A stretch of 64,000 bases of DNA, from NCBI RefSeq assembly GCF_030296575.1, contig NZ_AP027729.1, positions 1,798,001 through 1,862,000 of the forward strand, read 5' to 3'. Positions 1 to 64,000 of the stretch are shown here, piece after piece (the stretch's first letter is position 1; each line of letters begins with the position of its first letter). The stretch is from Paraoerskovia sediminicola (GTDB taxonomy: Bacteria > Actinomycetota > Actinomycetes > Actinomycetales > Cellulomonadaceae). The position numbers and the translations under genes are program-made. The notes beneath the pieces were generated by a model. It ran no database searches, was not told where the DNA came from, and was given only the letters and a program-made list of their open reading frames with translations.

Positions 1-335
1 TCCCAGCCCACGGCCCGGTCCGAGGGCGTGCTCGGCGAGTAGGCGAGGAGCTCGTAGTCCGTCTCGGCGACCGCGTCCGAGATCCCCTTGAGGAGCTCCG
101 TGCTGAACGGTTCGAAGCCTGGGACGAGGACGCCGATCACGTTCGTCCGGCTGCCGCGCAGGCTCCGTGCCACGAGGGACGTCTCGTACCCGAGCTCCGC
201 GACGACGGCCTTGACCTTCGCGGACGTCGCGGCGGAGACCCCGTAGCGCTCGTTGATGACCTTCGAGACGGTCGCCACGGAGACGCCGGCGGTCCGGGCG
301 ACGTCGCCGATGGTCACTCTCGCGGAGGTCTGCAC
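1..335 (-). CDS. LacI-family transcriptional regulator, N-terminal part (cut by window edge)
   Basis: This is a DNA-binding repressor of a sugar-uptake operon, and its 3' end lies outside the window. The minus-strand frame opens with a LacI helix-turn-helix (TIGDVARTAGVSVATVSKVI, about residues 8-27). It continues into the hinge (VARSLRGSRTN) and the start of the periplasmic-binding-like sensor domain (NVIGVLVPGFEPFSTELLKG). I chose the GTG at 333-335 because the HTH begins seven residues later and no in-frame ATG precedes it. The gene is divergent from the sugar ABC importer, and a perfect palindrome lies between them, so it probably controls that operon and perhaps itself. The sugar ligand cannot be read from the sequence. 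Confidence 0.9.
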   Translation of the reverse strand, partial: MQTSARVTIGDVARTAGVSVATVSKVINERYGVSAATSAKVKAVVAELGYETSLVARSLRGSRTNVIGVLVPGFEPFSTELLKGISDAVAETDYELLAYSPSTPSDRAVGW

Positions 336-404
336 GGGACGACTGTACCGGGGCGCGTCTCGGTGGCGCGCAGCCGGATAACGATTTCGAGTCCGTGTCG
401 AAAA

Positions 405-418
405 CGTTATCGATAACG
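405..418. promoter_or_regulatory. Probable LacI-type operator palindrome
   Basis: CGTTATCGATAACG is a perfect 14-bp palindrome in the divergent region between the LacI regulator and the solute-binding protein gene. The half-site ATAACGAT occurs at 413-420 and again at 378-385. Central-CG palindromes of this length are typical LacI-family operators. Assignment to the neighbouring regulator is inference. Confidence 0.7.
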
Positions 419-493
419 ATTGACGAACCGTCGGTCGCGGATGCACACTTCCTGGGTCCGTACCCGTCAACGACGACCCGAGGGGCCCTCACC

Positions 494-1801
494 ATGCGCA
501 ACACGCGGATCGCGACTGCGATCGCACTCGGCACAGCACTCACCCTGACCGCCACCGCCTGCGGCGGCGGAGACAGCTCCGACGACGCAGGATCCAGCGC
601 CGGGTCCGACGGCGACGTCACGATCAGCTGGTGGCACAACTCCAACACCGGCGAAGGCAAGGACTACTACGACCAGGTGGCGGCCGACTTCGAGGCCGAC
701 AACCCCGGCGTGACCGTCGAGGTGAGCGCCATGCAGCACGAGGACATGCTCACCAAGCTCGATGCCTCGTTCCAGAGCGGCGACACGCCCGACATCTACA
801 TGGAGCGCGGCGGCGGCGAGCTCGCCGCGCACGTCGAGGCCGGCCTGACCAAGGACATCTCCGACCTCGCCTCCGACACGATCGACACCGTCGGCGGCAG
901 CATCGCCGGCTGGCAGGTCGACGGGCAGACCTACGGGCTGCCGTTCAGCGTCGGGGTCGTCGGCTTCTGGTACAACAAGGCGATGTTCGCCGAGGCGGGC
1001 ATCGACACCCCGCCGACCACGCAGGCCGAGTTCGACGACGCCGTCGCCAAGCTCAAGGACGCCGGGATCGAGCCGATCTCGGTCGGTGCCGGCGACAAGT
1101 GGCCCGCCGCGCACTACTGGTACTACTACGGCCTGCGCGAGTGCTCCAAGGACGTGCTCGACGCGACAGTGACGAGCCTCGACTTCTCGGACGACTGCTG
1201 GCTCCGCGCGGGGGACGACCTCGAGGCGCTCGTGGGCACCGAGCCGTTCAACGCCGGGTTCCTGTCGACGCCCGCGCAGTCCGGACCCACCTCGGCGTCG
1301 GGCCTCCTCGCGACCGGCAAGGTCGCCATGGAGCTCGCCGGGCACTGGGAGCCCGGCGTCATGCAGGGGCTGACCGAGAACGGTGAGGGTCTGGGCGACG
1401 ACACCGGCTGGTTCGCGTTCCCGGCGGTCGACGGCGGTGAGGGTGAGCCCACGGCCGCCCTCGGTGGCGGCGACGCGTGGGCCGCGTCCGCCGACGCACC
1501 CGACGAGGCCGTCGACTTCATGCAGTACCTGCTCTCGGACGAGGTCCAGAAGGGCTTCGCCGAGCTCGACATGGGTCTGCCGACCAACCCGAGCGCGTCG
1601 CAGTACGTCGCGGACCCGGCCCTGGCCGAGCTCCTCGGGGTGCGCGACGCGGCCCCGTACGTCCAGCTCTACTTCGACACCGCCTTCGGGGCGTCGGTCG
1701 GCGGCGCGATGAACGACGAGATCGCGCTCATGTTCGCGGGGCAGGCCGGCCCGCAGGACATCGTCGACGCGACCCAGGCGGCCGCCGACGCGGAGATGTG
1801 A
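494..1801 (+). CDS. Sugar ABC transporter substrate-binding lipoprotein
   Basis: This is the extracellular receptor of a carbohydrate ABC importer of the CUT1/MalE type, tethered to the membrane as a lipoprotein. The 435-residue product starts with a short basic segment and a hydrophobic stretch ending ATAC (Cys23), so the ATG at 494 is preferred over the upstream frame extension. The mature part begins with a Gly/Asp/Ser linker, then the family pattern ITISWWHNSNTGEG and a MERGGGELAAHVEAGL region; length is normal for the family. The downstream permease overlaps or nearly touches the stop codon. With the two permeases and the GH3 enzyme it forms one operon, consistent with import of an oligosaccharide (cello- or xylo-oligosaccharide would fit, but is not shown). 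The ATPase is not encoded here; such systems often share MsiK. Confidence 0.93.
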   Translation: MRNTRIATAIALGTALTLTATACGGGDSSDDAGSSAGSDGDVTISWWHNSNTGEGKDYYDQVAADFEADNPGVTVEVSAMQHEDMLTKLDASFQSGDTPDIYMERGGGELAAHVEAGLTKDISDLASDTIDTVGGSIAGWQVDGQTYGLPFSVGVVGFWYNKAMFAEAGIDTPPTTQAEFDDAVAKLKDAGIEPISVGAGDKWPAAHYWYYYGLRECSKDVLDATVTSLDFSDDCWLRAGDDLEALVGTEPFNAGFLSTPAQSGPTSASGLLATGKVAMELAGHWEPGVMQGLTENGEGLGDDTGWFAFPAVDGGEGEPTAALGGGDAWAASADAPDEAVDFMQYLLSDEVQKGFAELDMGLPTNPSASQYVADPALAELLGVRDAAPYVQLYFDTAFGASVGGAMNDEIALMFAGQAGPQDIVDATQAAADAEM

Positions 1802-1806
1802 TCGGC

Positions 1807-2895
1807 GTGGCAGACGACTTCACCGCCGGCCCCGCCGTCGGCACGACTGCCCGCACGGGCAGCGCGCAGTCGCCTGCCGCGCCCGACCCCGCCCCGGCCG
1901 CCGGTCGTGCTTCGGCACGGCCGGCGACCGGCGGGCAGGTCGCGAGCAGCGGGCAGGCCGGTCCCGTCCCGGCGCGCGGCACGCGCAGCACCTCCAGGTG
2001 GCGGATCCGGCTGGAGATCATCGGCTTCACCGCACCCGCGCTCCTGCTCTTCGCGTTCTTCGTGGTCTGGCCGATCATGAAGGCCGTCCAGTTCTCGGTG
2101 TACCGCTGGAAGGGGTTCGGCCCGCTCGTCGACTTCGTCGGCCTCCAGAACTACGTCCGCGTGCTGCAGGACGACGTGTTCATCGGGGCGATGGTCCACA
2201 ACCTGATCATCGTGGTCGCGTCGATCGCGATCCAGCTCCCGCTGGGTCTCGGGATCGCGCTGCTCCTCAACCGCAAGATGCGCGGTCAGGGTGTGCTGCG
2301 GACGATCATCTTCGTCCCCTACGTGCTCGCCGAGGTCGTCGCCGGCGTCGTGTGGTTCCAGCTGCTCCAGCCGCGCTACGGCGTGATCGACACGCTGCTC
2401 GCCGCGGTCGGCCTCTCGGGCCCGGAGCAGGGGTGGCTCGGCGACCCGGAGATCGCGCTGTGGACGGTCATCGTCGTCCTCACCTGGAAGTACCTCGGGC
2501 TCGCGGTGATCCTGCTGCTCGCAGGACTCCAGGGCGTGCCCGAGGAGCTGAGCGAGGCCGCCCAGATCGACGGTGCCTCCTGGTGGCAGACCCAGTTCCG
2601 GATCACGATCCCGCTGGTCGGCCCGACGATCCGCACGTGGGTGTTCCTGTCCATGATCGGCTCGCTCCAGCTCTTCGACATGGTCTGGATCCTCACCGGC
2701 GGCGGACCCGCGAACGCCACCACGACCATGGCCACGTTCCTCGTCAACGAGGGCACCAAGCGCCAGAACTACGGCATCGCCGGCGCGGCCTCGGTGATCC
2801 TCTTCGTCGTCGCGCTCACCCTGGCGCTCCTCTACCAGCGCCTCGTGCTCTCGCGCGACACGACCGACCGACCCCGGAAGAAGGTGCAGCGATGA
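1807..2895 (+). CDS. Sugar ABC transporter permease (MalF/CebF type)
   Basis: This is the first membrane subunit of the sugar importer, with about six transmembrane segments in roughly 362 residues. The permease EAA loop is visible as EELSEAAQIDGASWWQTQF followed by RITIPLVGPTI. An unusually long Ala/Gly/Pro-rich N-terminal tail (about 60 residues) precedes the first membrane helix. The start is uncertain: GTG at 1807 has GGAG about 11 bases upstream, while GTG at 1798 would overlap the preceding stop as GTGA. The stop overlaps the next permease start (ATGA at 2892-2895), indicating translational coupling. Confidence 0.9.
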   Translation: MADDFTAGPAVGTTARTGSAQSPAAPDPAPAAGRASARPATGGQVASSGQAGPVPARGTRSTSRWRIRLEIIGFTAPALLLFAFFVVWPIMKAVQFSVYRWKGFGPLVDFVGLQNYVRVLQDDVFIGAMVHNLIIVVASIAIQLPLGLGIALLLNRKMRGQGVLRTIIFVPYVLAEVVAGVVWFQLLQPRYGVIDTLLAAVGLSGPEQGWLGDPEIALWTVIVVLTWKYLGLAVILLLAGLQGVPEELSEAAQIDGASWWQTQFRITIPLVGPTIRTWVFLSMIGSLQLFDMVWILTGGGPANATTTMATFLVNEGTKRQNYGIAGAASVILFVVALTLALLYQRLVLSRDTTDRPRKKVQR

Positions 2896-3808
2896 GCGGC
2901 AGCACCGCCAGCGCCTCGAAGGCGCTCAGCGACGCCGTGATCGACCCGGACGGCATCACGCGCGGCGGCGGTCGCCGGCCCCGCGGCAACGCCCACCGCG
3001 GCGGCACCCCGCTCGTGTGGGGCATCGCGCTCGTCGTGGTCGCCGCCACCCTGGGCCCCGTGCTGTACGGGCTCCTCGGAGGCTTCCGCACCAACGGCCA
3101 GCTCGCCGAGAACCCGGCGGGTCTCCCGGACCCCTGGGTCCTGACGAACTACACGGGCGTCCTGACGAACCCGGCCTTCTGGCAGTACACGTGGAACTCC
3201 ACGGTGATCGCGGTCGTGACGACCTTGATCGTGGTCGTCTTCGGGACCATGGCCGCGTACCCGCTCGCCCGGTACTCGTTCAAGGGGCGCGAGCACCTGT
3301 TCTTCGTGTTCGTCATGGGTCTGCTGTTCCCGGCGACGGTCGCGGTGATCCCGCTCTTCATCCTGATCTCGAAGGACCTCGGTCTCGCGAACACCTGGTG
3401 GGGGTCGCGCTGCCGCAGGCGGCCTTCGCCCTGCCGATCACGGTCGTGATCCTGCGCCCGTTCCTCATGGCGCTGCCGAAGGAGCTCGAGGAGGCCGCGC
3501 TGCTGGACGGTGCGAGCCGGGTCGGGTTCTTCTGGCGGATCCTCCTGCCGCTCTCGGGCCCGGGGATGGTCACCGTCGGCGTGCTCGCGTTCGTCGGCTC
3601 GTGGAACGCCTATCTCCTGCCCCTCCTGCTCCTGCAGGGGGACATGAGGACCCTCCCGCTGGGTGTCGCCGACTTCTCGTCGGAGCACTCCGCGGACACC
3701 GCGGGCGTCTTCGCCTTCACCACGCTCGCGATGATCCCGGCTCTCGTGTTCTTCCTCGCGATGCAGAAGCGGATCGTCAACGGTCTCCAGGGAGCAGTCA
3801 AGGGTTGA
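2892..3808 (+). CDS. Sugar ABC transporter permease (MalG/CebG type), frameshifted as given
   Basis: This is the second membrane subunit of the sugar importer. The frame from ATG 2892 runs well to about 3400 (ISKDLGLANTWWG) and then becomes nonsense. The frame one base earlier carries the rest, including the EAA loop PKELEEAALLDGASRVGFFW and the final helices to TGA 3808. Adding one G to the GGGGG at 3400-3404 restores ANTWWGVALPQAAFALPITV, a textbook permease sequence of about 305 residues. I therefore read it as one gene with a lost base, most likely a sequence error; a real frameshift would abolish the importer. It is coupled to the upstream permease. Confidence 0.85.
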
Positions 3809-3813
3809 GCCGC

Positions 3814-3848
3814 GCCCGGGGTGTCGGACGTCGTCCCGCACCCCGGGC
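3814..3848 (+). terminator. Hairpin between permease and GH3 gene (attenuator or terminator)
   Basis: GCCCGGGGTG at 3814-3823 pairs perfectly with CACCCCGGGC at 3839-3848 around a 15-base loop. It begins 6 bases after the permease stop codon and 43 bases before the GH3 start. No T-run follows. It could reduce read-through into the GH3 gene or protect the upstream mRNA end; the role is inference. Confidence 0.55.
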
Positions 3849-3891
3849 CGCCCGCTCGCCCGCATCGTCGACCCAGCAAGGGAGCAGGACC

Positions 3892-6311
3892 ATGACAGAA
3901 CTGCGTGCGCCCGAGAGCGCCGTGGAGCCCGAGGCCCGGACGCTCGGCACGGCGCCCGACGGTGGCCGCCCGACCCGGGGGCACCCGACCCGACCGAGCC
4001 TCGCTCGGCGGGTGCCGCGCCGTCCGACAGGGTCCGGGCGATCCTCGCGGACCTGACCCTGGAAGAGAAGCTCGCCCAGGTCGTGGGCTACTGGCTCGAC
4101 CAGGGCGGCGAGGTCGTCGCGCCGATGCAGGGCGAGATGACCGCGCGGTCCAGCCGGCTCGAGGAGATCACCGAGCACGGGATCGGGCACTTCACGCGCG
4201 TCTACGGCACGCGGCCCGTCGACCCGGTCGAGCGGGCGCGGTGGCTCTGGCAGGAGCAGCGCAGGCTGGTCCGCGAGACGCGACCGGGGATCCCGGCGCT
4301 CGTCCACGAGGAGTGCCTCACGGGGCTCGCCGCCTGGCAGGCCGCCACGTTCCCGACGCCGCTGGCGTGGGGCGCGTCGTTCGACCCCGACCTCGTGGCA
4401 GAGATGGGGGCGCTCATCGGCGGGTCGATGCGCGACCTCGGCATCCACCAGGGCCTCGCGCCCGTGCTCGACGTGATCCGCGACCCCCGCTGGGGCCGGG
4501 TCGACGAGTGCATCGCTGAGGACCCCTACGTCGTCGGGACCGTCGGCACCGCGTACGTCCGAGGGCTCCAGTCGGCCGGCGTGCACGCGACGCTCAAGCA
4601 CTTCGTCGGCTACTCGGCCTCGCGGGCAGGCCGCAACCACGCGCCCGTCTCGGCAGGCCCGCGCGAGGTCGCCGACGTGCTGCTGCCCCCGTTCGAGATG
4701 GCCGTGCTCGACGGCGGCGTCCGGTCGGTGATGAACTCCTACGCCGAGATCGACGGCCTGCCCATGGCCGCGGACCCCACGTACCTCACCGGGGTGCTGC
4801 GCGACCGCTGGGGCTTCGACGGCGTGGTCGTCGCCGACTACTTCGCCGTGGCGTTCCTGCACGTCATGCACCAGGTCGCCGCGGACCTCGGGGAGGCTGC
4901 GGGCCTGGCGCTCGCGGCCGGGATCGACGTCGAGCTGCCCACCGGCGACGCGTACCTCGCGCCGCTCGCGGAGAAGGTGCGCGCCGGGCTCGTCGACGAG
5001 GCGCTCGTCGACCGTGCCGTGCTGCGGGCTCTCGCCCAGAAGGAGGACCTGGGACTGCTCGACGCGACGTTCGACGACGAGCCGCCGAGCGAGATCGACC
5101 TCGACAGCCCGGCGCACCGGGCCGTCGCGCGCCGGCTCGCCGAGGAGTCCGTGGTGCTGCTGTCGAACGACGGGGTGCTGCCCCTCGGTGGTGCCGCAGG
5201 GTCGGGGGCGACCGGAGCGCCCGCAGGGCCGCGCCGGGTCGCGCTCGTCGGGCCCAACGCGGACCGTGCCGAGGCGCTCATGGGCTGCTACTCGTTCGCT
5301 AACCACGTGCTCGCGCACCACCCGGGCACGCCGCTGGGGTTCGCGATCCCGACGGTCGCCGAGGCGCTGTGGGCCGAGCTCCCCGAGGCCGAGATCACGG
5401 TCGCGACCGGCTGCGAGGTCGAGGGCACCGACCGCTCGGGGTTCGCCGCCGCCGCCGCTGCCGCAAGCGACGCCGACGTCGCGGTCCTCGTGCTCGGCGA
5501 CCAGGCCGGGCTCTTCGGCCGCGGGACCGTCGGCGAGGGCAACGACGCCGACGACCTGCGCCTGCCCGGTGTCCAGGAGGAGCTCGTGGCCGCCGTCCGC
5601 GCGACCGGCACCCCGACCGTGGTGATCCTGCTGACCGGGCGGCCGTACGCCGTCGGGCACCTGCTCGACGAGGGGGCCGTCGTCCAGGCGTTCTTCCCGG
5701 GCGAGGAGGGCGCGGGCGCGCTCGCCGGGGTCGTCTCCGGACGCGTCAACCCCTCCGGGCGGCTCCCTGTCTCGCTCCCACGGTCCGCCGGGACGCAGCC
5801 CTACAGCTACCTGCACCCGCGGCTCGGCGGGCCGAGCGACGTGACGAGCACGGACCCGACCCCGGCGCGGGCGTTCGGCCACGGGCTCTCGTACACGACG
5901 TTCGAGCGCACCGGGCTGACGGTCGACGCCGAGGTCGCGGCGGGGGACTCGTTCACGGCCACGGTCCGCGTGGCGAACACGGGCGAGCGCGACGGGACGG
6001 ACGTCGTCCAGCTCTACGCGCGCGACGTCGTCGGCTCCGTCACGCGTCCCGTGGTGCAGCTGCTCGGGTACGCGCGGGTGGACCTCGCTGCGGGGGAGTC
6101 GGCCGAGGTGCGCTTCAGCGTGCCGACGCAGCGGCTGGCGTTCTCGGGGCGCGACATGGTCCGGGTCGTCGAGCCCGGAGACGTGGAGCTCTGGGTCGGG
6201 CCGGACTGCGCGACGCGTGAGACCGAGGCGGCGCTGCGGATCGTCGGCGAGGTCCACGCGGTGTCGACGGCCGACCCGCGGTACGTCGGCGTCGAGGTGG
6301 CGCGCGGCTGA
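3892..6311 (+). CDS. Glycoside hydrolase family 3 (beta-glucosidase/xylosidase type), N-terminus frameshifted as given
   Basis: This enzyme hydrolyses beta-linked sugars from the non-reducing end of imported oligosaccharides. The GH3 N-domain is clear: ADLTLEEKLAQ at the start, DPRWGRVDECIAEDPYVVG, ATLKHFVGYS, and the nucleophile Asp in VVADYFAV. A GH3 C-domain and a C-terminal fibronectin-III-like domain follow, about 806 residues in all. There is no signal peptide, so it acts in the cytoplasm. ATG 3892 has a GGGAG 9 bases upstream, but its frame is lost until one G is added to GGGGG at 3977-3981, which joins it to SDRVRAILADLTLEEK. Without that correction, translation could only start at GTG 4083, inside the catalytic domain. 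It is the last gene of the sugar-import operon. Confidence 0.88.
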
Positions 6312-6351
6312 TCCCACGCGGAGCTGGGGACGTGAGTGGGAGACTGCTCCG

Positions 6352-6708
6352 ATGCGGGTCGACAGCTGGTTGTGGGCGGTGCGCCTGGCGAAGAGCCGGT
6401 CGCAGGCGACGGCGCGCTGCCGTGCCGGGCACGTCAAGGTCAACGGCGTCCGCGCCAAGCCCGCCACGACGGTGAAGGTCGGTGACCGGGTGACCTACCG
6501 CGACCCCGAGCGCGACCGCGTCATCGAAGTCGTCGAGCTCGTCGCGAAGCGGGTCGGCGCCCCGATCGCCGTGAAGTGCTACCTCGACCACAGTCCGCCC
6601 GTCCCGACCAAGGTGGAGCGGGCCGCCGTCGGCATCCGGGATCGCGGCGCGGGGCGCCCCACCAAGCGCGAGCGCCGCGAGATCGACCGGCTGCGCGGAC
6701 GCGACTGA
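6352..6708 (+). CDS. S4-domain RNA-binding protein (Hsp15/RlbA type)
   Basis: The 118-residue protein opens with the S4 RNA-binding fold: MRVDSWLWAVRLAKSRSQAT, then CRAGHVKVNGVRAKPATTVK and VGDRVTYR. A basic Arg-rich tail follows. Hsp15-like members bind stalled 50S subunits; that role is family knowledge and not tested here. The start at ATG 6352 is set by the domain boundary and a GGGAG about 10 bases upstream. It stands 40 bases downstream of the GH3 gene and may be read with it, although the functions are unrelated. Confidence 0.88.
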   Translation: MRVDSWLWAVRLAKSRSQATARCRAGHVKVNGVRAKPATTVKVGDRVTYRDPERDRVIEVVELVAKRVGAPIAVKCYLDHSPPVPTKVERAAVGIRDRGAGRPTKRERREIDRLRGRD

Positions 6709-6747
6709 CGGCTCCACGCCGCCGGTTGCCGGCCGGTTCTCGGCCCG

Positions 6748-6820
6748 TTGTCGGCGAGTTGTCGGCGATGTTGCTCGCCAGTGCCCGGCAGGGTTGCCCG
6801 CCAGTGCCCGCCAGTGCCCG
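6748..6820. repeat. Cluster of short direct repeats
   Basis: GTTGTCGGCGA occurs at 6748-6758 and 6758-6768, and GCCAGTGCCCG occurs three times (6777-6787, 6800-6810, 6810-6820). The cluster fills most of the 149-bp gap between the S4-domain gene and the phosphatase gene. No function is evident. Confidence 0.6.
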
Positions 6821-6857
6821 GCAGGCGCGACCGGCACCGCGGTGGAACAGTGGCCGC

Positions 6858-7532
6858 ATGAGCGCCTCCAAGTACGGCCGGGCCCTGCTCCTGCGACACG
6901 GGGAGACGGAGTGGAGCCGGATCGGGCAGCACACCGGCCGCACCGACCTGCCGCTGACGGCCCGCGGGGAGGAGCAGGCCCGTGACGCGCACGAGGCGCT
7001 CGCGGGCATGTATTTCGCCGAGGTCGTCTCCTCCCCGCTCCAGCGAGCGCGGCGGACGGCGGAGCTCGCCGGGTTCCCGGACCCGAAGATCGACCCGCAC
7101 CTGGTCGAGTGGGACTACGGGCCGACCGAGAGCCTGTCGACGCTCGAGGTGCGCGAGGAGACGGACAGCCTCTGGGACATCTGGATCGACGGCGTCGACA
7201 TCGTGGTCGACCAGGGTCGTGTGCGTGAGCGCATCGCTGCGGCGGGGGCGGGCGAGTCACCGGCTCCGGGCCGGCCCGAGGGGGAGACGGTCGCCGAGGT
7301 CGGACGGCGGGCCGGCGCCGCGGTGCGGCGCGTCATCCCGGCGTTGCACGCCGGGGAGGACGTGCTGATCGTCGCCCACGGGCACTTCCTGCGGGTGCTG
7401 ACGGCGGTGTGGCTGGGCCTCCACCCCGCCGACGGAGCGCACTTCGCGCTCGAGACCGCCGCGGTGAGCACCCTCGCCTTCGAGCGGGACAGGCACGTGC
7501 TCGCCGGATGGAACGTGCACCGCCGAGGGTGA
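6858..7532 (+). CDS. Histidine phosphatase family protein
   Basis: This is a member of the phosphoglycerate-mutase-like superfamily that uses a phosphohistidine intermediate. The RHGE motif (LLRHGETEW, about residues 9-18) supplies the catalytic His. SSPLQRARRTAEL is the conserved second block, and VAHGHFLRV holds the second catalytic His. The product is 224 residues with no signal peptide, so it is cytosolic. The substrate cannot be assigned; the family includes acid phosphatases and phosphoglycerate mutases. The start at ATG 6858 is placed eight codons before the RHG block. Confidence 0.87.
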   Translation: MSASKYGRALLLRHGETEWSRIGQHTGRTDLPLTARGEEQARDAHEALAGMYFAEVVSSPLQRARRTAELAGFPDPKIDPHLVEWDYGPTESLSTLEVREETDSLWDIWIDGVDIVVDQGRVRERIAAAGAGESPAPGRPEGETVAEVGRRAGAAVRRVIPALHAGEDVLIVAHGHFLRVLTAVWLGLHPADGAHFALETAAVSTLAFERDRHVLAGWNVHRRG

Positions 7533-7615
7533 CCGGTGCGCTCAGGCGTCGCGACGGGTGATCGGCGAGCTCTGGCGCCGCGACGGGTGACCGGTGGGCT
7601 CAGGCGCCGCGACGG
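7530..7615. repeat. 28-bp imperfect direct repeat overlapping two gene ends
   Basis: TGACCGGTGCGCTCAGGCGT at 7530 onward recurs at 7588 onward with two mismatches over 28 bases. The copies are 58 bp apart. The first overlaps the stop of the phosphatase gene, and the second overlaps the stop of the convergent membrane-protein gene. It looks like a local duplication. Confidence 0.6.
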
Positions 7616-8031
7616 ATCTCGGTCGCGGCCAGCGGCGAGGTGGAGACCCCGGGCGAGATCGGGCGGACCTCGGCCTCCAGGTCGTGCGCGAGCGAGGGCT
7701 CGGGGTCGGACCAGCCGCGGCCCTTGAGGTGCAGCACGGAGGCCAGTGCACCCACGGTCGCGGGGACGGTCGGTGAACCGGTCACTGTGCCGGTCGTCGT
7801 GCCGGTAGCACGATCGGTGTCGAGCGAGCGGGCGGTCGCTCCCTGGCTCGCAGTCACGACCTGCTGCCCGGCGCCGCTCGACGTGGCGCGCAGCACGAGG
7901 CCGACGGTCACGGCCGCGGTCAGGCCGAAGGTCGCCAGCGCGAGTCCGGTGTACCAGAACGCAGCCAGGAGGCCGACGGTGGTCCCGCCGATCACCGCTA
8001 CGCCGGTGCCGCTCCACAGGATGCGGCTCAT
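7600..8031 (-). CDS. Hypothetical membrane protein with two transmembrane segments
   Basis: I do not recognise this 143-residue protein. Two hydrophobic segments lie near the N-terminus (VAVIGGTTVGLLAAFWYTG and LALATFGLTAAVTVGLVLRA), followed by a polar, Thr/Gly-rich linker and a C-terminal part (SDPEPSLAHDLEAEVRPIS). The ATG at 8031 is preceded by a GGGGGA purine run. It is divergent from the MerR gene and convergent with the phosphatase gene. No family assignment is offered. Confidence 0.65.
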   Translation of the reverse strand: MSRILWSGTGVAVIGGTTVGLLAAFWYTGLALATFGLTAAVTVGLVLRATSSGAGQQVVTASQGATARSLDTDRATGTTTGTVTGSPTVPATVGALASVLHLKGRGWSDPEPSLAHDLEAEVRPISPGVSTSPLAATEIRRGA

Positions 8032-8183
8032 GATTCCCCCAGGGTCGGAGTGGGTCGAGCTCGTCTCACCATCAAGAGAACGTGGTCGAAGGCGGTAGCG
8101 CACGCTCACGCGGGGTGAAACGGCACATCGTGACCGGATCGATAGGATCGGGCGGCACATCACACGACGGGAGCGCGCACGAC

Positions 8184-8630
8184 ATGGGTGACAGCTCGGG
8201 TGACAGCTCGGTCGTGGGACCCCGGGAGGTCCCGGCGGCGCAGGTGATGCAGATCGGCGAGGTCGCCGAGCGCACCGGCCTGTCGCTGCGGTCGATCCGC
8301 TACTACGAGGAGGTCGGTCTCGTCCTCCCGTCGGCGCGGTCGCACGGCGGGTACCGCCTGTACACGCCGGCCGACCTGCAGCGGTTCGGCGTCGTGATGG
8401 GCATGAAGCCCCTGGGCTTCTCCCTCGAGGAGATGCGCGACCTGCTGGGTGCGCTCGACGCGCTCGAGCAGGAGTCGGACGGCGCCGCGCGGGACGCGCT
8501 CCTGGCTCGGCTCGCGGAGTTCCACGCCCGGGCGGACGAGCGCTGCGCGTCGCTGCGCCGCAAGCTCGGTACGGCCGAGGCGCTGTCCGAGCGGCTCGGT
8601 GGACTGCTCGACGAGCACGGTCCGGTGTGA
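8184..8630 (+). CDS. MerR-family transcriptional regulator
   Basis: The protein has the MerR winged helix-turn-helix ([20 protein letters not shown], then [20 protein letters not shown]), with the typical [11 protein letters not shown] block and a C-terminal helical dimerisation region; 148 residues. A Cys sits in the ERCASL segment, but there is no clear metal-binding pair, so a redox or ligand-independent role cannot be separated. The ATG at 8184 was chosen because of GGGAG about 10 bases upstream; an in-frame upstream start is possible. The target is unknown, though the divergent membrane-protein gene and the downstream SulP gene are candidates. Confidence 0.85.
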
Positions 8631-8801
8631 CGGACGTCTCGCCGACACAACCCTGACGCGACGGTAGGGTTGGGCGCGGCCCGAGCTGCGCCGTCCGACA
8701 CCCACGCCGGACCGCGGCCCGTGCCACCCGCGCGGACGACCGCGCCCCAGACCTTCCCGGCGAACGCTCCCGGAGCCGCCGGACACCCAGGGTGACCGAT
8801 C

Positions 8802-10451
8802 GTGGCCGTGCGGACCGGCACGCGCGACGAGCACCCGCCCCGAACGGACGGAACTCGACATGGCCACCACGGCCCCCGCGCCCAGGCCGGCGCCCGCACC
8901 CCCGAGGCCGACACCGCCAACTCGGTGCTCGCCGCCCTCAAGTCCCCTCGCATGCTGCGCACGGAGGTCCTCGCCGGCCTCGTCGTCGCGCTCGCCCTGA
9001 TCCCCGAGGCGATCAGCTTCTCGATCATCGCGGGCGTCGACCCGCGCGTCGGGCTCTTCGCGTCGTTCACGATGGCGGTCTCGATCGCGTTCCTCGGCGG
9101 ACGCCCGGCGATGATCTCGGCCGCGACCGGAGCCATCGCGCTCGTCGTCGCGCCGGTCATGGCCGAGCACGGCTACGACTACCTGATCGCCACCGTCCTG
9201 CTCGGCGGCGTCATCCAGGTGCTGCTCGGCGTGCTCGGCGTCGCGAAGCTCATGCGGTTCATCCCGCGCTCGGTGATGGTGGGCTTCGTCAACGCGCTCG
9301 CGATCCTCATCTTCTCCGCCCAGCTGCCGCAGCTGATCGGCGTCCCGTGGCTCGTCTACCCGATGGTCGCCGTCGGCATCGCGATCATGGTCTACCTGCC
9401 GCGCGTGACCAAGGTGATCCCGGCCCCGCTGGTCGCGATCGTGCTGCTCACCGCGATCACGATCGCCGCGGCGGTCGCGGTCCCGAACGTCGGCGACGAG
9501 GGCGACCTGCCCGACAGCCTGCCCTCGCTGTTCGTCCCGGACGTGCCGCTGAACCTCGAGACGCTGAAGATCATCGGCCCCTACGCGGTCGCGATGGCGC
9601 TCGTCGGGCTCATGGAGTCGCTCATGACGGCCAAGCTCGTCGACGACGTCACCGACACCCACTCGAACAAGACCCGCGAGGCCTGGGGCCAGGGCGCCGC
9701 CAACGTCATCACCGGCTTCTTCGGCGGCATGGGTGGCTGCGCGATGATCGGCCAGACGATGATCAACGTGAAGGCCTCGGGTGCGCGCACCCGCATCTCG
9801 ACCTTCCTCGCCGGCGTGTTCCTGCTGATCCTGGTCGTCGGGCTCGGCGACATCGTCGGTCTCATCCCGATGGCGGCCCTGGTCGCCGTGATGATCATGG
9901 TGTCGGTCGGCACGTTCGACTGGCACTCGATCCGTCCCAGCACGCTGCGCCGCATGCCCAAGAGCGAGACGACCGTCATGGTCACGACGGTGATCGTCAC
10001 CGTCGCGACCGACAACCTCGCGATCGGCGTCGTCGTCGGCGTGGTGGTCGCCTCCGTGCTCTTCGCGCAGCGCGTCGCGCACTTCACGACCGTCACGCGC
10101 CTCGACCAGCCCGGTACCGGCGCCGGTATCGAGGGTGGCGCGGGCTCCGGCGACGGGACCGACTCCGGGTCCGGTGACGACGAGACGACCCGGGTGTACG
10201 CCGTCCGGGGCGAGCTCTTCTTCGCCTCCTCGAACGACCTCGTGTACCAGTTCGACTACGCCGGCGACCCCGACCGCGTCGTCATCGACATGACCGACGC
10301 GCACATCTGGGACGCCTCGACGGTCGCCACGCTCGACGCGATCACCCACAAGTACGCGTCCAAGGGCAAGTCCGTCGAGATCCGCGGCCTCAACGACGAC
10401 TCGGCGGAGCGCCACGGACGTCTCGCCGGGAACCTCGGCGGCGGGCACTGA
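8802..10451 (+). CDS. SulP-family anion transporter with STAS domain
   Basis: This is an inner-membrane anion permease (sulfate, bicarbonate or organic anions in known members). The long hydrophobic core begins [20 protein letters not shown], with the family motif [20 protein letters not shown], and [20 protein letters not shown] later. A C-terminal STAS domain follows a Gly/Asp/Ser linker ([28 protein letters not shown]). The open frame starts at GTG 8802. However, ATG 8860 reads [15 protein letters not shown] and joins the transporter frame if one C is added to CCCCC at 8899-8903. That may be the true start and would match the run-length pattern seen elsewhere in the window. Confidence 0.88.
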
Positions 10452-10477
10452 CCGTCCGGTCGGGCAACACTGAGGCG

Positions 10478-11684
<1,207 letters not shown>

Positions 11685-11728
11685 CCTGTGCCATAGGGCA
11701 GGACGCGACAGTTTGGCAGAATGGCCGG

Positions 11729-12304
11729 GTGCGAGACGGTACGACCGACCACTCGAGCCCCGCTGCCACGGCTGCGGGGACGCTGCCGTACGCCGTGCGT
11801 GGCGCCACGGAGGACGACCTCCAGGGCATCGCCGACGTCTACGAGCACTACGTGCGCGAGAGCACCGCGACCTTCGAGGAGGTCGCTCCGGACGTCGAGT
11901 TCTGGCGCGAGCGCATGGCGTCCACCTACGCCGAGGGCTGGCCGTTCGTCGTCGCGGTGGCGGACGACGGCCGGGTCGTCGGGTGGGCCTACGTCGGCTG
12001 GTGGAGGCCTCGCCCCGCGTACCGGTTCACGGTCGAGACCAGCATCTACCTCCTGCCCGAGACCGCGGGCCGAGGCATCGGCAGCGAGCTGCTCGAGCGT
12101 GTCGTCGAGGGCGCCGCCGCGGCGGGGGCCCGCGAGGCCGTCGCCGTGATCTCCAGCGGGGCGTCGCCCGCCTCGCGGAAGCTGCACGAGAAGCTCGGGT
12201 TCCGCGAGATCGGTCGGCTGACCGACGTCGGGTACAAGCACGGGCAGTGGCTCGACACCGCGATCATGCAGAAGCACCTGCGGCCGGGCTCCGACCACCT
12301 CTGA
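11729..12304 (+). CDS. GNAT-family N-acetyltransferase (phosphinothricin acetyltransferase-like)
   Basis: This transfers an acetyl group from acetyl-CoA to an amine. The 191-residue protein shows the N-terminal RGATEDDLQGIADVYEHYV block, then STATFEEVAPD typical of the Pat/Bar branch. The acetyl-CoA loop TAGRGIGSELLERVV and the C-terminal FREIGRLTDVGYKHGQWLDT also match that branch. GTG 11729 is the likely start, since the nearby ATG at 11721 is out of frame. Resistance to a glufosinate-like compound is known in some relatives; many others act on unknown amines. Confidence 0.88.
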   Translation: MRDGTTDHSSPAATAAGTLPYAVRGATEDDLQGIADVYEHYVRESTATFEEVAPDVEFWRERMASTYAEGWPFVVAVADDGRVVGWAYVGWWRPRPAYRFTVETSIYLLPETAGRGIGSELLERVVEGAAAAGAREAVAVISSGASPASRKLHEKLGFREIGRLTDVGYKHGQWLDTAIMQKHLRPGSDHL

Positions 12305-12463
12305 CCTGCACCGGCGCGCCGTCATCCGGAACAGAGTCGTCCACAGGCGCGGGGTCCGTCATGGCCGTCCCCAAGCCGCTGTCGCGGCGCGTCCCGCCCG
12401 GTGCTCGCGGCCCTAGCGTCCAGCGTCGTGGGTGCCGCCGGGGCGCCCGGGCAGGGGGACGAG

Positions 12464-13504
12464 ATGGTGTGCAGGACGACGGATTCGACGCGAGCGTCGG
12501 CGCTCCGGAAGCGGACGGTGACGGCCTGCTGCGCCGTGGCGGTCGTCGCCGGGGTGGTGACCGGTTGTGCCCTGGCCCCGATCTCCGCGGGCCAGGCGTC
12601 GGACGGCGAGAGCGAGGTGGGCTCGACCTCGTTCGGTTCTGCCGAGGACGGGGGCGGTGAAAGCTCCGCCGGCGGTGACGACGCAGACGGCTCGGAAGGC
12701 GCGGACGGCGGCTCGGACGGCGCTGGTGCAGCGGAGGGCGCAGACGCGGCCACGGTCGACCCGGTCCGCCTCAGCCGGCCAACGGTCGACGCGGGCGTCC
12801 GCTACTCGGACGAGCTGAGCGACGACGGGATCGGGCGCTACCGGCAGATCGAGCTGGCGGACGACGCGGAGCTGCTCGACGCGCAGTGGGCCATCGACGC
12901 GCTCGCCGACAACGACCCCGGGTGGGACGACTCCGACGTGTCGGCGGCCTACGCGACGGTGATGCGGTTCATGGTGTCCGAGGTGTTCGACTCAGTGCTC
13001 TCCGACAACCCGGCGCCCTCGGCGCAGGCCCGCTGGTTCGCGGAGAACAGCCACCGGTTCGACCCGACCATCCGCGACCAGGTCGAGGACGCGCTCGCCA
13101 CGGAACGTGCGGGAACGGTCGTCGTCGCGGCGAGCGAGGTCATGGGCCGCGGGACGCCGCGCTACTCCGACCGCGGTGGCCGCATCGACCGTGTCCTCGT
13201 GTCACCGACAGGGATCACCTGGGGCGAGGAGCAGGAGGCGCTCGGCTTCGACTTCGAGTCGACGTTCTCCCGGCCCGTCGAGACCTGGGGGCGCGACGCC
13301 TCCGAGCTCGTGACGGGGACGTTTACCTACTACGTGACCCGGCACGGCGAGGACTGGCTGATCGCGGGATGGCAGAACGACTACGGCACGACGACCTCGA
13401 CCATCGACACGAGCGAGGACCTGAGCGAGGACAGTGACGGCGAGGGCGCCGGGTCGGGTGGGCCGAGGAGCGGCGACGCGAGCCGGGGCAGGATGGTGGA
13501 GTGA
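12464..13504 (+). CDS. Hypothetical lipoprotein
   Basis: I do not recognise a family. The 346-residue product has a signal peptide ending in the lipobox VTGC (Cys35). A long acidic Gly/Ser/Asp linker follows (about residues 45-100), then a folded domain (YRQIELADDAELLDAQWAID ... GTFTYYVTRHGEDWLIAGWQ). The ATG at 12464 follows a GGGGGA purine run. It should be anchored on the outer face of the membrane. The DWLIAGWQNDYG block resembles the end of SnoaL/NTF2-like secreted domains, but this is only an impression. Confidence 0.75.
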   Translation: MVCRTTDSTRASALRKRTVTACCAVAVVAGVVTGCALAPISAGQASDGESEVGSTSFGSAEDGGGESSAGGDDADGSEGADGGSDGAGAAEGADAATVDPVRLSRPTVDAGVRYSDELSDDGIGRYRQIELADDAELLDAQWAIDALADNDPGWDDSDVSAAYATVMRFMVSEVFDSVLSDNPAPSAQARWFAENSHRFDPTIRDQVEDALATERAGTVVVAASEVMGRGTPRYSDRGGRIDRVLVSPTGITWGEEQEALGFDFESTFSRPVETWGRDASELVTGTFTYYVTRHGEDWLIAGWQNDYGTTTSTIDTSEDLSEDSDGEGAGSGGPRSGDASRGRMVE

Positions 13505-13628
13505 GGCCACGGCGGCTGCGTCGGCCATGATGGCTCTCGTGGGCAGAGACGGCTCTCGAGGGCAGACGACTGCCATGACGGCCACGACAGCGACGACGGG
13601 TACGACTCGCACGACGGAAGAGGTAAGC

Positions 13629-14291
13629 GTGAGCTCCACCATCCGATTGACCACCCTCGGGCACTCGTGCGTGCTCGTCGACGTCCGGAGCGGCTCCGGG
13701 GCGCTCGCGAGGATCATGCTCGACCCCGGCAACCTGACTCCTCCGCTCGACGCCGTCGACGGCCTGGATGCGGTCCTCGTGACCCACGCCCACCCGGACC
13801 ACGTCGACGCGGAGCAGGTACGGCGTCTGCAGTCGGCCGGTCCCGTGGCCGTCCACGGAGACCCGAGCACCGCGAGCGTCCTCGAGGACGTCGGCGCGAA
13901 CGGCGTGGTCGTCACCGGTCCCGGGACGCTGAAGATCGCCGGTGTCTCGGTCGAGGTGTCCACCTCGGCGCACGAAGAGGTCTACCCGGGGGTGCCGGTC
14001 CCCGCGAACCTCGCCTACCGGATTGCAGACCGGGTCTTCGCGCCGGGCGATGCGTTCGCGGTGCCCGAGTTCGACGTCGACGTGCTCCTCCTGCCGACCG
14101 GCGCGCCGTGGATGAAGCTCTCGGAGTCGATCGATTACCTGCGAGCGGTCGCGCCGCGCGTCGCCGTCCCGGTGCACGACGCCGGACTCGCCACGGCGCA
14201 CCGGGAGCTCCATCGCGGGTTGATGGAGAAGTTCGCGCCGGAGGGCACGACGGTGCTGCGTCCCGAGGTCGGCGAGTCGTTCGACCTCTGA
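13629..14291 (+). CDS. MBL-fold metal-dependent hydrolase (UlaG-like)
   Basis: The metallo-beta-lactamase fold is shown by the zinc-binding THAHPDHVD motif (about residues 52-60), an early GHSCVLVDV strand, and later APGDAF and VPVHDAG blocks that supply further metal ligands. Its length of 220 residues fits the UlaG/RomA-like branch. The start at GTG 13629 has GAGG a few bases upstream and begins right before the first strand; the frame is open further upstream but is low complexity there. The substrate cannot be assigned. It is cytosolic, with no signal peptide. Confidence 0.86.
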   Translation: MSSTIRLTTLGHSCVLVDVRSGSGALARIMLDPGNLTPPLDAVDGLDAVLVTHAHPDHVDAEQVRRLQSAGPVAVHGDPSTASVLEDVGANGVVVTGPGTLKIAGVSVEVSTSAHEEVYPGVPVPANLAYRIADRVFAPGDAFAVPEFDVDVLLLPTGAPWMKLSESIDYLRAVAPRVAVPVHDAGLATAHRELHRGLMEKFAPEGTTVLRPEVGESFDL

Positions 14292-14317
14292 CCAGCGCTG
14301 GGTGCGGGTCGGCGGAC

Positions 14318-14905
14318 CTAGAGCTCCTCGGGTGCCGCGTCCTCGTTCCGGAGCCGGGGCTCGGTGCGGAACTCCGGGACCATCCCGGCCTTGTCCGCGT
14401 AGAACGCGCGGATCCGGTCCATGTCGGCGGCCACGTCGCCGGTGAGCTCCAGGGTCGGCCCGAGCCCGGTCGTCATCGTCGGGCGGTCGACGAACCCGAG
14501 GGTGAGCGGCAGGCCCGCCTGTTGCGCGATGCGGTAGAAGCCGGACTTCCAGTAGTCGCCGGCGCCCCGGGTGCCCTCCGGGGTCACGACGAGCGCGAAC
14601 GTCTCGCCGGAGCGCAGACGCTCGAGAACCTCCTCCACGACCCGGCTCGGGTCTCGGCGGTCCACGGCGATGCCGCCCAGGCCGCGCATGATCGGGCCGC
14701 GCCATCCCGTGAACAGGGTGTGCTTGCCGAGCCAGCGCACCGGGATCCGCGCGTCCCACGTGATCGCGAGCATGATCACGAAGTCCCAGTTCGACGTGTG
14801 CGGGGCGCCGATGAGCAGGCGCGGGCGGTCGACGGCAGGCGACTCACGGATGAGCGTGTAGCGGCTGAACCGCCAGTAGATGCTGGCGAGCGCGTGGCGG
14901 ATCAT
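14318..14905 (-). CDS. 1-acyl-sn-glycerol-3-phosphate acyltransferase family protein
   Basis: This belongs to the PlsC-like acyltransferases that esterify glycerophospholipids. The catalytic HxxxxD motif is HTSNWD (about residues 48-53), and the substrate-binding EGT motif is in TPEGTRG. The product is 195 residues, short for PlsC but normal for the compact glycerol-acyltransferase branch that lacks long membrane helices. It is convergent with the UlaG-like gene, 26 bp from its stop. Its acceptor could be a phospholipid or another membrane lipid. Confidence 0.85.
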   Translation of the reverse strand: MIRHALASIYWRFSRYTLIRESPAVDRPRLLIGAPHTSNWDFVIMLAITWDARIPVRWLGKHTLFTGWRGPIMRGLGGIAVDRRDPSRVVEEVLERLRSGETFALVVTPEGTRGAGDYWKSGFYRIAQQAGLPLTLGFVDRPTMTTGLGPTLELTGDVAADMDRIRAFYADKAGMVPEFRTEPRLRNEDAAPEEL

Positions 14906-14992
14906 GGCGCAACGGTACGGGGCGGCGCCGAGTTCTGCGGTCCGCCGGACCTCGGCCCCGGCCTCGTCGACGACCGGCGCTAGTCTCGCGTG

Positions 14993-15460
14993 ATGGAAGA
15001 GCCGGGAGACGAGCCGTCGGCGTCCCGCGTCGCCGCAGGGATCGCGATCCGGACGTGCGGGTGGTGCCTCCTGATCCTGTACGCGACCCTCCTGCTGCTC
15101 GTCGTGGTCTTCGCCGTCGCCGGTCCGGCCGAGGACGTCGGCCCGGTGGCGTACGTCGCGGCGCTGGCAGCGATACCCGTCACGCTCCTGACGGTCGTGG
15201 TCGGCTGGCCGGTCGGATGGCTCGTCGCCTACGGCATGCGCGACGTCGTCGGCGTCGCGAAGCACGTGGGGGCGCTCGCCGTGGTGGGCGCGGTCCTGGC
15301 TGCGGTGATCGTGATGCTCGTCGGGATCCTCCAGCCGACGCCGGGGCTCGCGGCGGTGTTCGCCGTGGCCGGCGCGCTCGGAGCGGGTGGCGGGCGCCTG
15401 ATCGAAGACCGCCGTCGGCGCCGTCGGCAGGACACACCCGCGGTACCGCCGGGGCGCTAG
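14993..15460 (+). CDS. Hypothetical four-helix membrane protein
   Basis: This 155-residue protein has about four hydrophobic segments (LLILYATLLLLVVVFAVAG, VAYVAALAAIPVTLLTVVV, ALAVVGAVLAAVIVMLVGIL, AAVFAVAGALGAGG) and a basic C-terminal tail rich in Arg. I see no family motif. The start is ATG 14993, with GTG 14990 directly before it. Its stop codon interlocks with the stop of the convergent gene (CTAG at 15457-15460). Confidence 0.7.
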   Translation: MEEPGDEPSASRVAAGIAIRTCGWCLLILYATLLLLVVVFAVAGPAEDVGPVAYVAALAAIPVTLLTVVVGWPVGWLVAYGMRDVVGVAKHVGALAVVGAVLAAVIVMLVGILQPTPGLAAVFAVAGALGAGGGRLIEDRRRRRRQDTPAVPPGR

Positions 15461-15747
15461 CTGTCCGACCCGCCCTTGTCCGTCGTCTTGTACGGGACGC
15501 CCTGGCGGTCGTACGTCGTCCACTCGCCGACCTGCTCGCCGTCGCGGAGCGTCCCCGAGCGCATCATCGTGCCGTCGAGCCGGAACCACTCCCAGTACCC
15601 CTGGGGGACGGTCCCGAGCATCGGACCGCGCCCGCGCACGGTGCCGTCCTTGTGCCGCTCGACGTGCTCGTGCACCTCGGTCGCCGGGGGAGCGCCCGGT
15701 TCGTGCGCCGGGTCGGGGCAGTGCGGGGTCGGGTTGGTCGTGCTCAT
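15457..15747 (-). CDS. MORN-repeat / YwqK-like small protein
   Basis: The 96-residue protein carries MORN-like repeats: GYWEWFRLDGTMMRSGTL, then GEQVGEWTTYDRQGVPYKTT. This pattern is typical of proteins annotated as YwqK-type antitoxin components. No toxin partner is adjacent, so I do not claim a toxin-antitoxin role. The Pro-rich N-terminal part holds a Cys and His (HCPDPAHEPG). Its stop shares the CTAG with the convergent membrane-protein gene. Confidence 0.78.
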   Translation of the reverse strand: MSTTNPTPHCPDPAHEPGAPPATEVHEHVERHKDGTVRGRGPMLGTVPQGYWEWFRLDGTMMRSGTLRDGEQVGEWTTYDRQGVPYKTTDKGGSDS

Positions 15748-15789
15748 GAGGTCATCGTGCCTCACGCCGCGAGGTGCCCGCCGGGCCGG

Positions 15790-16350
15790 TCACCGCCGCA
15801 CTCGGTGGTGCAGATGGACGACCCCGCACGCGAAGCGACACTCGTGGACGAGCTCCAGGTCCAGCCGGACGCCGTCGGGCAGCGCCCGCAGCCCGCTGCC
15901 GACGAGCACGGGGTGGAGGAACAGGTGCACGTCGTCGACGATCCCGGCTGTGAACGCGTGGGCGGCGAGGGTCGGGCCGTCGATGGCGACGTCCCGCACG
16001 GCGGCGTCCGTGGCGGCGCGGACGGCCGCGGCGTCGAATCCCCGCTCCAGCGTCGTCCGGGGCGTGGACGGCGGCTCGATCGTCGTCGAGTGGACGACCT
16101 TGTCAGCGGAGCGCCAGATCTCGGCGAAGTCGTTCATCTCCGGCGGCTCGTCGGGGCCGGTCGGGAGGTCCTGCCACACCTTCATCACGTCCCAGGTGCG
16201 CCGGCCGTGGTGGAAGGTGCCGATGCCGCGGGACAGGTCGTTGATGTACGCGTGCACCTCGGCGTCGGGCTCGGCGAAGGTGAAGTCGCCGTCGCTGTCG
16301 GCGATGAAGCCGTCGAGCGAGGCGATCGCGGAGTACACGAGGCGCGCCAT
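15790..16350 (-). CDS. Dihydrofolate reductase-family protein (RibD C-terminal type)
   Basis: This NADPH-dependent reductase-like protein of 186 residues has the N-terminal strand and loop ARLVYSAIASLDGFIAD and the central FHHGRRTWDVM block. The C-terminal DVHLFLHPVLVGSGLRALP is typical of the RibD C-terminal / YyaP-YqjY branch. The substrate is unknown; stand-alone members are seldom true folate enzymes. It is divergent from the ROK regulator, with 132 bp between them. Confidence 0.86.
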   Translation of the reverse strand: MARLVYSAIASLDGFIADSDGDFTFAEPDAEVHAYINDLSRGIGTFHHGRRTWDVMKVWQDLPTGPDEPPEMNDFAEIWRSADKVVHSTTIEPPSTPRTTLERGFDAAAVRAATDAAVRDVAIDGPTLAAHAFTAGIVDDVHLFLHPVLVGSGLRALPDGVRLDLELVHECRFACGVVHLHHRVRR

Positions 16351-16446
16351 GAGGCGATGATCCCCGCTGTCCCGGCGTCCGCAACCCAGGCCCGCGGGGA
16401 TTCTGAGCGCAGATAGGACGAATGAAACGTTCTTTCTGACTAGCCG

Positions 16447-16482
16447 TTGACAAAACAACCTGACGTCCGTACGGTTCCCCAC
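16447..16482 (+). promoter_or_regulatory. Sigma-70 type promoter for the ROK regulator (likely leaderless)
   Basis: TTGACA at 16447-16452 is followed by a 17-base spacer and TACGGT at 16470-16475. The ATG of the ROK gene begins 8 bases after the -10 hexamer. Transcription would therefore start at or next to the start codon, giving a leaderless mRNA, which is common in actinobacteria. No Shine-Dalgarno sequence is visible. Confidence 0.75.
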
Positions 16483-17715
16483 ATGTCGACGACGACCGGG
16501 GTCAACGCAGAGGTGCGCCGCGCGAACGAGCAGAGGGTGCTCGTCGCGCTACGAGTGGAGGGAGCCCTGAGCCGGGCCGCCCTCGCGAAGCGGGTGGGGC
16601 TGTCGCGGACGACGCTGTCGGAGATCACGGCGGACCTCCTCGGGCGCGGCGCGATCACGAAGGTCGACACCGATGCGGACGTGCGTCGTGGCAGTGGGCG
16701 CCCGGCCGAGCGGCTCGCTCTGGATCCGTCCGCGGGGCAGTACCTCGGCGTGGACTTCGGGCACCGACGCGTGCACGTGGCCATCGCCAACGCCTCGCAC
16801 GAGATCGTCGCGTCCGGACTCGTCCGCTACGACGACTCGACGCCCTGGGACGACCGGCTCGATCTCGCGTTCGACGCCGTCGACGCGCTCACGGTCGAGC
16901 ACGGCCTGCACCTGGGTGCACTCCAGGCCGTCGGCATCGGCGTGCCGGGCCCCTACACGGGGGCACGCCCGGGCGACGCGGCCCCGGTCGCCTGGAACCG
17001 CGACGCCACCCCGGTCGGCGTCGACGAGGCCTTCGCCCAGCGGTACGACGCTCCCGTGGTCGTCGACAACAACACCCGCCTGGCGGCACTCGCCGAGGCG
17101 GTGTCCGGGCCCGACGGCCCCAGCGACCTGACCTACGTCAGGCTGTCGGACGGCGTCGGCGGCGGTCTCGTGGTCGACGGACGCCTGGTCCGTGGATCAC
17201 GGGGATTCGCCGGCGAGCTCGGTCACGTGACCTCCGACCCCGGCGGAGTCCTCTGCCGTTGCGGCAAGCGGGGGTGCCTCGAGACGGTCGCCTCCGTCCC
17301 CGCGATCCTCGCGGCGTGCCGGAGCCGTGGGGCGGACGTCGAGGACCTCGACGGCCTCGCCGTCGCCGTGGATCGCGCCGACCCGGTGGTCGACGCCGTC
17401 CTGCGCGAGGTCGGTGCCGCGGTCGGGCGTGTGCTCGGGGCAGCAGCCATGACCCTGGACCCCACCGAGGTGGTCATCGGCGGCGAGATCGTGCACGTCG
17501 CCCCGGTGATCGTCGAGCAGGCCGCCTCGACCCTCCGGTACGAGCTCCATTCGATCCCGACCTCTGACGCGTGCACCGTGCGCGCCGGTCGGCTCCGCGA
17601 CAGCGACGGCGCACAGGGCGCCCTCGCCGCGACATTCCACCAGTCCCCACTGCTCGCGGGCTACCCGGAACCCGGGTCGTTCGGCGCGAGCGAGACGCAA
17701 AGGAGCGCACAGTGA
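16483..17715 (+). CDS. ROK-family transcriptional regulator
   Basis: This repressor-type ROK protein of 410 residues has an N-terminal winged helix-turn-helix (LSRAALAKRVGLSRTTLSEI) fused to a sugar-kinase-like domain. The kinase fold shows YLGVDFGHRRVHVAIAN and VVVDNNTRLAALAEA, and the ROK zinc motif CRCGKRGCLE. The presence of the HTH makes it a regulator (NagC/XylR type) rather than a glucokinase. It heads the operon of importer, sulfatases and FGE and overlaps the next start by GTGA, so it probably senses a sugar released from a sulfated substrate. That link is inference from position. Confidence 0.9.
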   Translation: MSTTTGVNAEVRRANEQRVLVALRVEGALSRAALAKRVGLSRTTLSEITADLLGRGAITKVDTDADVRRGSGRPAERLALDPSAGQYLGVDFGHRRVHVAIANASHEIVASGLVRYDDSTPWDDRLDLAFDAVDALTVEHGLHLGALQAVGIGVPGPYTGARPGDAAPVAWNRDATPVGVDEAFAQRYDAPVVVDNNTRLAALAEAVSGPDGPSDLTYVRLSDGVGGGLVVDGRLVRGSRGFAGELGHVTSDPGGVLCRCGKRGCLETVASVPAILAACRSRGADVEDLDGLAVAVDRADPVVDAVLREVGAAVGRVLGAAAMTLDPTEVVIGGEIVHVAPVIVEQAASTLRYELHSIPTSDACTVRAGRLRDSDGAQGALAATFHQSPLLAGYPEPGSFGASETQRSAQ

Positions 17716-18631
17716 CCACCTCGACCTACAGCGTGGCGCGCAACGGGCCGGAGCCCGGCGGCGACGCCGTCGCCGCCGGGACGGCCGCGGCCGTCCCGGT
17801 CAGCACGGACGGGACGTCCGGTGGCGCGGGCCGCTCGGCTGACGGACCGTCGTCCCCTCGGACGACGACGCGTCGGCGCACGATGGACAAGAAGACCAGG
17901 CTCCGCCTGCTCAACGCCTTCTCGATCGTCATGGGCATCGCCACCTGGTGGGTCATGTCGCTCGCCGGGTTCCAGTTCCCGACACCGCCCGAGGTCGTGG
18001 AGAAGGCGGGCGAGATGTGGTCGAACGGGATCCTGCAGAAGGACATCCTCGCCAGCCTCGGCCGTGTGCTCACCGGGTTCCTCATCGGCTCGGCGCTCGC
18101 GATCCCCGTCGGGTTCCTCATGGGCTGGTACACCGTCGCCCGAGGACTGTTCGAGCCGTGGATCCAGTTCTTCCGCACGATCCCCCGCTCGCGCTGCTCC
18201 CGCTCGTCCTCGTGCTGATGGGTATCGGCGAGCTCCCCAAGGTCTTCGTGATCTTCCTCGCGGCGTTCCTCGCGTGCGTCATCTCGACGTACCAGGGCGT
18301 CGTCGGGGTCGACAAGACGCTCATCAACGCGGCACGCGTCCTCGGCGCGAAGGACGGCCGCATCTTCGCCCGCGTCGTGGTCCCGGCGTCCACGCCGTTC
18401 ATCCTCGTGGGCATGCGGGTCGGCCTCGGTTCCGCCTGGGCGACGCTCGTCGCCGCGGAGCTCCTCGCCGCGCAGGCCGGCCTCGGCTACCGGATGCAGC
18501 AGGCGCAGCTCTACTACGACCTGGCGACGATCTTCGTCGACATCATCGCGATCGGGATCCTCGGTCTCGTGATGGACCGGCTCCTTCTCCTCGCCGAGAC
18601 CAAGCTCACCGGATGGCAGGAACGACGATGA
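17712..18631 (+). CDS. ABC transporter permease, nitrate/sulfonate/taurine type, frameshifted as given
   Basis: This is the membrane subunit of an SsuC/TauC-like importer. The first part (GTG 17712, AAAGGAG upstream) has a Gly/Ala/Thr-rich cytoplasmic tail of about 55 residues and then [20 protein letters not shown]. The second part, one frame back, has [20 protein letters not shown] and the conserved permease loop [20 protein letters not shown]. Adding one C to CCCCC at 18182-18186 joins FFRTIP to PLALLPL and gives about 306 residues. The end overlaps the ATPase start (ATGA). It transports small sulfur-linked anions in known relatives; the substrate here is inferred from the sulfatases downstream. 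Confidence 0.86.
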
Positions 18632-19455
18632 CGACCACGACCCCCGGACAGCGGACCGAGGCCAAGATCTCCGTCCAGGACGTCCGCAAGACCTTCGACC
18701 TCAAGAACGAGGAGTTCGTCGCGCTCGAGCGCGTCAACCTCGACATCTCCGACAACGAGTTCGTGACGGTCGTCGGGCCGTCCGGCTGCGGCAAGTCGAC
18801 CCTGATGAACATCCTCGCGGGCCTCGACGAGACGACCGCCGGGCACGCCCTGGTGGACGGCACGGAGGTGTCGGGACCCGGACCCGAGCGCGGCGTGATC
18901 TTCCAGCAGTACGCGCTCTTCCCGTGGCTCACGGTCCGCAAGAACGTGGAGTTCGGCCTGAAGGTCGCCGGTTACGCCAAGGCGGAACGGCGAGAGCGCG
19001 CCGAGCACTTCATCAGGCTCGTCGGGCTCGAGCAGTTCGCGGACGCGCTCCCGAAGATGTTGTCGGGCGGCATGAAGCAGCGCTGCGCGATCGCCCGCGC
19101 CTACGCCGTCGACCCGTCGATCCTCCTCATGGACGAGCCGTTCGGGGCGCTCGACGCGCTGACCCGGGTCCGGCTCCAGGAGCAGCTCCTGGAGACCTGG
19201 AGCCGCGAGAAGCGCACCGTCGTGTTCATCACGCACGACGTCGACGAGGCCGTGTTCCTCGCCAACCGTGTCGTGGTCATGGCCGCGCGCCCGGGGCGGA
19301 TCTACGACGTCATCGACATCGACCTGCCGTACCCCCGCACCGAGGAGGTCCGCCTCAGCCCCGAGTTCGCGGAGCTGCGCAACCGGATCTGGACCTCCGT
19401 CTACCACCAGACGCCCGGCACCGCTGCCGACGCGTCGGCCACCGCGCGGGTCTGA
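18628..19455 (+). CDS. ABC transporter ATP-binding protein, nitrate/sulfonate/taurine type
   Basis: This ATPase subunit energises the importer. It is 275 residues, with Walker [11 protein letters not shown]-loop [14 protein letters not shown], signature LSGGMKQR, Walker [16 protein letters not shown] and switch His in [14 protein letters not shown]. The sequence is SsuB/TauB-like ([14 protein letters not shown]). It is translationally coupled to the permease by the ATGA overlap at 18628-18631. Confidence 0.93.
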
Positions 19456-19532
19456 TCCACCCGCCCGACCTGCCTGTTCGACCTGTTCTGCCCCGTTCAC
19501 CTGCCTGACCACCCCCAAGGAAGAGGACTGTC

Positions 19533-20576
19533 ATGCGCATCACCAGGAAGACCCTCGGCGTCTCGTTCGTCGCCGCGACCCTCGCTCTCAGCGCTGCGGC
19601 GTGCTCGTCCGACTCCGGCGCGGACGCCGCGTCGTCCGGCGACGGCGCCGGCGCGTCGGACGGCGGCAGCTCGGAAGAGACGATCGACGTCAACTTCGGC
19701 TTCATCCCCGACTTCAACGGCACGAGCCTGCTGGCCATCGCCGAGGACCAGGGGATGTGGGACGAGCACAACATCGAGATCAACACCCCGTCGTTCACGA
19801 ACGGCCCCCTCCAGATCCAGGCCCTCGGTACCGGCGACCTGGACTTCGGGTACATCGGCCCGGGCGCCTTCTGGCTGCCGGCGTCGGGCCAGGCGAAGAT
19901 CGTCGCGATGAACACGCTCGGTCAGGCGGACCGCGTCGTCGGCCAGCCGGGCATCGAGTCCATGGAGGACCTGCGGGGCAAGAAGGTCGCCGTGCCCGAG
20001 GGCACCTCGGGCGACATGATCCTCACCCTCGCCCTCCAGGACGCGGGCATGACGAAGGACGACATCGAGGTCGTGCCGATGGAGCCGGCGGCGATCGTCG
20101 CAGCGCTCTCGTCGGGCCAGGTCGACGGTGCCGGGCTCTGGTACCCGGCGCTCGCGACCGTCAAGGAGCAGGTGCCGGACCTCGTGGAGATCGCCTCGAA
20201 CAAGGACTTCGAGGACTCGGTCTCGTTCCCGACGGCCTTCGTGGCGGGCAACGACCTGGTGGCGAACGACCCGGAGAAGGTCGAGCGCGTGCTCGCCGTG
20301 CTGCGCGAGGCGATCGACTACCGCGCTGAGAACATGGACAGCGCCATCGAGCTCACCGCGGCGTTCAACGACCTCGCGGTCGAGGACGTCGAGGGCGACG
20401 CGGCGAACGTGCAGGTGCTGAGCCTCGACGAGATCGACACGATGACCGAGGACGGCACCGTGGACGGCTGGCTCACCGGCATGGGCGACTACTTCGTCGG
20501 CGCGGGCAAGCTGGACGCCCAGGTCGAGCCGTCCGAGTACTACCTCGGTGACATGTTCCTCGAGGCGGGCAAGTGA
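19533..20576 (+). CDS. ABC transporter substrate-binding lipoprotein, nitrate/sulfonate/taurine type
   Basis: This is the extracellular receptor of the same importer (347 residues). The signal peptide ends LSAAAC (Cys24), followed by an acidic Gly/Ser linker. The NMT1/SsuA-like fold is shown by NFGFIPDFNGTSLLAIAEDQ, ALGTGDLDFGYIGPGAF and DLRGKKVAVPEGTSG. An AAGGAAGAGGA ribosome-binding region precedes ATG 19533. The stop overlaps the next start (GTGA at 20573-20576), tying it to the sulfatase. A sulfate ester or sulfonate ligand is likely by context. Confidence 0.91.
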   Translation: MRITRKTLGVSFVAATLALSAAACSSDSGADAASSGDGAGASDGGSSEETIDVNFGFIPDFNGTSLLAIAEDQGMWDEHNIEINTPSFTNGPLQIQALGTGDLDFGYIGPGAFWLPASGQAKIVAMNTLGQADRVVGQPGIESMEDLRGKKVAVPEGTSGDMILTLALQDAGMTKDDIEVVPMEPAAIVAALSSGQVDGAGLWYPALATVKEQVPDLVEIASNKDFEDSVSFPTAFVAGNDLVANDPEKVERVLAVLREAIDYRAENMDSAIELTAAFNDLAVEDVEGDAANVQVLSLDEIDTMTEDGTVDGWLTGMGDYFVGAGKLDAQVEPSEYYLGDMFLEAGK

Positions 20577-22149
20577 GCTCGAACCACCTGGGCGGTACCA
20601 CGTCGGGCGGGGGTCGACCACGTCGGCGCCCCGCCCGGCGCGGAACGTCCTGTTCCTCATGACCGACCAGCACCGGGTCGACACGCTGGGCGCCTACGGG
20701 AACGTGCACGCGTCGACCCCGGTGCTCGACGAGCTGGCCCGGACCGGTACCCGGTTCGACCGCTGGTACACGCCGACGGCGATCTGCACGCCGGCGCGCG
20801 CCAGCCTCCTGACCGGCCAGGCGCCGTTCCGCCACCGGGTGCTCGCGAACCACGAGCGCAACGTGGGCTACCTGGAGGACCTCGCTCCGGGGACGTTCAC
20901 CTTCGTGGAGGCCCTCCGTGGCGCCGGGTACAACACTGGCCTCGTCGGCAAGTGGCACGCGGGCACCGAGCGGGCCGCGGCGGACTTCGGGTTCGACGGC
21001 CCGGACCTGCCCGGGTGGCACAACCCGGTCGACAACGCCGACTACCTCGCGTACCTCGCCGAGAACGACCTGCCGCCCTACGAGATCAGCGACCGGATCC
21101 GCGGCACGCTGCCGAACGGCGGGCCGGGGAACCTGCTCGCCGCGCGTCTCCACCAGCCGGTGGAGGCCACGTTCGAGCACTACCTGGCGACACGGACCAT
21201 CGAGCTGCTGGAGCGCTACGCGGACGAGTTCCGCAGCGGGGCGCGACCGTTCTTCCTGGAGCTCAACTTCTTCGGCCCGCACCTGCCGTACATCGTCCCG
21301 GACGAGTACTTCGACATGGTGGACCCGGCCGACGTGGAGCTCCCGGCGTCGATCGCCGAGACCTTCGAGGGCAAGCCTCCGGTGCAGGCCAACTACAGCG
21401 CCCACTGGACGTTCGACACCATGCCGATCGAGGTGACGCGCAAGCTGATCGCGGTCTACTGGGGGTACGTCACCCTCATCGACCAGCAGATCGGCCGGGT
21501 CATGGACGCTCTCGAGCGGCTCGGGCTCGTCGACGACACCGCGGTGTTCTTCACGTGCGACCACGGCGAGTTCACGGGGTCGCACCGGCTCCACGACAAG
21601 GGCCCGGCGATGTACGAGGACATCTACCGGACGCCCGGGCTCCTGCGGGTGCCCGGTGGTCCCGAAGGGCAGGTGCGGACGGAGTTCGTCAGCCTCCTGG
21701 ACTGCACCGCGACGATCCTCGACCTCGCCGGGATCGACCCGGCGCCGGCCGTGGACTCGCGGAGCCTCCTGCCGATGGCCGAGGGCCAGGACGTCCCCTG
21801 GGACGAGGACATCGTCTGCGAGTTCCACGGGCACCACTTCCCGTACCCGCAGCGGATGCTCCGGGAGGACCGGTACAAGCTGGTGGTGAACCCGGACTCG
21901 ACGAACGAGCTCTACGACCTGCTCGAGGACCCGGACGAGATGACCAACGTCTACGGCAGGCCCGAGATGGACGAGATCAGGCGTCGGATGATGGGCCGGC
22001 TCTACCGGGTCCTGCGCGAGCGGGGCGACAACTTCTACCACTGGATGACCACGATGTACGACGTCGGCGAGGTGGACTACGACCCGACCCAGTCGGGCCT
22101 GGACGAGACCACCTACCAGGCGGATCCGGGGGAGAGGGTGACCTTGTGA
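20573..22149 (+). CDS. Type I sulfatase (formylglycine-dependent), start frameshifted as given
   Basis: This enzyme cleaves sulfate esters. The formylglycine site is CTPARAS within AICTPARASLLTGQ. NVLFLMTDQHRVDTLGAYGN supplies metal-binding Asp residues, and GLVGKWHAGT and FTCDHGEFTGSH are further active-site blocks; about 525 residues. There is no signal peptide, so it works inside the cell on imported substrate. The coupled start GTG 20573 (GTGA with the previous stop) is in a different frame from the body. Adding one G to GGGGG at 20609-20613 joins them. If the sequence is right as given, the in-frame GTG 20548 would have to be used. Confidence 0.88.
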
Positions 22150-23609
22150 GGCGCCCGAACGTCGTCCTGATCCTCACGGACGACCACGCCGCGCACGCCA
22201 TCGGCGCCTACGGGTCAGTGGTGAACGAGACGCCCCGCATCGACGAGGTCGGCGCGGCGGGCCTGCGGCTCGACCGCTGCTATGCGACGAACTCGCTGTG
22301 CTCGCCGAGCCGGGCCTCGATCCTCACGGGGACGTACAGCCACGTCAACGGCGTCACGACCCTGTCGACCCCCGTCGACGCGAGCCAGCCCACGTTCGTG
22401 TCGCAGCTGCGCGCGGCCGGGTATCGCACCGCCGTCGTCGGCAAGTGGCACATGGGTGACGGGGAGGGGCACGACCCGCAGGGTTTCGACTACTGGGACG
22501 TGCTCATCGAGCAGGGCGAGTACCACGACCCGACGTTCCTGTCCGAGGACGGGCTGCGCACCGAGCCGGGCTACGCGACGGACGTCGTGACGGACCTCGG
22601 GCTGCGCTGGGCGGAGTCGCTCGACGGCGACGAGCCGTGGTGCCTGCTGCTGTGGCACAAGGCGCCGCACCGGCCGTGGCAGCCGGACGCGGCGCACGCT
22701 GACCTCTACACCGCCCCGATCCCGGTGCCGGAGACGTTCACGGACGACTACGCGACGCGCACGTCGTCGTCGCGGCGGGCGGCGATGCGGATCGCCGAGC
22801 ACCTGAACGCCGAGGACCTCAAGGTCGACCCGCCGCCGGGTCTCGACCAGGACGCGCTGGCGCTGTGGAAGTACCAGCGCTACATGGAGGACTACCTGCG
22901 CTGCGTCGCCTCGGTGGACGACAACGTGGGCCGCGTCGTCGACTGGCTGCGCGACCGCGGGGACTTCGAGGACACGCTGCTCATGTATTCGTCCGACCAG
23001 GGGTTCTTCCTGGGCGACCACGGGTGGTTCGACAAGCGGTTCATGTACGAGGAGTCGATCCGCATGCCGTTCCTCCTGTCCTACCCGCGCGCACTGCCGG
23101 CCGGGGAAAGCCGTGAGGAGCAGGCCCACGACGGGATCGTCACCAACGTCGACCTCGCGAGGACCATCCTCGATGCGGCCGGGGTGGAGCCGCACCCGCG
23201 CATGCAGGGCCGCAGCTTCTGGGGCGACCTCACGGGAGCGCAGGACGGCGGCCCTCGCCCTGCGGGCTTCTACTACCGGTACTGGGAGCACGACGACGAG
23301 TTCCACAAGGCGCCCGCGCACTACGGGTACCGCGACGACCGCTACAAGATCATCTACTTCTACAACGACGGGCTGGGTCTCGCGGGTACCGGGCCGTTCA
23401 CCTATTCCGGCGAGTGGGAGATGTACGACCTGCAGGAGGATCCCGAGGAGCTCCGCAACGTCGCCGACGACCCTGCGTACGCGGAGGTGCGTGCCCGGCT
23501 GGAGGTCGCGATGTGGAAGGCTCAGGCAGCGGTGGACGACGAGCCGCACCCCGGCCAGCCGGTCCCGGCGGGGATCGCGGCTGCCCAGGGAGGCGACGAG
23601 CGGTCGTGA
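22146..23609 (+). CDS. Type I sulfatase (formylglycine-dependent)
   Basis: This is a second cytoplasmic sulfatase of 487 residues. The modification motif is CSPSRAS in NSLCSPSRASILTGTY. Metal ligands lie in NVVLILTDDHAAHAIGAYGS, the substrate-pocket Lys in VVGKWHMGDG, and the C-terminal metal site in YSSDQGFFLGDHGWFDKRF. The final part (YYRYWEHDDEFHKAPAHYGY) matches sulfatases of glycan-degrading loci. GTG 22146 overlaps the preceding stop. It differs enough from the upstream sulfatase to suggest a different linkage or position specificity; the substrate is not known. Confidence 0.92.
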   Translation: MRRPNVVLILTDDHAAHAIGAYGSVVNETPRIDEVGAAGLRLDRCYATNSLCSPSRASILTGTYSHVNGVTTLSTPVDASQPTFVSQLRAAGYRTAVVGKWHMGDGEGHDPQGFDYWDVLIEQGEYHDPTFLSEDGLRTEPGYATDVVTDLGLRWAESLDGDEPWCLLLWHKAPHRPWQPDAAHADLYTAPIPVPETFTDDYATRTSSSRRAAMRIAEHLNAEDLKVDPPPGLDQDALALWKYQRYMEDYLRCVASVDDNVGRVVDWLRDRGDFEDTLLMYSSDQGFFLGDHGWFDKRFMYEESIRMPFLLSYPRALPAGESREEQAHDGIVTNVDLARTILDAAGVEPHPRMQGRSFWGDLTGAQDGGPRPAGFYYRYWEHDDEFHKAPAHYGYRDDRYKIIYFYNDGLGLAGTGPFTYSGEWEMYDLQEDPEELRNVADDPAYAEVRARLEVAMWKAQAAVDDEPHPGQPVPAGIAAAQGGDERS

Positions 23610-23650
23610 GCGGCGCAGGGCCGAGCGGCCCGGGAGGAGAGGGACGAGCG

Positions 23651-24583
23651 ATGTCGGACGGCGCGGGGCAGGTCGCGATCGACCTGGTGCGGATCGAGGG
23701 CGGCACCTTTCGCCTGGGGTCCGAGGACTTCTACCCGGAGGAGGGCCCGGTCGTCGACGCGACGGTCGCGACCTTCGAGCTCGGTCGTCACGCCGTGACC
23801 AACCGCGAGTTCGCGCGCTTCGTCGACGCGACCGGCTACGTCACGACGGCGGAGCGTCCGCTCGACCCGGCGGATTTCCCGGGTGTCGACCCGGCGAACC
23901 TGGAGCCCGGCTCGCTGGTGTTCACGCCGACGTCGGGGCCGGTGGACCTGCGTGACTGGCGGCAGTGGTGGCGGTGGCAGCCGGGTGCCTGCTGGCACCG
24001 GCCGTCGGGCGCCGGCGCGTCGGTCGACGGGCTGGAGAACCACCCGGTCGTCCAGGTCTCGCTCGAGGACGCCTCGGCGTACGCCGCGTGGTGCGGGCTG
24101 CGCCTGCCCACGGAGGCCGAGTGGGAGCTCGCAGCCCGTGGCGGCCTGGACGGCGCGACCTACGCCTGGGGCGAGGAGCCGAACGACGGCTCGCGCGCGA
24201 ACACCTGGCAGGGCCGGTTCCCGTACCGCAACGAGGGCGCCGGCACCGGCGGGTGGGTCGGCACCGCCCCGGTCGGATCGTTCCCGCCCAACGGCTTCGG
24301 CCTGTTCGACATGACGGGCAACGTCTGGGAGTGGACCGCGGACGCGTGGACGGACGGCCACGGCGGGCGGGCGACGTCGTCCGACGGCGAGGGGCCGGCC
24401 TGCACCTGCGGCTGCAGCCCCGCGGCGGGTCCGCGGTCGGGTCCGGACGACGGACGGCGGGTGCTCAAGGGCGGCTCGCACCTGTGCGCTCCCGAGTACT
24501 GCCTGCGCTACCGGCCCGCGGCGCGGTCGCCGCAGACGCCGGACTCGGCGACGACGCACATCGGCTTCCGGGTCGCGCGGTAG
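23651..24583 (+). CDS. Formylglycine-generating enzyme (sulfatase-modifying factor)
   Basis: This enzyme oxidises the Cys of the sulfatase CxPxR motif to formylglycine using a copper centre. The two copper-binding cysteines are in the conserved GGSHLCAPEYCLRYRPAARS block (C-x4-C). Other FGE blocks are VRIEGGTFRLGS, RLPTEAEWELAARGG, NGFGLFDMTGNVWEWTADAW and the terminal HIGFRVAR. An extra CTCGC cluster lies just before the catalytic block. Its length of 310 residues is normal. ATG 23651 follows a GGAGGAGAGGGA purine run. Its position directly after two sulfatases shows it matures them. Confidence 0.94.
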   Translation: MSDGAGQVAIDLVRIEGGTFRLGSEDFYPEEGPVVDATVATFELGRHAVTNREFARFVDATGYVTTAERPLDPADFPGVDPANLEPGSLVFTPTSGPVDLRDWRQWWRWQPGACWHRPSGAGASVDGLENHPVVQVSLEDASAYAAWCGLRLPTEAEWELAARGGLDGATYAWGEEPNDGSRANTWQGRFPYRNEGAGTGGWVGTAPVGSFPPNGFGLFDMTGNVWEWTADAWTDGHGGRATSSDGEGPACTCGCSPAAGPRSGPDDGRRVLKGGSHLCAPEYCLRYRPAARSPQTPDSATTHIGFRVAR

Positions 24584-24610
24584 TCGGTCACACGATCCGG
24601 CCGACCGCGA

Positions 24611-25255
24611 TCACTCCGCGACGGTTCGAGCGGGCCCCTCGGTCGCGCTGCTCGCGGCGGCGGCGGCGTCGACGTCGGTGGCCCGCCGCGACCACGCCCA
24701 CACGACGAACCCGGCGGTCAGCGCGCCGAGGGTCCCGAGCGTGAGGTCGCCGAGCGTGTCCTGGTAGGCCACGTCGAGCTCGGTGCCCTGGCGGATGAAG
24801 GTGAGGTACTCGCCGAGCTCCCAGAGGATCGCGAGGATCGCGCCCGCGCCGGTGACGAGCAGCACCTGCGCCCAGCGTGGCCGGATCCGCCCGGCGATCA
24901 GCACCCCGATCCCCGAGAGCAGGAGCAGCCAGTTGAAGTAGTGGTTCGCGTCGTCCCACCAGACGATCGTGTCGTACAGGTTGAAGCTGTTCCCGGTCAC
25001 GTCGATGAGGAACGGCAGCATGATGAGCGTGAAGGCCGTCCACGGCGGCCTCGCCGCAGCGTCGCGCCGCTTCACGACGACCCACCAGAGCGCCGGCGCG
25101 AGCAGCATCATCGCGGGATACGCGACGAGTCTGGCGCCGAACGCCTTGTTCTCGAACCGTGCGATGCCCGGCCACCACTCCGCGACAGCGAGCTGCCCGA
25201 CGGTGAGCAGCAGGACGAGGATCGGCACCCACACGGGGAGCGAGCGGCGTGTCAT
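24611..25255 (-). CDS. Membrane protein, DUF2238/YjdF-like
   Basis: This 214-residue integral membrane protein has about six hydrophobic segments (LPVWVPILVLLLTVGQLAVA, ALWWVVV, WTAFTLIMLPFLIDVTGN and others). The blocks WWDDANHYFNWLL and LWELGEYLTFIRQGTEL followed by YQDTLGDLTLGTLGAL match the acidic/His pattern of DUF2238-like proteins as I remember it. Function is unknown. It is convergent with the FGE gene and divergent from the GH13 gene. Confidence 0.75.
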   Translation of the reverse strand: MTRRSLPVWVPILVLLLTVGQLAVAEWWPGIARFENKAFGARLVAYPAMMLLAPALWWVVVKRRDAAARPPWTAFTLIMLPFLIDVTGNSFNLYDTIVWWDDANHYFNWLLLLSGIGVLIAGRIRPRWAQVLLVTGAGAILAILWELGEYLTFIRQGTELDVAYQDTLGDLTLGTLGALTAGFVVWAWSRRATDVDAAAAASSATEGPARTVAE

Positions 25256-25316
25256 GCGCCGGATCGTAGCGGGTCCGGGCCGCGTGGCCGCGGGCAATTG
25301 CTGCGAGGATCGAGGG

Positions 25317-26594
25317 ATGGACACCTCGTCGCGTGACTGGGCCGACACCGCGATCTGGTGGCACGTGTACCCGCTGGGGTTCGTCGGGGCGCAGACGACG
25401 CCCGGCGACCCGGGAGCGCGACCGGTCGAGCACACGCTCGGGCGGCTGACCGCCTGGCTCGACGACCTCGTCGCTCTCGGGTGCAACGGGCTGCTGCTGG
25501 GGCCGGTGTTCGCCTCGGAGTCGCACGGGTACGACACCGTCGACCACCGCCGCGTGGACCCGCGCCTCGGCGACGACGCCGACCTCGACGCGCTGGTCGC
25601 CGCCTGCCGCGAGCGCGGCGTCCGCGTGCTGCTCGACGGCGTCTTCAACCACGTCGGCCGCGGGCACCCGTGGTGGCGGGCGGCGGTCGAGGCGGGTCCC
25701 GGCTCCCCGGAGGCGGCGCGGTTCCGCTCCGGTGACGGCGAGCGGGTGGTGGACGGCGTCCCGGTCGTCCCGTTCGAGGGTCACGACGCGCTCGTCACGC
25801 TCGACCACGCGAACCCCGAGGTCGTCTCCGAGGTCGCCGACGTCATGGCGCACTGGCTCGACCGGGGGATCGACGGGTGGCGGCTCGACGCGGCGTATGC
25901 CGTGGACCCGGAGTTCTGGCGGGCGACGGTCGGTCCGCTGCGCGAGCGGTTCCCGGCGGCGTGGTTCGTGGGCGAGATGATCCACGGCGACTACGTCGCG
26001 TACGTCGAGGAGTCCGGGCTCGACTCGGTCACCGAGTACGAGCTCTGGGCGGCCGTGCGGGGCGCGATCTCGTCGCTGAACCTCTTCGAGCTGTCGTGGA
26101 CCCTGGGTCGTCACGACGGGTTCGCCGAGCGCTTCCTGCCGCAGACGTTCCTCGGGAACCACGACGTGACGCGGCTCGCGTCGGCGCTCGACCCGCGGCA
26201 CGTCGGGCACGCGGTCGCGATCCTGTTCTTCGTGGCCGGTGCGCCCTCGGTCTACGCGGGCGACGAGCGCGGCCTGACCGGGGTCAAGGAGGAGCGGTTC
26301 GGCGGGGACGACGCCGTACGCCAGGAGTTCCCGGCAGACCCGGGCGAGTGGCCGCCGTCCGACATCTACCGGACCCACCAGGAGGCCATCGCCTTCCGGC
26401 GCCGCAACCCCTGGCTCGCCCGCGCCACGATCGAGGTCCAGGACCTGACGAACACCTCGGCGGTGCTCGTGGCGAGCGGGCCGGCGGGGGAGCGGGCCGA
26501 GCTCGCGCTCAACCTCGGGGACGACGTCGCCCGCGGGGCCTCCGGAGAGATCGCCCCGCACGCGTGGCGGTTGCGCGGGCCTCAGGAGGTCTGA
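25317..26594 (+). CDS. Glycoside hydrolase family 13 (alpha-amylase family) enzyme
   Basis: The enzyme acts on alpha-glucosidic bonds. The GH13 regions are visible: the substrate-binding Asp block VRVLLDGVFNHVGRGH, the nucleophile Asp in IDGWRLDAAYA, the acid/base Glu in WFVGEMIHGDY and the transition-state Asp in FLGNHDVTRLAS. There is no signal peptide, so it acts in the cytosol. At 425 residues it is short, with a truncated B-domain and a reduced C-domain, as in small neopullulanase- or trehalose-type members. It stands alone; the exact substrate is not known. ATG 25317 follows GAGGG. Confidence 0.9.
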   Translation: MDTSSRDWADTAIWWHVYPLGFVGAQTTPGDPGARPVEHTLGRLTAWLDDLVALGCNGLLLGPVFASESHGYDTVDHRRVDPRLGDDADLDALVAACRERGVRVLLDGVFNHVGRGHPWWRAAVEAGPGSPEAARFRSGDGERVVDGVPVVPFEGHDALVTLDHANPEVVSEVADVMAHWLDRGIDGWRLDAAYAVDPEFWRATVGPLRERFPAAWFVGEMIHGDYVAYVEESGLDSVTEYELWAAVRGAISSLNLFELSWTLGRHDGFAERFLPQTFLGNHDVTRLASALDPRHVGHAVAILFFVAGAPSVYAGDERGLTGVKEERFGGDDAVRQEFPADPGEWPPSDIYRTHQEAIAFRRRNPWLARATIEVQDLTNTSAVLVASGPAGERAELALNLGDDVARGASGEIAPHAWRLRGPQEV

Positions 26595-27124
26595 GGCTCG
26601 CCGCGACGTCGGCCCGGTGCCGGGGCGCCCTCGGGCTCGTCCTCGAACTGACCGAGCCATCGCGTCAGCAGGCGGGTCAGCGTCGCCCGCTCGTCGTCGT
26701 CGAACCCCTCGAGCAGACGGTGCTCGTTCGCCATGTGCGCGGTGAACGCCGCGTCGATCGTCTCCAGCCCTGCCGGGGTGAGCCCGACGACCCTGGCCCG
26801 CGCGTCGCCGTCCGACACCCGCCGCGAGACCAGGCCGGCGCGTTCGAGCCGGTCGACCCGTTTCGACATGGCGCCGGTCGTGACCATCGTGCTGCGGGCG
26901 AGCTCGCCGGGCGCGCGCTCGTACGGTGCGCCCGCGCGCCGCAGGGCGGCGAGCACGTCGAACTCGCCCTCGCCCAGGCCGTGCGCCTCGTAGACGGCGG
27001 TCAGCTCGTCGGTGAGGTGGCCCGCGACGCGGTGCAGCCTGCCGATCGTCCCTTGCGGGCTCACGTCGAGGTCGGGGCGCTCACGTGCCCACTCGGCCTG
27101 GATGCGGTCCACCCTGTCGCTCAT
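26582..27124 (-). CDS. MarR-family transcriptional regulator
   Basis: This winged-helix repressor of 180 residues has an N-terminal helical part (VDRIQAEWARERPDLD), the recognition region YERAPGELARSTMVTTGAMS, and a wing ending in VSRRVSDGDARARVVGLTPA. It is divergent from the EamA exporter gene, and palindromes lie in the shared 30-bp promoter region, so it very likely represses itself and the exporter until a ligand binds. Its 3' end overlaps the convergent GH13 gene by 13 bp. Confidence 0.9.
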   Translation of the reverse strand: MSDRVDRIQAEWARERPDLDVSPQGTIGRLHRVAGHLTDELTAVYEAHGLGEGEFDVLAALRRAGAPYERAPGELARSTMVTTGAMSKRVDRLERAGLVSRRVSDGDARARVVGLTPAGLETIDAAFTAHMANEHRLLEGFDDDERATLTRLLTRWLGQFEDEPEGAPAPGRRRGEPQTS

Positions 27125-27137
27125 CGGAGGAATATAT

Positions 27138-27171
27138 CTTCTCCGGAAGCGATTATGTCTTCCGTGGAAGA
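27138..27171. promoter_or_regulatory. MarR operator pair in divergent promoter
   Basis: TCTTCCGTGGAAGA at 27158-27171 is a palindrome with a 2-base centre. A related, less symmetric site, CTTCTCCGGAAG, lies at 27138-27149, 20 bp upstream on the same helix face (two turns). The region is AT-rich relative to its surroundings (AATATATCTT). This is the expected place for a self-regulating MarR protein to bind. Confidence 0.65.
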
Positions 27172-28474
27172 TAACCGGACGGTCCTCATGACCGCACTCG
27201 CTCCCGTCGCGTGGGGGAGCACCTACCTCGTGACCCGCGAGTGGCTGCCCGCCGACGCGCCCCTGTGGGGCGCCGTCCTGCGGGCGCTGCCGGCCGGGCT
27301 CCTGCTCCTCGCCCTGCGACCCCGACTGCCCCACGGCCGCTGGTGGTGGCGCTCGGCGGTGCTCGGCACCCTGACCTCGGGCGCGTTCTACGTGCTCGTC
27401 TACGTCGCCGCGCAGCTGCTCCCGGCGAGCGTCGCCTCCACCGTCATGGCGGCGTCGCCCGCCGCGCTGATGCTGGTCGCGTGGCCCCTGCTGTCCCAGC
27501 GGCCACGGCTCCTCGCGCTGACCGGCGCCGCGGTGGGCGTCGGGGGAGTCGCGCTGCTCGTGGGACCAGGCGGCGGGGTGAACCCGCTCGGCGTGGCCGC
27601 CGCGGTCGCAGCCATGCTCATGTCCGCGGTCGGGTACGCGCTGACGACACGCTGGGCCCGCGACGTCGACCTCGTGGCGTCGACCGCGTGGCAGCTCGTC
27701 GCCGGCGGCCTCGTCGTGCTGCCCTTCGCCGTGCTGGTCGAGGGCGGCCCGCCGGCCGTCGGTGCGCCCGGTATCGCGGCGTACCTCTACGTCGCGGTCG
27801 TCGCGACGGCGCTCGCGTCCGTCGCCTGGTTCGGTGGCCTGCGCAGGCTCCCCGCGGGCACCGTCGGGCTCCTCGGGCTGCTCAACCCCCTCACCGGCGT
27901 GCTGCTGGGCGTGCTCGTCGCCGGGGAAGTGCTCGGTGTGTCTGGAGTGGCGGGCATCGGGCTCGTCCTCGCCGGCGTGGTGCTCGGCCGCCCGCGCCCC
28001 GCGCTCCAGGGCAGGACGGGTCGGCGCTCCCGGCCCGCCGCCGTCCCGTCAGCCCTCGGTGCTGCCCTCGAAGAGCCCGACGACGTTGCCGTCCGGGTCG
28101 GTGAACACGGCCCACCAGCTCGTCGGCGTGATCTCGGACTTCGCCATCTGGACGGCACCGCCGAGCTCGGTCACCTTCGCGAGCGTGTCGTCGATCGAGT
28201 CGACCTCGACGTAGCTGCGCGGCTGCGTGAACCCCTCGCTGCGCGGGGCCAGACCGCCGCCGCTGACCCCGTTCGGCGCACCCCACATGGGGTAGCCCTC
28301 GAACCCGGGCACCTCGGCGATCTCCCAGCCGAACAGTCCGCCGTAGAACCTGGTCGCCCCGTCCATGTCGGCGACCGGGATGTCGATGTGTGTGATGTCT
28401 CCGTGTGCCACGACGTCTCCTCGGTGCTGTCATACCCGCCTGGCGGGCAGGTTCGCCCGTCCCCTCGAGGCTAG
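27155..28474 (+). CDS. EamA/DMT-family transporter, with doubtful C-terminal extension
   Basis: This drug/metabolite exporter has ten predicted helices in two EamA halves: LAPVAWGSTYLVTREWLPAD at the start, LLPASVASTVMAASPAALML, then LLNPLTGVLLGVLVAGEVLG and a last helix VAGIGLVLAGVVLGRPRP at about 28010. The open frame then continues another 150 residues of Arg/Asp-rich sequence antisense to the VOC gene, which is unlikely to be a real domain. A small lost-base error near 28000 could explain it. Start: ATG 27155 has GGAAG 5 bases upstream but overlaps the operator; ATG 27188 is the alternative. It is regulated by the divergent MarR gene. Confidence 0.8.
   Translation: MSSVEDNRTVLMTALAPVAWGSTYLVTREWLPADAPLWGAVLRALPAGLLLLALRPRLPHGRWWWRSAVLGTLTSGAFYVLVYVAAQLLPASVASTVMAASPAALMLVAWPLLSQRPRLLALTGAAVGVGGVALLVGPGGGVNPLGVAAAVAAMLMSAVGYALTTRWARDVDLVASTAWQLVAGGLVVLPFAVLVEGGPPAVGAPGIAAYLYVAVVATALASVAWFGGLRRLPAGTVGLLGLLNPLTGVLLGVLVAGEVLGVSGVAGIGLVLAGVVLGRPRPALQGRTGRRSRPAAVPSALGAALEEPDDVAVRVGEHGPPARRRDLGLRHLDGTAELGHLRERVVDRVDLDVAARLREPLAARGQTAAADPVRRTPHGVALEPGHLGDLPAEQSAVEPGRPVHVGDRDVDVCDVSVCHDVSSVLSYPPGGQVRPSPRG
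28049..28411 (-). CDS. VOC-family (glyoxalase/bleomycin-resistance fold) protein
   Basis: The 120-residue protein has the VOC betaalphabetabetabeta pattern: THIDIPVADMDGATRFYGGL, FGWEIAEVPGFEGYPMW, then SYVEVDSIDDTLAKVTELGG and AVFTDPDGNVVGLFEGS. It contains both a His and a Glu at positions used for metal binding in the family. GTG 28411 has GAGGAG upstream. The substrate is unknown. It overlaps the open frame of the EamA gene in antisense. Confidence 0.86.
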   Translation of the reverse strand: MAHGDITHIDIPVADMDGATRFYGGLFGWEIAEVPGFEGYPMWGAPNGVSGGGLAPRSEGFTQPRSYVEVDSIDDTLAKVTELGGAVQMAKSEITPTSWWAVFTDPDGNVVGLFEGSTEG

Positions 28475-28627
28475 GACCGCGCCCGGGGCGGCGCCATCCC
28501 TGCGTCACGCGCGGGCGGGGCGTGCTGCCGACGTGAGCCGCGCCGTCCGGCACGACGCGCGAGGTGCGGGTCCCCGTGGGCCGACCTACGGTCGAGCCTC
28601 CGGACCGACGGACGATGGGAGTTCGAC

Positions 28628-28966
28628 ATGAGGGCAAGGGCAGCGTTCGTCATCGGCGGCGCGATCGGCTACGTGCTGGGCACGCGCGACGGGCGGGAGC
28701 GGTTCGAGCAGCTCCGCGCTCGCGCCGACGAGCTGTGGCACAGCGACCGGGTGCAGGACGTCGTCGGGCAGACCCAGGAGAAGGTGAGCAGCGTCGCGAA
28801 GGAGCAGGGCGCGGCACTGAGCCAGAAGGTCTCGGACGTCGCCAAGGAGCAGGGCTCCGCCCTGGTCGACGCAGTCGTCGAGAAGGTGCGGGGCGGCTCG
28901 GGAACGGGGCCGGGCGCCCACCGGGCGGACGACGCCCCCGCCGCGGGAGGCGAGTACCGCATCTGA
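28628..28966 (+). CDS. YtxH-like small membrane-associated protein
   Basis: The 112-residue protein begins MRARAAFVIGGAIGYVLGTR, the short hydrophobic Gly-rich segment typical of YtxH-like proteins. An amphipathic helix with two similar stretches follows (KVSSVAKEQGAALSQ and KVSDVAKEQGSALVD), then a polar tail. ATG 28628 lies after a purine-poor leader. The role in relatives is unclear and linked to envelope stress in Firmicutes; I do not extend that here. Confidence 0.75.
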   Translation: MRARAAFVIGGAIGYVLGTRDGRERFEQLRARADELWHSDRVQDVVGQTQEKVSSVAKEQGAALSQKVSDVAKEQGSALVDAVVEKVRGGSGTGPGAHRADDAPAAGGEYRI

Positions 28967-29010
28967 AGGTCTGGTCAAGAGCACCTCCGTCGGCGGAGGA
29001 TCATGGGCGC

Positions 29011-29811
29011 ATGCGACGCGACGTGACCTCCCACCTGTCCATCGACGTGACCTCGCCCGTCACCCTGGCGTTCGCCGTCGCGGTCGTGGAGGCGAACGAA
29101 GCCGACGAGACCCTGACGATCACCCTGGACGGCGACCCCGTCGTCCCCGAGGAGACGCTCGACGAGCACGGGTCGCGGCTGCACGTCGTCCGGCCCGGCG
29201 TCGGGCGGCTCGTCGTCGACTACCGCGCGACCGTCCTCGACCGTCACCCCGACGCGGTGACTCCCGCGCCGACGACGGCGGAGTGGCTCCGATACCTGCG
29301 ACCGAGCCGCTACGCGGAGTCCGACTCGCTCGCACCGACCGCCGCCGCCGAGTTCTCCGGCCTCAAGGGCGCGGACCTACTTGCCGGGGTCTCCTCGTGG
29401 GTGGGGACCCACCTCGAGTACGTCCCCGGGTCGAGCCTCCCGACGGACGGCGCCGAGCAGACGCTGCTGTCCCGGCAGGGCGTGTGCCGGGACTACGCGC
29501 ACCTCGTCGTGGCGCTGCTGCGCGGCATGGACGTGCCCGCGCGCCTCGCGTCGGTGTACGCGCCGGGCCTCGACCCGATGGACTTCCACGCGGTGGCCGA
29601 GGCCTACGTCGACGGAGGGTGGCACGTGGTCGACGCGACGACCCTCGCGCCCCGCGAGTCGCTCGTGCGCATCGCGACCGGCCGCGACGCCGCGGACACG
29701 GCGTTCATGAGCGTCTACGACGGGTTCGCCGACCTGCAGGAGATCTGGGTGACCGCCGTCGTGGACGAGCTGCCCGAGGACGACGTGCACGCTCTGGTGC
29801 GGCTCGGCTGA
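29011..29811 (+). CDS. Transglutaminase-like cysteine protease-fold protein
   Basis: The 266-residue protein has a catalytic triad of the transglutaminase-like superfamily: Cys in SRQGVCRDYAHLVVALLR, His in LDPMDFHAVAEAYVDGGW and Asp in WHVVDATTLAPRES. An N-terminal beta-rich region (SHLSIDVTSPVTLAFAVAVV) is as in bacterial transglutaminase-like proteins with a BTLCP-type N-domain. There is no signal peptide. The start is ATG 29011; the ATG at 29003 is out of frame. Activity may be peptidase or cross-linking and cannot be told from sequence. Confidence 0.86.
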   Translation: MRRDVTSHLSIDVTSPVTLAFAVAVVEANEADETLTITLDGDPVVPEETLDEHGSRLHVVRPGVGRLVVDYRATVLDRHPDAVTPAPTTAEWLRYLRPSRYAESDSLAPTAAAEFSGLKGADLLAGVSSWVGTHLEYVPGSSLPTDGAEQTLLSRQGVCRDYAHLVVALLRGMDVPARLASVYAPGLDPMDFHAVAEAYVDGGWHVVDATTLAPRESLVRIATGRDAADTAFMSVYDGFADLQEIWVTAVVDELPEDDVHALVRLG

Positions 29812-29865
29812 GTCATGTCGGGGACACTGGACGTCAGCACTGTCCGCCGAGACGAGGAGTCCTAG

Positions 29866-30786
29866 GTGCCCCAGGGAACTGTCCGATGGTTCGACGTCGA
29901 CCGAGGGTTCGGGTTCATCGACCTCGGGAACGACGCCGAGGACCTGTTCGTGCACGCGTCCGAGATCGTCGGCGACGACGGTCCGAAGCAGCTCCGCGAG
30001 GGGCAGGCCGTCGAGTTCGAGGTGGGTGAGGGCGCCCGTGGCCCGCAGGCGCGTCGCGTCCGCGTCACGGGCGACCGTGCCGCCGACGCGCCGCTCGGCG
30101 TGCTCGGCACCGTCACCTGGTACGAGCCCGCCAAGGGCTACGGGTTCGTCACGCCCGAGGACGGCGGTGGCGAGGTCTTCGTGCACAGTTCCGCCATCGT
30201 CGGGGGTGGCGTGATCTCCGAGGGGCAGCGGGTCGCGTTCCTCGTCGTCGACGGGGAGAAGGGGCCGCAGGCGGACCACCTGCTCCCGCTCGGGTCGGAG
30301 CCCGCGCGGCCGGCGTCCGACGGCGCCGACGGCACGGTGTCCTGGTACGAGGACGCGAAGGGCTTCGGGTTCATCGCGCCCGACTCGGGTGGCGCGGACG
30401 TCTTCGTCCACGTGAAGGCTCTCGGGCCGGGGCTGACCGAGCTCGCCGAGGGCGCGCGCGTGACGTACGACGTCGTCGACGGCGACAAGGGGCCGAACGC
30501 CCGGAACGTCCGGCTCGTGGGGCGCTCAGGGGGTGTCCGTGGCGCTGAGCGCGGTCGCCCGAGCCGTCCGTCCGACGGGCCGGTGCGCGGAGGCGAGGGC
30601 ACCGTCGCGCGCTACGACGCCGATCGCGGCTTCGGGTTCATCGCCCCCGACGCCGGAGGCGCGGACCTGTTCGTGCACGTGTCGGTCGTCCGGGGCGTCG
30701 AGGCGCTGGAGGAGGGCGACCGGGTCCGGTACAAGGTGCGACAGAGCGACCGGGGGCCGCAGGCCGACGCCGTCGAGCTGCTCTGA
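29866..30786 (+). CDS. Protein with four tandem cold-shock domains
   Basis: This 306-residue protein binds single-stranded nucleic acid through four cold-shock domains in a row. Each has its RNP1-like motif ([28 protein letters not shown]) and RNP2-like motif (LFVHAS, VFVHSS, VFVHVK, LFVHVS). Each begins with GTV and ends near QARRVR, QADHLL, NARNVR or QADAVEL. Ordinary CspA-type proteins have one domain of about 67 residues. GTG 29866 has GAGGAG 9 bases upstream. The Arg/Gly/Ser-rich linker before the fourth domain may add nucleic-acid contacts. The gene lies just left of the transposon insertion point. Confidence 0.88.
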
Positions 30787-30830
30787 GCCGGGGGTCCGGC
30801 GGGTCTGAGCGGGCCGGCCACGTCGAGCGT

Positions 30831-30891
30831 CGCGAGAGTGTCGTTCGCGGGGTCGGCGCCCGACGTGGACCCCGCTGACGACACTCTCGCG
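30831..30891. terminator. Long hairpin after the cold-shock gene
   Basis: Two 22-bp arms (30831-30852 and 30870-30891) pair with two mismatches around a 17-base loop. The outer 14 bases, CGCGAGAGTGTCGT, pair perfectly. It begins 45 bases after the cold-shock gene stop. It is probably a terminator, although no T-run follows, and it could serve either strand. The transposon left end begins 71 bp further right. Confidence 0.6.
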
Positions 30892-30957
30892 GGGATTCGC
30901 ACGCGCCCGGGAGCAGGCCCGCGCGCCTACGCGGCCCTCGCGCCGCCGTCCGACACG

Positions 30958-30962
30958 ACATC
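30958..30962. repeat. Left target-site duplication ACATC
   Basis: The five bases ACATC abut the left terminal repeat and occur again directly after the right terminal repeat at 49340-49344. A 5-bp duplication is the size made by Tn7-family transposition. Confidence 0.93.
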
Positions 30963-31028
30963 TGTAGGTTCGCGCGGAACCTGACGGACGGGCAGGGCTG
31001 TGAACTGCGGTTTCGCAACAGCGTGTCG
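30963..31028. repeat. Transposon left end: terminal repeat and TnsB-type binding site
   Basis: The terminal TGTAGGTTCGCGC (30963-30975) is followed at 31007-31028 by GCGGTTTCGCAACAGCGTGT plus CG. The core of this site matches the right-end repeats: GTTTCGCAACAGCGTGTCG against GTTTCGCATTAGCGTGTCG, 17 of 19 bases. A weaker, partial resemblance (CTAAGGTGGCG) occurs near 31050. These are expected TnsB sites; binding is inferred. Confidence 0.75.
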
Positions 31029-31160
31029 TAGCCGGATTCTCACTAAGGTGGCGGAATCCTCGGCCCAGCATCGCAGCCTACGGGCTCGCTGTCGGCGGCC
31101 GCTCGATCCGGGCGGACATGCTCGTCGGGCGCTGTGGGAGGCAAGCCCTACGATCCGGCC

Positions 31161-34100
31161 ATGACGACCGCAGCAAAGCAAGGGACGAACCAGCGCGCGG
31201 TATCGGAGCCCGTGACGTTGCGCAGCCTTGGCGCGCGCTACGACCCGCAGCACCATGGCGTATACGTGACGGCGCTACAGACTGCGATCGACTCCGAACC
31301 TTCGATGCGGAACATCGCGCTGACCGGGGCGTACGGCACGGGTAAGAGCAGCGTGTTGAGCCAGATCGCGGACCTGTACGAAGACCGTGTGCTCGAACTT
31401 TCGCTATCGACAGTCGGCCCGGACATCGATGAGACGGACCGGGCACCAGGCGATGCCACGGCGTCTTATGTCAAGACGTTGCGCATCCAGAAGGAGATAG
31501 TCAAGCAGATCCTGTACCGGGACGCGCCCGCGCGCACCCGCGGTTCACGGTTCCGGCGTATCGCGCGGTTCCAGATTTGGCGCGAGCTCGGCGTCGGGTT
31601 CGGTGTCGGTGTGGTGGTGCTGGGCCTACTGTTCCTGAGCGGCCTCAGCAAGCCCCTCGTCGCGGTCGCCACCGACAACACGGCCTTGACGGTCCTGGCC
31701 TACCTCGCGCTGCTACTCGTCCTAGCCAGCGTGGTCGTGATCGTTCGGTGGGCAACGCACAACCGAGTGTTCCTGGAGAAGTTGAGCGCAGGCCCGGCGA
31801 CGGTGTCGTTGGCCACGACGCAGCCGACGAGCTACTTCGATCAGTACATGGACGAAATCGTCTACTACTTCGAGCAAAGCGGTCGCGACATCGTGATCTT
31901 CGAGGACATCGACCGCTTCGATGAGGCGCACATCTTCGAGACGCTGCGGGCGTTGAACACGCTGCTGAACGGTGCTGAGCAGGTTCGCTACAGGCGAGGG
32001 CACTCACGCCGCCAGCAGCGCAGACGCGCGAAGAACAATCGGCGCAAGCACATGACCACGGAACTCCCCCGACCCCAGACGTGAAGTTCATCTACGCCCT
32101 GCGCGACAGCGTTTTCGAGAGACTCGGCACGGCCCAGGACACGGGACTGGACGACGCGGCCGAGCAGGAGGTCAAGCGCGCGAACCGAACGAAGTTCTTC
32201 GACCTTGTGATCCCCATGGTCCCGTTCATCACACATCGCAACGCCCGAGATTTGATGGTCGAGGAGATGGCGGGCACGGGTGTTTCGCCTGAGCTCACGG
32301 ACCTGGCGGCGAGGCACGTGGCGGACAAGCGCTTGATCGTGAACATGCGCAACGAGTACGACGTGTTCGCAGACCGGTTGCTCGGCCGGCCGAGCACGGT
32401 ACCGGGTCTGGATGAGGACCGTCTGTTCGCGATGATCTTGTACAAGAGCGTACACATGGGTGACTTCGAGGCGATCCGGTTCGGCACGAGCAAACTCGAC
32501 CTGCTCCACACCCACTGGCAGGACCTGATCGAGACGTGCGTCGACGCCCTGACCGGCCGATCTCAGGCGCTGGCGCAGCAACTTGCGGACCTGGACGCGG
32601 TGGCCGCCCGCAGCGAGCGGCTGGGGGCACGACTTTGGCACGTCTGCCTCGCAGGTGTACCTCGAGCGAACCAGGTGCAGATCGTCGTTCGAGGGAATGC
32701 GTACGACTTTGAGGGCGTGAAGACGCCGGCGTTCTGGCGATCGGTAATCAAGGGCCAGCAGACCGTCGAGTTCCGCAACTCAAGATACTCGTTTTCGCAC
32801 GCGATGAAATTCGAAGAGTTACAACTAGTCCTGGGCGAAGGCCTGGACGCGGAGCGGTGGACTCGTCAGGACCGCGCTCAGCTTATGCGGAAGCAGGCCG
32901 CGATTCCCGCAAAGCTCATGTTCCTGCGACACCACTCCTGGCAGGAGATCTATGCCCGCCCCGAGTTCACGGCCGAAATTGACCCTGAACATGGACCGGA
33001 ATCTTTCCGTGGGCTAACTGACCGCCTGCTCGGGTCCGATCTGGCACGCGATCTTGTCGCGGGCGGGTTCGTGAATGACTACTTTGCCCTTTACATTTCG
33101 ATGTACTACGGACGCCACCTGCGCCGGGACGCGTTGAACTTCATCGTCCACGCCTTGGACCAGGGTGAGCCGAGCCTGCTGTACCCACTCGATGACGAGG
33201 ACGTAGAGGCGATCTTGCGGGACAAGGGTGAAGGCGTCTTGCGTGACCGGCGGATCTACAACGTCGCAGTCATGGACCACCTACTGCAGATCGACGACGA
33301 GCGCACCGATGTTCACATTTTGCAGGTTGCGACTTGGGGCGCACCGGAGCGACGTTTCGCAGCCCGTTACCTGGCCAGTGGAAATTCGCCCGTCGCATTC
33401 GTCGCGGCACTTGCGCCTTATTGCACGGTAATTTTTCCGTACCTCCTGGGCGAGTCCATTGAAGTTAAGGATGGGCTGCGAGTCCGGTTGGTCGACGCAG
33501 CGCTGGGGCACCTGGGCGCAAACCAGGAGTATGAGTGGGATGAGGTCGTCGTAGATTTCATGCTTGCCCACTACGACAGGTTCGACACCCTAACGGACGC
33601 GGCAACACTAGCTGAGGCGACCGCAAGGGCGATGGATTTCATTGCATCGATGAAGGTCGAGTTGCCCGACCTGGTGGGTCTGAACCTCGCTGCGCGCCAA
33701 GCGGCGGCCGACGAGGGCACGTACCAGGTAAACGCGAGGAACTTGCAATTTCTGGCTGATCGCGATTCCATCGCTTTAGACGTGCTCTTTGCCGCCGATA
33801 CGCGGATCTACGACACCGTTGTCGAGCGCCTGGACGACTACCTCGACGTCGTCCATGGAGCACACCCCAGCCAACACACCGTGGACGGCGCCGATCGCCT
33901 AGCACCCGTGCTCAGCAGACTTCATTCCAATCCTGACAGTCTCGATAGCATGTTGGACCTGGACCGCGTGGTGCACCTGGCCGCACCCGAAGCGCGGGTG
34001 CCGACCATCACCGATGCACCCGCTGTCGCATGGCCCGTACTGGTCTCCGAGTGCCGGACCGATCCCAGCGCGGCGAACCTCATCGCGTACCTGGACCAGC

Positions 34101-34912
34101 CTCGGATACTGGACGAGAACGTGGGCCGTCTGCTCAAGGACGTCGAATCGTTCGTGCCGGGTGTTCCGGTTGATCCGAGCGACCGCCGGCGGTTAGCAGT
34201 ATCCGTGATCAACGCCAGTGAGCACCTGCCTTCGCCGACCCAGCGCACACACCTGGCGGTCAGTCTGGACTTAGAGGACTATCTCGACGTCGCCGAGTTG
34301 GAGCCCCAGGTCGGCCTACTGGCTGGACTGCTTATCGAGGCCGACATCATCGAGGACGAGGCCGCGACCTTCATCGGGCCGTTCCTCGACGATTGGTCCG
34401 CGCGCGAGCACGCCATCACGAAGTCCGCGGCCTTCTCGACTTTTCTCGACCCTCAGGTACTACCCGCTAAGCACCTCGCGCCATTCTTCACGAGCACCCG
34501 CATCGACCCGGCGCTCAAGACGGCGGTGCTTGAACGGCTGGGTGAGTTCCTGCCGGTCGATGCGCGAGACGCCGCGAACGCTGCCGGTCGCCATGCGCTC
34601 GCGCGTCGCGTCGAACTAGGATTCGAACATCTACAGGCATTGCACGCCGGAGCAGCCGACACGGCGATCATGGTTGAGCTCATCTCAAGAGGTGCGAGCC
34701 TTTCGGACGACGAACTGCGCGGGTCGCTGCGCCCGATGGGCACCCCTTACGCGAGTATCGCCGACCCTGGCACCTCGCGCCCTCTGCTACCGCACGATGA
34801 GGCGCACCGCACGATCGCGGCCCGGCTCCAGGCAGCGGGCGTGGTCAGCAAAGTCGTCGAGGAGAAGGGCGGCCTACGGTTGTCGTTGTTCCGCTCGGTT
34901 CAGCACCGGTAG
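31161..34912 (+). CDS. YobI-like membrane P-loop NTPase, frameshifted as given
   Basis: This is a large NTPase of about 1,250 residues in the transposon cargo. The N-part shows Walker A in NIALTGAYGTGKSSVLSQIA (about residue 60), two transmembrane segments (VGFGVGVVVLGLLFLSGL and VLAYLALLLVLASVVVIVRW), and Walker B in SGRDIVIFEDIDRFDEAHIF. The frame is lost at 32066-32070. Adding one C to CCCCC joins TTELPP to TPDVKFIYALRDSVFERLG, the typical continuation. The long C-terminal part is helical with no motif I know. YobI-like NTPases occur in prophages and defence islands; a defence role is plausible but unproven. Codon use is less GC-rich than the flanks. No strong ribosome-binding site is seen before ATG 31161. 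Confidence 0.8.
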
Positions 34913-34967
34913 TGGGGACCGACGTTTGCGCTTGCCAGCGGCCCGCACGTTGCCGTTTACCGCGCGG

Positions 34968-35405
34968 TCATGGTGCGGGTGGCCACTCCCGCGGGCGGGA
35001 GGTGGCGGCTTCATGCAGTCGAGACCGGACTGCCCGTGCTGACGGCTTGTCGTCGAGGTGACGGTAGTCGAGGTAGGTGTGCCCCGTAGGTAGCGCGGCG
35101 TCCCCGACGGAGTCATCAACCGCGCGGGTTCCGGCTGCCGTGATCTCGGAGAGGCTGACGCCCCAGGTGCCTGCTGTGTTTCCACCGCGTGCTAAGCGCT
35201 CCTCGTAGGCGAGCTGGGCACTGGCCTTCTCCGATCGTGCACCTGAGAGCTTGCCGTTGTCCCCGGTCGACTCCCGGAACATCTGGACCGACGGGACGCC
35301 GCCATCGAGGTAGTTGGGGTGGCACTGCCGCCAGTAGAACTCGTCGAGCTGGTCGAGTTCGGTCTCGTGTGGTTCGAGTGGCACGAATTGGTTCGTCTCG
35401 GTCAT
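34968..35405 (-). CDS. 145-aa protein of unknown function, last gene of the type I R-M operon
   Basis: The start overlaps the hsdR stop (ATGA at 35402-35405), so it is translated as part of the restriction operon. The central part reads FYWRQCHPNYLDGGVPSVQM, FRESTGDNGKLSGARSEKAS and GTWGVSLSEITAAGTRAVDD. From memory this resembles a group of small uncharacterised bacterial proteins with an (R)QxHP...FRPTxxDxxxLS pattern, but I know no function for them. It has no signal peptide or membrane segment. A modulator or partner of the restriction complex, or an independent toxin or immunity factor, would fit the position. Confidence 0.7.
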   Translation of the reverse strand: MTETNQFVPLEPHETELDQLDEFYWRQCHPNYLDGGVPSVQMFRESTGDNGKLSGARSEKASAQLAYEERLARGGNTAGTWGVSLSEITAAGTRAVDDSVGDAALPTGHTYLDYRHLDDKPSARAVRSRLHEAATSRPREWPPAP

Positions 35406-38400
35406 GACGCACCGTCGAGCATCTCGGAGACGACACGAGCGGTTGCGTAAGTGTCGACCTGCCACATTGTGTCCTCGCTGCCGTCGGTGTTCAGCACGAA
35501 GATCTCCTGGACGCGGTCGAAGATAGTGACTTCAACCCGCGATCCTGGTCCGTGCCACTCGAGTTGTACGCCGCCAGCTGGAGTTGGATAGATCCGCGGC
35601 AGCGAGACGTGAAACTCGGTGAGCGCCGAAAGGAGCGCGCGAGCGGCTTGGAGGGACTCACTATCGATCGGCGATCCTTCGCCGTCGAGCCATCCCGCGG
35701 GCAGCGCAGCCAGTTCCGCCAGTCGCTCGGTGCCCGGAGATGCCGCAGCAGAAGTGGTTGGCGCCTGGGGCACGCTCAGGACCGCCGCGTGGATCATGGC
35801 TCCGATCTCGGTGATGATCCTGTCGGCGTCGGCGTGGCCGGAGGCGATGTAGTCGGCGATGGCGTTGTGGGAGTGCTGGTTGGAGAAGACTGCGTCGATG
35901 ACGGCGTCGGGCAGGTCGGGTGATTCGAGGAACTGGGCGCGGGAGTTCGCTTTGGCTTGGTCGACGAGGGCTTCGTCCTCAAGGAGGACAGCGCCGAGGG
36001 TGTCGACGAAGCCTTCGACCTGGCTTCGGGAGAACTCGGAGCCGAACAGGTCGTTGAGGCGGTCGATGACGGCCTGGAACGCGACAAGCACAGGGTCGGG
36101 GGTGGAGCCGGAGCCGGCGGCGACGACGCCTCGTAGTCCGGTGCCGTCCCCGAGGGTGATGTCGAGCTGTTCGCCCTTGGTGTACTTGATCTTCTTGAGC
36201 ACGACGTCGGACAGGTCGATCTCCGCGGTCTCCGACGGTGAGCGGAGGTAGCGCTCGAGCAGGCGCAGGAAGATTGCGCGTTTCTCGAGCTGGGTGTCGG
36301 CGTAGTCGACGACCTGGCTCATGAAGTCGTAGAGGCGCACGAACGTGGCGACGTCCTTGCGGAACTGGTCCAGGGCCTCGACCTCGGCGGTGTCGTCGCG
36401 CTTGAGGGCGTCGGTGTACCGCTTGGCGTACTCGTCGCGGGCTGGCTTGATGGTCGCTGCGAGGGCGTTGTTCCCGGCACGGCTGATCCACGCCTGTGTG
36501 CAGGCGTCGACCTGGGCGTCGGTGAAGATGGCGGCCTGGTCGAGCTTGGCGGAGATGTCGTGGACGATGTTCGGGTCGGTCGTCGTCTCCAGGCGCGCGT
36601 CGGTGTAGTACGGCTCGAACGACGCTCGGATCTCCTCGGGGTCGTTGACGAAGTCCAGGACGAACGTGACGTCCTTGCGCTCGCCCGACGGCGCCCGGTA
36701 GGTGCGGTTCAAGCGGGACAGGGTCTGCACGGCCAGGACGCCGGAGAGGCGCTTGTCGACGTACATGGCGCACAGCAGCGGCTGGTCGAACCCGGTTTGG
36801 AACTTGTTGGCCACGAGCATGACCTTGTACTGCGGGCCGGCGAACGCCGAGGCGATCTGCGTGCCGACCTTGGTGGGGTTCATCGAGGTCTCGGTGAACG
36901 GCTCAGGCCCGGTCTCGGGGTCGTCCACCGACCCGGAGAACGCGACCAGCGTGCCGATGTCGGTGTACCCGTGCTTGGCGATGTAGGCGTCGATCTCGGT
37001 CTTGTAGCGGACGGCGGCCTTGCGGGAGTCGGTGACGACCATCGCCTTGGCGTGCCCGTCGAGCAGGTGGGCGACGTTCTGGCGGAAGTGCTCGACGATG
37101 ATGGCGCACTTCTGGGCGATGTTCGTCGGATGCAGCTTGACCCACCGCATCAGGCCCTTGGTCGCGACCGCCTTGTCGACCAGCAGGTCCTCCAGCGCGT
37201 CCTCCGGCTCACTCGCGCCCCGTGGGCGGGCGTCGGCGGTCTCGGGTCCGACGGCGGTCTTGCGGGCGATCTCGAACGCGGTGTCGTAGGTCTGGTAGCC
37301 GCGCAGGACGTCGAGGATGAACTCCTCCTCGATGGCCTGCTTCATCGTGTAGGTGTGGAACGGGTGCGGGATGCCGTCCGCGTCCGGGGTGCCGAAAAGC
37401 TCGAGGGTCTTGGCCTTTGGGGTCGCGGTGAACGCGAAGAACGACACGTTCGGCGTCGTGGCCCTCGCGGCCATCTGCGCGGCGAGCTGGTCCTCCACGG
37501 ACACTTCTCCGCCGTCGTCCAGGTCCGCGCGCTCGGCATCGGAGAGGATCTCGCGGATCTTGCCCGCCGTGGCACCTGACTGCGAGGAGTGCGCTTCGTC
37601 GGCGATGACGGCGAACTTCTTGCCCGCCAGGCCCTGGTTCTGCGCGATGGCTTCCATCGCGAACGGGAACGTCTGCAACGTGACGACCACGATGAGCTTG
37701 CCGCCCGTGAGGGCCTGCGCCAGTGCACCGGACTTGGAGCCGTGCTTGCGGGCCTCGACGTCGTCGACCGTGGTGATGATGCCCTCGCCCGACGCCGAGC
37801 CCGTGTCCGCGGCGTCGATCTGCCGCACCGCGGCCTGGAGCTGGTCGTCCAGCACGGTGCGGTCGGTGACCACAATGACGGTGTCGAACACTTTGTTGTC
37901 GTGCTCGTCGAACAGGCGGGCCAGCCGGTGCGCTGTCCATGCGATCGAGTGTGTCTTGCCCGACCCGGCCGAGTGCTGGATCAGGTACTTCTGCCCCGGC
38001 CCGTGCTCACGGGCGTGCGTCACCATCTGGGTGACGGCCTCCCACTGGTGGAAGCGGGGGAAAAGCAGCGTGGTGGACTTCTCCACCGCGCCGGTGATCG
38101 GGTCGCGGCGGTCGCGGGTCTCGACGTGGCAGAACTTGCCCAGGATCATCAGCCAGTTGTCCCGGTCGAGGACCTTCTCCCACAGGTACGACGTCGCCGA
38201 CCCGGCCGGGTTCGCAGCGTTGCCCTTGCCGCCGTGCCCGTCGCCAGCGTTGAACGGCAGGAAGTACGTCTTGGGACCCGCCAGCTTCGTGGTCATCCAG
38301 ACTTCCTCGTTGGACACCGCGAAGTGCACCAACGCCCGGCTGCCGAACCCCAGCAGCGGCTGCACGTGCCCGCCGGGATCCTTCGGGGCGCGAGCCGTCT

Positions 38401-38941
38401 TGTACTGCTCCTTCGCGTCATCCACCGACTGGGTGAAGTCCGTCTTGAGCTCCAGGGTCGCCACCGGCAGACCGTTGACGAACAGCACCAGGTCGATCGA
38501 CCGGGAGTCCTTCGTGGAGAAGTGCACCTGCCGCACCACCCGCACACGGTTAGCCGCATAGGCCGCCGTTGTCGTCGCGTTCAAGGTCGTGGCCGGCTTG
38601 AACTGGCACATCCGCAGCGACGACGAGACGTGCTTGAATCCGCGCCGCAGCACGTTCAGCGTCCCGCCACCCTGCGCGACATCCGTGTCCAGCACCTTGC
38701 ACAGGCGGTCCAGCAGCGCAGCACGCGCCTTCGGCTCCTGCGATGTGCCCGCCTTGATCGCCTTGGCGAACTCGGCCGGCTGCGTCGCCTCCAACCACGC
38801 GAACACGTCGTCCGGGATTAGCGCCCGCTCGGCGTCGTACACAGCGCCCAGCTCGTGGTCCGACGGCGAGTACAACCAGCCATTCGCCTCCAGGTGAGCG
38901 CACAGCTCCGCCTCGAACGACGCCTCTTGGTAGTTCGCCAT
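35402..38941 (-). CDS. hsdR: Type I restriction endonuclease, R subunit
   Basis: This motor and nuclease subunit translocates and cuts unmodified DNA. The 1,179-residue protein has an N-terminal PD-(D/E)xK nuclease (DLVLFVNGLPVATLELK, catalytic Asp, Glu and Lys at about residues 148-163). A superfamily 2 helicase follows, with Walker A HSAGSGKTHS (about 325), the DEAH-type box IADEAHSSQ (about 447), SFFAFTATPKAKTLELFGT and a C-terminal helicase domain (MLVANKFQTGFDQPLLCAMY, LSRLNRTY). The C-terminal part binds HsdM. The start is set at ATG 38941 overlapping the hsdS stop; GTG 38944 is an alternative. Length and motifs are complete, so it appears functional. Confidence 0.94.
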   Translation of the reverse strand: MANYQEASFEAELCAHLEANGWLYSPSDHELGAVYDAERALIPDDVFAWLEATQPAEFAKAIKAGTSQEPKARAALLDRLCKVLDTDVAQGGGTLNVLRRGFKHVSSSLRMCQFKPATTLNATTTAAYAANRVRVVRQVHFSTKDSRSIDLVLFVNGLPVATLELKTDFTQSVDDAKEQYKTARAPKDPGGHVQPLLGFGSRALVHFAVSNEEVWMTTKLAGPKTYFLPFNAGDGHGGKGNAANPAGSATSYLWEKVLDRDNWLMILGKFCHVETRDRRDPITGAVEKSTTLLFPRFHQWEAVTQMVTHAREHGPGQKYLIQHSAGSGKTHSIAWTAHRLARLFDEHDNKVFDTVIVVTDRTVLDDQLQAAVRQIDAADTGSASGEGIITTVDDVEARKHGSKSGALAQALTGGKLIVVVTLQTFPFAMEAIAQNQGLAGKKFAVIADEAHSSQSGATAGKIREILSDAERADLDDGGEVSVEDQLAAQMAARATTPNVSFFAFTATPKAKTLELFGTPDADGIPHPFHTYTMKQAIEEEFILDVLRGYQTYDTAFEIARKTAVGPETADARPRGASEPEDALEDLLVDKAVATKGLMRWVKLHPTNIAQKCAIIVEHFRQNVAHLLDGHAKAMVVTDSRKAAVRYKTEIDAYIAKHGYTDIGTLVAFSGSVDDPETGPEPFTETSMNPTKVGTQIASAFAGPQYKVMLVANKFQTGFDQPLLCAMYVDKRLSGVLAVQTLSRLNRTYRAPSGERKDVTFVLDFVNDPEEIRASFEPYYTDARLETTTDPNIVHDISAKLDQAAIFTDAQVDACTQAWISRAGNNALAATIKPARDEYAKRYTDALKRDDTAEVEALDQFRKDVATFVRLYDFMSQVVDYADTQLEKRAIFLRLLERYLRSPSETAEIDLSDVVLKKIKYTKGEQLDITLGDGTGLRGVVAAGSGSTPDPVLVAFQAVIDRLNDLFGSEFSRSQVEGFVDTLGAVLLEDEALVDQAKANSRAQFLESPDLPDAVIDAVFSNQHSHNAIADYIASGHADADRIITEIGAMIHAAVLSVPQAPTTSAAASPGTERLAELAALPAGWLDGEGSPIDSESLQAARALLSALTEFHVSLPRIYPTPAGGVQLEWHGPGSRVEVTIFDRVQEIFVLNTDGSEDTMWQVDTYATARVVSEMLDGAS

Positions 38942-40191
38942 CACGCCCCCACCGTGGCAGCACGCCAGGCCGTGCGCACGTCGATCCGCCCCGTCACCGC
39001 GGCCGTGATCAGTGCCGCCCGACGCTCCCGCGCTAGGCCGATGTGCTCCTCGGTCTTCGCGATCAAGGCGTCGATGCGGGTCGTCTGCTGATCGAGGTAC
39101 GCCGCGATTTTTTCTTGGGCCCCTAGTGGCGGAAGTGAAATCTCAAGTCTGCCGACGTTCGCTACCGAAATTCTTGGCAGGCCCGCGCCACGCATGAATG
39201 CGGTCGCTTGGTGCCGAGTCGGGGCCGCGCGCAGAGCATACTCAACGAACCGACTCGATGCACGGCTGGGCCTCACGCTGATGATCACGAGCGACGACGC
39301 GACGACGAAAGGGTGATCACTCAGTACCACCGCAGTTGTCCCGACAGTGCCATCCTTTGCGAACAGGATGTCTCCGCGACTGGGTCGACAGCCTGTCTGG
39401 ACCATGTATGCAAAACTTTCGTCTGACGTCTTGAGGGATCCGTCGAAGTCGATCGACCCGTTCTTGATATCCCGCGTAGAAACGAAGTCGTGCTTTCCGT
39501 TGATCGTGTCAGGCGAGATGTGGGCTCCATCGGTGATCGGCCGAGTGATCCGCTTCAGCGGCACACGCTTTGCATCCGGCGGATTAGTGGCAGCGGTGAT
39601 GACGGCGTCACGGCGTTCGCGGAGGGTGTCGATGAGCTGGGTCTGCTTGCCGATCAGCGTGTCGATCCGCGACGTCTGCTCGTCCAGGAAGTCCGCGATC
39701 GCCCGCTGCTCAGCCATCGGCGGAATCGGAATCTTGGTGGCGCCGACCTGTGAGGCATTCAGGTTGTCTTGCGTATTGCTGCGCACCTCGCTCAGAAGGG
39801 TGGGACGCGCCGCCCTTAGGGCATGGGCGAGGAAGCGCCCCTCCAGCCTTCCAGAGTCCGGAGCAAAGCCGACCAGGGCTTGGTTCCACGTTGCTCGCAC
39901 GCTGAGAGTCGAGACCTCTCCCACGCTCGCATACATCGCAAGTAGCACGGTCCCCGGTCCGCCCACAGGAAGATTCTTCGACTCGATCGCCGGCACCGTG
40001 ACGGACTTCGCCGTAGACATGACGACGTCTCTTCGGCTCATGTCTCCGATCGCGACCCAAGGGACGCCGTCGGTCGCAACGCCGTCGAGCCACAACGAGG
40101 GGTCCGCCGAGTCAGGTGTGCCTCCCGCGAAGATTCGCGACAACCACTTGAGGCGGACATTCGGCCAGGGTGCGGAGTCACCGCCGCTCAC
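38941..40191 (-). CDS. hsdS: Type I restriction-modification specificity subunit S
   Basis: This subunit fixes the DNA target. The 416-residue protein has two target-recognition domains, each followed by a conserved helical spacer: IPIPPMAEQRAIADFLDEQT with RIDTLIGKQTQLIDTLRERR, and ISLPPLGAQEKIAAYLDQQT with RIDALIAKTEEHIGLARERR. The two spacer helices imply a bipartite recognition sequence with a gap of the usual length. The sequence of the site cannot be deduced. GTG 40191 overlaps the hsdM stop (GTGA), and its stop overlaps hsdR. The recognition domains are less GC-rich than the rest of the operon, as is common for exchanged specificity domains. Confidence 0.93.
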   Translation of the reverse strand: MSGGDSAPWPNVRLKWLSRIFAGGTPDSADPSLWLDGVATDGVPWVAIGDMSRRDVVMSTAKSVTVPAIESKNLPVGGPGTVLLAMYASVGEVSTLSVRATWNQALVGFAPDSGRLEGRFLAHALRAARPTLLSEVRSNTQDNLNASQVGATKIPIPPMAEQRAIADFLDEQTSRIDTLIGKQTQLIDTLRERRDAVITAATNPPDAKRVPLKRITRPITDGAHISPDTINGKHDFVSTRDIKNGSIDFDGSLKTSDESFAYMVQTGCRPSRGDILFAKDGTVGTTAVVLSDHPFVVASSLVIISVRPSRASSRFVEYALRAAPTRHQATAFMRGAGLPRISVANVGRLEISLPPLGAQEKIAAYLDQQTTRIDALIAKTEEHIGLARERRAALITAAVTGRIDVRTAWRAATVGA

Positions 40192-42157
40192 GCCTCGACC
40201 TCCTGGAGGAGTTCCATGATCTCGGCGACGACCTTGTTGAGGTCGGCGTCGATCTCCTCGAGCGGGCGCGGGGGGACGTAGGTGTAGAAGTGGCGGGTGA
40301 AGGGGATCTCGTAGCCGACCTTGGTCTTGGTGTGGTCGATCCAGGCGTCGGGGACGTGCGGGCGGACCTCGGCGTCGAAGTAGGCGTCGATGATGTCGCG
40401 GGCGGTGCCGTCGGCTTCGGCGGTCTTGGTAGTGTCGTTCCAGCCGAAGGGGATGTTCTCGGTGTCGCGGAGCTTGGTGTCGGGCTCGGGGTTGCCCTTG
40501 GCGTCGCGGACCTCGTCGGCGGTCTCGTCGCGTTCTCCGAGGGCGAGCCAGAGTGCCCGCCGCTGCGGCAGCGTGAGGGTCACCCCGTTGGATCCGAGGT
40601 GCTTGCCCACGACGGCAGAGAACTCGTCCTGGTTGCGGTAGACATCCTCACCGAACGCTGGCAACACCTCGACGAGGCGGCCGCGGTCGACGGCTTTGAG
40701 CTTCGACTCTTCACGCACCCGTTCGAGGCGTTCGGGAGTGCAGGCGAAGTTCAGCCGCAGTGGACGCTCGACCGTGATGGTCCAGTAGCCGAAGTCCTCG
40801 TTGTCGAAGATCTTCGAGGTGTCGCTGGTCTCGAACGCGTCGTAGGTCGCGACGATCGCAGTGCGGTCGGCGTCGCTGATCTCGACCCGCTTGGAGCCGA
40901 GGGACTTGCGCATCTTGGTCGATCGCTTGGACGCGTCGATGAGCTGGACCTTTCCGCGCCGCTCGTCGGCCTTCGTGTTGTCCAGCACCCACACGTACGT
41001 CGAGATACCGGTGTTGAAGAACATGTCGTTCGGCAGCGCGACGATGGCCTCGACCATGTCGTTCTCCAGCAGCCAGCGGCGGATCTCCGACTGCCCTGAC
41101 CCGGCACCGCCGTTGAACAGCGGCGATCCGTTCATGACGACGCCCACGCGGCCGCCGCCCTCGCCGCGCGGGCGCATCTTGGACGCCAGGTGCAGCAGGA
41201 ACAGCATCTGACCGTCACCCACACCGGGCAGGCCGGGCCCGAAGCGTCCCGCGAATCCGAGCTTGTGCTCGTCCTTGACGGCCTTCTCCGCGGCCTTCCA
41301 CTCGACCCCGTAGGGCGGGTTGGACAGGCAGTAGTCGAAGGTGCGCCCCGGGAACTTGTCGTCGGCGAGGGTGTCGCCGAGCTTGATGTTGTCTGGGTCC
41401 TGGCCCTTGGCGAGCAGGTCGGACTTGCAGATCGCGTACGACTGCGGGTTGATCTCCTGTCCGTACAGGCGCAGCCGTGCGTCCGGGTTCTGCCCCCGCA
41501 GGTGCTCATCCGCCAGCGAGAGCATGCCGCCGGTGCCAGCCGTCGGGTCATACACCGTGCGGATGATGCCCTTGTCGACCAGGCCCTCGCCGTCCTCGGC
41601 GAAAAGCAGGTCCACCACGAGGCGGACCGCGTCGCGGGAGTGAAGTGGTCGCCCGCGGTGGCGTTGGACGCTTCCGCGAACCGGCGGATCAGGTCCTCGA
41701 ACAGGTCACCCATGTCCGAGTTGGACAGCACGTCCGGGTGCAGGTCGACCTTCGCGAACCGCTCCACCACGATGAACAGCCGGTTCTTCTCTGCGAGGTC
41801 CGCGATGACCTCGGTGAACTTGAACCGGTCGAAGACGTCGATCGCCGAGGAGAACGAGCTCACGTACTCCGTGAGGTTCGCCTCGAGGCCGTCCGGGTCG
41901 GCGAGCAGCGTGTTGAGCGTGAACTTCGAGGTGTTGTAGAAGCGCAACCCCGTCGCCTTGCGAACCTCCGAGGCGCGCCGCAGCTCCGAGTCGACGCCCT
42001 CGATCAGGCCGGCGATCTGCTCCTTGTGAGGCTCGAGGATCGCGTCCAGCCGGCGCAGGATCGTCATCGGCAGGATCACCGACCCGTACTCGTGCTGCTG
42101 AAACGGGCCACGCAGTTGGTCCGCGATCGACCAAACGAAGCTGCTGAGCTTGCTCAC
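40188..42157 (-). CDS. hsdM: Type I restriction-modification methyltransferase, M subunit, frameshifted as given
   Basis: This adenine-N6 methyltransferase protects host DNA. The N-terminal helical domain (SKLSSFVWSIADQLRGPFQQ, LPMTILRRLDAILEPHKEQI) runs to GDHFTP. The frame then breaks at 41636-41638, and the catalytic domain continues in another frame (VVDLLFAEDGEGL), with the SAM motif DPTAGTGGM and the catalytic motif NPPYG. Adding one base (GGG to GGGG on the plus strand) restores GDHFTPRDAVRLVVDLLF, about 656 residues. If the break were real, HsdM would be lost while HsdR stays intact. That is survivable because cutting needs the M subunits too, but sequence error is more likely. GTG 42157 starts the operon. 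Confidence 0.9.
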
Positions 42158-42367
42158 AGGATGCGTCCTCGACTTCCCAGCGCGCGGGCGCTGTCTACGG
42201 CGACTGTCTGCGGCGAGGCTACCGGTGGGCCGGTCAGGGCCCGGCGCGACGTCCCGGGTGAAACGACACCAGGTCGCGCCCGGCCTCCAGCGAGCGCTCC
42301 TCCGCGACGCTACGTAGCGTGGCTGCGCTGGGTGACCGAACGTGGCCCTCGGACAGCGGAGAACATC

Positions 42368-42979
42368 GTGCTCAAGAAGACGTGCCTTGCGGCGGCTTGT
42401 TTCGTGCTCGCCGCTGCCGCGACGGCCTGCGGTGCTGGCGGCGGTGCAGACGCCCCGGCCGCGTCACCAACGGCCTCGCCACGCGCCCCATCCCCGACCA
42501 CGGCCACACCGGAGCCAAGCCCAACGCTGTCGGGACCGGAGACCAAGCAGCTTGGCGAGAAGGTCAGGCTCGACACGGCCGCCGTGAGGATCGACTCGGT
42601 GGAACAGCGCAACTCCATCAAGGGAGAGTTCGGCGAGGACCTCAAGCCCGACGGCGACGGGACGCTCTGGCTCTTGTAGATGTGGTGGAAGAACACCTCC
42701 AACGACGCGGTGTCGAAGGTCTGCTGGGGTCCCGACACCCTTGGGCTGAAGGTCTACGACACCCAGGATCGCGAGATGCTCCTTGACGACAACTCGGGCT
42801 TCATCCCGGGCAACGAGTGCAGTGACGGGCTGATGACGGGCCAGTCGGGCGACTGGTATCAGGCGTACCAGGGCCTCAAGGGCGCCGAGGCGTCGTATGC
42901 AATCCTCCAGGACTACACCGGCGGCGACCCCGTGGCGGTCGTCTTCGACGATGACACCTTCCTGACCTATCAGGACTGA
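42368..42979 (+). pseudogene. Lipoprotein gene interrupted by an in-frame amber codon
   Basis: The gene starts at GTG 42368 with GGAG 6 bases upstream and encodes a signal peptide ending TAC (Cys21) and a Pro/Ser/Thr-rich linker. A domain follows, beginning LGEKVRLDTAAVRIDSVEQR. It is stopped by TAG at 42677-42679 in DGTLWLL, and the same frame continues at once with MWWKNTSNDAVSKVCWGP to TGA 42979. The two parts together look like one DUF4352-like extracellular domain of about 100 residues after the linker. A point change (for example TAC, CAG or GAG to TAG) explains it. The first part alone would give a truncated lipoprotein. It is transposon cargo, divergent from hsdM. Confidence 0.7.
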
Positions 42980-43035
42980 AGCGCGTGGTGTTCCGCCCTG
43001 GTTCTGGCCGAGTCCTGGATGAGTAGGGTCCGCGC

Positions 43036-43356
43036 GTGAGGCTGATGCAGATCGAGCCCGGTGCCATCGGGGCATGGGAGATCGAGACGTTCATGTCCGG
43101 TGCTTATCGACTCTCGATCCCCGCGGACGGGCGGCCGTCGGTGGTCGAGCTGGCAATGCCAGGTGAGGAGCAAGGCGCCGAGGCGGTTGGGCTCCTGGCG
43201 TGGGGGCGCTTCGACGAGTTGACGGGTCTTGGGGCCGGTGTCGTCGTCGGCGAGAGCATGCTCTTGGTGCTGAATCAGCGTGAGGCGTCGGGTGACTACA
43301 CGACCAGGATCACCACCAAGGTGGTGCACATCCTCGAGGACCGCGAGGTCGGGTGA
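43036..43356 (+). CDS. Hypothetical protein, transposon cargo
   Basis: I do not recognise this 106-residue protein. It starts MRLMQIEPGAIGAWEIETFM and has a central acidic, mixed alpha/beta-looking sequence (VELAMPGEEQGAEAVGLLAW, LGAGVVVGESMLLVLNQREA). It has no signal peptide, membrane segment or cysteine. GTG 43036 follows the interrupted lipoprotein gene by 56 bp and its stop is 3 bp from that of the convergent 107-codon ORF. Codon use looks coding (strong third-position GC). Confidence 0.55.
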   Translation: MRLMQIEPGAIGAWEIETFMSGAYRLSIPADGRPSVVELAMPGEEQGAEAVGLLAWGRFDELTGLGAGVVVGESMLLVLNQREASGDYTTRITTKVVHILEDREVG

Positions 43357-43359
43357 GAT

Positions 43360-43683
43360 CTAGAAGTCCAGGTCCCAGGTAGCGAGCCGCCTGCGGGCCC
43401 CGTTCGCTTCCACGAGCGAGTGGCGGGCATGGGGAGCGAGCGGCCCCCTGAGCCTGCGCACCTGGCTCGCGGACTCCGGTCGTGCGACGGCCTCCGCAGC
43501 AGCCAAGAGGTCCGTGATCAGTGCGCGAGGGGCCTGCGTCGCTCCCGTCTCCGCGCGAATCGCAGCCGCCAACGAGCGGCGGCGGGCGTCGTGCGTTCGG
43601 GGTGGCCCATCGAGGAGCCAGCGAAGCGTGGTGTCGGTCTGGACGGCTACCGGGGGCCGCCCCCGCTTCGTAGCGGCACGCAC
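43360..43683 (-). CDS. Small basic protein downstream of tniQ
   Basis: This 107-residue ORF starts 15 bp after the tniQ stop, in the same direction, so it could be the fifth gene of the transposition operon. It opens RAATKRGRPPVAVQTDTT, with an AT-hook-like KRGRPP, and then is Arg/Ala-rich and probably helical (ARRRSLAAAIRAETGATQAP, RALITDLLAAAEAVARPESA). Ribosome-binding placement is poor (GGGGAG only one base before the GTG). A DNA-binding accessory role is a guess. It may also be a chance high-GC frame. Confidence 0.45.
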   Translation of the reverse strand: MRAATKRGRPPVAVQTDTTLRWLLDGPPRTHDARRRSLAAAIRAETGATQAPRALITDLLAAAEAVARPESASQVRRLRGPLAPHARHSLVEANGARRRLATWDLDF

Positions 43684-43698
43684 GCTCCCCGCGGCTCT

Positions 43699-45465
43699 TC
43701 AAGGTGGGCTCCACGTGAGGGGGCCCTCGAGCGGCAGCAGGTGGTGTGGCCACAGCTCGGTGACGAGCGCGGCGTCGAGTTCCGGGGTGCTCGCCGGGTG
43801 GTCGTCGCGGCCGGGTCGGTAGTCGGGTGGCGCGATGGTGGCGTCGCCGTTCGTGTAGAGGGCCCAGAGCGCTCGTGTCAGCGACGCAACGGTGATGCCC
43901 TTCGCGACGCCGTTGCGGACGTCCGGCAGCAGGTGCTCGGCGACCGGGCGCAGGTGGATGGGGTTCCAGGCGGCCGCACGGCGCATCTGGTAGTCGATCG
44001 GTGGCGGCGAGTCGTGGAGCAGGTGGAAGAGCTGGTCGAGTCCATGGAGGTACTCGCGCCATCGTCCGGACTGGTGGATCCCTTGCCAGTGACGCTCGTA
44101 CAGTCGGGCGCTCCAGGCGGGAAGTCCGAAAGCGGTGGCGAGGACGTTGAACGAGCGTGTGGTGCCGTATCGCGCGAGGCAGAGTGAGATGAAAGTGCGC
44201 CCTGTGCGGCTGTCGAGGCCGAGGTCCTCGGCGTGCGGCAGGAGCTGGAGCCGATCCCACGCGACCTGAGGTAGCGCGGACAGCGGCAGGCCGGGTCGTC
44301 GGTCCTTCTCCTGCAGGACCCTGTCATGGTCCTGCCAGCCGTCTGGGTAGCGCGGCCGCGGTGAGCCCATGCGGAAGCGCAGCTCGTAGGGAAGCGACAC
44401 GCGCTCGTGGACGTCGGAGAGCCACACCGCGACCAGGAGCGGGTTGCGGGGTGCGTCTCGGACCTCGCCGCGTGGCCCAAGGACGGGGAGCTTCTGGTCG
44501 TCGATCCCGAACGCGTGGTGTCGTCGCGCGATGCGCAATGCCGATTCGGGGGATGGCGCGGTCAGGACGTTGACAGCCACACGGACTGCGTAGCGCAGGT
44601 TCTCGTCGTCATCGAAGGGCTGGGTAGTGCCGGCGGGTGGGCAGATCGTGGCGATGATCTCGAGGGCAGCCTCGAACACGGGCAGTGCTTGGGCCTCGAT
44701 GCCACAAGCGCGGACGAGCTGGGTCGGGGTCTCGTGGGCTCGCTCGGCGAAGTCGAAGAGGATCCGCTGACACTCGAGGTCGCTGTCCTCTGCCGGTGTC
44801 GGCTCCGGGTGTCGGAATGGGCGTCGGCAGCGGCCGCGGTACCGGGAGCCGTTGGTGTAGCGGTCGTCGACGAAGTGGGGGCACTCGTCGGTCTTCTCGA
44901 GGCTGGTGAGCCACGCCGAGGACTCGAACGGGACGGCTGAGCACCAATAGCAGCGAGACTCCAGGACCAGCCGGTGGCGCGGGCAGTACAGGTGGAGCGG
45001 GTCGCGCCAGGACTCCTGCCAGACACCGGTCTCCTCCAGGCATCGCGTGCACCAACGCGACCCCTTGGTCCTCACCGCCTGCTTCAGGCCGAGGAACTCG
45101 TGCCGGAAGCGGGCTCGAGTGCCCGCCAACGCTGCCGAGAGCGGGTCGATGGCCGTCAGGGTGTCCGCGTCGACTCCGATGCGGGAGGCGGCCTCGACGC
45201 CGGACTGTCCGCTGAAGAGGCGGCGTGGGTCGATGTTCACCTGTGGGGTGATCGTGGCGCCGAGCTGGGAGAGCATCGCACGCGGGTGAATGCCGTACCG
45301 GTGGCCCGCGCGGAGTAGCCAGGACTGCAGCGCTTCGCCGTCTTCTCGCTCCACGGTGATCGGGAGACGGTCGATGTCGTAGCCACCGGGAACTTCTCGC
45401 AACCGGGAGACGTCGACCTGCGGCCGGCTGGATGGCTGTGAACGCGGGTCAGAGGCGGCGGGCAC
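43699..45465 (-). CDS. tniQ: TniQ/TnsD-family target-selection protein
   Basis: This protein directs the transposition machinery to its insertion site. The 588-residue product has the TniQ N-terminal motif (RLPITVEREDGEALQSWLLR, about residues 34-53). A zinc-ribbon region with repeated Cys and His pairs follows (WCTRCLEETGVW, LYCPRHRLVLESRCYWCS, and a later C-P-H/R-C set). The C-terminal part is long and unassigned. It is larger than minimal TniQ proteins of CRISPR-associated elements (about 300-400 residues) and closer in size to TnsD, which binds a fixed DNA site. GTG 45465 overlaps the end of tnsC by 17 bp. No Cas genes are present, so site choice is presumably by protein-DNA contact. Confidence 0.88.
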   Translation of the reverse strand: MPAASDPRSQPSSRPQVDVSRLREVPGGYDIDRLPITVEREDGEALQSWLLRAGHRYGIHPRAMLSQLGATITPQVNIDPRRLFSGQSGVEAASRIGVDADTLTAIDPLSAALAGTRARFRHEFLGLKQAVRTKGSRWCTRCLEETGVWQESWRDPLHLYCPRHRLVLESRCYWCSAVPFESSAWLTSLEKTDECPHFVDDRYTNGSRYRGRCRRPFRHPEPTPAEDSDLECQRILFDFAERAHETPTQLVRACGIEAQALPVFEAALEIIATICPPAGTTQPFDDDENLRYAVRVAVNVLTAPSPESALRIARRHHAFGIDDQKLPVLGPRGEVRDAPRNPLLVAVWLSDVHERVSLPYELRFRMGSPRPRYPDGWQDHDRVLQEKDRRPGLPLSALPQVAWDRLQLLPHAEDLGLDSRTGRTFISLCLARYGTTRSFNVLATAFGLPAWSARLYERHWQGIHQSGRWREYLHGLDQLFHLLHDSPPPIDYQMRRAAAWNPIHLRPVAEHLLPDVRNGVAKGITVASLTRALWALYTNGDATIAPPDYRPGRDDHPASTPELDAALVTELWPHHLLPLEGPLTWSPP

Positions 45466-46516
45466 CGTTCTCCCCAGCGTTGTCGATCCTGACCTTGGCG
45501 AGCACGTCGTCGGTGACGCGCTCGGTGCCTGACTTGATCGCGACGTAGCAGGCGCGGTCGAGCAGGTTGGTCAGCGAGGCGATGCGCCCCTGCGTGCGGC
45601 GGTGGATCTCCTGGGCCAGAGGGACGAGCATCTCGGTGTCGCCGTCGGCGAGCTTCAGGTGAGCGCCGAACGCCCGCAGGAGGGCCATCCACGCGGCCAT
45701 GCCGGCGTTCGAGGAGATCGAGAAGGGTGCGACCGGGACGCGAGTGGCCCGTCGGGCGGTCTGCGCGAGAACGGCTTCCTCGGCCGCGAGCCCTTCGTCG
45801 AAGAAGCGCTTCTCCTCGAGGTTCACGCCGGCGAACACGAACGTCACGGGCAGCTCGTTGGCGAGCCACTTGAGGTGGTTGGACACCTCGGTGCCATTGC
45901 GGTTGGTGAAGTCCACGAAGTGCAGGTCATCGACGATGATCAGGCGGGTCTGACAACTGATGACAGCGTCGACCAACAGCGAAGCGAGGCGGTCCTTCGT
46001 AGCCGTCTCCGCGGCCGGGTGGCCGTAGAAGCGCAAGAGCCTCTGGTTGAGACCCTTGAGCGTGATCTGGGCAGCGATCGGGATGAACGCGACGGGCAGG
46101 AACTGGTGTCCCTCGGGCGTCTCGGTGCCGTAGCGGCGGTGCTGGGCACGGTGGAAGGCTCGCCCGTAGCGGGTGGCGATCGTGGTCTTCCCGAGTCCGG
46201 GCTCGGCGTCGATGACGACCGAGCCGCGCAGCTTGTCGCCGTCTCGTCGTGCGGAGGCCATCACCATGTCAATGACGGAGTTCGCGTGCTCGAGCTGGGA
46301 CGTACGGACGGTAGGCAGGTTGGCGTTCCACACCATGCGGGCCTCGTCGTAGTCGGCTCGTTCGTCCTCGCCCAGCCCTGCCATCTGGCGGCGGTTGAGG
46401 GTGTCGAACTCATCGCGAGGCGCGGCGTTGACGAAGCGGTCCCAGCCCTGCTTGCGTGTGAGCGTGAATCGATCGGTGTCGTAGCGGCGCAGCCACGCGG
46501 CCCAGACATTGCTCAC
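45449..46516 (-). CDS. tnsC: TnsC/TniB-family AAA+ ATPase of the transposon
   Basis: This regulator links target choice to the transposase through ATP-dependent filament formation. The 355-residue protein has Walker A DAEPGLGKTT (about residue 108), Walker B TRLIIVDDLHFVDFTN (about 195) and a following sensor region (LPVTFVFAGVNLEEKRFFDE). An N-terminal tail of about 75 residues (SNVWAAWLRRYDTDRFTLTR) is where TnsB contact would be expected. GTG 46516 overlaps the tnsB stop (GTGA). Confidence 0.91.
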   Translation of the reverse strand: MSNVWAAWLRRYDTDRFTLTRKQGWDRFVNAAPRDEFDTLNRRQMAGLGEDERADYDEARMVWNANLPTVRTSQLEHANSVIDMVMASARRDGDKLRGSVVIDAEPGLGKTTIATRYGRAFHRAQHRRYGTETPEGHQFLPVAFIPIAAQITLKGLNQRLLRFYGHPAAETATKDRLASLLVDAVISCQTRLIIVDDLHFVDFTNRNGTEVSNHLKWLANELPVTFVFAGVNLEEKRFFDEGLAAEEAVLAQTARRATRVPVAPFSISSNAGMAAWMALLRAFGAHLKLADGDTEMLVPLAQEIHRRTQGRIASLTNLLDRACYVAIKSGTERVTDDVLAKVRIDNAGENGARRL

Positions 46517-48531
46517 TCGTCGATCACCGCGTACCCGAGCTCGTCGGGCGGGAACTCCTCGAACACGCTGAGCTCGTCTTCCTCGATTTCGGGCCGGCGG
46601 GCCGACCGCTCGTCGGCGAGGTTCACGACGCTCGGCAGCGCGGCGACCTTCTCGGCTGCCGTCGGCTCCTCCGGAAGAGGGGCATCGCGTTGCGCGCTCA
46701 GGCGGATTGCCAGATTGCGTTCGCGGCGGTCGGTCACGGCGTCACGGGCCCACCGCCGCAGGAGGTCGTCGAGTGCCGACTGCGGTTCGACGTGCCGGTC
46801 CTCGCGCAGGGCAAGGCGCTTGACGTAGTCGACGGAGTCCTGGCTCATCGGTGCCCCCAGCGCGGGTGCGTGTTCCCATCGCAGGGAGTGCCAGGCGCCG
46901 TCGGCGGGGTCCTTGAAGTGCACGTGCCGCACGTCGTGCGCGTCGACGTAGAACGGCCATTTGCCGGGGTACTTCCCGGTGAACTCCGACCGCCTGCCGC
47001 GATAGGCGTTCAGTGCCTTGCCGTCGTATCGCAGCCCGCCGATGTCGACGCCGTAGTGCTGGATCGTGCGCCACTGGACGTCGAGGAACTCGTACGCCAG
47101 CCCGGCGTGCGCGGGCAGCACCATCCCACCAGCCCGCGCGAGCCCGAGGTTATACGCGTCGATCGGGCTCAGTGACGCCCGCGGGAGCTCGGGGACAGCC
47201 AGCCCGTCGTGAGAGCTCTGGTGGTACACCGTCGTGACCCACTCGCGGATGATCTGCTCGAGCTCCGACACCCACAGGAAGGCCTGGCCTTCCACGTCTC
47301 TGCCGCGCGAGTACACGTTCGGGCCCTTGTATGCAGGCAGATGCTGAAGCAGTCCCTCGCGAAGCGTGCGGAAGAAGCGCTCGATCGTGGGCTTGTCCGT
47401 CGGCTTTTTCGGATTCGCCGGCTGCACCGAGATCCCCAGTCGCGCGCACGCGCTGACCACGTGCGACGAGATGTACTGCTTGCCGCGGTCGACCACGATC
47501 GACTCCGCGAAAACGGCTGGGAGCCCAGCCTGGCGGGACAGCAGCCGCTCGTCCGGCACTTCGGTGCCGACCAGGACGGCGTCCGGTACGCCGTGATACG
47601 GGAACGACACCCTCGGGTCAGCTTCGTCGGCTGGCCGTACGCATTCGTAGAGCACGCTCGCGACGTCGATGGCCTTGGTCGACACTGGCGTGACCTTCAG
47701 GCCGACGATGCATCGCGAGTACAGATCCATCGCTGCGGTGAGCTGGACTTTCACCCAGCGGAGCGTCACTGGCTCCATCGCGAACACGTCCAGGTCGTTC
47801 GTGTCGAGTACGACGTACTGCCCTGGTCGGTCGGCCCGCAGCCTTCCGAGGACGCCCGTCGGACGCTCTGCCGCTGAGCGTCGACCGCTTGCGCTCCCGA
47901 AGGTGTAGCGCCCCTTCGAAAGCCGGTCGATGCGTCGGTAGGCAGACGCCGGGTGTGGCATAGGGACGACGTCCGGCCCGTAGGTCTCGATGAGCTCTCG
48001 AGCGATCTGGGCGATGACGGCCGACTTCGTCGGGGTGGACGCATAGGTGTGCCCGCGGAGCACTTTGAGGCAGGCGTCGTCCCAGCGAGGGTCGATCCGT
48101 GACGCACGTGTTCCCATCGCCCGTGAGTCCACCAGGCCCGCCACGCCGAGCTGACGGTATGCCGCGATGCGCCGCTCCAGCGTCCGATGAGACATGTCGA
48201 GCTTCTTGGCTGCGGCTCTGATCCGCGGAGCGAGTGGAGCTGGATCGTCTACGAGACTGCGGATGATCGCGGCAAGAGCTTCGACCCGGTCGCGCTCGTC
48301 GGCCGTCAGCGACGCGAGCGCAGCGGTGCCGTCGACCGTGCCGTCGACATGCTCGGTGCACTCTGGCTCATCGAGTGAATACCGCGCCAGGTCCGTGATC
48401 GCCACCGTCGCCGCTTGGTCGCGCAACCCGAGCTGAACGAACCCGTCGACGAACCCGCGAACCTCCCAGTAGTCGCCGTGCCACCAGGTTCGAGATCCGA
48501 CCTTGAGGGAGGTCACCTGCCGCTCACGCAT
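46513..48531 (-). CDS. tnsB: TnsB-family DDE transposase
   Basis: This transposase binds the element ends and joins them to target DNA. The 672-residue protein has N-terminal helix-turn-helix domains (MSHRTLERRIAAYRQLGVAG), then an RNase H-fold core. Likely catalytic residues are Asp in YVVLDTNDLDVF (about residue 242), Asp in ESIVVDRGKQYISSHVV (about 346) and Glu in KPTIERFFRTLREGLLQHL (about 383). A Mu-transposase-like C-terminal beta-barrel follows (GLAYEFLDVQWRTIQHYGVD). The Asp-to-Glu spacing of about 36 residues fits the family. ATG 48531 overlaps the tnsA end by 8 bp. Confidence 0.93.
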   Translation of the reverse strand: MRERQVTSLKVGSRTWWHGDYWEVRGFVDGFVQLGLRDQAATVAITDLARYSLDEPECTEHVDGTVDGTAALASLTADERDRVEALAAIIRSLVDDPAPLAPRIRAAAKKLDMSHRTLERRIAAYRQLGVAGLVDSRAMGTRASRIDPRWDDACLKVLRGHTYASTPTKSAVIAQIARELIETYGPDVVPMPHPASAYRRIDRLSKGRYTFGSASGRRSAAERPTGVLGRLRADRPGQYVVLDTNDLDVFAMEPVTLRWVKVQLTAAMDLYSRCIVGLKVTPVSTKAIDVASVLYECVRPADEADPRVSFPYHGVPDAVLVGTEVPDERLLSRQAGLPAVFAESIVVDRGKQYISSHVVSACARLGISVQPANPKKPTDKPTIERFFRTLREGLLQHLPAYKGPNVYSRGRDVEGQAFLWVSELEQIIREWVTTVYHQSSHDGLAVPELPRASLSPIDAYNLGLARAGGMVLPAHAGLAYEFLDVQWRTIQHYGVDIGGLRYDGKALNAYRGRRSEFTGKYPGKWPFYVDAHDVRHVHFKDPADGAWHSLRWEHAPALGAPMSQDSVDYVKRLALREDRHVEPQSALDDLLRRWARDAVTDRRERNLAIRLSAQRDAPLPEEPTAAEKVAALPSVVNLADERSARRPEIEEDELSVFEEFPPDELGYAVIDE

Positions 48532-49246
48532 GGGTGGGCTCCAACCAGGAGTCCGGGCCGAGAGGGGAAGTCAGATCCGTCGTCAACGCCCCAAGCCAGA
48601 GGGCCCCGAGCAGCTCCAGGCGTGGCGATCGACGGTTCGAGGAGGCGAGCCGAGCCTCGAGGTCAGCGAAGGTGCGTCCACCGGAGGCTGCGGCAAGCAG
48701 GCTCGCCACGTCGAGACGCGCCATCACGTGCGGGGCCCGAGCAGCGGCGATCCATCGGACGTTCCGCAAGACCACTGGGTCCGGCCCGGTCCAGACGTCG
48801 TACTCCCAGCCGCGGGACCGGCAGGCGGCGGCCATCCAGGCCAAGGACTCGGCTACTGCGTCCTTCCTGAGCATGACCGCGGGCTTCACATCGACGACGC
48901 GCACTGATCCGGTCGAGGTCAGGCACATGAAGTCGGGGATTCGAGTGCGGGTCCGGCTGCCATCCGCTCCCCTCACCTGCATCGGCTGCGCAGCGATGCT
49001 CGTGATCTCGTGTGCGAAATCGGCCAGCCAGAGCCAGGACTGCTCCAGAAGGCTCTCGTAGACGACGTGCTTGCCCATCGTCGCCGACCAGAAGTGGCCG
49101 GAGTAGTTCTTCCTGCCCACGTACACCGGAAAGTCGCGGACGGGTACCCCCGCCGCAACTTGCCGAGCGTCGACCGCGTCCAGGGTCGTGACGACGTCGT
49201 CATGGCTCCCGCTCCGGTAGCGGACCTCGACGTCGCTCGTGCGCAC
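48524..49246 (-). CDS. tnsA: TnsA-like endonuclease
   Basis: This subunit nicks the 5' ends of the element so that it moves by cut-and-paste. The 240-residue protein has a restriction-endonuclease-like core: Glu in VVYESLLEQSWLWLADF (about residue 63), Asp in RIPDFMCLTSTG (about 103) and Lys in VRVVDVKPAVML (about 120), the E...D...xxK pattern of TnsA. The frame is open to 49321, but that would run through the end repeats at 49262-49320. I therefore prefer GTG 49246, which starts VRTSDVEVRYRSGSHDD. It is the tnsA-proximal (right) end gene as in Tn7. Confidence 0.88.
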   Translation of the reverse strand: MRTSDVEVRYRSGSHDDVVTTLDAVDARQVAAGVPVRDFPVYVGRKNYSGHFWSATMGKHVVYESLLEQSWLWLADFAHEITSIAAQPMQVRGADGSRTRTRIPDFMCLTSTGSVRVVDVKPAVMLRKDAVAESLAWMAAACRSRGWEYDVWTGPDPVVLRNVRWIAAARAPHVMARLDVASLLAAASGGRTFADLEARLASSNRRSPRLELLGALWLGALTTDLTSPLGPDSWLEPTHA

Positions 49247-49261
49247 GCACAAATCATCCCG

Positions 49262-49339
49262 TACCGACACGTAAACCCGAAACTCGCCACGGTGCCGACA
49301 CGCTAATGCGAAACTCGCCATCCTTAGCGCGAACCTACA
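49262..49339. repeat. Transposon right end: two TnsB-type repeats and terminal repeat
   Basis: Two 28-bp units, at 49262-49289 and 49293-49320, match at 23 of 28 positions and sit 31 bp apart (three helical turns). Each ends in GAAACTCGCCA. The terminal unit GCGCGAACCTACA (49327-49339) is the inverted repeat of the left end and shares the GCGAA core. Clustered sites at the tnsA end fit the tightly packed TnsB sites of Tn7 right ends. Confidence 0.8.
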
Positions 49340-49344
49340 ACATC
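49340..49344. repeat. Right target-site duplication ACATC
   Basis: ACATC directly follows the right terminal repeat and matches the five bases before the left terminal repeat. This completes the transposon boundary evidence. Confidence 0.93.
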
Positions 49345-49399
49345 CTCACATCTCCCTTTAGATGCCCTGACCTGCGGGAATAAGCCGGCGCTCTGCAAA

Positions 49400-49420
49400 G
49401 TTGAGCCAGGTGTACTCAAC
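49400..49420. promoter_or_regulatory. HAIR-type HspR operator 1 upstream of dnaK
   Basis: GTTGAGC, 7 bases, ACTCAAC: one mismatch from a perfect inverted repeat of the HspR-associated form (CTTGAGT-N7-ACTCAAG). It is 61 bp right of the transposon end and 156 bp before dnaK, so the insertion left the heat-shock control region intact. Confidence 0.8.
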
Positions 49421-49463
49421 TTCGACCCCCAGGGACTTGCGCAGCGATTCGGCCCGGGTCTAG

Positions 49464-49484
49464 GTTGAGTGCAGCAGACTCAAC
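49464..49484. promoter_or_regulatory. HAIR-type HspR operator 2 upstream of dnaK
   Basis: GTTGAGT, 7 bases (GCAGCAG), ACTCAAC: a perfect inverted repeat, spaced 64 bp from operator 1. HspR is encoded at the end of this operon and represses it together with DnaK as co-repressor in known actinobacteria. Confidence 0.85.
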
Positions 49485-49575
49485 CGGCCCGCCGGGCGAG
49501 GCGCAGGGCATCCGCCCTGTCGCCCCGAAGTCCCCGGAGCAGGGCCCCTGCACCCGAACGATGGAGGAATCGAAC

Positions 49576-51449
<1,874 letters not shown>

Positions 51450-51453
<4 letters not shown>

Positions 51454-52154
51454 CGCCCGGCGACGCGAACCCCCACGAGGGGGAGCAGGGCTCGGACTCC
51501 GACGCCCCGTTCCACTTCACGGACAAGCGCAAGGTGGACCCGCAGTCGGGGCAGGCGCGCGAGAGCGCGTCCGCCCCGGCGGGGGACGCCGGCTCGGGCG
51601 AGCCCGTCGACCTGGGCGACGTCCCCGCCGAGCCGGTGTCGGACGACGTCCCAGCCGGCGAGGGGTCGGGTGACCCTCTCGAGGCGCTCGACTTCGAGCC
51701 CGAGGGTGAGGCCGCCGAGGACGCCGCGGTGATCGCCGCCAAGGCCGAGGCCGCACAGCACCTCGACTCCCTCCAGCGGGAGCGGGCGAGCTTCACGAAC
51801 TACCGCAACCGCGCCGTCCGCGACAACGCGAACGCTCGGACCCAGGGCACGCAGGACGTCCTGGCGGCGCTGCTCCCGGTGCTCGACGACATCGACCGGG
51901 CGCGTCAGCACGACGAGCTCTCGGGGCCGTTCGCGGCCATCGCCGAGAAGCTCACGGGCGCGCTCGAGAAGTTCGAGGTCGTGAAGTTCGGCGAGGTCGG
52001 CGAGGAGTTCGACCCGAACGTCCACGAGGCGCTCATGCACCGCACGGACGCCGAGGCCACGGCCTCGACCGTCGAGGTCGTCATCGAGCCGGGCTACCGG
52101 ATCGGTGAGCGGGTCGTACGTGCGGCCCGGGTCGGCGTGGTCGGCCCGGAGTAG
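51450..52154 (+). CDS. grpE: Nucleotide exchange factor GrpE
   Basis: This factor releases ADP from DnaK. The 234-residue protein has a long acidic, disordered N-terminal tail (about 100 residues, longer than in E. coli), then the coiled-coil dimer ([20 protein letters not shown]). The beta-domain includes [20 protein letters not shown] and the end [21 protein letters not shown] 51450 is coupled to the dnaK stop. Confidence 0.94.
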
Positions 52155-52206
52155 TCCCGGAGGCGGCCCGTGTAGGCCCGAGTAGCGCGCCGCGCGCGGC
52201 TCCGCT

Positions 52207-52290
52207 CCGCCGAACCGGTGGTCGTGGTCGATCCTGGACCTGGGATTGAGCACGACCGCCGGTTCGGCGGGCCGGGACCGCCGGTTCGGC
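52207..52290. repeat. Inverted and direct repeats between grpE and dnaJ
   Basis: CCGCCGAACCGGTGGTCGTG (52207-52226) pairs with 52251-52270 with one mismatch around a 24-base loop. GACCGCCGGTTCGGC within the second arm is repeated directly at 52276-52290. The 203-bp gap is unusually long for this operon. It could act as an attenuator or RNA-processing site that sets the DnaJ level; that is inference. Confidence 0.65.
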
Positions 52291-52357
52291 AGCGAGCCGC
52301 CGCGACCTGGTCGGTCGCGACGACGGATGAACCCAAGAACCACAGGATCGAGGAGCC

Positions 52358-53368
52358 GTGACCGGTCAGGACTGGATCGAGAAGGACTTCTACGCCGCGC
52401 TCGGCGTCCCCAAGGACGCCGACGACGCCACGCTGAAGAAGTCGTACCGCAAGCTGGCGCGCCAGTACCACCCCGACCAGAACCACGGCGACCCCAAGGC
52501 CGAGGAGAGGTTCAAGGAGATCGGCGAGGCCTACTCCGTCCTCTCGGACCGCGAGCAGCGCCAGCAGTACGACGCGATCCGGCAGATGGCCGGCGGCGGC
52601 GCCCGATTCGCTCCTGGCGCCGGCGGCGCGGGCGGGTTCGACGACCTGTTCGGCTCCATGTTCGGCGGCAGCCAGCAGCGCGCCCGCTACCAGGGCGCTC
52701 CCGGCGCGGGTGCGCGCGGGGCCCCGGGTGGGTTCGAGGACCTCCTTGGGGGGATGTTCGGCGGAGGCGGTGGCGGGTTCCGGCCCGGCGGTCCTGCCGG
52801 GTTCCAGGCGAACCCGACCCAGCGCGGGCAGGACGTCCGCGCCAACACCACGCTCCCGTTCCGCCAGGCGATCGAGGGCTCGACCGTCTCCCTGAACGTC
52901 GGCGGCCGCACCGTCACCGCCAAGTTCCCGCCCGGCGTGCACGACGGCCAGAAGATCCGCCTGCGCGGCAAGGGTCGGCCCGGCGTCAACGGCGGCCCTT
53001 CGGGAGACCTCGAGGTCACCGTCCGCGTGACCCCGCACCCCGTGTTCCGCGCCGACGGCCCCAACCTGCGGGCCGACCTCCCCGTCTCGTTCGCCGAGGC
53101 CGCGCTCGGCGCCACCGTCGAGGTCCCGACCTTCGACGGCCACACGGTGCGGGTCAAGATCCCGGCCGGGACGTCGTCCGGCAAGGTCTTGCGCGTCAAG
53201 GGCCGCGGGATTGTCACCCCGAAGCACACGGGTGACCTGCTGGTCACCGTCCAGGTGGCCGTTCCGCAGAAGCTCTCACGGCAGGCCAAGAAGGCCGTCG
53301 AGGCGTTCGCCGAGGCGACCGAGGACAAGGACGTGCGCGAGGAGTTCGCGCGACAGGCCGCACAGTGA
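52358..53368 (+). CDS. dnaJ: DnaJ-family co-chaperone without zinc finger
   Basis: This co-chaperone stimulates DnaK ATPase activity and delivers substrates. The J-domain is at residues 10-72, with the HPD motif at about 38-40 (QYHPDQN). A long Gly/Phe/Arg-rich region follows ([27 protein letters not shown]), then two beta-barrel substrate-binding domains. The Cys-rich zinc-finger of type I DnaJ is absent, so it is a type II (CbpA/DnaJ1-like) form, as usual for the DnaK operon in many actinobacteria. 336 residues from GTG 52358. Confidence 0.94.
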
Positions 53369-53442
53369 GCGTCTGAGCTCGGCAGGCGGTGGCCCGCAGG
53401 TGCCGCCAAGGTGAGCGACAGGTGACCCGGAAGGAGCAGGTG

Positions 53443-53865
53443 ATGATCGACGACGACGCACCGGTCCTCGCGATCTCGGAGGCCGCGGCGCTCGCGGGCA
53501 TGCACCCGCAGACGCTGCGGCAGTACGACCGGCTCGGCCTGGTCTCGCCCCGCCGGGCCGTGGGCCGCGGACGGCGGTACTCGCGCCGCGACGTCGGGCG
53601 CCTCCTGCAGATCCAGCACCTGAGCCAGGACGAGGGCATCAATCTCGCCGGGATCAAGCGGATCCTCGAGCTCGAGCGCCAGGTCGAGTTCCTCACGGGT
53701 GCGGTCGAGAAGCTCTACGCCCACGTCGAGACCGGGCGGCGCGTGTTCACCGCAGGCGCGGCCGGCGACGTGGTGGTCGCGCCCCGCGGACGGCGCCCCC
53801 GGCGTGAGTCGGGCGACCGCGCGTCGCTCGTGCTGTGGCGGCCGCCGTTCGACCCGCGGCACTGA
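53443..53865 (+). CDS. hspR: HspR, MerR-type repressor of the heat-shock operon
   Basis: This repressor binds the HAIR operators in front of dnaK and needs DnaK for full activity in known actinobacteria. The 140-residue protein has a MerR-type helix-turn-helix (LAISEAAALAGMHPQTLRQY, then DRLGLVSPRRAVGRGRRYSR) and a short coiled coil (NLAGIKRILELERQVEFLTG). A basic C-terminal tail follows. ATG 53443 is preferred because AAGGAG lies 6 bases upstream; GTG 53422 is an alternative. Confidence 0.93.
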   Translation: MIDDDAPVLAISEAAALAGMHPQTLRQYDRLGLVSPRRAVGRGRRYSRRDVGRLLQIQHLSQDEGINLAGIKRILELERQVEFLTGAVEKLYAHVETGRRVFTAGAAGDVVVAPRGRRPRRESGDRASLVLWRPPFDPRH

Positions 53866-53869
53866 CCGG

Positions 53870-54012
53870 CCTTCCGGGAGAGGGAAGCCTTTCCAAAGGA
53901 AAAGACATTCCGCAATAAAGGCGTTGCGCAATTCCCCGAATCATTCTTGGGGCAGCCTTTCCTTGCTATACAGAATTCACGCGCGGATTTATTCTGGAAT
54001 CACATTCCGACT
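53870..54012. promoter_or_regulatory. AT-rich control region before the DUF1540 gene
   Basis: This stretch is markedly AT-rich against a background above 70% GC (for example AGGAAAAGACATTCCGCAAT and GGATTTATTCTGGAATCACA). It contains a near-palindrome CTTTCCAAAGGAAAAG around 53889-53904 and a repeated AGCCTTTCC (also near 53956), plus TTGCTATACAG, which could be a -10 region. It suggests a strongly driven, regulated promoter; the regulator is unknown. Confidence 0.55.
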
Positions 54013-54024
54013 CCAGGAGGAACC

Positions 54025-54333
54025 ATGACCGCCCTCACCGAGCTGCCCCAGGTCGCCGAGTGCTCCATCGACGGATGCGGCTACAACCACGAGCACGGCT
54101 GCCACGCCGGCGCCGTCACGATCGCCGGGACCAGCGGTGACGCGGCCTGCGCGACGTTCATCCCGCTCTCCGAGAAGGGCGGCCTCGACAAGGTCGTCGC
54201 CCACGTCGGCGCCTGCCAGCGCGGCGAGTGCATCCACAACGACCACCTCGAGTGCGCGGCGCCGTCGATCCGCGTCGGCGCCGGCGCATCCAGCGACGAC
54301 CACGCCGACTGCCTGACGTTCGCGACAGCCTGA
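54025..54333 (+). CDS. DUF1540 protein (two Cys-rich units)
   Basis: The 102-residue protein has two Cys/His-rich DUF1540 units: CSIDGCGYNHEHGCHAGA ending AACATF, and CQRGECIHNDHLECAA ending ADCLTF. The cysteines could bind zinc or another metal. AGGAGG 5 bases before ATG 54025 is a very strong ribosome-binding site, and the AT-rich upstream region and following terminator suggest a separately expressed, abundant protein. Function is unknown; similar proteins are common in spore-forming and actinomycete genomes. Confidence 0.88.
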   Translation: MTALTELPQVAECSIDGCGYNHEHGCHAGAVTIAGTSGDAACATFIPLSEKGGLDKVVAHVGACQRGECIHNDHLECAAPSIRVGAGASSDDHADCLTFATA

Positions 54334-54377
54334 GCATCGCGCGGCAGGTCGAGCCTCGCGCGGCACCAGCCGAGCAC

Positions 54378-54411
54378 GAGAGCCCGGCACCCCTCGGGGT
54401 GTCGGGCTCTC
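54378..54411. terminator. Hairpin terminator after the DUF1540 gene
   Basis: GAGAGCCCGGCACCCC (54378-54393) pairs with GGGGTGTCGGGCTCTC (54396-54411) with a single G:T mismatch. The centre is very tight, so the innermost pairs open to form the loop. It lies between two convergent genes and can serve both. Confidence 0.8.
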
Positions 54412-54427
54412 GCATGTCCGGGGTCGG

Positions 54428-55192
54428 TCAGCGGCTGAGCTGGTCCAGCAGCGCCGCCGCACCCTGCGGCGAGGCGGGCAAGGGCTCGATCCAGACCCGC
54501 GGCGGCCGGCGGAGCACGGCGGTGACGCCCATGCGGACCCCGGTGCGCTCGATCGCGCGGCGGATCATGACGACGCGGTCCGCGGCCTCGAGGCGCGACC
54601 AGAGCGCGGCGTAGGAGCCGCTGCCGAGCGCAGCCATCGGGTGGCCGTCCCCGCAGGCCTCGGTCATCGCCGTGCCCATGGCGGCCTCGCGGGCGACGCG
54701 CAGCACGGTGGGTGCGTGGTCGACCGCGACGTCGACGACCACGAGACAGTGGGTGTGGGTGACCAGCGTCCCGCTGCGCCGGGCTTCGGCATACGTCTCG
54801 CGCAGGCGCTGCGAGAGGTAGGCGGTGGTGGGCAGGCCGGAACGCGGGTCCATGGTGCCGAGGGCGACCGGCTGCGTCTCTGCGCCCGCCGCCCACCCGG
54901 TGCTCAACGCGCGCAGGGTGCCCAGGTCGGGCTCGGCGCCGATGGTGCGGTACAGGCACGCCAGGTCGTCGATCGCCTCGCCGATGCTCACGCCCGCCTC
55001 GCCGCGCCCGTGACCCAGACGCTCTGCGGCGGCCTGGGCGCAGCGCGCCTCCACGAGGGCCTCGGTCAACGCGTCGACGGCGGGGTGGAACCAGTCGTCG
55101 GGGCGCAACCAGACGGACTCCACGGAGCGCGCACGCCACCGATCACGGACGCGCTCGGCGTCCGCCTCGTGGTGCTCGACGAGGAGGTCCAT
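54428..55192 (-). CDS. Degenerate GGDEF-like protein
   Basis: This 254-residue protein has a DPRSGLPTTAYLSQRLRETY segment like the DxLTGLxNR entry of GGDEF domains, and a following LVVVDVAVDHAPTVLRVARE strand. No GGDEF motif or metal Asp pair is visible, so it is unlikely to make cyclic di-GMP. The N-terminal part (RWRARSVESVWLRPDDWFHP) is unassigned. The start at ATG 55192 is preferred; the frame is open further upstream but would run into the divergent promoter. It is divergent from the sigma-factor gene and could take part in the same signalling, which is inference. Confidence 0.65.
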   Translation of the reverse strand: MDLLVEHHEADAERVRDRWRARSVESVWLRPDDWFHPAVDALTEALVEARCAQAAAERLGHGRGEAGVSIGEAIDDLACLYRTIGAEPDLGTLRALSTGWAAGAETQPVALGTMDPRSGLPTTAYLSQRLRETYAEARRSGTLVTHTHCLVVVDVAVDHAPTVLRVAREAAMGTAMTEACGDGHPMAALGSGSYAALWSRLEAADRVVMIRRAIERTGVRMGVTAVLRRPPRVWIEPLPASPQGAAALLDQLSR

Positions 55193-55383
55193 GCTGAAGA
55201 GACGACCGCGCACGGGATTCGTGACGCGGCCGGACGAAGTTTCTCGGGTGAGTTTTCGAGTCCGTTCTGCAACCCGGACGCTCTTCTCCCTGACGCAAAG
55301 GATCGTTACGATGGTGCGGTTGTAGAAGCATTCAGCGATTCCGGTGACGGGTCGAGGACCGGCGGTCATCGAGGACGGGGCGC

Positions 55384-58300
55384 GTGGCAGAGCCTGCGAG
55401 CGGCGAGACGAGCACGGTGTCGAGTGACGCCGAGCTGATCAGTGCTGCCCGGACGGGCGACCAGGCCGCCTTCGGGCAGCTCTACGAGCGCCACAGCGGC
55501 GCGGCGCTCGCCGTGGCCAGGCAGTACGCCCCGAGGCCCGCCGACGCCGACGACGTGGTGGCCGAGGCCTTCGCGAAGGTGATGGTCGTCCTCCAGGGGG
55601 CGGCGGCCCGGACGTCGCGTTCCGCGCCTACCTCTTCACCGTCGTCCGCCGCCTGTCCTACGACGCGGCCAAGGGCGCGCGGCGTACGTCCCCGACCGAC
55701 GAGATCGAGACGTTCGAGAGCGCGTTCGGCCCGATGGCCTCGACGGAGGAGCCGACGCTCGAGGGATTCGAGCGGACCACGGTCGCGCGCGCGTACGAGG
55801 GTCTGCCGGAGCGCTGGCGGTCCGTCCTCTGGTACGCCGAGGTCGAGAACATGACCCCGGCGCAGATCGCGCCGATGCTCGGGCTCACCGCGAACGGCGT
55901 CGCCGCACTCGCGTACCGGGCCCGCGAGGGTCTGCGCCAGGCGTACCTCCAGCAGCACCTGAGCTCGGCCGTATCGGCGGAGTGCGAGCGCGCCAACGGG
56001 CTGCTCGGCTCCTACGTCAGGGGTGGCCTCGCGAAGCGCGAGACCGCAGTCGTGGAGTCCCACCTGGAGGACTGCTCGGAGTGCCGGGCGCTCGTGCTCG
56101 AGCTCGGCGACGTGTCGCAGGGCATGCGTGGCATCGTCGCGCCGCTGGTCCTCGGGCTCGGCGCGATCGGGCTCGTCGGCGCCGGGTTCCCGATCGGTGG
56201 CGCCGCGGTCGGCGCTGCTGCTGCGGGTGGCTCGGGGAGCGCAGGCTCCGGGACCGGAGCGGCAGGTTCCGGGTCGGCCGGTTCCGGCGCAGCTGCGGGG
56301 AGCGCGGGCACGGCGGGAAGCACGGGCGCCGTGGGCGCCGGAGCGGGGGCTGCCGGCACAGCGACAGCTGGCGCGGCCGCCGGGGCAGCCGGAACTGCGG
56401 GCGTGGCAGGGCTGGTCGGCGCCGGGAGCGCGGTCGGCGCCGCAGGCGGCTTCGCCGCGATGATCGCGGCCGCCCCGTTCGCGGCGGCGCTCATCGCCGT
56501 CGGAGCTCTCGCGGTGGTCGGCGTCGGTGTGGTCGTCGGGATCAACGCCTTGTCGGACGACGACGCACCCGGTCAGCAGGTCGCGTCCGGAAGCCAGGAG
56601 GCGGGTCAGGACGACGCCGGCGGCGCCGGTGGCACGGACGGCAGCGGCAGCACGGACGGTGCTGACGGGACCATGGGCGGGGCCACCGACGACGCGACGT
56701 CCGACTCGGGGTCGGACGATGCGACGTCCGACGCCGGCGACACCCCTACGTCCGACGCGGACGGCGCCGTGACTGGCTCCGGAGCTGTGGACGACCCGAC
56801 CTCGCCCACGAACATCCCACCGGCCCTGGCCAGCGGTCCGACGGCCGAGCAGCCCGCCGGGACGGCAGGGTCCGGCGCGGGCTCGACCGATGGCACGTCC
56901 TCTGCGGGTGGGACCGGCGGGACGGACGGCACCGACGTGCCCGCGCCGCCTGTGGTGGTGCCTCCGGTGGTGGTCCCGCCGACGCCGGCCTCTCTCGACC
57001 TGCAGATCGACGACTCGATCACCCTCGAGGCGCGCCAGGCGCAGAATCTCGTGGTGAGCGCGGTGAACTCCGGCGGGACGAGCGCGTCGGGTGTCTCCGT
57101 GGAGGTCGTCCTCCCGCCGGGGGTCGACTCGCCGTCGTCCGCGGCGATCAGCGGCGGGACGTCGGTCCCGGGGACGCTCTCGATGGCCGAGGTGCCGTGC
57201 GGCCGCCCGGACTCGGACGACCTCACGGTCGCCCGGACGGTGACGTGCGCGCTCGGGACGATCGGTCCGGGCGACTCTGCGGGCGTGTCGGTGCGGGTGC
57301 GCGCGGACTCGGGCGGCGAGTACGCGTTCGCGGCGCGCGCGTGGGGCACGGGCATCGATCGGGTCGAGCGTCGGTTCGCCCCGACCCGGGTCGCGTACTG
57401 GGGCGGGGAGGTCGCCGTCGCGCTCGATGCGCCGGGCGGGACCCTCGGCAACCCGGGTTCGGCCACTGCCACCCTGAAGCTCAGGAACAGCGGGGACCGA
57501 GCGGTCGACGACGCCGCGGTGACGCTCGCGGTCCCGGCGGGCCTCGAGCTGGTGTCGGCCGGGGGCGACTGGGACTGCGACAGCGGCTCGGGGGCCGTGG
57601 ACTGCTCGACGTCCGGGGAGCTCGGCCGCGGCGAGGTCAGGTCCGGGACGTTGCGCCTGGTGTCGGCGATCGACGAGTCCGGTGACACAGCGACCCCGAC
57701 GGGTGACGTCGTGGTGCACGCGGCGGCGCGCGCGGTGCAGGCGACGGGGTCCCGCGCCGGCCAGACGGTCACGGACAGCGACGACAGGTCGTTCAGGTTC
57801 GCGGAGCCCTGGGGCGGTACGGGGTCCGGGTCCGGTGTCGTCGCACCCTGCGTCCCCGAGTCGGACGGCGAGCCCGCGAGCTCGGCCGTTGCGCTCGACG
57901 GACCGCTGCGCAACGCGTCGATGCTCCCTCTCACGGCGACTCTCGTGGGTTCGACCCTCGAGGACAGCGCGACGGCGCTCATCGCCGCCGGGGAGAGCGC
58001 AGAACTCTCGATCGACACCGGGATCCTCCGCGCTGCAGGCGACGCGAGCCTCGAGCTGCGTCAGTCGGTGGGGTCGCGCACCTACACCAGAGTCCTCGAC
58101 GGCATCGGCGAGTACTCGGCCTGCGACCTTCGCCCGCAGGTCGACGTTCAGGCGACCGAGGGCCTCGAGCTCGCGGCACGCGAGGCCTCAATGCTCGAGC
58201 TCGCGGTCTCGAACGCGGGTGGGACCTCAGCGGTAGCCGTCGAGACCGAGGTCGTGATCCCCGCCGGCGTAAACACTCCCTCTTCCGCCATGGTCAGCGG

Positions 58301-61300
58301 CGGCGCGTCGGTCGCCGGCGCGCTCACCGTCGCCGAGGTCCAGTGCGGCCGTGCCTCGTCCGACGACGTCACGGTCGCCCGCACGGTGACGTGTGCCGCC
58401 GGCACGATCGAGCCCGGCGAGACCACCGAGCTGTCGGTCCCCGTCACCGCGGCCTCGGGCGGCGAGTACGTGTTCGCCTCCAGCACCAGCGGCACGGGGT
58501 TCCCGACGGTCGAGCGGCAGTTCCGCGCCACCGCGAGCTACTGGGGTGCGGACCTCGGGCTCGTGCTCGACGGGCCCGGCTCCGTCGTCGCGAACCCCGG
58601 CACGGCCGACGTCGCGATGACGCTCGCGAACCGTGGTGACCGCGCTGCGGGCGAGGTCGACGTCGAGGTCACGGTCCCGGACGGGTTCGGTCTCTACGGC
58701 GCGGACGGCGATTGGTCGTGCGAGCCCGGTGACGGGACCGTCGAGTGCGCCTCGGACGGCATCGGCGTCGGGAAGTCCCGCACCGGCACGCTGCACCTCG
58801 TGACGCTCGGCGACGGGCGTGACGGTGCGAGCGGGGACACGCTCGCGGCCGGCGGCGCGGCGGAGATCAGCGCAGACGCGGTGGCGACCGAGGTGTCCCC
58901 TGCAGGCCCCGAGGTCGACGCGCGCGACAGCGTGTCCTTCGACGTCGAGGACGCCTGGGGCGCTGTCGGCGAGGTGCAGGCGCAGAGCGTGTGCCTCCTG
59001 GACGCGGAGCCGGGTGCCGTGCGCTCCGCCATCGCCCTCGGCGTGCCGGGGGCGGAGGGGTCGCTGACGAATTCGTCGGTCGCGCCCTACGAGGCCACCC
59101 TGATCGGTTCCGGCCCCGAGCAGCGGGCGTCGGCGACCCTCGACGAGGGCCAGAGCGCGGACCTCACGATCGACACGGGGCTCGGCCACGCCGCCGGCGA
59201 CGCCCGGCTCGAGCTGCGCCGCGACGTCCGCGTCGGTGACGCGACCCGGTCGTTCCTCCGGGACATCGAGGCCGGGTCGTTCGAGGCGTGCGACGCCTTC
59301 GCGCCCGACGTCGAGACCCCCGAGTTCTCCGCCGAGCTGCGCGACGTCGACGGCGAGAAGATCGTCGTCCTGGGGGCGACCTTCGCGAACACCACGGAGG
59401 CCGACCTCCAGGTCTGGTTCGGGGACACGTCGTCCGCCACCGTCGTCGCCGCCGGCGAGAAGGTCTCGCTCGAACGAACGACCGACTCAGCGACCTATGA
59501 GGGAACGCCAGAGATCGGGTACCGCTGGGTCGACGACGCGGCGCACGGCGGCGACCACGGGACGGACCACACGATCACGGCCGCCGAGGCGCTCCACGCC
59601 GCGTACGCGCCGGAGGCCACCGTCGAACCCGGCGCGTGCACCTGGGACCCCGCGACCGGCGCGTCGGGCACCGAGGTCACGATCACCCTGGACAACTCCG
59701 CGTCGACGTTCCCGGCCGAGTTCGAGTACTCGATCGGCTCCGGGGACGTCGAGTCGGTCGACGTCCCGGCCGGGTCGGGCGCCGGGAGCGACCCGGAGGC
59801 GTCGGTCGTCGTCGTGCACCTGACGGCCGGGGCTGCCGGCGCGACGTTGTCCGTGAGCGCGGACGGCACGCGGCTCGCGGTCGAGGAAATCCCCGAGGCC
59901 TCGTGCGTCCCGTGGATCACCGACGTCGCGACGCCCACCGTCCAGTGCAGCGACGACGGGTTCGTCGTCGTCACCGGGACGCTCGAGAACGACGGTGCCG
60001 CCCGCATCCGGGCGCTCGCCCTGACCAACGTGCGGCTCTCCCCGGGGGCCGACCCGACGCACTACCAGCAGGCCGTGGACCTCGACCCGGGGGCGACCGG
60101 GACGTACCGGCTCGTGACCGGGGCCAGGTCGCTCGACGCGGGCCAGACGGTCGTCGTCGGCCAGACGGTCCTGCCGTTCAGCCTCGGGCTCAAGCTCCCC
60201 GGAGACGACCGGCCCAAGGCCGACACGACCGAGGGCATCGACTGCATGCCGTGGATCACCGCGGACGCGATCCCGGCCCCGACGCTCGAGTGCACGGCCG
60301 ACGGGTACGCCGTGATCGTGGGGTCCGTCGAGAACGCGTCCGGCGTGCCGATGCGCGCGCTCCCGTTCGCGAACGTCTGGGTCGCGGACAAGGAGCGCAG
60401 CGTCCACTACCAGCAGCACATCAAGCTCCCCGTGGGTTCCGGGGAGGTCGGCTACCGGCTCGTCACGGACGCGCGCACGGTGAAGGCCGGCCAAGTGGTG
60501 ACCGTCGACCAGTGGTTCACGGACGGGTCCGGGACCCGCAACCCCGACCGGCCCCGGGTCAGCACCGAGTCCGGCATCGACTGCTCACCGGCGCCCTCGG
60601 CGGAGCTCGTGCTCGGACCCGTCGCGTTCGACAAGAGCGCCTCGCGGACCATGCAGGACGCCACGGTCAGGCTTCGCAACGACAGCGCCGACGGAGTCAC
60701 CATCGACCTTTCCGTGACCGGCGCCGACCTCGCGAGCCCCGTCGAGAGCACGCTGGGTGCCGACGAGTCCGCCGACGTCCCCGTGCGGTTCGGTACCGAC
60801 GGCACGTCGGTCACGGTGACGTCGGGCGAGTGGACGACGACGCTCGAGGCCCCGGCGTTCGTCGCGCCCTGCCTGCCGGCGTGGGTCCAGTCGCAGTGGT
60901 GGCGACCGGTCACCTACGCCAAGGGGTCCGCGGTGTCGGACGACGGGGCGAACTACGTGGCGACGAAGAAGTCCTACGGTGTCCTCCCGCCGTCGCACGA
61001 CGTCCAGGTCCTGTTCGCCGCGTGGACCCGGGTGGAGCCGTGCCGGGGCGCGGACGCGCAGGACGCGGCGCGTGCCCCTCAGGGCGAGGAGTCGAGCGAG
61101 CCGGATGCAAAACTCGAGCCGTCAGAGCAACCCGGCACGGGCGAGCAGCCGCGCACGCGCGAGGAGCAGAAGAGCACGAACGAGCCGGCGCCGTCATCCG
61201 GCTCCGCGAGGACCACGCCGTCCCCGACAGCGACCACGGAGCCCAGGACGGAGCCGACCGCGGAAGGCGCGGCGCAGCCGACCTCTGATCCCACCGCCGA

Positions 61301-61484
61301 GCCGAGCCCGACCGAGGGGTCGACGACCGAGCCGTCATCGAAGCGGTCGTCGTCCGGGCAGGCTGCCACCCCGGACGCCAAGGCCACGCCGTCGCAGAGC
61401 GCCACCCCGAAGCAGAGCGCGACGCCGGACCCGACGGCGTCGACGTCCCGCAGCCGTGACCGGGGCGCCTGGGCTCGCGACTGA
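55384..61484 (+). CDS. ECF sigma factor fused to zinc anti-sigma motif, membrane segments and extracellular repeats (frameshifted as given)
   Basis: Read across a lost base at GGGGG 55596-55600, this is one protein of about 2,033 residues. Order: sigma region 2 (about 17-90: LISAARTGDQAAFGQLYERH; DVAFRAYLFTVVRRLSYDAA after correction); region 4 (about 137-193: LPERWRSVLWYAEVENMTPA, LTANGVAALAYRAREGLRQA); a zinc anti-sigma HxxxCxxC motif (SHLEDCSECRAL, about 225-236); a hydrophobic segment; a Gly/Ala/Ser linker; and a membrane helix (AALIAVGALAVVGVGVVVGI, about 365-385). Then comes an acidic linker, two copies of a roughly 380-residue beta-rich module, twin PWIT repeats, a Trp-rich YAKGSAVSDDGANYVATKKS module like CBM5/12 (about 1836-1886), and a Thr/Pro/Ser tail. 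It would hold a sigma factor at the membrane until an outside signal, perhaps a polysaccharide, releases it by proteolysis. Domain calls for sigma and zinc motif are firm; the CBM call is moderate. Confidence 0.8.
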
Positions 61485-61594
61485 TCTGACCTACGCCGGA
61501 TGCCGCGGCGCTTGTCCGCTAGGGCGGTCGGTGCAGCTGGGCGCTCACCGCGGGCGCCAGAGGAGCCGGGGCGACCGGTCGCCCTCTGTGGCAG

Positions 61595-62275
61595 CTACAG
61601 AGCGTCCTTCGGCAGAGCCTTGTAGACCGCGTCGTCGACCCGCGACGTGCCTGCGACGAGCTCGAGGGTGAGGCCGGCGCTGCGGGGCTCGTGCAGCACC
61701 TCCGCGAGCACTCCGGCGACGTCCGTCCGGGTGATCTCGCCGGGGTCGACGGACTTCTTGAGGCGCACGTGGCCGGTGCCCTCACCGTCGGTGAGCCGTC
61801 CGGGCCGCACGATCGTGAGGGCGAGGTCGCGGGACCGCAGCTCTTCCTCGGCGGCGGCCTTGGCGCGCAGGTACGCGACGAACACGTCGTCCACCCCGTC
61901 GGGTGCGGCGCCGTCCGCCACGCTCTCGACGCCCATGGACGAGACGAGGACGTACCGCGTGATCCCGGCGAGCTCGGCCGCGTCGGCGAGGAGTAGCGCG
62001 CCCGCGCGGTCGACCGTGTCCTTGCGCTCGGCGCCGCTGCCCGGGCCGGCGCCCGCGGCGAAGACCACCGCGTCGGAGCCTCGCATCGTGAAGGAGACGT
62101 CGGCGGCGTCGTCGTGCTCGAGGTCGATGAGGGAGACCTCGGCGCCGAGGTCGGTCAGCGGGAGGATCTGCGACGCCGAGCGCACAAGGGCGACGACGCC
62201 GTCCCCCCGTTCCTTGAGGGCATGGACGAGGAGCTGCCCGACCTTCCCGTGGGCACCTGCGACGACGATCCTCAT
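61595..62275 (-). CDS. NAD(P)-binding Rossmann-fold protein (SDR-like, NmrA/YwnB type)
   Basis: The 226-residue protein has the N-terminal dinucleotide-binding loop MRIVVAGAHGKVGQLLVHAL, then SDAVVFAAGAGPGSG and ITRYVLVSSMGVES. The active-site-like YLRAKAAAEEELRSRDLALT and VRPGRLTDGEGTG match atypical SDR proteins of the NAD(P)H-binding PF13460 group. Such proteins often act as redox sensors or epimerase-like enzymes; the specific role is not evident. The ATG is at 62275. Confidence 0.87.
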   Translation of the reverse strand: MRIVVAGAHGKVGQLLVHALKERGDGVVALVRSASQILPLTDLGAEVSLIDLEHDDAADVSFTMRGSDAVVFAAGAGPGSGAERKDTVDRAGALLLADAAELAGITRYVLVSSMGVESVADGAAPDGVDDVFVAYLRAKAAAEEELRSRDLALTIVRPGRLTDGEGTGHVRLKKSVDPGEITRTDVAGVLAEVLHEPRSAGLTLELVAGTSRVDDAVYKALPKDAL

Positions 62276-62344
62276 GACCTGAACGTAACCCTCGGTGCCG
62301 GTCGCCCGCGCGCGCTGCGGGCCGTGTCGGCCGTGTGCCGCGTC

Positions 62345-62775
62345 TCAGGAGGCGAGCGGCTCGCGGACCTCGATCGCGACGTCCGAGGCGATCCCGTACC
62401 CGATTCCTCGCGCGGTCCGGATCGCGGCGACGCCCAGCTTCTCGCGGATGCGGCGGACGTGGACGTCCACGGTGCGGGTGTCGGACCGCAGGCCCTCGTC
62501 GCGCCACACGGACCCGAGCAGCTCGCTGCGGGGGACGATCCGGTCGCTGTGCAGGGCGAGGTGGGTGAGGAGGTGCGTCTCGCGGGCCGTGAGATGGCGT
62601 TCGGTCCCGTCCACCAGCACGGTGCGGCGGGCGGGGTCCACCGTCAGGACGGGGGTCGGCGTGATCTGGGCGAGAAGCTCGAGGAACGCGTCGAAGCTCC
62701 GCGGTTCGGGCGCTCGGCGGACGCGGGGGCGGCGGCGGGCGGTGTGCGGGGCGAGGGGGCAGCGATGGTGCTCAT
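62345..62775 (-). CDS. Winged-helix (OmpR/PhoB-type) DNA-binding protein without receiver, frameshifted as given
   Basis: The C-terminal part is an OmpR/PhoB-type winged helix: HLTARETHLLTHLALHSDRI, then VPRSELLGSVWRDEGLRSDT and RTVDVHVRRIREKLGVAAIR ending TARGIGYGI. The frame is open from GTG 62641. ATG 62775, with GGAG 6 bases upstream, reads MSTIAAPSPRTPP and joins this frame if one G is added to GGGGG at 62725-62729, giving about 143 residues. There is no receiver domain, so it is an orphan regulator not controlled by phosphorylation. The target is unknown. Confidence 0.8.
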
Positions 62776-62840
62776 GGGGGACTCCGGGTGCATCGACCGC
62801 GAGCGGGGCTCAGCGGCGCCGACGAGGCAGGTCGGCTGGG

Positions 62841-62872
62841 GTTGTCAGGGCGGGGGCTTCAGGCCTGACAAC
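62841..62872. other. Inverted repeat in the wHTH-upp intergenic region
   Basis: GTTGTCAGG (62841-62849) and CCTGACAAC (62864-62872) form a perfect 9-bp inverted repeat with a 14-base spacer. It lies 66 bp upstream of the winged-helix gene start and could be its operator. The rest of the 309-bp gap between 62776 and 63084 shows only this repeat and the upp terminator; no gene is seen. Confidence 0.5.
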
Positions 62873-63045
62873 ACATGCACGCAGGCATGCCGAGCACGGC
62901 GCCGGGAACGGCGTCACAGGTGCGCGGCAGCGTGGTCACGGGATGAGCATGCCATCCGCGAGGCGCGCTCGCCAAGACCTGGACGGCACAAATGTCACGA
63001 TGCGAGACGAATCAGCAGTCTTGTCGTCTCACCGGCGGCTCCGGT

Positions 63046-63069
63046 CTCCGCGCCGGTACCGGCGCGGAG
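63046..63069. terminator. 24-bp perfect palindrome, terminator of upp
   Basis: CTCCGCGCCGGTACCGGC plus GCGGAG is a perfect 24-bp palindrome; as RNA it folds as a 10-bp stem with a GTAC loop. It lies 15 bp past the upp stop codon on the minus strand, the expected place for its terminator. Confidence 0.7.
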
Positions 63070-63084
63070 CCGAGGCGCCCTCCG

Positions 63085-63720
63085 TCAGACGACCCCGTAC
63101 AGGCGGTCGCCGGCGTCGCCCAGCCCGGGCACGATGTACGCGTTCTCGTCCAGGCGCTCGTCGATCGCCGCCACCACGAGCTCGACGTCCACCCGGTCGC
63201 CGACGGCGCGGTTGACGACGTCGATGCCCTCGGGTGCCGCGATGATGCACACGCATGTCACGTGCCGTGCGCCGCGCTCGAACAGGTAGTCGATCGCCGC
63301 GACGAGGGTGCCGCCGGTCGCGAGCATCGGGTCGACGAGGAAGCAGTGCCGGCCCGAGAGGTCGTCGGGCAGCCGGTTCGCGTACGTGACCGCTTCGAGG
63401 GTCTCCTCGTCGCGCTGCATGCCGAGGAACCCGACCTCCGCCGTCGGGAGCAGGCGCGTCAGGCCGTCGAGCATCCCGAGTCCCGCGCGCAGGATCGGCA
63501 CCACGAGGGGGCGGGGCTCGGCGATCTTCTGGCCGACGGTCGGCGCGACCGGGGTCGTGATCTCGCGGGACTCCGTGCGCACCTCGCGCGTCGCCTCGTA
63601 GGCGAGCAGCGTCACGAGCTCGTCGACGAGCTGACGGAAGATCGGGGACGGGGTGTTCTCGTCGCGGAGGATGGTCAGCTTGTGGGCGACCAGGGGGTGG
63701 TCGACGGCGTGGACGCGCAT
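63085..63720 (-). CDS. upp: Uracil phosphoribosyltransferase
   Basis: This salvage enzyme converts uracil and PRPP to UMP. The 211-residue protein has [20 protein letters not shown] at the start, the [13 protein letters not shown] block, the PRPP-binding loop [16 protein letters not shown] and the uracil-binding end [16 protein letters not shown]. Length is normal. It is divergent from the tadA-like gene, an arrangement often seen in actinobacteria. Confidence 0.96.
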
Positions 63721-63827
63721 GACCTCAGGCTACCCGGCACGTCCCGTCGCGCGCCGTCAGGAACCCGTCAGGACGACGACGCGCCCCTGGGAGGGTGGCG
63801 GGCGGCGGGGTCTGAGAACCTGGGCTC

Positions 63828-64000
63828 GTGCCCGCCGACGACTGCCCCCCGCCCGGGATCGCCCTGCCCTGGGCCGACGGCACCTTCCCGCCCGTCCACG
63901 CCGCGCAGCGCGCCACGGTCTACGACGCGCTCATGGGCATGGCGCTCCACGAGGCGAGCCACGCCCTGGCGTCGGACGACGTCCCCGTGGGCGCGCTCGT
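63828..64000 (+). CDS. tadA: tRNA adenosine deaminase-like protein, N-terminal part (cut by window edge)
   Basis: The frame from GTG 63828 ends in ALMGMALHEASHALASDDVP followed by VGALV, the start of the cytidine/adenosine deaminase fold of TadA (MxxALxEAxxA...DVPVGAV). The catalytic HAE and PCxxC motifs would lie beyond the window. TadA makes inosine at the wobble position of tRNA-Arg. The N-terminal 35 residues before the fold are longer than usual, so a later in-frame start is possible. Confidence 0.8.
   Translation, partial: MPADDCPPPGIALPWADGTFPPVHAAQRATVYDALMGMALHEASHALASDDVPVGAL

What the first reader, a model, noticed from the sequence alone, without database searches (positions are those of the whole stretch)
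55384..61484. One-polypeptide transmembrane sigma factor with a possible carbohydrate-binding sensor
A single gene joins an ECF sigma factor (regions 2 and 4), a zinc anti-sigma motif (HxxxCxxC), membrane segments, about 1,500 residues of probable extracellular sequence and a C-terminal CBM5/12-like module. In Clostridium, separate SigI and RsgI proteins do this job with carbohydrate-binding domains on RsgI; here all parts are in one chain, implying release of the sigma by proteolysis. I recall that actinobacterial ECF groups with fused C-terminal extensions have been noted, so the novelty is in the size and the putative polysaccharide sensor.
Basis: partly seen in the sequence, partly recalled or inferred. 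Interest (0 to 1): 0.85.

Follow-up and report, generated by a model that had tools for sequence, protein, structure and literature searches.

The report
Membrane-tethered sigma factor with sugar-binding tail
This gene encodes one very long protein that joins a gene-switching sigma factor to its own inhibitor, a membrane anchor and an outside stalk tipped by a chitin-binding-type fold; the design was already known from Streptomyces, but I also find a likely dedicated promoter next to it that points to the few genes it switches on.

Summary
A sigma region 2 frame (55384 to about 55599) and a 1916-aa frame (55734-61484: region 4, zinc anti-sigma domain, one strong membrane helix, about 1,300 residues of Ig-like/DUF11 domains, C-terminal CBM5/12-type module) form one gene in the relatives; the frame break is private to this assembly. 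The module's fold is confirmed (profile E 1.7e-8 and AF2/Foldseek to the ChiC chitin-binding domain), but the exposed tryptophan pair of ChiC is not conserved, so its ligand is open.

The architecture is not new: ECF52 (SCO4117) sigma factors are described as sigma-zinc finger-TM-carbohydrate-module fusions, with release by proteolysis already proposed. New here are a CBM5/12 tip, the ~2,000-aa size, and a pattern: the same cytoplasmic part carries different sugar-binding tips by lineage (NPCBM, ricin-B, CBM5/12).

I also found a candidate cognate promoter: GCGTCAT-N17-STCTCAT, usually 3-5 nt before the start of the divergent neighbour, in 74/75 loci. It occurs 0-4 times per genome, upstream of GGDEF-like, EAL and GerE genes. 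In Cellulomonas, remote sites occur in 46/50 genomes with the sigma and 0/10 without (not corrected for phylogeny). The window genome has exactly two sites.

The parts
55384..55599 (+). Start of the sigma fusion: ECF sigma region 2 (first reading frame, up to the frame break)
   Evidence: PF04542 1.7e-6; tblastn of relatives in this frame up to 55599
55592..55614 (+). Frame break, one base short; intact in all congeners examined
55614..55940 (+). Rest of region 2, linker and sigma region 4 (second frame; longest ATG ORF begins 55734)
   Evidence: PF08281 1.1e-5; tblastn 74-84% identity to congeners
55983..56087 (+). Zinc anti-sigma domain, Cys...HxxxCxxC (zf-HC2)
   Evidence: PF13490 1.2e-7; the Cys, His, Cys, Cys columns are invariant in 14 relatives
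56124..56183 (+). Conserved MRGIVAPLVLGLGAIGLVGA segment; likely sigma-contacting helix, possibly membrane-associated
   Evidence: R, P, L, G invariant; K/E/R/H inside it in Demequina and some Cellulomonas
56445..56549 (+). Transmembrane helix
   Evidence: Kyte-Doolittle peak 2.72 in the window, 1.9-3.0 in nearly all relatives
56574..56993 (+). Acidic Gly/Ser/Thr/Pro linker without Lys or Arg, outside by the positive-inside rule
   Evidence: composition
56994..60863 (+). About 1,290 residues of Ig-like domains (DUF11/CARDB-like) with recurring cysteines
   Evidence: PF01345 2.1e-12, 4 stretches; cysteine positions
60864..61046 (+). C-terminal CBM5/12-type module
   Evidence: A2 profile to ChiC ChBD 2d49 E=1.7e-8; AF2 pLDDT 93, best PDB match 2d49 TM 0.67/0.75
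61047..61481 (+). Ser/Thr/Pro/Glu-rich tail
   Evidence: composition
55197..55227 (-). Candidate cognate ECF promoter GCGTCAC-N17-GTCTCTT of the divergent gene, 4 nt before its ATG
   Evidence: motif in 74/75 loci; one of only two exact sites for this variant in the window genome
54428..55192 (-). Divergent neighbour, degenerate GGDEF-like protein (254 aa), candidate target gene
   Evidence: homologue beside the sigma gene in 17/17 loci; profile to GGDEF proteins in PDB E=7.2e-5; GGDEF motif absent

Best explanation
It is a membrane-tethered ECF sigma factor with its own inhibitor built in. The sigma domain and a zinc anti-sigma domain lie in the cytoplasm, one helix crosses the membrane, and a stalk of Ig-like domains reaches outside and ends in a CBM5/12-type module. 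A contact or stress sensed outside leads to cleavage (site-1, then intramembrane; inferred, as proposed for ECF52), which frees the sigma domain. The free sigma then fires a very small regulon from promoters of the form GCGTCAT-N17-STCTCAT. In this genome that means the divergent GGDEF-like gene and a small GerE/LuxR-type regulator. In relatives it also means EAL-domain and HATPase genes, and in a Microbacteriaceae-like relative the sigma gene itself. Shown by computation: the domains, their fusion in relatives, the fold of the tip, the promoter motif, its position and its co-occurrence with the sigma. Inferred: topology, proteolysis, the signal, and recognition of the motif by this sigma.
For: Domains and fusion. 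The AF2 model of the sigma/anti-sigma part best matches sigmaE from the sigmaE-RseA complex. Tip. Lineage-specific sugar-binding tips on one chassis: NPCBM 4.7e-30 in the Streptomyces-like ECF52-type protein, ricin-B lectin 5.2e-9 and 2.1e-7 elsewhere. Promoter: 74/75 loci within 2 mismatches against 4/1500 shuffled regions, 3-5 nt before the start codon in 70/74; 132/222 family genomes with hits and none for the reversed pattern; target genes; remote sites in 46/50 Cellulomonas genomes with the sigma and 0/10 without; the motif also lies beside the sigma fusion in Nocardioidaceae-like and Microbacteriaceae-like genomes, and in L180 both facing sites share the same altered -35 (GCGTAAT), one of them 2 nt before the sigma gene's own ATG.
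Against: No experiment. The motif is absent beside the Streptomyces-like ECF52-type genes and the f21 loci that have the fusion, so it is not universal for the clade. Four fragmented sigma-negative Cellulomonas assemblies still hold a motif site. The co-occurrence count is not corrected for phylogeny. The CBM module lacks the ChiC tryptophan pair. The number of membrane helices is inferred from hydropathy alone.
Confidence: 0.6

Rival explanations
1. The conserved 31-bp element is the binding site or promoter of another regulator (for example the GerE protein found in the regulon, acting on TCAT repeats), and the sigma fusion is only a neighbour.
For: The two half-sites share TCAT. GerE genes are among the targets. 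Some genomes have the fusion without the motif.
Against: The right half ends 3-5 nt before leaderless start codons, where a -10 element belongs, with a fixed 17-bp spacer. Sites are missing together with the sigma gene in Cellulomonas. A Microbacteriaceae-like relative has the same altered -35 on the sigma gene's own promoter and on the divergent one.
Confidence: 0.27
2. The frame break is genuine and this strain's sigma factor is dead.
For: The break is in the assembled sequence.
Against: Assembly completeness is 87.6% against 98-99% in congeners; the 1,900 codons downstream stay open; the neighbour's promoter is kept. A programmed shift is not needed, because relatives are in frame.
Confidence: 0.1
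3. The outside part is a cell-wall anchor or mechanical stalk, and the signal is envelope stress rather than a sugar.
For: The aromatic binding residues of ChiC are not conserved; most of the length is Ig-like repeats; some members end in a DUF3344-like domain rather than a known CBM.
Against: Different lineages carry different sugar-binding folds at the same place.
Confidence: 0.4
4. Both hydrophobic segments span the membrane, so the long C-terminal part is cytoplasmic.
For: The first segment scores 1.5-2.4 on Kyte-Doolittle.
Against: An acidic linker without Lys/Arg follows the second helix, cysteines recur in the repeats, the tips are secreted-type sugar-binding folds, and the first segment carries charges in several lineages.
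Confidence: 0.06

Closest known systems
ECF52 sigma factors (SCO4117 of Streptomyces coelicolor)
   Same: One chain: ECF sigma, zf-HC2 zinc finger, TM, long extension, C-terminal carbohydrate-binding module; Actinobacteria; proteolytic release proposed (PMC5826349, PMC8999054).
   Different: The tip is CBM5/12 rather than NPCBM; the stalk is Ig-like domains rather than a Pro-rich linker; about 2,030 aa against about 650-700 in the Streptomyces-like loci read here; the GCGTCAT-N17-STCTCAT motif is absent beside those genes and differs from the CSGYN-17-SRHA motif reported for SCO4117.
ECF53 and ECF48 sigma factors
   Same: C-terminal fused anti-sigma and TM extension, predicted proteolytic activation; some ECF52/53 members have glycosyl hydrolase or carbohydrate-binding domains (PMC8999054, PMC10766802).
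   Different: No reference sequence could be compared here.
Clostridium SigI/RsgI systems
   Same: Outside carbohydrate-binding domain coupled to a sigma factor across the membrane (general knowledge).
   Different: Two separate proteins and a non-ECF sigma; RsgI has no zinc anti-sigma domain (general knowledge, not tested).
IutY of Pseudomonas putida (ECF243)
   Same: Sigma fused to a membrane anti-sigma and released by Prc/RseP proteolysis (PMC8999054).
   Different: Iron-siderophore cell-surface signalling; no zinc finger or CBM tip described there.

Membership tests
ECF52 | ECF sigma domain with regions 2 and 4 in one chain | tested here: met
   27/27 relatives; the window copy is split by a frame break
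ECF52 | zf-HC2 zinc finger after the sigma domain | tested here: met
   PF13490 1.2e-7; C/H/C/C invariant
ECF52 | Transmembrane region | tested here: met
   hydropathy 2.72 peak; number of helices not settled
ECF52 | Proline-rich extension | tested here: inconclusive
   Acidic Ser/Thr/Pro linker present, but most of the extension is Ig-like domains
ECF52 | C-terminal carbohydrate-binding domain (smart00776/NPCBM in SCO4117) | tested here: not met
   The NPCBM type is absent; a CBM5/12-type module stands in its place
ECF52 | Assignment by the ECF group HMMs or phylogeny | tested here: inconclusive
   Lies with the Streptomyces-like ECF52-type proteins in a supported clade of fused sigmas, on a separate branch from them; the official HMMs are not available
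CBM family 5/12 | Sequence profile and fold of the family | tested here: met
   Family profile to 2d49 1.7e-8; AF2 and Foldseek to 2d49; the window copy alone gives no Pfam hit
CBM family 5/12 | Exposed aromatic pair that binds chitin in ChiC (role recalled, not tested) | tested here: not met
   The aligned residues are Lys-Lys in the window and Asn-Gly/Ser in most members
Diguanylate cyclase (divergent neighbour) | GGDEF catalytic motif | tested here: not met
   LGSGSY in the window, LGGGAF in relatives; profile relationship to GGDEF proteins 7.2e-5

The most novel reading that the evidence does not exclude
A conserved actinobacterial module couples the cell surface to a cyclic-dinucleotide-like regulatory circuit: a membrane-tethered ECF sigma with an exchangeable sugar-binding tip drives, from one dedicated and unusually conserved promoter (GCGTCAT-N17-STCTCAT), a regulon of one to four genes built of degenerate GGDEF, EAL and GerE proteins.
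Probability: 0.5. Interest if true: 0.7.

Novelty: new variant of a known kind. Interest (0 to 1): 0.52.

Why it matters
Fused ECF52-type sigma factors have been known for a decade, but the only studied member I found (SCO4117) has a pleiotropic phenotype, and its promoter motif was inferred from knockout data without biochemical proof. Here a near-invariant promoter with one to four sites per genome gives a direct reporter for the signal, so the ligand and the release step become testable in cultured Cellulomonadaceae. The swapping of NPCBM, ricin-B and CBM5/12 tips on one chassis is an argument that these proteins read surface or environmental polysaccharides.

Tried and rejected
Programmed -1 frameshifting at the break: rejected, because relatives encode the same protein in one frame and the site does not fit the X XXY YYZ form. 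Pfam for the CBM in the window copy alone: no hit even at E 10, so a family profile and fold were used. NCBIfam: only general ECF sigma models pass. The flagellar FliA promoter form (CTCA-N15-GCCGAT, from memory) was considered for the motif: a few GerE-gene sites contain GCCGAT, but most sites do not. Class-wide use of the strict pattern: outside the family most hits look like background (52/346 genomes), so the link there rests on sites beside the sigma gene. The first full-length search of the own genome failed on the tool's side.

Full report
What is there. The first holds the front half of an ECF region 2; the second holds region 4, zf-HC2 and four DUF11 stretches. Proteins of three congeners align across the break in two adjacent frames with nearly consecutive residues. 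In those congeners (L053 Cellulomonas sp. PhB143, L047 Sediminihabitans luteus, L064 Paraoerskovia marina) the whole protein is one frame of about 1,560-1,625 aa. S. luteus reads ...VVLQGGGGPDVAFRAYLF exactly at the place of the break. The window's assembly is 87.6% complete against 98-99% for its congeners. I take the break as an assembly error, with a small chance of a true mutation.

The chassis. Twenty-seven complete relatives all carry Sigma70_r2, Sigma70_r4_2 and zf-HC2. The zinc-finger Cys, His, Cys and Cys are invariant. An AF2 model of the sigma plus anti-sigma part (mean pLDDT 67) matches sigmaE of the sigmaE-RseA complex best. After the zinc finger comes a conserved MRxxxxPLVLG segment, then a Gly/Ala-rich stretch, then one strong hydrophobic helix in essentially every member. 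The first segment is too conserved in sequence, and too often charged, to be a plain membrane helix; I read it as the sigma-contacting helix of the anti-sigma domain (inference). The sequence after the strong helix is acidic, without Lys or Arg, and cysteines recur through the repeats. This favours an outside C-terminus.

The tip. The last folded stretch of the window protein (60864-61046) has no Pfam match alone. A profile of 20 related tips finds the chitin-binding domain of Streptomyces griseus chitinase C (2d49) at 1.7e-8, and 10 of 20 members match Pfam CBM_5_12 on their own. The AF2 model of the window's own module has pLDDT 93, and its best PDB match is again 2d49. The tryptophan pair of ChiC (...AKWWTQ...), which I recall as the chitin-binding residues, is not kept: the window has Lys-Lys there and most relatives have Asn-Gly or Asn-Ser. 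So the fold is a CBM5/12; the ligand cannot be named.

Distribution. 202 of 222 genomes of the family have a match to the sigma4/anti-sigma part, many of them orthologues at 62-86% identity in frames of about 900-2,100 codons. In the class, 164 of 346 genomes have a match at E <= 1e-15. Among these, genomes of 6-11 Mb (Streptomyces-like by size) carry the ECF52 layout with an NPCBM tip (4.7e-30); others carry ricin-B lectin tips or a DUF3344-like end. A tree of the cytoplasmic part places the window protein with its congeners, inside a Cellulomonadaceae plus Demequina clade, within a larger supported clade that also holds the Streptomyces-like proteins (the window row includes a stretch before the break that is out of frame, so its branch length is inflated).

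Known or not. ECF52 is described in the literature as ECF sigma, zinc finger, TM, Pro-rich extension and carbohydrate-binding domain, with SCO4117 as the studied member; activation through the carbohydrate module and a proteolytic cascade is already proposed (PMC5826349; PMC8999054). A review notes that some ECF52/53 members have glycosyl hydrolase or carbohydrate-binding domains, without experimental validation (PMC10766802).

A candidate promoter and regulon. The gene divergent from the sigma fusion (54428-55192, minus) is present in 17 of 17 loci compared, and recognisably in three further families. It is a degenerate GGDEF protein: its profile's best matches in the PDB are GGDEF-domain proteins (best 7.2e-5), while the GGDEF motif itself is lost. 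Between the two genes, on the minus strand, lies GCGTCAT-N17-STCTCAT. It is found with at most 2 mismatches in 74 of 75 loci (51 of them perfect), against 4 of 1500 shuffled regions, and ends 3-5 nt before the start codon in 70 of 74. That is the layout of a leaderless ECF promoter. Over the family, 132 of 222 genomes have at least one strict site, typically one to three (at most four), and the reversed pattern has none.

The genes behind the sites fall into few classes: the GGDEF-like neighbour, EAL-domain proteins, 77-aa GerE/LuxR-type proteins and RsbW-like HATPase proteins. In the window genome the variant GCGTCAY-N17-STCTYWT occurs exactly twice: before the divergent gene and before a GerE-type protein.

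Is the motif this sigma's? I used the genus g4 (Cellulomonas), where most sites are far from the sigma gene. I counted only sites not adjacent to the sigma and, for the cleaner count, only assemblies of at most 120 contigs. 46 of 50 genomes with the sigma have a site; 0 of 10 without it do (Fisher 1.3e-8; all assemblies: 55 of 63 against 4 of 19). Absence of the sigma in most of these was checked with a full sigma/anti-sigma model. The counts were transcribed by hand and are not corrected for phylogeny. Independent support: the motif also lies beside the fusion in Nocardioidaceae-like genomes and in family f29, and in a Microbacteriaceae-like genome (L180) both facing promoters have the same altered -35, GCGTAAT, one of them 2 nt before the sigma gene's own ATG, which suggests autoregulation. 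Against it: the Streptomyces-like ECF52-type loci and the f21 loci lack the motif.

Verdict. An ECF52-like, membrane-tethered, self-inhibited sigma factor, best filed as a new variant of a known kind because the NPCBM tip of SCO4117 is replaced by a CBM5/12 and the formal ECF-group test could not be run. The part that goes beyond the literature I could reach is the candidate promoter and its small GGDEF/EAL/GerE regulon.

Noticed in passing
window 49405-53865 (+): A dnaK - grpE-like - DnaJ/CbpA-like - HspR/MerR-like heat-shock cluster lies just upstream, and its synteny with the sigma fusion is kept in 14 of 17 related loci.
   Followed up: no
window 53947-54333 (+): A small Cys-rich DUF1540-like protein between the heat-shock cluster and the sigma locus, conserved in 10 of 17 loci (the family name is from memory).
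   Followed up: no
L234 (window genome C1:1756970, +): A one-mismatch site (GAGTCAT-N17-GTCTCAT) precedes a gene for an 81-aa small membrane protein; possibly a third regulon member.
   Followed up: partly
L266, L268, L270, L271 and L265, L267, L269 (Nocardioidaceae-like genomes): The same promoter precedes two uncharacterised genes (about 193 aa and 190-199 aa), the first leaderless, 4 nt after the motif.
   Followed up: partly
L064 (Paraoerskovia marina), within 8001-12872: The extracellular part contains a long run of PTTD repeats in the middle of the Ig-like domains.
   Followed up: no
L094, L106, L126 and others: Cellulomonas and Demequina members end in a conserved NSLGVDAK.F...GD.YL.G domain (DUF3344-like in a relative, L174), not a CBM5/12: a different tip on the same chassis.
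   Followed up: partly
window genome: Twelve CBM5/12 copies occur in other open frames of the genome, probably in secreted chitinases or cellulases, which could be checked as indirect targets.
   Followed up: no
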